DNA of 34,232 bases. Source: an uncultured Granulosicoccus sp. GTDB taxonomy: Bacteria; Pseudomonadota; Gammaproteobacteria; Granulosicoccales; Granulosicoccaceae. Positions within the stretch are counted from its first letter, which is position 1. The number at the start of each line of letters is the position of its first letter. The notes beneath the pieces are model-generated. The model searched no databases. It saw nothing but the letters and a program-made list of their open reading frames with translations, and had not been told where the DNA came from. Below, piece by piece: positions 1-34,232 of this stretch. Location: contig CALKLO010000033.1 of NCBI GenBank assembly GCA_937991945.1, positions 1 to 34,232 of the forward strand. The letters are read 5' to 3'. A program made the translations under genes and the position numbers.

Positions 1-262
1 TATTGATATTTTTATCGATGTGTTCTGTGATCGACTTAAATTGCTGAATAAGACAGCTTTCAAGTATCCCCCCTATTTAAATGGAATGGAATTGGTTTTA
101 TAACTTTGCGTTTAAAGTCCCCACTGATCTGGTGCAGTTTATGTGATTTAACTGGGCATTGATTGAGCGGTATAGCGTCCAAACGCACTAAAACAATTGC
201 GACGTAAATGCATTCGCAATCAACGCAATCAACATTGTACGGCTATACGACTGGCGTACCAC
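1..262. other. Left-edge stretch without a recognised gene
   Basis: This AT-rich stretch lies downstream of the CDP-alcohol phosphotransferase gene. I see no open frame with recognisable protein features, no tRNA-like cloverleaf and no hairpin followed by a T-run on the minus strand that would serve as terminator. It may hold the upstream region of a gene lying outside the window. Confidence 0.4.
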
Positions 263-937
263 CTAACCTTTTAAACGCTTATTTAGACGGCTGACTCGAA
301 CTATTAGCGTCACTATACAACCAACGCCACACACCATCAGGCCGACAAGCATTAGATTGTTCGCGGTTAATCCTGTGTTTTGTAAAATGGGCACAAGCTG
401 CAACATAGCTGACAACAACAAAGCCACTGTGACGCACGCCATTCGATGGGGTTTAGCCATAGGCCCTGAGTAATCCATAACCCCATCAATACCATGACCT
501 AACTCCCGAACGTAGGACACCAGTATCGCAGCAGCAGCTACCGCCCAACCCAGCGCTGACTGACCAACAGATAAACCCATACCGACAAAAATAAGTGTGT
601 CTGCAATTCTATCTGGCAACTCATTCCAGATAGCTCCGCTGGGGGTTTTTTGAGTCGATAACATCGCCACCATACCGTCCATGAGATTGCACACCAGTCT
701 CAGCTGACAACACAACGCAGCTCCGACATACAGCACTGCCAATACATAGCCATCGGCTTGAAACGACAACCATAACAACAGAAAAGCCAGCAAAGAAAAC
801 ACTAAGCTTGCTAATGAAATTTGATTAGCGGTTAAACCTAAGTTGAACAAATACAACGCTAATTTTTGCGCTAATGGATGTGCTCGGCTTTGCAACGGCC
901 GCCGGTTATCTGCGGAGTTTTCGTTTTGAATACTCAT
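263..937 (-). CDS. YnbA-like CDP-alcohol phosphatidyltransferase family protein
   Basis: Integral membrane enzyme of the CDP-alcohol phosphotransferase family (224 aa), expected to move a phosphatidyl group from CDP-diacylglycerol to an alcohol. The family signature DxxDGxxARx8GxxxDxxxD is present in variant form. It reads N-LM-DG-MV-A-M, then G eight residues on, then AIW-N-ELP-D, so the first and third Asp are Asn and the Arg is Met. E. coli YnbA, as I recall it, has the same two Asn replacements, which with the CdsA-like neighbour points to a YnbA/YnbB pair. Several hydrophobic segments follow. I chose the ATG at 937: it overlaps the upstream stop as ATGA and has a GGTGGGA-like ribosome site. 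A GTG at 949 is possible but less likely. The accepted alcohol is unknown. Confidence 0.8.
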   Translation of the reverse strand: MSIQNENSADNRRPLQSRAHPLAQKLALYLFNLGLTANQISLASLVFSLLAFLLLWLSFQADGYVLAVLYVGAALCCQLRLVCNLMDGMVAMLSTQKTPSGAIWNELPDRIADTLIFVGMGLSVGQSALGWAVAAAAILVSYVRELGHGIDGVMDYSGPMAKPHRMACVTVALLLSAMLQLVPILQNTGLTANNLMLVGLMVCGVGCIVTLIVRVSRLNKRLKG

Positions 938-1896
938 GTGACATCCCACCCATAACGCACAAGGTGGAAGAAAATAGGTGCTGAAAACAACACAGAATCT
1001 AAACGGTCAATAAAGCCACCATGCCCTGCAATACTACGACCCCAGTCTTTTACGCCTTTATCGCGCTTTATAGCGGATAACACCAAACCACCAATTAACC
1101 CCATAAGCGCACAAACAAACGCTAACCCTGCCGCCTGCCACACTGTAAAAGGCGTTATCCAAAACAACATGGCACCAATAACAGTTGCGCTAAGCACACC
1201 ACCCATAGCACCTTCTATCGTTTTAGACGGCGACAATGAAGGCGCTAGCGGGCGAGAGCCTAAGAGCTTGCCCCAGACGTATTGCAGCACATCGCTTATC
1301 TGAACAACAAAAACCAAAAAGGCTATCAATAAAACCTGCCGCCCCTCATAACCTTCAATCTGTAAGCTCAACAGAGCAGGAACATGAGAAGCGCAAAAAA
1401 CACAGATCATCAAGGCCCATTGAGTCTGCGCAACACGACTTAGAAATTCCGCCGTACCTCCTCGCATCGTTGAGAGAATAGGTAAACAGAGGAACGCATA
1501 GACCGGTATAAATATAGAGTACAAGCCATACCACTCGAACCACACTAGTACGTATTGGACTGGCAACACAATATAGAACGCTGAAAAAACCGATAGGTCT
1601 TCTTCCTGATTAACACCGGTTAACGCTACAAATTCGCGCAGAGCTACAAACGAACAAGCAGAAAACAGTAAGATTACTCCTGTTTTTCCCATCAAAAATG
1701 CAAAACCGATACACGCCACCATAATCCACCACGCATAGATACGAGCGTTTAGATTTTCAATAACGGTACGATTAGATGCATCGCTCTTTGTCGATAACCA
1801 TTGCCCAATGACGGTGGCTGTTATCAGTAACAACAACACAAAGCCGAACAGACGAATTAAATCGACGTGGGATTGACCGAGTATAGAATCAGTCAT
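934..1896 (-). CDS. Phosphatidate cytidylyltransferase family protein (CdsA/YnbB-like)
   Basis: Polytopic membrane protein (about 320 aa) expected to make CDP-diacylglycerol from phosphatidic acid and CTP. The C-terminal CDS signature is intact: IKRDKGVKDWGRSIAGHGG followed by FIDRLDS, with an upstream SPSKTIEG element. The N-terminal half is a run of membrane segments. Its stop overlaps the start of the YnbA-like gene (ATGA), so the two are translationally coupled and probably act in sequence, one making the CDP-lipid and the other using it. Because of that partner it is more likely the YnbB-type accessory enzyme than the essential housekeeping CdsA. The start is uncertain: ATG at 1896 is used here, and a GTG at 1911 is also in frame; neither has a strong ribosome site. 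Confidence 0.85.
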   Translation of the reverse strand: MTDSILGQSHVDLIRLFGFVLLLLITATVIGQWLSTKSDASNRTVIENLNARIYAWWIMVACIGFAFLMGKTGVILLFSACSFVALREFVALTGVNQEEDLSVFSAFYIVLPVQYVLVWFEWYGLYSIFIPVYAFLCLPILSTMRGGTAEFLSRVAQTQWALMICVFCASHVPALLSLQIEGYEGRQVLLIAFLVFVVQISDVLQYVWGKLLGSRPLAPSLSPSKTIEGAMGGVLSATVIGAMLFWITPFTVWQAAGLAFVCALMGLIGGLVLSAIKRDKGVKDWGRSIAGHGGFIDRLDSVLFSAPIFFHLVRYGWDVT

Positions 1897-1996
1897 TAGA
1901 GAGGTATGCACTAGGTTTAGTCATGAGCATGCGAGAGCGTTATAACAAACTCACGATCACCACAACTTGTTTCCCCGCAATAAAGACACAAACTAC

Positions 1997-4165
1997 TCAG
2001 GACTCGTCCTCGTAGTAAGTTACTGTCTTGCGATAACGTCTCATGAAGTGAAGCCACCATCCAGTGAAGTATATCATTCCGATAAAGATGGTCCAAAACT
2101 TCACCTTAGCGGTATTCCACGGTAATTCAGGTAGTTCATTTGCAGCAGCCAACACAGGTGCATGTTGCAAATAGAAAGACGCATGATCGGTTATTTTCTC
2201 AACCGACTTAACGTATACATCTAGATCTCTGGCAGCCACTTCATTGCTGCGCGTAGCGTACGTGAAGGTGATTGTTGCTAGATTCTGTTGCTCATCAATA
2301 ACAGCCTTTTTGGAAAACGAAACCCACTCATTCTCGATGGTCTCCTCTTGCAGATACATTCGCACACTGGAAGACACTGGCACAATCCAAGTCTCCTCTA
2401 CGCTTACAGGGTGTAACAACTCATACGCCTGCCTGCGGTTCTCACGTTTTTTCGGCACAGTTAAGTAACTAATTACGTCATCCGCGTACAGCCAACGGTG
2501 CTCACCGACCTTGTCATCAACGTGCCAAAAATCATCAATCGAGTAACGCTCCGTAGATGCTGATCCATTGTTTTCAATGGTTTGATGATCGACGGAATCT
2601 ACCACTGATATTGATGGAAACAACACCTGGTAGTAATTCAAATACGTCTCGTCCACCGCCTGTCGCCCACCGAGTTGCAACGTGCTTCGAACTTGCTCTG
2701 CCAACAACCCTTGCTTTCGCGACACTACGGTAAGTCCTGCTGCAGACTCGCCGCGTACGTCTTGATCTTTCATTGATGTTCGCATCACCTCAGCCCACTG
2801 AATAGGCAAGGTAAGCTCTTTGCGTACGACAAGATGCGTTGCCGAACGGGCATCAGACATTGTTGTTAGCGCCACCGTATTAGGAGTCAATATCAATGCA
2901 CGCCCATAGTTTGGTTCGTGCAATTCACCTAAAGTCGCGCCTAACTGACTCACTCTGCTTGGATCAATAAAATGTGATTCATCTTGTCTACTAATGTGAA
3001 CCAAAGCATGATTAAACGCGTGCAATCGATGCGGGTAGTCCTCAGCCGCCAAACCTCGCATGGTATTCACCAACGCAACGCTTGACTCAATACCCAACGA
3101 CTCCAACAGTGCGACAAGCAATAGCGCTTTATCTTTGCTATCACCAAAACCATACCGAAGCGTATTAGCAGGAGTCGCTGGCAAATGAGAGTTCCTGCTG
3201 GCATCCACTGATACGGTTTCGATCTGCTCTTGCACCCATTGTAGAGCTGCACCAATTTGTGCGTTTTCATCGTCGTTAGATGAACGGATGGTATTCGCTA
3301 ACTTCACTACTGCGTCATCTGCTAGCTCTGGACGTGTATAAAGCGGTAGCGCCCACCGCGCCACATCTTGCCAACTTTCCATATCACTAAAGACAAGTGT
3401 GCCTCGAGCTTCGCGCCAACTGGGCACATCGTTTTCTGACTGAATGGTCGCAACACTACGCTGGTCAATGACGAGCTCTTGAACACCTCGCCTCTCCTTG
3501 ACAGCTACAGACACATTGGCACCGCGAACGCGACGATTCAATGGACTATCTGCTTGCGTCAATACACGCACGTACTGCCTTTCAAGTTGCGTCCATAGCT
3601 CTGTATTAACATAGAACTCACGACTACCTCGATACACGGGGTTATCACCTGACAGTGTGTAAGCATAGCGAACAATATCACCGGCTCTAAGATCAGCAAT
3701 GTGTGCGCTAAGCGTTAGCGTACCGTCGTAGACTAATTCAATGGGGGTTTTCGCTGATGCAAGTATTTCAAACTGCGTTGAATCAAATTTTTGTAGTAAT
3801 TGCCCATTACGGTTAACCACTAATTCATGAAGGCTCAACGTTTGATACATTGGATCAAACGATATCTCAACCGTTGAAAAATTCTCCACACCAAACATAT
3901 TGGTGAGCGAGTACTCAACCGCATTGTAAATTTGCGTGTTACCGCGTTGGGTAGCATTTATTTGTAAGTCACTGAGACGGTCGTGCAACCCGTACTCTGT
4001 GTTACCCCGTACTTGCAATGACGGATCAAACGCCTCGACAGGCGATGCCCAACTAGGAGCAGGCTGGAGAAGCAGCGGTATATCGTCAGCCCATACAATC
4101 GATTGGACAACCCACAACAGCAGGCCGCAAAGCAGACGCTTACTACCCTTTAGAACCTGTGCCAT
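1997..4165 (-). CDS. DUF3857 / transglutaminase-like membrane protein with Cys-to-Ser active site
   Basis: Large exported protein (722 aa). Residues about 8-26 form a signal sequence ending near VWA-DD. A DUF3857 region (about 60-240) is followed by a transglutaminase-like domain (about 290-420), a beta-rich C-terminal part and a final membrane helix (about residues 690-712) with a basic tail (RRYRKTV), so the bulk should be periplasmic. In this family the nucleophile sits in GDCKDKA; here the motif is GDSKDKA with Ser343 in place of Cys, while His386 (FNHALVH) and Asp401 (HFIDPS) remain. It is therefore probably a pseudo-transglutaminase or an altered hydrolase. The ATG at 4165 has a GGGGA ribosome site 4-5 nt upstream. 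It lies between metA and the lipid genes on the same strand with gaps under 100 bp. Confidence 0.8.
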   Translation of the reverse strand: MAQVLKGSKRLLCGLLLWVVQSIVWADDIPLLLQPAPSWASPVEAFDPSLQVRGNTEYGLHDRLSDLQINATQRGNTQIYNAVEYSLTNMFGVENFSTVEISFDPMYQTLSLHELVVNRNGQLLQKFDSTQFEILASAKTPIELVYDGTLTLSAHIADLRAGDIVRYAYTLSGDNPVYRGSREFYVNTELWTQLERQYVRVLTQADSPLNRRVRGANVSVAVKERRGVQELVIDQRSVATIQSENDVPSWREARGTLVFSDMESWQDVARWALPLYTRPELADDAVVKLANTIRSSNDDENAQIGAALQWVQEQIETVSVDASRNSHLPATPANTLRYGFGDSKDKALLLVALLESLGIESSVALVNTMRGLAAEDYPHRLHAFNHALVHISRQDESHFIDPSRVSQLGATLGELHEPNYGRALILTPNTVALTTMSDARSATHLVVRKELTLPIQWAEVMRTSMKDQDVRGESAAGLTVVSRKQGLLAEQVRSTLQLGGRQAVDETYLNYYQVLFPSISVVDSVDHQTIENNGSASTERYSIDDFWHVDDKVGEHRWLYADDVISYLTVPKKRENRRQAYELLHPVSVEETWIVPVSSSVRMYLQEETIENEWVSFSKKAVIDEQQNLATITFTYATRSNEVAARDLDVYVKSVEKITDHASFYLQHAPVLAAANELPELPWNTAKVKFWTIFIGMIYFTGWWLHFMRRYRKTVTYYEDES

Positions 4166-4251
4166 CGTTCCCCTGACTACAACCGTAACTGAATAGAAAC
4201 CCCGAACCAGTTGTCGGCGCTATCCAGTAACGTATGCAGTCACCACGCCAA

Positions 4252-5343
4252 TTACGTGAGGCGGGACACATCTCCAGCTAACCATCCCAAGGGATCATTT
4301 CGCTCGATACCGTCCATAAACTGGCGAGTACGATCACGATGAGTGATTTGGTACACCATACCGATCCAGTTCCCCACCAGAGCCTCAGCGCTATCGTGCC
4401 AAGTGTTGGGTAAGCGATGATTCACTAAGCTTTCAGGGAATATTGGGGGTGGCAAATAACCCTTAAGGGCTGTATGCACACGATCTTCATACTCATCAAA
4501 CAAGGCTTTCGTATGACTATCGAAATAATACTTGGGCATGGGAGGGTAATGATCAAGATCGCCATTTATAAATCTCCCCACGTCTCGCTTGTACTCTTTC
4601 ATAAGGCTAATACTGTCGTACTCGGGGTGGCCCTGAAAAAAAACAGTCCTAAACCCATCCGGGCTCACTGCAAGCTGAACCCCAGGCTCTTCACCGGTTA
4701 TCAGGACATGTAACCCTGCCTCGGTCAGTTGCTCCTCGGTAATTTCATTGAAACGAGAATGCGGCACAACAACACGAGTATTAGTGTCGCGCACTAGCGG
4801 GTGATCTTTCTTAACGACCTCATGCTCGAAGACACCCCAGCGTTTACTGTCTAAGCCACGCCTTTGAATATCGTGCCTAGCCAATAAAACGGCATGGGTC
4901 GCTAAACATGAACACAGTGTCGAGCTAACGTTAGCATCAGCCCATTCGATGACTTTACACAGGGGATCCCAAAAAACCTCTTGCCGCAGATCAGGGTTAG
5001 TAACATTCGCCCCTGTAATTATCAGTGCATCTAGGCCCATTTCCATAATGGATGACAATGATTCGTAATAGGTGTCTATATGAGCTCTGGCTTTATCACC
5101 CCGTGGAATTTCATCTAAGGTAAACGGGTGTATATAAAACTGAGAGATAGGGTTACTCGAACCTACCAACCTAAAGAATTGTCTTTCTGTTGCACCCAGG
5201 GCCGCATCCGGCATCATATTCAAGAAGCCAATATGCAACGCGCGAATGTCCTGCAGCTTGGCACGTTCAGGGGAAAGAATTCGATATCCTTCACCGCGCA
5301 AACGCTCAAAGCTGGGCAAATCGTTATGAGCAACAAGTGGCAT
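4252..5343 (-). CDS. metA: Homoserine O-acyltransferase, MetA (class I glutamine amidotransferase-like)
   Basis: Enzyme of 363 aa that activates homoserine by O-acylation, the first committed step of methionine synthesis. Family features are clear: HIGFLNMMPDAALGATERQF near the N-terminus, the LIITGANV segment, the nucleophile region TLCSCLATHAV, the RWGVFEHEV element and FFQGHPEYD with the catalytic His. The nucleophile region reads CSCLATHA rather than the CWGxQA of E. coli MetA, and the residue that separates succinyl from acetyl users (Gly in E. coli, Glu in Bacillus, by my alignment) appears to be Thr. The acyl donor therefore cannot be assigned from sequence. A GAGG ribosome site sits 7 nt before the ATG. 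It follows the P-loop ATPase gene by 72 bp. Confidence 0.9.
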   Translation of the reverse strand: MPLVAHNDLPSFERLRGEGYRILSPERAKLQDIRALHIGFLNMMPDAALGATERQFFRLVGSSNPISQFYIHPFTLDEIPRGDKARAHIDTYYESLSSIMEMGLDALIITGANVTNPDLRQEVFWDPLCKVIEWADANVSSTLCSCLATHAVLLARHDIQRRGLDSKRWGVFEHEVVKKDHPLVRDTNTRVVVPHSRFNEITEEQLTEAGLHVLITGEEPGVQLAVSPDGFRTVFFQGHPEYDSISLMKEYKRDVGRFINGDLDHYPPMPKYYFDSHTKALFDEYEDRVHTALKGYLPPPIFPESLVNHRLPNTWHDSAEALVGNWIGMVYQITHRDRTRQFMDGIERNDPLGWLAGDVSRLT

Positions 5344-5415
5344 CAGACAACCTCAACTTAAGGAAAATACCAACACAGTAAAAACGTATTGGCACATGGG
5401 ACGGCACAGAATGAA

Positions 5416-6249
5416 TTAAAGAGCATCCCCAATCAACTGTAAGAAATCATCAGCGTTTTGAACTTCGAAAGCATCCTTAGCTGAGATCACATAACCGTGA
5501 GCATCTGCAATAGCCTCGTACCGAGGCAACCTTGTTTTAAATAATCGGGGGAACACCCACCTGACGAATTCTGCTGGATCAATTTGAGCGGTGTATTCCA
5601 AACCCGTTTCAGCGTAATAATCGGCTAACTGCGCGTCAAGAAAAGGTTCTCGATAATATAAGGGCTTGGGATGACGAGCAGCACGCTCAATTAAAAAAGC
5701 TTCATCTTCAGGGGTAGTCTTGATGTACACCACCAACGTGTTGTCAGCTATAGACTTGATCACTGACTGATCATCTATTTCACAAAAACTTCCACTCGCA
5801 TCGTTTAGGAAATGGTCATAGCCATAAATGGATTTTGCTTTATGGATAAACGATTCAACATCACGCATTGCATCAAGCTCAGCTTCTAGGTGCAAGCTTT
5901 GCCGACGCTTAAATTCCGACAAGGCAAGCCCAGCTTTATCGGGATCGCCCAACATGCCTAAGAAAGTTGAAAGTGGTGCTAAGTTATCAACAGTAATATT
6001 GTTGCTGATATAGATGGAATCTGACAGCAACAAATCACGCAAGAAAGGCACCTGCATGGCTTGGGCTTTGATGTTATCCAGAATGGGTTCATCCAGATAC
6101 CGTGTGCCGATTCGATAGTCCACTGAATAGTGAAACCAATCATCGTTTCTTAGCATGTTGGCCAGACGGGTTTTTCCTACACCCGACATACCCAGCAAGG
6201 TAACCCGCTTTGCAGGGCACGCCAGAAATTCATTTCGATCCATTCGCAT
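5416..6249 (-). CDS. P-loop ATPase of unknown role
   Basis: A 277-aa soluble protein with a classical Walker A motif, GMSGVGKTRLA, at about residues 19-29 right after a short beta strand (RVTLL). Other recognisable elements are a hydrophobic strand NTLVVYIKTTPEDEAF that may carry the second nucleotide-binding strand, and a charged helical middle. It resembles small kinase-like or ATPase proteins annotated only as ATPase in proteobacteria; I do not recognise a specific function. No membrane segment or signal is seen. It sits between ypfJ (26 bp upstream) and metA on the same strand, so it is probably co-transcribed. Two in-frame ATGs (6249 and 6243) are equally plausible starts. Confidence 0.7.
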   Translation of the reverse strand: MRMDRNEFLACPAKRVTLLGMSGVGKTRLANMLRNDDWFHYSVDYRIGTRYLDEPILDNIKAQAMQVPFLRDLLLSDSIYISNNITVDNLAPLSTFLGMLGDPDKAGLALSEFKRRQSLHLEAELDAMRDVESFIHKAKSIYGYDHFLNDASGSFCEIDDQSVIKSIADNTLVVYIKTTPEDEAFLIERAARHPKPLYYREPFLDAQLADYYAETGLEYTAQIDPAEFVRWVFPRLFKTRLPRYEAIADAHGYVISAKDAFEVQNADDFLQLIGDAL

Positions 6250-6275
6250 AAGGGTTTAACGACCTAGTGATTTAT

Positions 6276-7145
6276 CTAGCTAGCAAAGGAATCGCACTTC
6301 TGAGGGTCACCGCTCTCAAGTCCACGGTACAACCACTCTTGACGCTGCTGCGATGAACCGTGAGTAAACGCTTCTGGACGCACCTGCGCACCCGCTCTAC
6401 TCATTAGTGCATCGTCGCCAATTTTAGACGCAGCATTCATACCTTCTTCAAGATCACCAGGCTCTAACAGTTGATTGTCTTTATGCGCATGATGAGCCCA
6501 CACACCGGCGTAACAATCTGCTTGTAGCTCTGTTCGAACCGACAGCAAATTAGCTTCGGTTTTACTCACACTGCGCTGACGTTTCTGCACAGCCATAGAT
6601 ACACCCAACAAGTTCTGAATGTGGTGCCCTACTTCATGCGCCAATACGTAAGCCTGAGCAAAGTCCCCACCTGCTCCCATTTTTTGGAGCTCACGGAAGA
6701 AATTCAAATCAATGTAAATCTGATAGTCGCCCGGACAATAAAATGGACCAGCAGCCGATGAGGTATAACCACATGCTGAATTCACGCCACCATCAAAAAT
6801 GACTAACTTTGCTGGCCGATATTGCTGATTCGATTCCGCAAACAGCTTGGTCCAGACGTCTTCGTTATAGGCAAGCATAGTGGAGACGAATTGGGTTGAT
6901 TCGTCGTCACTTTTAACCTGTCCACTAGACTGACTAGTGAGTTGCGGCATACCCACGCTTGAGGAGCCGCCAGTACCTAACAGGCCTGATAAATCAACAC
7001 CCAAAAACATACCTAGCAGCAGTACGATAATGCCAGCGCCACCGCCCAGTTTCATACCTGAGCCACCACGCCTAGGCGCACGCCCTGGACCTTGTCCACG
7101 ACGATCTTCAATATTGCTACTTTGTCGACCTTTTCTCCAGCGCAT
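6276..7145 (-). CDS. ypfJ: YpfJ-type neutral zinc metallopeptidase
   Basis: Membrane-anchored peptidase of the YpfJ family (289 aa). The N-terminus MRWRKGRQSSNIEDRRG is the standard start of this family. A Gly/Arg-rich linker and one membrane helix (about residues 35-55, IIVLLLGMFLGVDL) follow, so the catalytic domain is probably periplasmic. The zinc motif is AHEVGHHIQN (HExxH type), with downstream ELQADCYAGVWAHHA supplying the third ligand region. An upstream in-frame start exists, but the ATG at 7145 has AGGAG at 6 nt and matches the family start. It leads a minus-strand series continuing through the ATPase, metA and beyond, and is divergent from the TatD-family gene. Confidence 0.9.
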   Translation of the reverse strand: MRWRKGRQSSNIEDRRGQGPGRAPRRGGSGMKLGGGAGIIVLLLGMFLGVDLSGLLGTGGSSSVGMPQLTSQSSGQVKSDDESTQFVSTMLAYNEDVWTKLFAESNQQYRPAKLVIFDGGVNSACGYTSSAAGPFYCPGDYQIYIDLNFFRELQKMGAGGDFAQAYVLAHEVGHHIQNLLGVSMAVQKRQRSVSKTEANLLSVRTELQADCYAGVWAHHAHKDNQLLEPGDLEEGMNAASKIGDDALMSRAGAQVRPEAFTHGSSQQRQEWLYRGLESGDPQKCDSFAS

Positions 7146-7254
7146 TGCTGTCTCCTGCGGTATTGCCACTACCCGAAACATCGGGCGATCAGACTACTCT
7201 CTACATGGTAGATTGTTACACGTTTCTCGACTCGGATCAGCGCACAGATTGACA

Positions 7255-8094
7255 ATGCTTCAACAACTTCCACCACAACTCATCGATAGCCATGTGCATA
7301 CCGATGATGATCGCTTCGCAGGCGATATCGAAGGCGTACTGCACAATGCGCGCGAAGCCAACGTTATAGCGCAAATCGTACCTGCGATATCACGCAGACT
7401 CTGGCCAAGAGTTCGATCTGTGTGTAACGACCACAAAGACTTATTCGCCTGTTACGGCCTGCACCCGTGCTTTTCTGCTGAGCATACGGTGCAACACCTT
7501 GATGAACTCGCATCCTGGTTGGCTCTAGAGCGACCTGTCGCCGTGGGCGAATGTGGCCTTGACTACGCGATAGAGGACGCTGACAAATCATTCCAGCATC
7601 AGCTATTCATCGCGCAATTGGCTTTAGCTCGAGAATTTAATCTGCCTATTGTCGTGCACGCTCGAAAAGCGGTAGAAGATGTCATTGATTTAATTAAAGC
7701 CTCAGGTCACCGTAAAGGCTTGATCCATAGTTTCAATGGCTCAGAACAACAAGCACTCAAGCTCATTGAGCTTGGTTTCAAGTTTAGTTTTGGCGGTGCA
7801 ATAACCTATGATAGGGCGAGTAAGCTTCGATCATTGGTGGCCACTCTACCTTTAGATAGCATCTTGCTTGAAACAGACGCACCGGATCAACCCGATGCAA
7901 ACCACTCAGGGCAACGTAATGAGCCGGCCTATCTGGCCGATGTCTGGGCAAGCGTTTGCGCACTTCGCGAGGAAGATGCCGCGCAAATTGCAGCAACTAC
8001 CTCGCAAAACGCCATTGATTTGTTCAACTTAAAAATCAAACTGGCTAAACCGAAAAAATCTAAAACAAAAACGCCTAGTAAGGAAAACGGTTAA
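7255..8094 (+). CDS. yjjV: TatD-family metal-dependent hydrolase (YjjV type)
   Basis: Amidohydrolase-fold protein (279 aa) of the TatD DNase family. Metal ligands are visible in order: DSHVHTDDD (HxH), AVGECGLDY (Glu), PIVVHARKAV (His), GLIHSFNGS (His) and LLETDAPDQPD (Asp). The block GGAITYDRASKLR plus TDAPDQP is close to E. coli YjjV and distinguishes it from TatD and YcfH. The C-terminal tail is lysine-rich (KLAKPKKSKTKTPSKENG). The open frame extends far upstream over ypfJ, but that part is antisense to a real gene; the ATG at 7255 opens directly into the conserved first strand, although no strong ribosome site precedes it. Its 3' end overlaps plsC tail to tail by 20 bp. Confidence 0.85.
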   Translation: MLQQLPPQLIDSHVHTDDDRFAGDIEGVLHNAREANVIAQIVPAISRRLWPRVRSVCNDHKDLFACYGLHPCFSAEHTVQHLDELASWLALERPVAVGECGLDYAIEDADKSFQHQLFIAQLALAREFNLPIVVHARKAVEDVIDLIKASGHRKGLIHSFNGSEQQALKLIELGFKFSFGGAITYDRASKLRSLVATLPLDSILLETDAPDQPDANHSGQRNEPAYLADVWASVCALREEDAAQIAATTSQNAIDLFNLKIKLAKPKKSKTKTPSKENG

Positions 8095-8812
8095 GCACGG
8101 TTATCTCGCCCATGCGCCCTTCTATCCAGTTTTCTGTCTCCTTAAGAATTTGAGTGGCAGTTTTACCTTCAGATTTAATAACAGGCCCGATAGTGACTGT
8201 GATTTCGCCGGGCCATTTAATGAAACCCATACGTGGCCAGAACTCTCCAGCGTTTGCAGCTATCGGCAATACATCGACGGACAGTTCGGCCGCTATTTTT
8301 GCACCGCCAACGCGATACGCTGGTTCAGCGCCGACTGGGCGTCGCGTACCTTCAGGGAAGACTAGCACCCACCGACCCTTCGACAAACGATCAGCTGCTT
8401 GCTCGCACATTTGCTGTATCGCAGAACGGCCACTTTTTCGATCAATTAGGATGAACTTAAGTATATAAAGCGCCCAACCAAATATGGGTATCCATATCAG
8501 AGAGCGCTTAGCGACATAAACACTGTACGGAAACAAAGTGGGTAAAAAATAGGCATCCCACGTGGACTGATGCTTCGACATAACCACGCACGGTGTTTCA
8601 GGAATGTTTTCCCGACCCTCAACTTTCCAGGTGACTCCGCAAATATATTTAAGCCCCCAAATGTTTGCTCGATTCCAGGTGACTGCTATCTTGAACCCTG
8701 CCTTGAAAGAGAACACCCCAACGAATAACACCAAGGTACCAATCGTTAAGGTACACAGAATTTGCCATACCCAAAATACAACACTACGAAACGCTAACCA
8801 TAGGCGATACAT
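8075..8812 (-). CDS. plsC: 1-acyl-sn-glycerol-3-phosphate acyltransferase
   Basis: Lysophosphatidate acyltransferase (245 aa) that makes phosphatidic acid at the inner membrane. An N-terminal hydrophobic segment (about residues 8-36) anchors it. The HX4D catalytic motif is KHQSTWD and the substrate motif is FPEGTRRPVG; GRSAIQQM and the VLPIAANAG stretch also fit the PlsC family. Its start is 2 bp after the gmhB stop, making it the last gene of the glyQ-glyS-gmhB-plsC run. The 3' end overlaps the convergent TatD gene, so transcripts from the two sides should interfere or share a termination zone. Confidence 0.9.
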   Translation of the reverse strand: MYRLWLAFRSVVFWVWQILCTLTIGTLVLFVGVFSFKAGFKIAVTWNRANIWGLKYICGVTWKVEGRENIPETPCVVMSKHQSTWDAYFLPTLFPYSVYVAKRSLIWIPIFGWALYILKFILIDRKSGRSAIQQMCEQAADRLSKGRWVLVFPEGTRRPVGAEPAYRVGGAKIAAELSVDVLPIAANAGEFWPRMGFIKWPGEITVTIGPVIKSEGKTATQILKETENWIEGRMGEITVLNRFPY

Positions 8813-8814
8813 AT

Positions 8815-9366
8815 TTATTTTTCCTCAGTAGGAGCTAACAAGGCATCGACATAACTTGCTAGATCATCATAGGCTGGGATGTGTTCGAGCCCCTTATTGC
8901 TATCTAGGGTCATTTGGCCCTTGCCTGTCCTAACCATAATAGGCGTTGCAGCGGTTGCCATAGCGGCCTGTACATCTCTCAATGAATCACCCACCAATAC
9001 AATTTTGCTAGGGTCGATATCCAAGCGTTCACAAATCGTATACAGCATGCCGGGAGCAGGTTTTCGGCAAGAACATTGATTGGACTCGCTATGCGGACAG
9101 AAAGCGACAACATCAATTTTCCCGCCAGCCTGGTTTACCATCTCATGCATTCGTTGATGAATAGCATGCAAGGTTTCAAGCTCGATCAAACCTCTATCGA
9201 TACCACTTTGGTTAGTCGCTACTGCGACATGCCATCCTGCTTGATGTAGTCGTGCAATTGCTTCAAGACTGCCTGGAATAGGAACCCATTCATCTGCTGA
9301 GGACACTGGGCGCTCCAGGTCCTCATTGATAACACCATCCCTATCCAGAACAATCAGTTTAATCAT
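8815..9366 (-). CDS. gmhB: D-glycero-D-manno-heptose 1,7-bisphosphate 7-phosphatase
   Basis: HAD-family phosphatase (183 aa) of the ADP-heptose pathway for lipopolysaccharide inner core. The DxD nucleophile motif is VLDRDGVINED; ATNQSGIDRG is the second HAD motif; the zinc-binding CPHSESNQCSCRKP (CxHx5CxC) and VGDSLRDVQA are typical of GmhB. The start overlaps the glyS stop by 4 bp (ATGA), so translation is coupled. Its placement between glyS and plsC is a common gammaproteobacterial arrangement and supports the assignment. Confidence 0.92.
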   Translation of the reverse strand: MIKLIVLDRDGVINEDLERPVSSADEWVPIPGSLEAIARLHQAGWHVAVATNQSGIDRGLIELETLHAIHQRMHEMVNQAGGKIDVVAFCPHSESNQCSCRKPAPGMLYTICERLDIDPSKIVLVGDSLRDVQAAMATAATPIMVRTGKGQMTLDSNKGLEHIPAYDDLASYVDALLAPTEEK

Positions 9367-11435
9367 GATGAGGCTGTCGCAGGTTTAAGAAGGCTAAGCT
9401 CTGCCGTACCGCAACACAAAGCGTTAACTTGGCTTAGCAATGCCAGACGGTTATCACGAAGTGCAGTGTCATCTGCCATGACCATAACCTGATCAAAGAA
9501 CGCATCAACATCGTCACGTAATGACGCAGTTAAATTCATAGCAGAGGCGTAGTCTTTGTCTTCAATATTTTTGGCTATGACTTGAGAGACATCGGATACC
9601 CGCGAATACAACTTAGTTTCGGCGTCTTCTGCCAACAAAGCCGTATCAACCGTTTCCGGTACAGGGGTTTCAACTTTTTTGAGCATATTACCAATACGCT
9701 TACTGGCAGCAGCCAATGACACTGCCGCATCAGTTTGCCGAAACTGTTGCATAGCCTGTAAGCGCGACACAATATCTTGTGGCCGATAAATGCCCTTGGC
9801 AAGTACCGCATCAATGGCATCTGGGGCAAAACCTTGATCGACCAAATAACCACGCATACGCTCAACGATATACGCCAGCATGTCTGCCTTGTCCGGCGAA
9901 TCAAGAATGTCGCCATAGCTCTGCACACTCGTATCGAGAAGATCAACTAAATCGATATCAAGCTTTTGTTCGACAATAATTCGAACAATTCCCAAGGATG
10001 CCCGTCGCAGTGCGAAGGGATCTTTAGCACCTGTTGGTTTCATTCCCAAACCAAAAATGCCGACGAGTGTGTCGGTTTTATCGGACAGCGACACTATCTG
10101 AGACACAGACCCTTCCGGTAATTTTCCACCTGCTTGCTTTGGAAAATAATGCTGCTCCATCGCTTCAGCAACCGGCTCAGGATGCCCATCGCGCGTGGCG
10201 TAATACCGACCACAGATCCCTTGCATTTTCGCAAGCTCTTTAACGATCTCAGTGTTTAAATCACACTTACATAGGCTAGTTGCCAGCGCTACATGAGCTT
10301 TATCAACGCCGAGTTGATCTGCCAACCAAGCACCAAGTACACCCATGCGTGACACCTTGTCTGCAACGCTACCCAGCTTCTCTTGAAACAACAAACGCGA
10401 CAATTGAGCTTCGTGTGCAGAGAGTGGTTGTTGTTTATCTTGATTCCAGAAAAACATCGTGTCGGCAAAGCGTGGACGGATAACACGCTCATTACCATCA
10501 ATGACAGTGGCCTTATTAACCGACTCAATGTTAGCAACAGTAATGAACGCAGGCATCAAATTACCCTTGTCATCAAGCAATGCAAAGTAGCGTTGATTTT
10601 CTTGCATAGTTTGAATTAAGGCTTCTTTAGGTATCTCTAGAAACTCCTCATCAAATTTGCCCGCTAGCGCTACTGGCCATTCAACCAACGCGGTGACCTC
10701 ATCCACCAACTCTTCATCCATCACCGGTGTACCGCCCAAACGCATCGCTTCTGCTTGAACACTCTTAACAATGTGTGCACGTCGTTCCGCGGGGTCTGCC
10801 ATGACAAACGCTGATTCTAAAATAGCTTCGTAGTTAGAAGGCTGATCGATAACCTGAGGCTCAGGTGCATGAAAACGATGCCCCCAACTCTTATTCGATG
10901 CGCTTAGTCCAAGCACACTCAGTGGCAACGTTTTGCTCCCGTGAAGAGCTAGTAACCAAACGACAGGACGAATGAACTCATGAGCTTGTGCACCCCAGCG
11001 CATGCGTCGCGGCATAGGCATCGTTTTGATAGCGTTGGGAAGCGCCTCGGCTAGCACATCAACCAGTGCCTTACCTTTTTGTGTTTGGCTAACTACCATC
11101 CATTCGCCTTTAGGCGTATCTATCGTTGTTAGTTGATCGACGGTGACGCCCGCACCCCGCATGAAACCTTCCAAGGCTTTGGTGGGCACACCCTCTTTAA
11201 AAGCAGACGCCTTTGCTGGGCCTTTCTTTTCAACGACGGTGTCGGCTTGCTTGTCACCTACTTTTGCAAAGCGCACAGCAATTCGCCTAGGTGTTGCAAA
11301 CACTTCAGCCTCTGCCGTGCACAACTTACTTTGCTGCAACACTGAAGATAACGATGCAGCCAAATGCTCAGCTAATGGCAATACTGATCCGGCTGGTAAT
11401 TCTTCACAGCCTATTTCTATGAGTAAATCAGACAT
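9363..11435 (-). CDS. glyS: Glycyl-tRNA synthetase beta subunit
   Basis: Beta subunit (690 aa, normal family length) of the heterotetrameric alpha2beta2 glycyl-tRNA synthetase. It begins with the standard [28 protein letters not shown], the block [24 protein letters not shown] and the C-terminal anticodon-binding region ending in [11 protein letters not shown] are all recognisable. It overlaps glyQ by 8 bp and gmhB by 4 bp, which keeps subunit synthesis coupled. Many out-of-frame ORFs inside it on the plus strand are shadows. Confidence 0.97.
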
Positions 11436-12369
11436 TGTCAGAGGCCTCCTTGTCCTTAGAGGACTTTAACAGCGGGAACCCTAAAGACTCTCGCTTGTTC
11501 AGCCAGGCATCCGCAACCAACCTTGATAGCGTGCGCACCTTAAGGATATATCGTTGTCGCTCAGTGACTGAGATTGCGTGTCTGGCATCTAACAAATTAA
11601 ACGAGTGAGAAGCACGCAGGACTTGTTCATAGGCTGGCAAAGGCAGCTCAAGTTCGCACAATTTAGCGCACTCTTTTTCGCACTGATCGAATTGCGCAAA
11701 TAACGCATCAACATCGGCGTGCTCGAAATTGTAAGTCGATTGCTCTACTTCATTTTGATGGAACACATCGCCGTAGGTGACAACACCCTGAGCTGTATGC
11801 CCCCATACCAAGTCGTAAACACTTTCCACGCCCTGTATATACATAGCAAGACGCTCTATGCCATACGCTAATTCGCCGAGTACAGGCTTGCAGCTGATAC
11901 CACCGCATTGTTGGAAATAGGTGTACTGAGTGACCTCCATACCGTTTAGCCAAACCTCCCAACCTAAACCCCACGCACCCAGTGTCGGGGATTCCCAATT
12001 ATCCTCAACAAACCGAATATCGTGTTCTAGCGTGTTGAAGCCCAGTGCTTCTAATGAGCCCAGGTAGAGATCCTGCATGCCTTCCGGAGATGGCTTCATG
12101 GCAACCTGAAACTGATAATAATGTTGCAGGCGATTCGGGTTCTCCCCATAGCGCCCATCAGTGGGGCGTCTGGATGACTGCGTATGGCACGCGAACCAAG
12201 GCTCAGGCCCTATCGCTCGCAGAAATGTCGAGGGGTGAAACGTACCCGCTCCCATCTCCATGTCATAGGATTGTTGCACCAGACAGCCTTGGGCGGCCCA
12301 GTAGTTTTGCAACACGGCAATCATGCCCTGGAAGGTATTAACATCGGGCTGCGCGGCAGCGTCGTTCAT
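11428..12369 (-). CDS. glyQ: Glycyl-tRNA synthetase alpha subunit
   Basis: Catalytic alpha subunit (313 aa). The sequence from [19 protein letters not shown] through [49 protein letters not shown] and [13 protein letters not shown] is the standard GlyQ core. The longest frame starts at a TTG (12390); I prefer the ATG at 12369, which begins just before the conserved region, although neither has a strong ribosome site. It is the first gene of the glyQ-glyS-gmhB-plsC operon. Its promoter must lie in the 12370-12490 interval, back to back with the glnA control region. Confidence 0.95.
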
Positions 12370-12489
12370 GGTCAATTCAAGCTCTTTCAACGAAGGTTGC
12401 CAGTGTACTTAATCCGAAGCTCAACGACGATACGGTAGACTGTAGATAACCAAGGGTAATTTAGTTGCTCGGCCGTGTTTCAAGGTGAT

Positions 12490-12514
12490 TTTACGCACCA
12501 ATTTGGTGCGTAAA
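12490..12514. promoter_or_regulatory. NtrC-type operator 1 of glnA (perfect palindrome)
   Basis: A 25-bp perfect palindrome with core GCACCAATTTGGTGC, centred at 12502. It matches the known NtrC consensus TGCACC-N5-GGTGCA except at the outermost base pair. Its centre is about 129 bp upstream of the inferred sigma-54 start, similar to the enhancer position at E. coli glnAp2. Confidence 0.8.
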
Positions 12515-12523
12515 TATACTCAT

Positions 12524-12540
12524 TGCACTTTTTTGACGCA
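12524..12540. promoter_or_regulatory. NtrC-type operator 2 of glnA (imperfect)
   Basis: TGCACTTTTTTGACGCA matches the NtrC dyad at 9 of its 12 arm positions. Its centre is 30 bp, about three helical turns, from operator 1, the same phasing as the paired NtrC sites at E. coli glnA. This favours cooperative binding of two NtrC dimers. Confidence 0.6.
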
Positions 12541-12603
12541 TGTGCCGACTGGCGGAAATTACTATCTCTTTGTTTTACAAGGAGATATTACGGGTTACAC
12601 GGT

Positions 12604-12619
12604 TGGTACGGTGTCTGCA
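12604..12619 (+). promoter_or_regulatory. Sigma-54 (-24/-12) promoter of glnA
   Basis: TGGTACGGTGTCTGCA carries the GG and GC dinucleotides with the obligatory 10-bp spacing and follows the TGGCACN5TTGCA consensus with two mismatches. It lies about 70 bp upstream of the glnA start codon and 70-110 bp downstream of two NtrC-type sites, so it should be activated by phosphorylated NtrC under nitrogen limitation. Confidence 0.75.
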
Positions 12620-12688
12620 CCAACTTCTTACAGTTGCGCGCCCACGTACGCGTGGCCCATACAATTATTTTTTATAGGAAAATTAGAC

Positions 12689-14098
12689 ATGTCAGCGAGT
12701 GACGTACTCAAGAACATCAAAGACAACGAAGTCAAATTCGTCGACTTTCGTTTTACAGACCCACGCGGTAAGGAACAACACACTGCTGTCCCAGCTTCCA
12801 TGTTTGAAGAAGACGTCTTCGAAGATGGCCAACCGTTTGACGGTTCGTCCATCGCGGGCTGGAAAGGCATCAACGCCTCTGACATGCTGTTAATGCCGGA
12901 TGCATCTACTGCCGTTTTAGATCCTTTCACCGAAGAAACAACACTCAACATCCGTTGTGACATCGTTGAGCCTGACACTATGGAAGGTTATGAGCGTGAT
13001 CCACGTTCAGTAGCACGACGCGCAGAAGCCTACCTGCAGTCCACGGGTATCGCAGATACAGCTTACTTCGGCCCAGAGCCTGAATTCTTCGTATTCGACG
13101 ACGTTCGTTGGTCTACGGAAATGCAGGGCATGAGCTATGCGATCAACTCTGAAGAAGCAGCTTGGAGCTCAAACAAGAAAATCGACGGCGGCAACACAGG
13201 ACATCGCCCTGGTGTTAAAGGCGGATACTTTCCTGTACCGCCTGTCGACTCTTTAAACGATCTGCGCGCCACTATGTGCATGGTGATGGAGCAAATGGGT
13301 GTCATACCTGAAGTTCACCACCACGAAGTAGGAACTGCTGGCCAATGCGAAATTGGTACTAAGTTCGACACACTCGTTAAGCGTGCTGATCAAACTCAGA
13401 TCCTTAAGTATGTTGTATTGAACGTTGCTCACCAGTACGGCAAGACAGCGACATTCATGCCTAAGCCAATCGTTGGCGACAACGGTAGCGGCATGCACGT
13501 TCACCAGTCTTTGTTTATGGACGGCAATAACATGTTCGCAGGTGAGCTCTATGGTGGCCTGTCTGAAACTGCACTTCACTACATTGGCGGCATCATCAAG
13601 CACTCACGTGCAATCAATGCTTTCGCTAACGCCTCTACTAATAGCTACAAGCGACTAGTACCTGGGTTTGAAGCTCCAGTCATGTTGGCCTACTCTGCTC
13701 GTAACCGTTCAGCGGCTATCCGAATCCCATACGTTGGCAACCCTAAGGGTCGTCGTGTTGAGGTTCGTTACCCTGATCCAACGGGCAACCCTTACCTGAC
13801 TTTCTCAGCTCTAATGATGGCAGGCCTCGACGGAATCCAGAACAAGATCCATCCTGGTGATGCGTCTGATAAAGATCTGTACGACCTGCCTCCAGAAGAA
13901 GCAGCGGGCATTCCACAGGTATGTTCTTCATTGGATCAAGCGCTAGAAGAGCTTGATGCAGATCGTGGCTTCCTAACAGCCGGTGGCGTTTTCACTGACG
14001 ATCAGATCAACGGCTACATTGATCTGAAGATGGAAGAAGTAACACGCATGCGCATGTCTACTCACCCTGTTGAGTTTGATATGTATTACAGCTGTTAA
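12689..14098 (+). CDS. glnA: Glutamine synthetase, type I (GSI-beta)
   Basis: Cytoplasmic dodecameric enzyme (469 aa) that makes glutamine from glutamate, ammonia and ATP. Landmarks: [40 protein letters not shown], the metal/ATP region [27 protein letters not shown], the [20 protein letters not shown] block and the adenylylation loop [10 protein letters not shown] with Tyr398, so activity is probably controlled by GlnE. The ATG at 12689 gives the standard length and has AGGAAA about 8 nt upstream; the longer frame starting at 12485 runs through the promoter and is rejected. The C-terminus EFDMYYSC is the sequence duplicated downstream at 20.65 and 21.81 kb. glnL/glnG, often next to glnA, are absent here. 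Confidence 0.98.
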
Positions 14099-14153
14099 GC
14101 ACTAGTTCTCTTTAGAGAGTAAAGGCGGCGCCGCAAGGCGCTGCCTTTTTTTG
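14069..14153 (+). repeat. glnA 3'-end repeat, copy 1 (inside intact glnA plus terminator)
   Basis: Covers the last nine glnA codons (VEFDMYYSC), the stop, a short spacer with TTTAGAGAG, and the terminator hairpin. Diverged copies in the same orientation occur at 20654-20729 and 21809-21893. By hand alignment copy 2 is close to 88% identical and copy 3 close to 79%. It is the candidate left boundary (attachment site) of the accessory region. Confidence 0.8.
14121..14152 (+). terminator. Intrinsic terminator of glnA
   Basis: A 12-bp stem (AAAGGCGGCGCC against GGCGCTGCCTTT, one G-U pair) closed by a GCAA tetraloop and followed by a run of T. It begins 22 bp after the glnA stop codon. The same hairpin is present in both downstream repeat copies. 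Confidence 0.9.
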
Positions 14154-14556
14154 ACTGTTAATAACTCATTGATAAGTAAGGTTTTATTGTTAATCAAGTA
14201 TCGGAAAATGCACCGTTTTATGGGCTTTGCACACACTTGAATAACAATATCAATAACATTGTTATAGCAACTTGATTTTCGGCATTTTAATTGCCGACGC
14301 TTGGTTAGCGACACATGCAACGTGTGTCGCTAGCCGAGTGAACCAATTGCGGTTTCAACGAGTTGAGACAAAAGAACGTCAGCATGCAACCAACGAGCTC
14401 GAACCCAACTCCTCAAGCAACCCTACGCGACAAGGTGGAATTTCCTTAGAGAACTCACAACTGATGGCCGCTGAGGAATCATCAACGGACATGTGGGTGG
14501 ACAAGTCTCACCAAAACATGGCGAGGAACTCAGGAAGTTTCTGAAGCTTCGACCCT
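14154..14556. other. AT-rich non-coding stretch with inverted repeats
   Basis: No convincing gene: a 90-codon frame at 14272-14544 has no ribosome site or recognisable features. The stretch holds ATAACAAT/ATTGTTAT (around 14235-14265), TCGGCA/TGCCGA (14279-14297) and a long hairpin at 14303-14335. It lies immediately inside the putative attachment site, so integrase or excision-factor binding sites are one possible explanation. Confidence 0.4.
14303..14335. repeat. Strong inverted repeat next to the attachment-like repeat
   Basis: Arms GGTTAGCGACACA and TGTGTCGCTAGCC pair over 13 bp (one G-U) around a 7-nt loop TGCAACG. No T-run follows on either side, so it is not a classical terminator. 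It may be a protein-binding or recombination-related structure. Confidence 0.55.
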
Positions 14557-15567
14557 TTAACTTTCGACTGGAAGACTGGTATTGAGATCGCGCAAATCTT
14601 CCGGCGATAACAAATAGACACCAGTACGATGAGCTAGCTCTCTAGCTGCTCTGGTGAAGCCATTGGGTGCAACCACCGCTGCAATATTGGCGTTAGCGTA
14701 AGCCATACCGGCATAAGCTTCTTGCACAGCCTTGTTGCCGACTGGCTTTCCATACATCTTGCATTGAACCGCTATTCTTGAGTCTCCCCTCTGAGCAATA
14801 ACGTCCACTCCCTGATCTCCTGATCCAGACGTGAGACGCGCACTCCAGCCGATGCTTTGCAACACTTCTGCACAAGCGGCTTCAAACTCCAGAGCATCTG
14901 TTACGCCGACAAATGGGCTTTGATACTCTCCCGTTGTGTTCAGCCTTGCAGCGCTTGGCAGGCCGCCAACGTCAGAGCGAATAACCGCCGTGACATGCTG
15001 CTCGGCCTCCTCACGAGTCAAATCCCTGCAGTCAAAGTCAATCGACTCAAGAAACCTCCGAACCTCCACGCGCCATTCGTTTAAATTGATTTTGCCATAT
15101 TCATCCACCCTGACTGTTGATCGCCAGTTCATGATTAGCGCATCCCTGTGCTCCTGAACGGCAGAAGTTAGTTCGTCTAATATCAATTGCCGCTTAGCAC
15201 GAACTCTCTTCGCTTGTGTTTTTCTGCTTGGCTTGAGCAGGGATGAAAACAGCGTTGCGATCCTACCCTTCGAGTTCGCATCCGAGTCTCGCGTTGCCAC
15301 TCCTGACCGATTACTCCTGTCGTACAACGATACCTGATGCGTACGAGCTTGACTTGGTCTGGTACGTTTTGTTCTCCAGACATAAAACAGATAAGTCGAA
15401 CCTGCCAAACCAATCAAGGTGACAGCACCAGAAGGCTCACTTTCCATATCCATGGAAAACAACGCTGATAACAAAGCCATTATCAGCGCCGCTAGCGTCA
15501 TCCACAACATGAACATCCAAAACCAAAACAACACTCGCTTGAGTGATCGCCAAAGAACTCTCATCAT
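14557..15567 (-). CDS. Membrane-anchored Mrr-type restriction endonuclease-like protein
   Basis: A 336-aa protein with two N-terminal membrane helices (about residues 10-36 and 48-65), a basic Arg/Lys/Ser-rich linker, a helical middle region and a C-terminal Mrr-cat nuclease domain (about 225-325). The PD-(D/E)xK core is visible: FEAACAEVLQSIGW, GSGDQGVDVIA (catalytic Asp), IAVQCKMYG (QxK), then VQEAYAGMAYANA and PNGFTRAARELA. The helix pair places the nuclease in the cytoplasm, tethered to the membrane. Mrr-type domains typically cut modified or foreign DNA, so defence is likely, but no methylase is nearby. A longer frame begins at a TTG (15606); the ATG at 15567 opens directly into the amphipathic basic start. 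It is the first gene inside the accessory region. Confidence 0.75.
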   Translation of the reverse strand: MMRVLWRSLKRVLFWFWMFMLWMTLAALIMALLSALFSMDMESEPSGAVTLIGLAGSTYLFYVWRTKRTRPSQARTHQVSLYDRSNRSGVATRDSDANSKGRIATLFSSLLKPSRKTQAKRVRAKRQLILDELTSAVQEHRDALIMNWRSTVRVDEYGKINLNEWRVEVRRFLESIDFDCRDLTREEAEQHVTAVIRSDVGGLPSAARLNTTGEYQSPFVGVTDALEFEAACAEVLQSIGWSARLTSGSGDQGVDVIAQRGDSRIAVQCKMYGKPVGNKAVQEAYAGMAYANANIAAVVAPNGFTRAARELAHRTGVYLLSPEDLRDLNTSLPVES

Positions 15568-15686
15568 GGTATTTTCTTGTGCGTCGTAAGCATGGAACGC
15601 GCACAAGCATACTTCAAACCATCAGCTTGTTGGTGATTCGATGAGCAAGATAACAGGAGGAATTGCAACTGACTAAATGAGTCAAT

Positions 15687-16623
15687 CTAATCGTTACACA
15701 ATTGGGTTACACGCGCATCAATATTTGCCATTTTTTCCTCGAATCGACGCTTTACCTCTGCCCTGCGCTCAGCAACATCATTCAGCACACCTGCAGCCTC
15801 CTTACTACTAGTTGATACCACAAGCCTATGAACCGAGCCGTGGCCTGAGGGGAAACATGTTGAACGCTCTGCATCACTTTAAACAGATTCTGGTTGTTCT
15901 CCAATTGAACTGAGATATATCGAGATCGGCAGCTGTTTAACACAAGACGCTCCATGCCATCATCTGCGTTGATCTTTAGAGCCTTGAGAGCGCCCCTAAA
16001 ACACTGTGAGCTCGGCTTGGCGTGTGTGGTCCATCCAGCGAAGGAAATAGATACGTCTGATCAACAGGAAATTGATACATCCAATGCTTTAGCTTTGCGT
16101 GTAAACGCGCTGTCATACTCACAGGTGTTCGAAGCTTGTTTTTTTTCTTTCCCCGCACCACTCTGATTTCTCCTTTGATCAGGCAAATTTCGGAGACCTT
16201 GAGTTGGCAGATCCCAGAGATACGGAATCCACAATCCAATGCAATTAAGCACTTATAGTGATTGTGCATAAAGCGCTTTTTAGCTCACAAGTGCGCCTCA
16301 TCCTCAGTCAAAGCACGCGACTTCAGAGGCGACACCGGCGGTTATCTGCTATGTTTCTTCCAATCAATAATGGGCACAGCATAACCACAATCTGCGACCC
16401 ATACCATCATGGTTCTAATTCGAGAAAGAAACACTCGAAACGTACCTGACGCGTACACATCACGCATCTCATCCACAAAATCATCAAACAGACTCTGATT
16501 TATTGAATGCACTGGCATTTTCGGATTTGAGTACAGCGCTGGTACGAACATACCCTTGCTATCACGGTTCAATCTTTCGCCAGTCAAATGATCCAAGACA
16601 AAGCCCTGAATTCTATGGCTCAT
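15687..16623 (-). pseudogene. Decayed tyrosine recombinase/integrase
   Basis: Reading leftward from 16623, one frame encodes a core-binding-like domain (IRTMMVWVADCGYAVPIIDW), then a TAA stop, then PPVSPLKSRALTEDEAHL, a TGA stop, and AKKRFMHNHYKCLIALDCGF-RIS with the catalytic Arg and the beta-hairpin Lys region (VRGKKKNKLRTPVSM). Past about 15980 the frame shifts to MERLVLNSCRSRYISVQL and QHVSPQATARF, which resemble the HxxR and GHxS boxes with the His replaced, and shifts again to a helical C-terminus ending at 15687. Full length would be about 310 aa, normal for a phage-type integrase. Two in-frame stops and at least two frameshifts make it inactive. It presumably once inserted this element at glnA. 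Confidence 0.7.
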
Positions 16624-16675
16624 CGTGTAGAACTATATAATAGTATCTGGTTCAAGCAATTAGGAAGAATCGTTA

Positions 16676-17142
16676 TGACTCAAAAAACTGTAACAAGCGT
16701 CTTCTATGCTGATTACCCGTTTCCCATCGGAACCTTGTGCCTGCTTCTGTAAAGATTCCCTCTTCTTTTGGCAACAATGAACGCTTCATGCTCAGACTTA
16801 GTACCACAACCAACGCGTCGGTATTTTGCAGAAACCTTAATGGTGGCTGTGTAATTACCAGAGCTTGGGTCAGGCTTCAGAGCTATTCCACCGACCGAAA
16901 CAGTTGTAGCATTCTACTTTCTCAAGCCACTATTATCGGCACAAGTGCCCAACAAGGTGACGAATTAGTTCAAAGACTTACAAGTATAGATGGGGACAAG
17001 GCACGCAAACTGGGTATCCAATAGCGTCATTTTGGCTTCCCCAATTGGCTCCCAGAAGATCGGTGCATTCAACACCAAACAACTGAAAGCAAAGTACAAA
17101 AACGGCAATATGAAAGTGGTCACGATGACAGGATTCTTATAG
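16676..17142 (+). pseudogene. Fragments of an unrecognised gene
   Basis: Several short frames look coding but do not join. MTQKTVTSVFYADYPFPIG starts at an ATG preceded by AGGAAG and stops after 25 codons. A second frame (16737-17024) runs through NNERFMLRLSTTTNAS to KARKLGIQ. A third (16990-17142) gives ASPIGSQKIGAFNTKQLKAK and ends TMTGFL. The order and strand fit one gene broken by frameshifts, or small overlapping genes. I do not recognise a family. Confidence 0.25.
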
Positions 17143-17315
17143 CCTGAATCCTCAATAAAACACTATAACACTGCGGTGTACGGCAGCTTTACGTCAGTTG
17201 TTTCACTCAGGTAAAAAGAAGAGAACCTCATGATCACCAGTAGTAGTAATATCCATACAAGGAGGAGCAAAGATCAGACAAGAACATGACGGTTTTCCTT
17301 GATAACTAACAGACA
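17143..17315 (+). other. No supported gene between two decayed genes
   Basis: Short frames only. A purine-rich CAAGGAGGAGC at about 17261 looks like a ribosome site, but no sustained frame follows it. Confidence 0.4.
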
Positions 17316-18077
17316 ATGAACACTGAATCTCATACACGTTTGAACTATCAAAGCAATTGCCCGCCCACTAACACCTGATGTCAAAAAGCGGCTTCGAGAC
17401 TTGTGGGCAGCAAGTCAACCGGTACTCGATGAATATCGCTTAGCATTCACTGTAAACTTTACGCGGAAAGAAACTGGACGCCTCAGAGAGCACAATAGTG
17501 AATATCTCTCAGAGGCCCTCAAGACCATCAAAGGTATTTTCCGCGCTGACAATCCAAAAGATACCGTTGTGATCGCCGGAGAAACCGAAAGGTCGACGCC
17601 GGCGGGGTTAGCCCAGACCGTCCGAATGTCCACGCACATGGGTGGCTGCGACTAACGAAATCGGTATCAGTGTGCGAAATTCGGAAAAGTCTGAAGAACA
17701 CGAAAACTAGCAAGGTTGAAACCTCATAGGCTATTGTGTCAGAGACGAATATACCGCTAGACGCAAGGGTAGGAAATTTAGGAAGACTGTAGACACTGGT
17801 TGGCAAAAAATACCTCATCAAGCACTTCAAACGAACGCCCAATGGATTCACGTCACCTAATCGAATGATTTCCGCATCCAAAACACTAAATCAAGAACTA
17901 CATAGACTAGAAGCAACAACCATGCGATTTACCAAAGATTGAAACGCTTGTTTCGCCACGAATCGTACTTGGCAAAGCACGGCACGGCACGGCATGGGGG
18001 AATTTGAATATTGGCAGGAAGCCTACATCGAATATGATCCAGACATCTTGGACCAAAATGATCTACGTCATCATTAA
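17316..18077 (+). pseudogene. Decayed gene resembling an HUH-type replication initiator
   Basis: Successive frames on the plus strand form one broken protein. First comes ARPLTPDVKKRLRDLWAAS, FTVNFTRKETGRLREHN and DTVVIAGETERSTPAGG. After a shift comes PDRPNVHAHGWLRLTKS, which has the His-x-His arrangement of HUH nucleases. After another shift comes IGYCVRDEYTARRKGRK, with a Tyr-x-x-basic motif like that of rolling-circle initiators. Later pieces are RLKRLFRHESYLAKHG and, from 17994, GEFEYWQEAYIEYDPDILDQ, ending at 18077. At least three frameshifts plus stops make it non-functional. The motif order (beta strand, HxH, Tyr-helix) suggests a Rep of a small plasmid or filamentous phage. This is an inference from motifs only. 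Confidence 0.35.
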
Positions 18078-18194
18078 TTGGTCAATCAGCATTGACCACT
18101 TATCAAGCAGATTCGGCAAAACAGTAATATCACCCGGTTTGTATTCACTGTAAATCTATAAACAGATTCATCAAATTCGATACAATCGTGAAAG

Positions 18195-18779
18195 ATGAAG
18201 AAATTCCGTACTTTCAAGAGCGTTTATAAGCCACAGGATACAATATCGTCGTTTGCTAAATTAAACGTCGGATATGTAATTTTGGTGGGGTTGGCGGTAA
18301 TTGTTGCAGTCATTTTATTGACGAGACAAAGTATTCAGAAACCTTCATCAAAGCAGTCAGAAGGTCACTCACAGCGAGTAACCGTTATCGACGGTGATAC
18401 CATTGACGCGGGTGGCGATCGTTTTAGACTTCATGGAATAGATGCCCCTGAAAAATCACAGCCTTGTACCAAAGAAAACGAAACTACGTTTGATTGCGGT
18501 AAAGCAGCAACTGAGTATCTGGAATACTTGACGTTGGGCGAGAACGTAGTGTGTGAGAGCACCGGAAAAGATCGGTGGGGTCGTTACATTGGAAAATGCA
18601 GCACAAATACAATTAGCGACTTGGGTGGGCAGATGGTGCGAAGTGGGTGGGCAATTGCTTACACTGAGTATTCAACCGACTATGTCGCTGATCAGCAGAT
18701 TGCCAAGGAAAGCCTACTGGGTATGTGGGCGACGAATTTTATAACTCCGCGAGAGTGGCGGAAAAACCGTAGAAAATAG
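18195..18779 (+). CDS. Membrane-anchored thermonuclease-like (SNase) protein
   Basis: A 194-aa protein with a basic N-terminus, a single membrane helix (about residues 25-44, VGYVILVGLAVIVAVILL) and an SNase domain (about 60-190). The staphylococcal-nuclease active site is complete: VIDGDTI (Asp), FRLHGIDAPEKS (Arg, Asp, Glu) and KDRWGRYIGKC (Arg), followed by the C-terminal GMWATNFITPREWR. Positive charges before the helix predict N-in/C-out, so the nuclease should face the periplasm; four Cys in the domain allow disulfides there. It opens a four-gene run with gaps or overlaps of a few bases. A role in degrading incoming DNA is possible but unproven. Confidence 0.85.
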   Translation: MKKFRTFKSVYKPQDTISSFAKLNVGYVILVGLAVIVAVILLTRQSIQKPSSKQSEGHSQRVTVIDGDTIDAGGDRFRLHGIDAPEKSQPCTKENETTFDCGKAATEYLEYLTLGENVVCESTGKDRWGRYIGKCSTNTISDLGGQMVRSGWAIAYTEYSTDYVADQQIAKESLLGMWATNFITPREWRKNRRK

Positions 18780-18784
18780 TAGCT

Positions 18785-19228
18785 ATGGCCGACGACAATG
18801 GAAAGACAAAAATGCAAAGTACACCACAAGCGTCTGTGCCTACTCAGATACCACTATCCGCAGGAACATCAATGGATATTGCATGGCTTCCAGAAGCGGA
18901 CCGAAAAGCATTGTTGATCGACTATACGAAAGGGATGCTCGATCTTGGGGTGAAAGCGCAAGAAATGGGCATCGATGCAACAGCATTGAAAACAACCTTA
19001 GATAATTTAACTGACACTACCCGACAAGCTGCTGATAGCGGGAACGCTGTAACAGTAAGCCACACTCAAACATCTTCTGTAGGCCGGACTGAAGTGATCA
19101 TGGGTAATACCCAGCAGGCGCAAAGTGGCAAGTTGTCCAAATCGCAAACAGGCGAAAAAGATATGACCATCTTTTACGTCTTCGGAGGTATTGTTGCTTT
19201 GATAGTCATCGTTGCTCTCATGGGCTGA
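18785..19228 (+). CDS. Tail-anchored protein of unknown function (147 aa)
   Basis: Second gene of the SNase operon, starting 5 bp after it. The N-terminal 40 residues are polar and Gln/Pro/Thr-rich, followed by a predicted helical stretch (LPEADRKALLIDYTKGMLDL to DNLTDTTRQAA), a Ser/Thr/Gln-rich linker and a C-terminal membrane helix (FYVFGGIVALIVIVALMG) with almost no residues after it. That topology leaves the main domain in the cytoplasm. No known family is recognised. Confidence 0.6.
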   Translation: MADDNGKTKMQSTPQASVPTQIPLSAGTSMDIAWLPEADRKALLIDYTKGMLDLGVKAQEMGIDATALKTTLDNLTDTTRQAADSGNAVTVSHTQTSSVGRTEVIMGNTQQAQSGKLSKSQTGEKDMTIFYVFGGIVALIVIVALMG

Positions 19229-19229
19229 C

Positions 19230-19529
19230 GTGAAATCTATTAGAGCACACATCTATTCGAGCACAGATCACCAGTTGAAACTCAAAGAGCTTGAAAATAT
19301 CTTGCTGCGGAAACCATTAACAGAGTTGGACAAGCTTAAGTTGCAGAACATATCTGATTGTATAAAAGAGTATGTTTCAAGAACTAGGTTAGTTAGCCCT
19401 ACTGGCACAATCATCAGCCTTAGCCAGAATTTTGAACTCTCTACCACCAATGTGGTAATTGTATTGGAGATACCTGAGAAAACAGATATTTTTACGAGAT
19501 TAATCCGCAGACTTCGTGGTGATATTTAA
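19230..19529 (+). CDS. Small protein of unknown function (about 99 aa)
   Basis: Third gene of the SNase operon. The frame is open from 19212 (TTG); I chose the GTG at 19230, one base after the previous stop, giving MKSIRAHIYSSTDHQLKLKE. It shows a charged helical N-terminal half (LKELENILLRKPLTELDKLK) and a beta-rich second half (NVVIVLEIPEKTDIFTRLIR) with a basic end; no membrane helix. The stop overlaps the next ATG (TAATG), a strong sign of coupled translation. No family is recognised. Confidence 0.55.
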   Translation: MKSIRAHIYSSTDHQLKLKELENILLRKPLTELDKLKLQNISDCIKEYVSRTRLVSPTGTIISLSQNFELSTTNVVIVLEIPEKTDIFTRLIRRLRGDI

Positions 19530-20338
19530 TGGTCAGATATCGTTCAAGAGGGCGCTCAAATAGTCGTCGCAGTTCTTACGGATATGAGCGAGCACAACAA
19601 CATATACGTGAGGCCGATCAGCTTTCGGTAGAACTCGGAGGCACAGACAAAGATGTGAAAGAGTATTTTTTTTCGCTGAACGAGAATCAGCTCTCTTCGA
19701 TATTAAATGAGTATTCAGCTACTTACGGAAAATCGGCGGGTGAATACGCAAAAAAGACGATGAACAAATGGCAAGGCGGACAAGTACATATGAGCGGATT
19801 GGTGGCTGGACGCTTATTTTCACTTCTGCCAAAGCGAATGCCACTTGATGCAAAATTAAGACTGACAGAGAGCCTATGGAAACATGTTGCTCCTAAATCT
19901 CAACATAAGATTTACGTAAATCCTGAAACACCAATTGAAATTGCAGTCTCTGAAGTCTCAAAGCTACTTCAAAAAGAGGTCGTTTCATATAAAATTCCTC
20001 AGCATATGGAACGTCGATTTAGTTGGTTAGCTCAAGGCGATGTTGGAGTGAAGCAACAACTTCTAAATCACATACGAGCAAAAGAAAAAGAACTGGCAGC
20101 CAGATCACTATCCACAAATCTACCTCTACTTTCCACGTATTTGAAAAACAATGAAGATTTGTCCTCTAAAACGGTTTCCCATACACTGACAGTTGGTAAC
20201 AATGAAGTAGTCGTAGTAGTAACAAACAAGGTCGATGGCGTAACCCAGACAGCTCCTATAGGAAACACAACAGATTACTGGAGCTGGTTCTGGATTATTG
20301 GTGTCATAACAGTGATACTCTTCAGTCTTAGTGTATAA
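19529..20338 (+). CDS. Tail-anchored protein of unknown function (269 aa)
   Basis: Fourth gene of the SNase operon. It starts with a short Arg/Ser-rich segment (RYRSRGRSNSRRSSYGYERA), then a helical domain (about residues 25-130: HIREADQLSVELGGTDKDVK, YFFSLNENQLSSILNEY, GLVAGRLFSLLPKRMPLDAK), a second helical region (about 140-195), a beta-rich stretch (TVGNNEVVVVVTNKVDG) and a C-terminal membrane helix (YWSWFWIIGVITVILFSLSV). It is therefore predicted to be cytoplasmic and held to the membrane by its tail, like the 147-aa protein. The family is not recognised. Its ATG overlaps the preceding stop by one base. Confidence 0.65.
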   Translation: MVRYRSRGRSNSRRSSYGYERAQQHIREADQLSVELGGTDKDVKEYFFSLNENQLSSILNEYSATYGKSAGEYAKKTMNKWQGGQVHMSGLVAGRLFSLLPKRMPLDAKLRLTESLWKHVAPKSQHKIYVNPETPIEIAVSEVSKLLQKEVVSYKIPQHMERRFSWLAQGDVGVKQQLLNHIRAKEKELAARSLSTNLPLLSTYLKNNEDLSSKTVSHTLTVGNNEVVVVVTNKVDGVTQTAPIGNTTDYWSWFWIIGVITVILFSLSV

Positions 20339-20653
20339 GCCTCGGAAGATAACCACAGCCTGTGGCTCTCACTGTCTCTCATACACCTAACTCTCAACCC
20401 AGAAGTGAAGATATCAACTCTTAGTTATACGATGCAAATAGACCGTAAATAAAGACAAAAAGCCCAGTCATTTACTGCTTTTTTGATCCGTTTTAAGCAG
20501 GTATTGAATTCACTGACTACATGCCATCTGCGCATTCCAGATTTGATCTTCTATGTCACAGACACCTCTGAATAACACTTTCAGTAACATGTCGATTTGA
20601 GACGACGCCGCAGCTACCATTCCAATCGACTACTAGCACATTAGGTATAATAT
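20339..20653. other. Non-coding stretch after the SNase operon
   Basis: No supported gene; minus-strand frames here lack ribosome sites and family features. It holds a small dyad CCACAG-C-CTGTGG at 20353-20365 and a terminator-like hairpin at 20457-20484, and runs into copy 2 of the glnA 3' repeat. Confidence 0.4.
20457..20484 (+). terminator. Possible intrinsic terminator of the SNase operon
   Basis: AAAAAG(CC)CAG pairs with CTGCTTTTT around the loop TCATTTA and ends in a T-run, about 120 bp after the last gene of the operon. The two-base bulge weakens it. The hairpin in repeat copy 2 at 20.70 kb would be a second stop. Confidence 0.45.
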
Positions 20654-20729
20654 GATGTGTACTACAGTTGTTAGTACTAATTCTCTTTAGAGAGCAAAGG
20701 CGGCGCCGCAAGGCGCTGCCTTTTTTTTG
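20654..20729 (+). repeat. glnA 3'-end repeat, copy 2 (attachment-site-like)
   Basis: Begins at codons that read DVYYSC followed by a stop (GATGTGTACTACAGTTGTTAG), a partly synonymous version of the glnA end DMYYSC. It continues through TTCTCTTTAGAGAG into a terminator hairpin identical to that of glnA and a run of eight T. There is no glnA sequence upstream of it, so it is a detached 3' end. It separates the Mrr/SNase segment from the cyclase segment. Confidence 0.8.
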
Positions 20730-20916
20730 CCCAGTAATATAGCCAATCAGCATTATTGATTTCCCATAATTGCTTTCCATATACTTCGATGTCGTGGCAC
20801 ACTGAAATCACGTGAGGCTATAGAACGTGTGACTCCCAGTTGAGCATGTGAAGCGCAAAGGCCCGTTGGGAACACTCTGTTCAGCCTTATTCCTAATGAA
20901 TGAGGGAGCAAAGAGT

Positions 20917-21735
20917 ATGTGCGATATTTGTGTAATGAACGCTGTGAAAAACAAGATGCTGTCGCGTCGCAGTTTTTTCAAAAGCGGAGCGGCACTGGGT
21001 GCAGCGGCGGTCGTTGGCAGCTCAATAACCGGTACGCCTGCCATGGCTGCAGGTCACACAGAAGTAGAGGATATGACTCACACGCTGAGTTCAGAATTCC
21101 CAACGTATTTTGGTGAATCTCAATTCAGCATGGAGCAAATTTTTAACTACGCTGAACATTCGTTCAATCTGTTTCAATACACCGTAAACGAACATACAGG
21201 TACGCACATTGATGCGCCTCTGCATTTTTCAGCTGATGGAAAATCTGTCGACGAGATTGAAGTGAGTAACTTGATAGCGCCCCTATGCGTCATCGATATT
21301 GCAGCTCGTGCCGATAGCAATGCAGACGCGCAGGTCACTCCCGATGACATTAAAGCTTGGATAAAGGCAAATGGGGAGATTCCAGCGCATGCATGCGTTG
21401 CTATGCATTCAGGCTGGGCATCGAAAGTCTCCAGCGAAGAATATCGAGGCTTTGATGGCACGGCACAGCATTATCCTGGTTTTCACGTTGAAGCCACCAA
21501 GATGCTTTTAGAAGAGACGCAAGCTGCGTCTATCGCTGTAGACACTCTATCCCTTGATCATGGTATCTCAGCAGATTTTGCCACTCACTACGCGTGGCTG
21601 CCAACAGGACGTTTTGGTATAGAGAATCTTGCCAATCTAGATAAAGTACCAGCTGCAGGTGCAACGTTGGTTATTGGTGCGCCTAAGCACAAGGGTGGCA
21701 CTGGAGGTCCAGCTCGTATATTTGCAATGATATAG
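20917..21735 (+). CDS. Tat-exported cyclase-family metal hydrolase
   Basis: Cyclase-family protein (272 aa), related to kynurenine formamidase-type hydrolases. After a short N-terminus containing CDIC comes a twin-arginine signal (LSRRSFFKSGAALGAAAVVG) ending near PAMA, so the folded protein should be exported by Tat. The metal-binding signature HTGTHIDAPLHF (HxGTHxDxPxHF) is intact, with HACVAMHSGW and SIAVDTLSLDHG downstream, fitting the family. The substrate is unknown. The frame extends to 20848, but the ATG at 20917 has GGGAG about 9 nt upstream. It is the only gene between copies 2 and 3 of the glnA 3' repeat. Confidence 0.85.
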   Translation: MCDICVMNAVKNKMLSRRSFFKSGAALGAAAVVGSSITGTPAMAAGHTEVEDMTHTLSSEFPTYFGESQFSMEQIFNYAEHSFNLFQYTVNEHTGTHIDAPLHFSADGKSVDEIEVSNLIAPLCVIDIAARADSNADAQVTPDDIKAWIKANGEIPAHACVAMHSGWASKVSSEEYRGFDGTAQHYPGFHVEATKMLLEETQAASIAVDTLSLDHGISADFATHYAWLPTGRFGIENLANLDKVPAAGATLVIGAPKHKGGTGGPARIFAMI

Positions 21736-21808
21736 CAGCTAACTATCTTTCAACAATCGCAAACCATCATAGATTGCTGCATGAGTGGCGCCCGTGCTTA
21801 GGGGTGCG

Positions 21809-21893
21809 ATTGAGCTTGATATGTACTACCGCTGTTGAGCAGTAACTCTGCTTAGAGAGCAAAGGCAGCGCCTAAGGGTGCTGTCTCTTTTTG
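21809..21893 (+). repeat. glnA 3'-end repeat, copy 3 (attachment-site-like)
   Basis: Reads IELDMYYRC then a TGA stop, matching gln[10 protein letters not shown], followed by CTTAGAGAG and a terminator hairpin (AAAGGCAGCGCC against GGTGCTGTC) that keeps pairing through G-U changes. It is the most diverged copy. It also serves as a terminator for the cyclase gene and is the candidate right boundary of the accessory region. Confidence 0.75.
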
Positions 21894-22070
21894 CCTTGAA
21901 AGCACTGCCAACACCACTTGTTCCGTCAGGTTGCTGACGCCTATCTGCAATACAGGCAACAGGTAACTAGACCCCCAATTTCCACATTTTCTGCACATTC
22001 GTTGACTATGGTTCATGAGTACTAAAGGATTTTTTCGTACCTCACGATCTTGCAATCAAGGAACACACTA
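21894..22070. other. Spacer before the first YHYH lipoprotein gene
   Basis: No gene is supported. A small hairpin CGTCAG-GTTG-CTGACG lies at about 21924-21939. An AAGGA ribosome site precedes the next gene. Confidence 0.4.
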
Positions 22071-23213
22071 ATGAAATCTAGCTTTCAGCTAGCCTTAGTC
22101 AGCAGTTTTATCTGCTGCTTATCACTAAGCGCTTGTAGTTCTAATTCAACAGATACGACAGATACAACAGATACAACAGATACAACAGATACAACAGATA
22201 CAACAGATACAACGGATACAACGGATACAACGGATACAACGGATACAACGGATACAACGGATACAACAGATACAACAGATACAACAGATACAACGGATAC
22301 CACAGGCACAACAACAGGATTGAATCCGGCGTTATTTATATCTGGTGCTCTAGCATCAGACCCAGTTATTGTTGATTGCACGTTAAGCGATGGCAGTGAA
22401 TCCACCTGCTACGAAATTACATCTGTTGGCGCTCCCGCGGGCACCGCTGTAGGACCATTTTGCCCTACCAGCATAAACTCAGACGCTGCGGACGTTGGCA
22501 TCTGGCAAAGTGGCGATGGCATCGTCTACGATGTGAACGGAGACTTTATTGTCAACTTGCCTAACATTTATGGAGACGACAATTGGCAGCTGTATGACGC
22601 CACAACGGGCCTAGTGTATGTAACCGACACACAAATAGCCTGTGCGGCAGCAGCACAACCGAATGTTGAAGAAGAGTATCAAAACCACTGTGTAGAATGC
22701 TCTTTGGACTATGTCGACGGCGGTATTCCAGCTACCTATCTCATACCGACCACGCCGATGCTCGCCGATGCGCCCGGTGCAATTGGTACAGAGGTAGGTA
22801 TAGCGCTCAACGGCGGCACACTAGCAGGCCCCGCACCAGTAGCGGATATCCTAGCTAACTACACAATCGCAGCATTTGATGATTGCGGTGGCCACATTAA
22901 TCTCAACGACGGCTACCACTACCACGCAGCTACAGGTTGTACCGAAGTAGCGGCTCAAGACGATGGGCACTCTGCCATGCTTGGATACGCAATGGACGGT
23001 TATGGCGTTTATGGCATGCTGGATACAGACGGTAATGAGTCTACGGATCTTGACGACTGCCGCGGCACCACCGATGACGTTCGTGGATACCACTACCATG
23101 CAGCCAGTGCTGGGGAAAATATGTTCATTGGTTGCTTCAGCGGATTGACAGAGGGTGCCAATGAAGGCGGACAAGGCGGCGGACCCGGTGGTCCTGGCGG
23201 ACCTCCAGAGTAG
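22071..23213 (+). CDS. YHYH-domain lipoprotein with Asp-Thr-Thr repeat
   Basis: A 380-aa lipoprotein: signal peptide with lipobox SLSAC (lipidated Cys at residue about 22), then a low-complexity linker of 17 Asp-Thr-Thr units, then a secreted domain with many Cys and two YHYH-type motifs (DGYHYHAATG and RGYHYHAASAG) and a Gly/Pro-rich C-terminus. The histidine motifs suggest metal binding; the family's function is not established. The ATG at 22071 has AAGGA 8 nt upstream; an in-frame ATG at 22050 is less suitable. It is followed by a small secreted protein and a second YHYH lipoprotein, suggesting a cell-surface set. Confidence 0.85.
   Translation: MKSSFQLALVSSFICCLSLSACSSNSTDTTDTTDTTDTTDTTDTTDTTDTTDTTDTTDTTDTTDTTDTTDTTDTTDTTGTTTGLNPALFISGALASDPVIVDCTLSDGSESTCYEITSVGAPAGTAVGPFCPTSINSDAADVGIWQSGDGIVYDVNGDFIVNLPNIYGDDNWQLYDATTGLVYVTDTQIACAAAAQPNVEEEYQNHCVECSLDYVDGGIPATYLIPTTPMLADAPGAIGTEVGIALNGGTLAGPAPVADILANYTIAAFDDCGGHINLNDGYHYHAATGCTEVAAQDDGHSAMLGYAMDGYGVYGMLDTDGNESTDLDDCRGTTDDVRGYHYHAASAGENMFIGCFSGLTEGANEGGQGGGPGGPGGPPE
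22152..22304 (+). repeat. 9-bp in-frame minisatellite (GATACAACA/G, 17 units)
   Basis: Seventeen tandem 9-bp units, each encoding Asp-Thr-Thr. Most are GATACAACA or GATACAACG, the ACA and ACG forms falling in blocks, which suggests duplication of several units at a time. Because the unit is a multiple of three, gain or loss of units changes only the linker length of the lipoprotein. Confidence 0.95.
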
Positions 23214-23225
23214 TATTAAATCCTT

Positions 23226-23492
23226 ATGCGAATTCCATTCAACCACTTCATGAGAGTGCTTGTATCGATTTATGCAGCTTTGTTTCTTCATGTTTCCCAG
23301 TCCCATGCACATTCGGGATCTGCCAGTAACCTGGCCTGGGAGGCGTGCGAGAACCAACAACTATCAGCGGCATGCGAGTACACCGGCTTCCATAAAGAAC
23401 GGTACATAGGCTCCTGCCAACTCATGACTGATACGTTGATGTGCGTAAGAAATCAACCGATAGAGCACCCTCAAACCTCGCCTGAAGAATAA
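23226..23492 (+). CDS. Small secreted Cys-containing protein
   Basis: An 88-aa protein with a signal sequence (VLVSIYAALFLHVSQSHAHS) and a mature part of about 55 residues containing four Cys (EACENQQLSAACEYTGFHKE, GSCQLMTDTLMCVRNQ), enough for two disulfides. It lies between the two YHYH lipoprotein genes, 12 bp after the first, so a shared function is likely but unknown. An alternative ATG at 23250 would give a shorter, more typical signal peptide; neither has a strong ribosome site. Confidence 0.6.
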   Translation: MRIPFNHFMRVLVSIYAALFLHVSQSHAHSGSASNLAWEACENQQLSAACEYTGFHKERYIGSCQLMTDTLMCVRNQPIEHPQTSPEE

Positions 23493-23536
23493 TTATTGTC
23501 CTCAGACTTTAACAACAACCAACACATAAAACTAAG

Positions 23537-24625
23537 ATGCATAAGATTCAAAATATTGTTGTAACAGCCTTACTTTTTACCGGACTCGCCGCGTGTTCGA
23601 GCAGCTCTAACGACACTACCGATACAAGTACTGAGACAGAGACAGAGACAGAAACCGGCACTGAGACCACTGGCAATTTCGATAGCAGCATGTTCGGTGA
23701 CGCTTTAATAAGCAATGAAGAAGTGAGCTGTACGTTAGAAAACGGCAGTACAACAACGTGCTATGAGATAACTTTTTCAGCCAACGGTGTCGGTGATTCA
23801 GAGGGCAACGGAACCGTTGGACCATTCTGCCCTGAGTCAATAACCACACCAAGAAATGAAGGTGGGCTAGGTTCTTATGATGGAGCAACCACTCCTGGAT
23901 TTCAGCCTATGATGGATGCAGCGATAGCGATGGATGCCGATGGCTATGACATCGTTGACGATGCTACTGGCAATATTTATTTCGATGATCTTACCGATAG
24001 GAATGTGGACGCGAGCTTTAGCTATTGCTTATCACCTCCTTTTGACAGCACGCTAGAACTCACCTATTTGGTACCTGTAGTACCTGAAGTTCGCACAGAG
24101 CCTTTTCAGGTTGGAACCATTGACAGTGTTGGCTTCGGCGTTAACGGTGTCCCCATCAAAGGCAATCCACCTAGCGTAACAACTGTCGAAGCAGGCATTG
24201 GTGGTACTGGAAGTGGAAACATTCCATCACTTGATGTATGCGGCGGCCACCCTGACCCATCTGGCTACTACCATTGGCATAACGTGCCTCAAGCAGTCAA
24301 TACGCTATTGGCGTCTGAGAACTACAATTACACTGAGCAGTACGGCTTAGAATGCTCTAACCCTAACATCGCTTTCGATGAGCCAGCCAGCTTTTCAGGG
24401 ATGGCAAAAGATGGGTTTCCTATCTACGGCGCATTCGATTCAGTGGACTCTATGAATACCACACCTGGAAATGTTGCCACAGTTGACGCGTGCAACGGGC
24501 ATAACCACATAACCGATGAATTTCCAAATGGCGTTTATCACTACCACGCTCTGGAATCCACGTTTCCAAATATTCCAGCTTGCTTGATCGGCAGCTTTGT
24601 CAGCAGAGACGTTACTGTCCGTTAG
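23537..24625 (+). CDS. YHYH-domain lipoprotein, second copy
   Basis: A 362-aa lipoprotein with lipobox GLAAC, a Thr/Glu-rich linker (TETETETETGTETTG) and a YHYH-type secreted domain: CGGHPDPSGYYHWHNVP, MAKDGFPIYGAFDS, CNGHNHITDEFPNGVYHYHA and a final Cys motif (IPACLIGSF). It resembles the gene 1.4 kb upstream in layout and in the CTLxxGSxxxCYEI and VGPFCPxSI blocks, so the pair arose by duplication. The linkers evolved separately (Asp-Thr-Thr versus Thr-Glu). Confidence 0.85.
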   Translation: MHKIQNIVVTALLFTGLAACSSSSNDTTDTSTETETETETGTETTGNFDSSMFGDALISNEEVSCTLENGSTTTCYEITFSANGVGDSEGNGTVGPFCPESITTPRNEGGLGSYDGATTPGFQPMMDAAIAMDADGYDIVDDATGNIYFDDLTDRNVDASFSYCLSPPFDSTLELTYLVPVVPEVRTEPFQVGTIDSVGFGVNGVPIKGNPPSVTTVEAGIGGTGSGNIPSLDVCGGHPDPSGYYHWHNVPQAVNTLLASENYNYTEQYGLECSNPNIAFDEPASFSGMAKDGFPIYGAFDSVDSMNTTPGNVATVDACNGHNHITDEFPNGVYHYHALESTFPNIPACLIGSFVSRDVTVR

Positions 24626-24659
24626 GGTGGCGCGAAACTTAAACGACTCGCTTTACAGC

Positions 24660-24687
24660 TGCGGCGTTTCAAACTTGAAACGCCGCA
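24660..24687. terminator. Hairpin between convergent genes, possible bidirectional terminator
   Basis: Perfect 13-bp arms TGCGGCGTTTCAA and TTGAAACGCCGCA separated by AC, lying between the ends of the second YHYH gene and the inactive M16 gene. There is no long T-run, so termination efficiency is uncertain, but the position fits a shared transcription stop. Confidence 0.6.
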
Positions 24688-24710
24688 CGTCTGTCACTGG
24701 GACAGCTCTT

Positions 24711-26162
24711 TCATTCACACGCTATCCATTGCTCAAACTCAGTGATAACACACGCACCCTCAATTGCAGATGCATCGGGTGTGACGACTATTCTTAGCAG
24801 CGCATCGAACTCAGGCAGACTTTCTTTTACCACCTGATTAACCGCTGCGCGTTTTTGCCCTTCTATCTGTTTAACAAGTGTCGGTACATACTCGATGCCT
24901 TCTTTGTTCAAATTCGCCTGCATTAATAGATAGGCCACACTCGCCGGCTCTTTCAGCTCATCGCGAATGCGTTGCAAATAGAAACGCTTAGCAATAGGGA
25001 ATTCAACTAGGTTGATGCCTTTGTTACGAAATTTCTCATAAGCCAGCCGCGTTTCATCTAGCGCTTCTTGCAGCTTTGCAGTTTCTACCTCACCGGTAAG
25101 GTACATAACCGTATGTTCACGGGTCATATCAAGCATGCCAGCGCCAAAGCCGTAGGACGCACGTAGCCCTGAACGCACGGCCTTGAATAAGCGCGACTGC
25201 TTGCCAAATCCAAGTACCCCAACACCCAATTGCAACTCAATATCTTTACCATCCGTGTGTGATGGTAAATTACCGATTGCGAGTATTACCGACTTCTTAG
25301 CATCAGGCCGATGAAGCAGTATGGTCTTACCAGGTACAACAGGCGCTGGAAATTCTCGCATGCTAATCGGCTCCTGACTTGGCATATCGGCGAGCACACG
25401 ATCAATCGCGGCACTGACTGATTCTACATCTGCGTTTCCAGCCACTGTGATTGTCATTGCGGCAGTTGAGAACACATTGGCATGCCATTTTTTGACATCA
25501 TCTAGCTCAATACTCTCTATACCTTCAGGCGGTGCAATTGACCAAAAATTCTTATAAGGGTGACCGCCTATGGTCACTTCGCGATAAAGATTCCAAGCCT
25601 GCCCAACGACAACGCTTTCGCGCTCTGCTGCTTCATCTAGGAATTTTTTCTTTTCCCGTTCAAACCATCGCTGCTCAAAATTGGGCTGACTCAACACCAA
25701 ATTTGCTATCTCTGCAGCTTTATCAATATGTACTCGTGGAGACACAATAAAGCCTGATACTTCTTGAGGCTGCACCCATAGTTGCGATCCGGAATCCAGA
25801 TCTTGAAAATCTGCAATGATTTGTTCAGCAGGTAGCCCACCAGCTCCACCGTTAAGCATCAGATCAATACCGATTCTGGGCGCAGCCTCTCGCCCTGCGA
25901 CCAGATCTGGAAGATCGCTGTGCCATGTAATCGCCACAGCAGTTCTGTCAGCATTTGGCATCGGTAGATACCAGAATGAATGTCCTGCTCCCGTTATATG
26001 TTGCTGCACCTGATCGGATACCTTGGCATCCGACGATGAGTCACCTGCTGAATTTTCCAGCGTCGAGCAAGCGCTCAGCAGGGATACCAAACTGGCCAAC
26101 AATACGTTGGGAACCCACGTTTTTCTATTTGAATGGTTCATGTCATTGGATACACCCATCAT
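24711..26162 (-). CDS. M16-family peptidase-like lipoprotein, inactive partner
   Basis: A 483-aa lipoprotein with signal and lipobox LLSAC and an M16 (insulinase/pitrilysin) fold: GGAGGLPAEQIIADFQDL, RWFEREKKKFLDEAAE, NVFSTAAMTITVAGNADVE and RSGLRASYGFGAGM. The HxxEH zinc motif of active M16 subunits is missing, as in the non-catalytic halves of two-gene M16 peptidases. The adjacent upstream gene supplies the catalytic subunit. GGGAGAG lies 7 nt before the ATG at 26162, supporting this start over the ATG at 26141. Confidence 0.85.
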   Translation of the reverse strand: MMGVSNDMNHSNRKTWVPNVLLASLVSLLSACSTLENSAGDSSSDAKVSDQVQQHITGAGHSFWYLPMPNADRTAVAITWHSDLPDLVAGREAAPRIGIDLMLNGGAGGLPAEQIIADFQDLDSGSQLWVQPQEVSGFIVSPRVHIDKAAEIANLVLSQPNFEQRWFEREKKKFLDEAAERESVVVGQAWNLYREVTIGGHPYKNFWSIAPPEGIESIELDDVKKWHANVFSTAAMTITVAGNADVESVSAAIDRVLADMPSQEPISMREFPAPVVPGKTILLHRPDAKKSVILAIGNLPSHTDGKDIELQLGVGVLGFGKQSRLFKAVRSGLRASYGFGAGMLDMTREHTVMYLTGEVETAKLQEALDETRLAYEKFRNKGINLVEFPIAKRFYLQRIRDELKEPASVAYLLMQANLNKEGIEYVPTLVKQIEGQKRAAVNQVVKESLPEFDALLRIVVTPDASAIEGACVITEFEQWIACE

Positions 26163-26166
26163 GGTA

Positions 26167-27468
26167 TTACTCTCCCTTAATAAATCCAGTTATTTTACGC
26201 TGTGGCGCACCAAGCGCTGCAAGCAAGGCATCGACATCTGCTTTGCTTATTGCCTCTATGCGTTTGTAATGATCTGTTCCTGAATTGGGCTCTAAACCCA
26301 GAGACAAAAAACGCCACGCCCGCCAAAGATGGTCCTGCTCGTAGCTGCTCTCCCGTTTAACGGTTTGCAGCCAACGTTTTTTAAGTCGCTCAAAAGATAA
26401 CAAAGGTATTCCTTGCTCACCCTGCAGCAATAACGCTTCGTCTATTTTTTTTGCTGCGGTTTCTAAGGAAACTCCGGCATCAGGCTTAGCAAATATGATC
26501 AATTCGATCTGATCGTCCAGAATTTTATTTAGGCCCACCTGGTATTCACTAATAACAAAGTTGTCCAAGCGTAATGGTTTCGCAAGGCTTCCCGGTAATG
26601 CAGAATCAAACAACCGCTGTACAAGCTCGCGGGTGTATTCCTCTTGTATATCATCAGATAAGCCAGTCCATTTTTGCAACGATGAGTACAGCAGTCGATC
26701 AGACTTCGCTTGCTTCTCTCGATAGTGCTGAGTTTCATCAAGAGCCCCTTCAATAACGACTTGACGCCACGACTGAGTGTGTTCTGGAGACGTATCAAGT
26801 GATGCAAACCTTGCATTGGCTAACTTTTTTATCTGCGCCTCAGACACATTGCCACTGACCAGTAAGACGGCATTTGATGCATGATAAAACTGAGAATGAA
26901 ACGCTCTAGCCTGGTCAAGAGTCAGGGACATAATACTTTCAGGGGTTCCGATTACGCTGCGTGACAGTGGATGATTGTCATACAACTGTTTACGCATATC
27001 CATTAATACACGCCAGTCCGGATTCTCTGACACACGCAGATCATACTCACGCGTTACCACCTTACGCTCGTCAAGCATGAAGGTCGGGGCAAGGGTTGGA
27101 GGCGTTAAGATGCGCGACGCAAACTCAAACATATCCTCCAGCTCTGAGGCTTCTCCACTGTTGTAATAGGCAGTGACGATACCGTTGACCCAAGCATTGC
27201 CACCACGGGCATGCATCGTATCGCTATTGAGCTTATCGGCATGCCAAAACATTAAATGTTCAAGATAATGCGACAAACCCTCTGGACCATCAAAATCAAC
27301 TTCACCGGCAAGAATAACCATACTGACGGTTATAAGCTCTGCATCAGAGTCAGGCAGAACGTACACCGCACGAAGCGGCGTTTGGGTTTCAATTTTAGTC
27401 AAGTCGCCTAGAGCCCATGTGGGCAGACACAGAAAAGCTAGTAGTACAATTTTTGCCGATATTCGCAT
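26167..27468 (-). CDS. M16-family zinc peptidase, catalytic subunit
   Basis: Secreted M16 peptidase (433 aa). A signal peptide (ISAKIVLLAFLCLPTWALG) is followed by the inverted zinc motif HYLEHLMFWHADKL (HxxEH) with the downstream Glu region ASELEDMFEFASR, and the substrate-binding NAVLLVSGNVSEAQI. The gene for the inactive partner follows after 4 bp, so the two probably form a periplasmic heterodimer, with the partner lipidated. The ATG at 27468 begins the signal peptide directly; the ATG at 27498 is a longer alternative and neither has a clear ribosome site. Confidence 0.9.
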   Translation of the reverse strand: MRISAKIVLLAFLCLPTWALGDLTKIETQTPLRAVYVLPDSDAELITVSMVILAGEVDFDGPEGLSHYLEHLMFWHADKLNSDTMHARGGNAWVNGIVTAYYNSGEASELEDMFEFASRILTPPTLAPTFMLDERKVVTREYDLRVSENPDWRVLMDMRKQLYDNHPLSRSVIGTPESIMSLTLDQARAFHSQFYHASNAVLLVSGNVSEAQIKKLANARFASLDTSPEHTQSWRQVVIEGALDETQHYREKQAKSDRLLYSSLQKWTGLSDDIQEEYTRELVQRLFDSALPGSLAKPLRLDNFVISEYQVGLNKILDDQIELIIFAKPDAGVSLETAAKKIDEALLLQGEQGIPLLSFERLKKRWLQTVKRESSYEQDHLWRAWRFLSLGLEPNSGTDHYKRIEAISKADVDALLAALGAPQRKITGFIKGE

Positions 27469-27558
27469 AGGACGTATTCGTTGGGTGCAAACGAACATTC
27501 AACGTCAAATAGCATTAATTTTCAAGCAGCAGGTGTTTCACTCATTTTAGTTAATCGC

Positions 27559-28128
27559 TTAACTCAACGCACCTTGGGCAACCCGACGAAAACCTAGCCA
27601 TATTAGTGCAACAGATACGACTAGTAGGATAACTGACGCCAGCCCCCAGCCTTTTGCCACAGCTGTCTCAATGACCTCCCCAAACACATAACCAACACCC
27701 ACTAGCAGCGTGGCCCAGACAATGGCAGATGCAGCGTTTAACACGGTAAATCGACGCCAACTGATATCGGTCATACCCACAGGCAGCGCACCAATGGTTC
27801 GCAGCCCTTTGGGGTATCGGTATAAGAAGATGTAAGCGACACCGTAGCGCTCTAGCAGCACTTCGCACCGACTCATCCATAGGGCCAAACGAGGCCTGGT
27901 AGAGGTCCAAGCAGTCCCATAACGCCTTGCAACGCTAAAACGAAGTTCATCGCCTAGGTAACCGCCTGCCAGCGCGGCAACGCTGACAAGCACGGGATCA
28001 AGCACACCTTGCTGAGCCGCATACCCACCAAAAAGCGGTAGCGCTCCACTTTTCAGAGCACAGTACAAAAAAAGAATAATGTAGACCGCTGTACCGTAGT
28101 CACCAATCAGCGTTAGTAAAGATTCCAT
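27559..28128 (-). CDS. DedA/SNARE-associated-family membrane protein
   Basis: A 189-aa integral membrane protein. Family elements are GALPLFGGYAAQQGVLDP, AGGYLGDELRFSVARRYG and the FLYRYPKGLRTIGALPVGM block, equivalent to the GRFxPGxRxxxPxxAG motif of DedA proteins, followed by two C-terminal membrane helices. DedA relatives are implicated in lipid carrier flipping and membrane homeostasis; the substrate here is unknown. It begins 19 bp after the ggt stop on the same strand. Confidence 0.8.
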   Translation of the reverse strand: MESLLTLIGDYGTAVYIILFLYCALKSGALPLFGGYAAQQGVLDPVLVSVAALAGGYLGDELRFSVARRYGTAWTSTRPRLALWMSRCEVLLERYGVAYIFLYRYPKGLRTIGALPVGMTDISWRRFTVLNAASAIVWATLLVGVGYVFGEVIETAVAKGWGLASVILLVVSVALIWLGFRRVAQGALS

Positions 28129-28147
28129 GTATCTCGTTAGGCTAAGG

Positions 28148-29896
28148 CTACTCGCCTACCGCAATTCCCTCGCGTCGAGGATCAGCGCCACCCATCAAAA
28201 CCCCATCACCGATGACAATGGCATGCAGTCCGGAATTAAGAGCTCTTATGTTTACCTTGAAACCCACTTGTTCTAACTCATTTTGCAATGCGGCAGCACC
28301 GGTACCTTCTTCTAGGTCGTAGGTGCCAAAACGGTTCACTGCATGCGGCATATTGATAGCTTCTTGGACATCCATTCCCCAATCTATGTGGGCGATTATT
28401 GTCTTAGCGACATACCCAATGATTCGACTCCCGCCAGGCGAACCCACCACCATATAGGGCTTACCGTCTTTCATAACAACCGTGGGAGACATAGACGACC
28501 TTGGGCGCTTGCCAGGCTCCACTCGATTCGCGATAGGCACGCCATTGTTATGGGTGGCAAAGGAGAAATCCGTTAATTCATTATTTAGAAGAAATCCTCC
28601 GCTCATTAAACGAGAGCCAAAGCCATTTTCTATGGTTGTTGTCATTGAAACCACATTGCCCTGCGCATCTACAATGGAGAAATGACTGGTGGATTTAAAC
28701 TCGATGCTCTGATCATCAGCCATGAGCATGGCATGGTCCCATTCCGGCTCTCCCGCAGTTACAGACTCCAATGCGCGGTCACCGGCTAAAAGAGATGATC
28801 GTGTTTCCAAATAACCAGCCCCAACCAACCCTTCTGTGGGCATAGGCACAAAGTCACTATCTGCCATGTAGCGCCCTCTATCCGCAAATGCTAGACGAGA
28901 CGCATCGCCAATCAAGCGCCAGCTGTCCACTGATGTAGCGCCTAGCTCAGCCAATGGGTAAGGCTCAAGTAGACCCAGTATCTGGCCTACGGTAAGCGCA
29001 CCCGATGAAGGTGGTCCCATACCGCAAACATCATGTTGGCGATATTTAACACAGACAGGCTCTCGTTCTTTGATGTCGTAGTTGGCAAGATCTGCCAGCG
29101 TCAATACGCCAGGGTTACCCGCATTTTGCACTTTCTCAACAATGGCTTCCGCAATAGGACCTGTGTAGAACGCATCGGCACCACCTGTAGACAACTGTTT
29201 TAAGGTATCGGCGTACGCTTGGTTTCGCAACCTATGCCCGACAGGATATGGGTTGCCGTCTTCATCAAAAAAATAGGCTTTTGTATCCGGGTGTAAAGAC
29301 AAACGCTCTTGATCATCGCTAATGAGCTTGTTCAAACGGGCGGATATTTCAAAACCGCTTTGAGCAAGCTCAATAGTCGGTTGTAGAAGACTCGACCACT
29401 CCAATTTCCCGTGCGCCTTATGGGTTTCGAACATAAGCTTGACCGTACCTGGTGTTCCAACAGACAGCCCACCAACAACAGCGTCCCAAAACGTTAATTT
29501 TTCGCCGTCCTCATTTTGAAATAGCGTTGGTGTGGCTGACATAGGCGCTGTTTCGCGACCATCAAACGTTGTCAATTTCTCTTCTGATGCATCATAGAAA
29601 ACAAGAAAAGCACCACCACCCAGACCAGAAGACTGAGGCTCTACCAAGCCCAACATGACCTGTGTTGCAACCATAGCGTCAATGGCATTACCACCTCTAG
29701 CTAGTGCATCGTGACCTGCATTCGCCGCGTGGGGATTTGCCGCTACAACCATGCTTTTCTTAGCTGTTTGCAATGTGCGAGGAGAAATCCCCGTGGCAAG
29801 CTCCGGTGCAAAACCATCTGCAGCTTGTTGGGCAAATACCAGTCCGGTAGGTAAGGTTGCTATTAAGCAGCCTGCAATGATGTTAATGCTTTTCAT
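28148..29896 (-). CDS. ggt: Gamma-glutamyltransferase
   Basis: Periplasmic Ntn-hydrolase (582 aa) that cleaves or transfers gamma-glutamyl groups, for example from glutathione. A signal peptide ends near VFAQ. The proenzyme processing and nucleophile site is KSTSHFSIVD with Thr403, preceded by the large-subunit blocks GGNAIDAMVATQVMLGLVEP, SSGLGGGAFLVFYD and RETAP, and followed by GSRLMSGGFLLNNELTDFS and SSMSPTVV with the GSPGGSRI loop. The ATG at 29896 has AGG about 8 nt upstream; the longer frame begins at TTG. It follows the solute-binding protein gene by 40 bp and is probably co-transcribed with it. Confidence 0.95.
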   Translation of the reverse strand: MKSINIIAGCLIATLPTGLVFAQQAADGFAPELATGISPRTLQTAKKSMVVAANPHAANAGHDALARGGNAIDAMVATQVMLGLVEPQSSGLGGGAFLVFYDASEEKLTTFDGRETAPMSATPTLFQNEDGEKLTFWDAVVGGLSVGTPGTVKLMFETHKAHGKLEWSSLLQPTIELAQSGFEISARLNKLISDDQERLSLHPDTKAYFFDEDGNPYPVGHRLRNQAYADTLKQLSTGGADAFYTGPIAEAIVEKVQNAGNPGVLTLADLANYDIKEREPVCVKYRQHDVCGMGPPSSGALTVGQILGLLEPYPLAELGATSVDSWRLIGDASRLAFADRGRYMADSDFVPMPTEGLVGAGYLETRSSLLAGDRALESVTAGEPEWDHAMLMADDQSIEFKSTSHFSIVDAQGNVVSMTTTIENGFGSRLMSGGFLLNNELTDFSFATHNNGVPIANRVEPGKRPRSSMSPTVVMKDGKPYMVVGSPGGSRIIGYVAKTIIAHIDWGMDVQEAINMPHAVNRFGTYDLEEGTGAAALQNELEQVGFKVNIRALNSGLHAIVIGDGVLMGGADPRREGIAVGE

Positions 29897-29936
29897 AAGC
29901 AATACCTATGTAAATGAGTGAATTAGGCGCTTTAAA

Positions 29937-31394
29937 TTAATCAATATCTTTTAAACGTTTTCGTACATTCTCTGGATACTTGTCGCGTAGGTTTTTCCAT
30001 CTGGTTTGTTGCGCGCCCTTATCTGAGCGCTGGCTTATCAGATTCCACTGGTCAGCCACACGTTCCAGAGCGCGTCTAGGGTCTAATTTTTTCGACATTG
30101 CATTCTGCAGCCCGTCAGAGAGGGCGCTGAAATACTGACTCTGACTTGCTAAATACAAATCAGGAATTGCGGAAATCAAACTCTGCTCATGCACTTTAAG
30201 AAATTCAGGAGAATAAGCTTCTCGTATACCTTCGTCTTGGTAGTGCTCATGCCTAAACGGGTCAAAGAAACCATCTGCTTGCCTTACCGATACCGTGGAC
30301 ATTTCAGTCGTGGATGCAAATAAGGCGAACAGGTAGGCAAGCTCTGGTGCTTGCGCATTGACTGTAACAACGTAATTCCAACCCCAGTTGAAATACGGTG
30401 TAAGAAGAAGTTCGCCGTCAACGATTCCGCCAGGCGTAGGACCATACTGCAAACGGTTCTTCATTCCTGATTTATCACTATTCAAATATTTTTGGGTGCC
30501 GCCCCACCCTATGTTGCAGTAAACATCGCCTTTGCTGAAACGCTCCCAATTTTCGAATAGCCCAAGTGTATGAACACCCGGAGCTAGGTGTTCTGTAGCT
30601 CTTATCATTTCCTCTAAGGCTGTCACACCTGCGTCGGAATCTATTTGAGGCACTAATGCTTCTGAGAGTGGCCAATAGCCCTTTGCATGAAATCTAACCC
30701 ACCACTCCCAAGCTAGATATCCAGGACTTCTAAATAAAAGCCCTCCAAACATATTTTCATTAGGGCGGTTAAAAAAGGCCATTTGACGGTCTAGCTCTTG
30801 CCAGGTGTCAGGAACTGCCAATTCGCGACCAAACTGATCGGCGTAACGTGTCTGCTCTTGCCCACTATCTAGAAAATCTTTATGGTAGAACATCACATAC
30901 GCATCACCATCGGTTTGAAAACCATAGAGTTCACCATCGAAGCGATCTCCAATGTTATAGAGAATTTCATCACGATAGCCTGCGGGTTCGTATTTTTCAG
31001 CAAAATCAGTAAGCGGCGTTATGGCGCCAGAAGAGACTAAGTCAGGCACTCCGAATGTCGCAGGTAACGCCAAATCGTAATTACTCTCACCGCTCATGCT
31101 ATCTAGTAGCAATTGTGTATTTATATCGTCAACCGGTGTTTCAACCGTTTCAACTGTAATTCCCGTTCGTTCTCTAAACTCTGCAATTACCGGCGCAACG
31201 TTGGCGTAACACCCTTGCGGTATTAACATGCGAAGTATTTTCGTCTCGCCGTTAGCGACCTTTTCTACATTAGCGGTAATTTGATCGAGTAAACCATCAT
31301 CAGCTTTTGCGTGCCGCATTATTGGCATACACGAAGTAGCTGCCGCACCTATAAGACCTGTTAGTATCTTCCTACGTTGAATATCTGTATTCAT
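29937..31394 (-). CDS. Extracellular solute-binding protein, sugar type (family 1)
   Basis: Periplasmic binding protein (485 aa). The N-terminus (QRRKILTGLIGAAATSCMP) looks like a Tat signal with twin Arg. The body fits family 1 sugar-binding proteins: YGFQTDGDAYVMFYHKDFLD, VPDTWQELDRQMAFF, the LFENWERFSKGDVYCNIGWG block and WGWNYVVTVNAQAPELAYLF. The ligand is unknown. No ABC permease or ATPase gene is visible within the window; instead ggt follows and a histidine kinase is divergent 100 bp upstream, so a sensory role is possible. The longer frame starts at GTG (31454); the ATG at 31394 begins the signal. Confidence 0.85.
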   Translation of the reverse strand: MNTDIQRRKILTGLIGAAATSCMPIMRHAKADDGLLDQITANVEKVANGETKILRMLIPQGCYANVAPVIAEFRERTGITVETVETPVDDINTQLLLDSMSGESNYDLALPATFGVPDLVSSGAITPLTDFAEKYEPAGYRDEILYNIGDRFDGELYGFQTDGDAYVMFYHKDFLDSGQEQTRYADQFGRELAVPDTWQELDRQMAFFNRPNENMFGGLLFRSPGYLAWEWWVRFHAKGYWPLSEALVPQIDSDAGVTALEEMIRATEHLAPGVHTLGLFENWERFSKGDVYCNIGWGGTQKYLNSDKSGMKNRLQYGPTPGGIVDGELLLTPYFNWGWNYVVTVNAQAPELAYLFALFASTTEMSTVSVRQADGFFDPFRHEHYQDEGIREAYSPEFLKVHEQSLISAIPDLYLASQSQYFSALSDGLQNAMSKKLDPRRALERVADQWNLISQRSDKGAQQTRWKNLRDKYPENVRKRLKDID

Positions 31395-31493
31395 ACATAT
31401 CCCATGATCCAATACATTTTCAAACCCTTCCGACATCTTAGACAATAAATTCACGTAATACCAAAACGTAACGCTAAAGGGACGAAAGTCACA

Positions 31494-33419
31494 ATGACGG
31501 AATCAGCTTTAAATCGTTCCGCTCTCATTGTATTCAGGCTAAGAGCTGCGTTTCTAATTATCGTTTTACTACTGCTTGTCGCCCTCGCTGTCAGCAGCAC
31601 TCAGCTTCGTTACTTATCCAACTCCCAAGCTCAAACGGTCAGAATTTCTCTGCCAGCATTAGTCAGCTCTCACAAATTGGAGAGTCTGCTCGCTCAACTA
31701 CTACAACTCCAAGGGGAAATACGAGCCGCAAATACCGCTGAGGCGATTGGCACACTCAAAGCTAGAATTGACATACTAAAAACGGACATTGACAGAACAA
31801 AACTCTTTCCCGTGGGCGACGAGAACTCAACATCATTATCAATAATTTCAACACAGTTACTACAACTTGATCAATCCTACTCGTCACTAGTCCCTATTCG
31901 CGTTGCCCTTATTAGCAGCAACGAATCTCTGTCAAGCTTAAGAGGCCAACTCGACGCTTTACGCTTGCAGCTCAGAGAGCTTATCGAACCTCGCCTGATT
32001 GAAACAGAAACCGCACTCAACAGCGCTTTACAGTTGAGAAGCACAAACACATATAACATTGATCAAACAACGACTGTCATCTCTAATTTAGTCGACACTC
32101 AAAATAAGCTCATAGAAATATCATTTCGGTTCTTGACGGTGGTGGATTCAGCTGTATTGCTCTCTAGACAAATCGCTAATTCCCCAAACGATGAAATACG
32201 CGTAAGCGTTAATCTAAACATTCGGGTTGCAACACAACTACTAGCGTCCCTTCAAGACAATATTTTCCGCCGTGATCTCGCTGTGTTATCCAGCAAACTT
32301 CGCGACATGATTCTTAGCAACACAGGCATCCTTGAACAGTTATCTAGAAAAGCAGATAGTGAAACCGAATTTGAGGCCACACAAAACAAACAATCAATAT
32401 TAATTTCAGGGTTATCTGCAAGAATAAATGAAGTCGTTAGCACGGCTGAATCAGACAGTGTGAATTCTGCAACGATATTTAAAAAAGCACTGCTTCAGAC
32501 AGTAGTAACGTTGACAACTATAGGTTCACTCATCATTGCCATTATAATGTTGTTGAGTTACTTCGTTGTAGAAAGGCAAATTAACAAACGCTTATCCTTG
32601 TTGACAGACGCCGTGTTAGCAATCGCAAACGGCAATACTGAACACGATGTTCTAGTCCATGGAAAAGATGAAATTGGCATGATGGCTGATTCTTTAAAAG
32701 TGTTTAAAACAACAGCCAAAAACCTACTCACCTCTAATGATGAACTGGAACAATTTGCCTACGCAGCGTCACATGATTTACGCTCACCGTTAAGGGCGAT
32801 TCAAAATCTAGCACAATGGACAATTGAAGATGCGGGGGATACGCTGTCAGAAGAATGCACCCAAAACCTTGTCAAAATACTTGAACGCGCTCAACGGTTA
32901 TCTACGCTACAAAGTGACTTGCTTGAGTATTCAAGGGCCGGGCATTCTGATAACTCTATAGAGACTATCAACATTAATTCTTTAATTAAAGATCTCTCTG
33001 AAATTCTAGACCCTGACGAAAAATATCCTGTTGTCATTACAGGTTTCAAAGACTCGATTGACACTTATGTAACACCGCTACGTCAAGTACTCATGAATGT
33101 AATAAACAACGCCATCAAACACCATGACAACGAGAATGGCAATATTCATGTTTTTGTCCAACATCTAGGCGGTAGAATATCAATATCAGTACAGGACGAT
33201 GGCCCTGGTATTGAACCAAAATTTCAAAATCAAATTTTTGAATTGTTTAATATGCTCACGTCTCATGATGAAGTAGAAGGTAGCGGGCTCGGCCTCGCCT
33301 TAGTTCGAAAGTTAGTCAGCAGGTACGAAGGCAGTATCAGTGTTCAATCAGACCCAGACAAAAAAACAGGCACACTGTTTATATTTGATTGGCCAGTATT
33401 TACTTTAAAAACTTCTTAA
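31494..33419 (+). CDS. Membrane sensor histidine kinase
   Basis: A 641-aa kinase. One membrane helix (about residues 18-37) and another (about 335-362) enclose a periplasmic helical sensor of about 300 residues, comparable in layout to TorS-type sensors. A HAMP region follows (about 362-415). The HisKA H-box is FAYAASHDLRSPLRA with His427. The catalytic domain shows the N box NNAIKHHDN, the G1 box DDGPGIEPKF, FELFNML and the G2 box GSGLGLALVR. There is no attached receiver domain; the next gene encodes one. It is divergent from the solute-binding protein gene across about 100 bp. Confidence 0.9.
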   Translation: MTESALNRSALIVFRLRAAFLIIVLLLLVALAVSSTQLRYLSNSQAQTVRISLPALVSSHKLESLLAQLLQLQGEIRAANTAEAIGTLKARIDILKTDIDRTKLFPVGDENSTSLSIISTQLLQLDQSYSSLVPIRVALISSNESLSSLRGQLDALRLQLRELIEPRLIETETALNSALQLRSTNTYNIDQTTTVISNLVDTQNKLIEISFRFLTVVDSAVLLSRQIANSPNDEIRVSVNLNIRVATQLLASLQDNIFRRDLAVLSSKLRDMILSNTGILEQLSRKADSETEFEATQNKQSILISGLSARINEVVSTAESDSVNSATIFKKALLQTVVTLTTIGSLIIAIIMLLSYFVVERQINKRLSLLTDAVLAIANGNTEHDVLVHGKDEIGMMADSLKVFKTTAKNLLTSNDELEQFAYAASHDLRSPLRAIQNLAQWTIEDAGDTLSEECTQNLVKILERAQRLSTLQSDLLEYSRAGHSDNSIETININSLIKDLSEILDPDEKYPVVITGFKDSIDTYVTPLRQVLMNVINNAIKHHDNENGNIHVFVQHLGGRISISVQDDGPGIEPKFQNQIFELFNMLTSHDEVEGSGLGLALVRKLVSRYEGSISVQSDPDKKTGTLFIFDWPVFTLKTS

Positions 33420-33480
33420 CATTCTGTTCAAGGCGACCTCTACAGGTTGTTACAAAATAACTGCTGGAAATTAGAAAACA

Positions 33481-33927
33481 ATGACGTCGCTTAATAATGA
33501 TCGATTCAAGGCTGTAGAATTCATGATCGTCGATGACGATGAGGTGAGCGTTATGGCTATTCAGCGCTCAATGAAACAACTCAATCTTGTCAATTCAGTT
33601 CTGGTCGCTAAAAATGGAGTGATGGCGTTAGAACTACTGCGCAGCTCCATTGGTCCAGACAACAAATTGCCACCGTTCATTATTACGCTAGATTTGAGTA
33701 TGCCTAAAATGGGGGGGTTAGAGTTTCTAGATGAAATTCGCAACGATCCTATTTTCAATAAATTGGTCATTTTCGTGCTAACAACATCCGATGCACCCGC
33801 AGACATTTCCTCAGCTTATGAGAAAAACATTGCAGGCTACATCGTTAAAGATAACCCTACCAACACCTTCCGAGACGCTCTCTCAATGTTACGTGATTAT
33901 GCTCAGTTAGTCGTGCTTCCTGCATAA
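33481..33927 (+). CDS. Single-domain response regulator
   Basis: A 148-aa CheY-like receiver with no output domain. The acidic pocket is VDDDE, the phosphoacceptor is Asp71 in TLDLSMPKMGG, the switch Thr lies in FVLTTSD and the conserved Lys in YIVKDNP. Its size and the LDLSMPKMGGLEFLDEIR block resemble Rcp1-type regulators that pair with hybrid or phytochrome-like kinases. It follows the kinase by 61 bp and is the likely phosphate acceptor. Confidence 0.9.
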   Translation: MTSLNNDRFKAVEFMIVDDDEVSVMAIQRSMKQLNLVNSVLVAKNGVMALELLRSSIGPDNKLPPFIITLDLSMPKMGGLEFLDEIRNDPIFNKLVIFVLTTSDAPADISSAYEKNIAGYIVKDNPTNTFRDALSMLRDYAQLVVLPA

Positions 33928-34004
33928 GCCATAACCGCCGTTTAGTACTTTTTCGTTTTTGTGCTTACAATACCTTACCTGTTATTAATGCTATTTTGAA
34001 ACGA

Positions 34005-34232
34005 ATGGAAAATCCAACGAAAATTGTAATTGTTGATGATGATGCACTGATTATCGAGCTGCTCAAAAGATTTTTAAAAGATGACGGATGCGATATCAAT
34101 GGATTCACAGATCAAGTTGCTTGTCTATCGTACTTATCTAGCGCGCAACCAGATTATCTTTTTGTTGACATGCGCATGCCGAAAATGGACGGTTTGGCCT
34201 TTATACACATGCTAAGAAGCCAAGGGTTCAAT
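34005..34232 (+). CDS. Response regulator, 5' part (cut by window edge)
   Basis: The first 76 residues of a receiver domain: KIVIVDDDALIIELLKRFL, then LFVDMRMPKMDGLAFIHML with the phosphoacceptor Asp. The frame is open to the last base of the window. It may be a receiver-only protein or carry an output domain outside the window. It continues the kinase-receiver series, which makes a phosphorelay with more than one receiver likely. Confidence 0.85.
   Translation, partial: MENPTKIVIVDDDALIIELLKRFLKDDGCDINGFTDQVACLSYLSSAQPDYLFVDMRMPKMDGLAFIHMLRSQGFN

What the first reader, a model, noticed from the sequence alone, without database searches (positions are those of the whole stretch)
18195..20338. 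Four-gene operon of a membrane-anchored SNase, two tail-anchored proteins and a small soluble protein
Gene spacing is 5, 1 and -1 bp, so the four are one unit. The SNase active site is complete and predicted to lie outside the cytoplasm, while the 147-aa and 269-aa proteins carry large cytoplasmic parts with a C-terminal membrane helix. Three of four products are held at the inner membrane. It sits in an integrated element beside a membrane-anchored Mrr nuclease. A membrane-associated system acting on incoming DNA (phage or conjugative) is a reasonable hypothesis; none of the three partner families is recognised.
Basis: partly seen in the sequence, partly recalled or inferred. Interest (0 to 1): 0.72.

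Follow-up and report, generated by a model that had tools for sequence, protein, structure and literature searches.

The report
Nuclease operon with three unknown proteins
A four-gene bacterial cassette pairs a nuclease that appears to face outward from the inner membrane with three proteins of unknown families that recur together in distant bacteria, in viral contigs and on a plasmid; it is probably a defence against incoming DNA, but nobody has tested it.

Summary
The four genes are real, intact and spaced 5, 1 and -1 bp: S (SNase), A (147 aa), B (99 aa, GTG start) and C (269 aa). A-B-C is a conserved unit, found in the same order in 16 loci: the window, three viral contigs, a conjugative Vibrio plasmid and 11 other genomes from four phyla. 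A and C end in a membrane helix at the extreme C-terminus. An SNase gene directly adjoins A-B-C in 9 of 16 loci: upstream in six, downstream on the same strand in two, convergent in one. The upstream and downstream SNases lie on opposite sides of a 99/99 branch, so the nuclease probably joined the trio at least twice, which is strong evidence of a functional link. A, B and C match no Pfam, NCBIfam, PADLOC or PHROG family above chance; C resembles no fold found here. The unit is rare and patchy, and several copies lie near recombinase, phage or defence genes. Best reading: a membrane-assembled system whose nuclease cuts DNA crossing the envelope, like SNIPE in principle but unrelated and probably on the other face. 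Function is untested, and four loci have no SNase nearby, so the nuclease is not obligatory.

The parts
18195..18779 (+). Gene S: 194-aa SNase with an N-terminal membrane anchor
   Evidence: Pfam SNase E 1.1e-14; anchor; active-site alignment
18267..18323 (+). Membrane helix of S (residues 25-43)
   Evidence: mean hydropathy 2.88
18390..18401 (+). DGDT motif of the SNase active site (D66-T69), invariant in 10 of 10 aligned SNases
18785..19228 (+). Gene A: 147-aa tail-anchored protein; predicted two helices, a beta hairpin, then a C-terminal membrane helix
   Evidence: profile matches in 16 loci, 5 of them seeds; model mean pLDDT 69.8; alignment
19082..19111 (+). GRTEVIMGNT motif of A (residues 100-109), its most conserved stretch
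   Evidence: G100, T102, E103 and G107 invariant in 15 of 15 aligned
19169..19225 (+). C-terminal membrane helix of A (residues 129-147)
19230..19529 (+). Gene B: 99-aa protein without a membrane helix, GTG start
19529..20338 (+). Gene C: 269-aa tail-anchored protein; predicted helical body, beta hairpin, C-terminal membrane helix
   Evidence: profile matches; model mean pLDDT 82.8; alignment of 16
20279..20335 (+). C-terminal membrane helix of C (residues 251-269)
20696..20723 (+). Terminator-like hairpin with T run about 360 bp after C; possible end of the operon
   Evidence: 12 pairs, 8 GC; 4 such sites found in the region where shuffles give 2.7
14557..15606 (-). Neighbour: Mrr-domain nuclease with a hydrophobic N-terminus (by eye); same variable region, not shown to belong
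   Evidence: Pfam Mrr_cat 2e-23
15976..16269 (-). Neighbour: fragment of a tyrosine integrase
   Evidence: Pfam Phage_integrase 7.5e-9

Best explanation
S-A-B-C is a mobile, membrane-assembled nuclease system that attacks foreign DNA while it crosses the cell envelope (superinfection exclusion, or blocking of conjugative DNA). A and C sit on the cytoplasmic face, held by C-terminal helices, with B as a small soluble partner; they form a complex that senses or docks at the entry site. S is held in the same membrane with its nuclease domain in the periplasm and cuts the DNA there. Shown: the conserved unit and its order, the terminal hydrophobic helices as sequence features, the SNase active-site residues, and the repeated association with SNase. 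Inferred: complex formation, topology, DNA entry as the target, and the trigger.
For: A-B-C in the same order in 16 loci with gaps of -11 to 55 bp. SNase adjoining in 9 of 16, on either side. In 13 genomes 8 observed where 0.05 are expected (it counts the window, the discovery case). Upstream and downstream SNases on opposite sides of a 99/99 branch, pointing to separate recruitment. Pairwise identities of S, A and C co-vary (S-C r 0.41, P 0.015 in 6 loci; A-C r 0.60, P 1e-4 in 13), which common descent of the operon alone would also give. All nine adjoining S proteins start with a hydrophobic helix; A in 16 of 16 and C in 15 of 16 end in one. Phage head, portal, terminase or replication genes near the trio in four loci; three of these come from a viral collection, so only L031 is independent. 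A conjugative plasmid carries the trio near a PD-T4-5 gene. Resolvase in 5 and integrase in 3 of 139 neighbour genes, at most one of each in 139 control genes. Defence genes nearby: type II methyltransferase, NgoBV-type nuclease and a TIR candidate in L024, HerA in L025. Patchy spread. Precedent for the principle: SNIPE (PMC13190303; abstract, section 9 and passages seen).
Against: Four loci have A-B-C and no SNase in the flanks read: L014, L024, L031, L033. A and C appear to face the cytoplasm while S faces the periplasm, and A and C leave only 0-3 residues beyond the membrane helix (A of L031: 9), so contact would have to run through the helices. The six upstream SNases do not form one clade (3 changes needed; 10 unassociated SNases on the same side). 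The defence-gene control is weak: 170 against 44 PADLOC families in 139 genes each, but one methyltransferase alone gave 55 families, and the control also held IetAS, GajB-like and type IV hits. By eye, L029 and L033 show ordinary neighbours. No phage test exists. SNases are common (13 of 13 trio genomes, 8 of 14 control genomes).
Confidence: 0.5

Rival explanations
1. A-B-C is a complete defence or exclusion system on its own (for example one that blocks DNA entry or damages the membrane on infection), and SNase is an optional add-on that removes DNA stalled in the periplasm.
For: Four of 16 loci lack a nearby SNase; the Agitococcus C protein falls among SNase-bearing relatives (fork 94/94, not starred), as expected if S can be lost; A-B-C order is kept without S.
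Against: Recruitment of SNase on either side argues that it adds something important. A PLD-domain gene with a lipoprotein-like start (by eye) adjoins the trio in L021 in convergent orientation.
Confidence: 0.2
2. Suicide system: A-B-C senses infection from the cytoplasm and opens the membrane, letting the SNase stored in the periplasm reach the cell's own DNA.
For: Explains why the presumed sensing parts face the cytoplasm and the nuclease is kept outside (inference).
Against: Nothing in the C model or in the fold searches suggests a pore; A and C have one helix each.
Confidence: 0.12
3. A (pro)phage or plasmid function unrelated to defence, such as DNA delivery, establishment or lysis, that spread as cargo.
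For: Four loci lie near phage head, portal, terminase or primase genes (three of them from a viral collection); one lies on a conjugative plasmid.
Against: No match in 50,697 phage records with two C queries. Of the 11 other genome loci only L031 was shown to have phage packaging genes beside the trio; the rest were looked at by eye, not scanned one by one.
Confidence: 0.1
4. An envelope housekeeping or DNA-scavenging function; the SNase degrades external DNA for nutrition or biofilm turnover.
For: SNase genes without the trio are common, in the same genomes too.
Against: Rare and patchy in close relatives and in samples of two phyla; in the window it sits in a region without a counterpart in the relatives compared.
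Confidence: 0.08

Closest known systems
SNIPE (membrane-bound anti-phage nuclease, PMC13190303)
   Same: A nuclease held in the inner membrane by a single N-terminal helix; acts on DNA during entry in SNIPE, proposed here
   Different: SNIPE is one protein with DUF4041 and GIY-YIG domains and a cytoplasmic nuclease (passages read). Here the nuclease is an SNase, probably periplasmic, with three separate partners and no DUF4041 or GIY-YIG hit. No direct sequence comparison with SNIPE was made
Staphylococcal nuclease family (PF00565)
   Same: S is a clear member with the active-site residues
   Different: Well-known members are single secreted enzymes (recalled); here S is anchored and in an operon with A, B and C
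Prophage superinfection-exclusion membrane proteins (such as HK97 gp15 or SieA; recalled, not compared)
   Same: Small membrane proteins carried by prophages that act at DNA entry
   Different: Those have no nuclease; similarity was not tested
PADLOC model C3a212 'SNc+LTD'
   Same: S matches it weakly through the SNase domain (E 3.3e-9)
   Different: Six control proteins, from regions mostly chosen around SNase genes without the trio, match it too, so it does not mark this system

Membership tests
Staphylococcal nuclease family PF00565 | Pfam score over the curated cut-off | tested here: met
   55.2 bits against 21
Staphylococcal nuclease family PF00565 | Active-site residues present | tested here: met
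   Through the L032 SNase aligned to solved thermonucleases: D68, R78, D83, E86, R130; the window S itself had no solved match at E 1e-5; roles of the residues recalled
SNIPE | GIY-YIG nuclease domain | tested here: not met
   No such Pfam hit in S, A, B or C
SNIPE | DUF4041 domain | tested here: not met
   No such Pfam hit
SNIPE | Membrane-anchored nuclease | tested here: met
   N-terminal helix in S, by hydropathy only
SNIPE | Cuts phage DNA during injection | not testable with these tools
   Needs phage experiments
Any defence family in PADLOC-DB 2.0.0 | Profile match for A, B or C | tested here: not met
   None at E 0.1 for the window A, B and C; among five relatives' proteins one chance-level hit (PbeC, 0.043, L030 C)
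Known protein folds (for C) | Match in PDB or BFVD | tested here: inconclusive
   No Foldseek match with E under 0.001; best VIA Z 4.6

The most novel reading that the evidence does not exclude
A new class of immune system that keeps its nuclease outside the cytoplasm, so that self DNA is spared simply by compartment, with a cytoplasm-facing tail-anchored complex of three undescribed families that positions or licenses it at sites where DNA enters.
Probability: 0.3. Interest if true: 0.87.

Novelty: new variant of a known kind. Interest (0 to 1): 0.72.

Why it matters
If right, it shows that bacteria can tell foreign from own DNA by place alone, on the periplasmic side, using proteins that the libraries searched here do not recognise. 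Three new families with a fixed gene order would become findable in genomes, and the nuclease gives a simple active-site test. It would also be an unrelated parallel to SNIPE.

Tried and rejected
Phage records: no match to C from the window or from L021. Viral contigs with single-protein queries of C and A: nothing; alignments were needed, and three later scans gave the same three contigs in all. Plasmids: only the Vibrio and Thioalkalivibrio records from five different C queries; A only Vibrio; B none. Pairwise comparison of B between loci gave no significant match; B counterparts rest on position plus a profile, in L032 on position only. The window S had no solved relative at E 1e-5. PDB search with A and C profiles: chance level only. 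Fold of C: no PDB or viral match; MgtE, COPI and others at Z under 5 were not taken as relatives. The A model (pLDDT 69.8, pTM 0.36) was judged too weak for a fold search; B and S were not folded.

Gene tree of C: no starred branch, so it was not used to count gains and losses of S. SNase tree: long end branches, L034, L032 and L028 among them; the 99/99 split is the part relied on; the six upstream SNases are not one clade, only window, L023 and L026 group (80/98). A simple promoter scan gave 11 sites where shuffles give 7.1, so no promoter is claimed.

Defence-gene enrichment: 139 neighbour genes of 13 loci against 139 control genes. From 196 neighbour ORFs I left out 37 of the three viral contigs, 5 of the window, 7 adjoining SNases and 8 distal plasmid genes; one SNase ORF (L028 917-1321) stayed in. 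The control was 139 drawn at random from 192 ORFs in 16 regions of the trio genomes, 13 of them picked around other SNase matches; one planned control region (L037) was dropped because it lies on the contig of the L025 trio. Family counts are inflated by families that hit one gene, so this is only suggestive. An attempt to show an empty site failed, because glnA and the cyclase are not neighbours in the relatives.

Papers: six searches listed no description of an SNase with such partners; the library lacks preprints and most subscription papers. Of PMC13190303 I saw abstract, section 9 and passages; of PMC13092281 passages only (no SNase in its main text). The other papers were seen as listings only.

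Full report
What is there. Four ORFs run head to tail on the + strand: S 18195-18779, A 18785-19228, B 19230-19529 (GTG) and C 19529-20338, with gaps of 5, 1 and -1 bp. S is an SNase. A, B and C match nothing in Pfam, NCBIfam, PADLOC or PHROGs beyond chance level (single relatives of C gave stray Pfam hits down to E 0.0037). The window is a whole contig of a draft genome; an identical C gene is filed under an uncultured Leucothrix (L022).

The trio is a real unit. C was found first on a Vibrio harveyi conjugative plasmid (39.9% identity over 74%) and, distantly, on a Thioalkalivibrio plasmid. In the Vibrio plasmid the A and B counterparts precede C. With alignments, three viral contigs and 13 genome loci followed, one of the 13 being L022. 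Profiles of A and B searched against all ORFs of the loci found A in 16 and B in 15 of the 16 loci in which the region before C is held; five of these are seeds and match by construction. In L032 B is an ORF in the right place only. L029 and L017 are cut at contig ends, and L015 has C alone. In L031 and L032 the A gene is short but keeps the GRTE[VI]IMGNT motif and the membrane helix.

The nuclease association. SNase genes adjoin the trio upstream on the same strand in six loci (window, L019, L023, L026, L027, L030), downstream on the same strand in two (L032, L034), and convergent in one (L028, where the predicted ORFs overlap by 150 bp). In L018 one lies 2.5 kb downstream and in L025 one lies 7.4 kb upstream, with a HerA gene between. 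L014, L024, L031 and L033 have none in the flanks read. L021 cannot be judged, because only 414 bases precede A; a PLD-domain gene converges on the trio there. The 13 genomes searched have 1-7 SNase matches each. Under random placement 0.05 of 13 would have one within 2 kb; 8 do, the window included. In a tree of 35 SNases the six upstream ones lie on one side of a 99/99 branch among 10 unassociated SNases, and the two downstream ones, with those of L028 and L018, on the other. The six do not form a clade. The simplest reading is at least two separate recruitments, with the caution that the downstream rows have long branches.

Anatomy. All nine adjoining S proteins begin with a hydrophobic helix. 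A ends in one in 16 of 16 and C in 15 of 16 (L034 falls just short of the threshold), with 0-3 residues after the best window in all but A of L031 (9). B has none. The six upstream S proteins share four cysteines at nearly equal spacing, which fits an oxidising compartment; the other three adjoining ones lack them. Predicted C: a helical body, a beta hairpin and the anchor (pLDDT 82.8). Predicted A: two helices, a beta hairpin that carries the GRTE motif, and the anchor (pLDDT 69.8). No solved or viral structure resembled C in these searches.

Setting. Besides the query genome, C was absent from 94 relatives, from 397 sampled genomes of the phylum and from 391 of the phylum of L028; one partial hit appeared in 368 of the class. 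In the window, DNA similarity to relatives stops at the end of glnA in the two relatives whose contigs continue and returns only in a cyclase gene that lies elsewhere in them. Phage head, portal, terminase or replication genes lie near the trio in L018, L019, L021 and L031; the first three come from a viral collection. Among 139 neighbour genes of 13 loci there are 5 resolvase and 3 integrase hits; single proteins named as resolvases lie in L014, L019, L028, L030 and L034. Defence genes include PD-T4-5 in L014, a methyltransferase, an NgoBV-type nuclease and a TIR candidate in L024, HerA in L025 and a SIR2 hit, by inference the ORF before HerA. Control regions of the same genomes show mostly housekeeping genes, though not without defence hits.

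How it probably works. The parts suggest a membrane complex with a cytoplasmic side (A, B, C) and a periplasmic nuclease (S). Mobile spread, phage carriage and nuclease recruitment point to incoming DNA as the substrate. SNIPE shows that a membrane-held nuclease can spare self DNA by acting at the injection site (PMC13190303, abstract). Here the nuclease is of another family and probably on the other face of the membrane. This step is inference: about even odds overall, and less for the exact topology.

Verdict.

Noticed in passing
window 22050-23213: YHYH-domain ORF with a long run of D-T-T repeats near its start; by eye another repeat-bearing ORF follows at 23537-24625.
   Followed up: no
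L021 2084-2614: PLD-domain protein with a lipoprotein-like start (by eye), convergent to the trio in a phage contig; possibly another envelope nuclease in the place of SNase.
   Followed up: partly
L018 2808-5756: Large protein in a phage contig matching the PADLOC Ppl model; a weaker Ppl hit lies in L027 14958-16826.
   Followed up: partly
L018 11313-12035 and L028 8646-9796: SNase genes near the trio with a cysteine-rich tail (YHRxxCRYL...CSVC), fused in L018 and as a separate neighbouring ORF in L028.
   Followed up: no
window 16737-17881: Stretch without convincing genes between the integrase fragments and the cassette; looks decayed (by eye; the one ORF scanned had no Pfam hit).
   Followed up: no
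L026 4380-11217: By eye RecC- and RecB-like genes directly downstream of the cassette; RecC and UvrD families are among the Pfam hits of the neighbour set.
   Followed up: no
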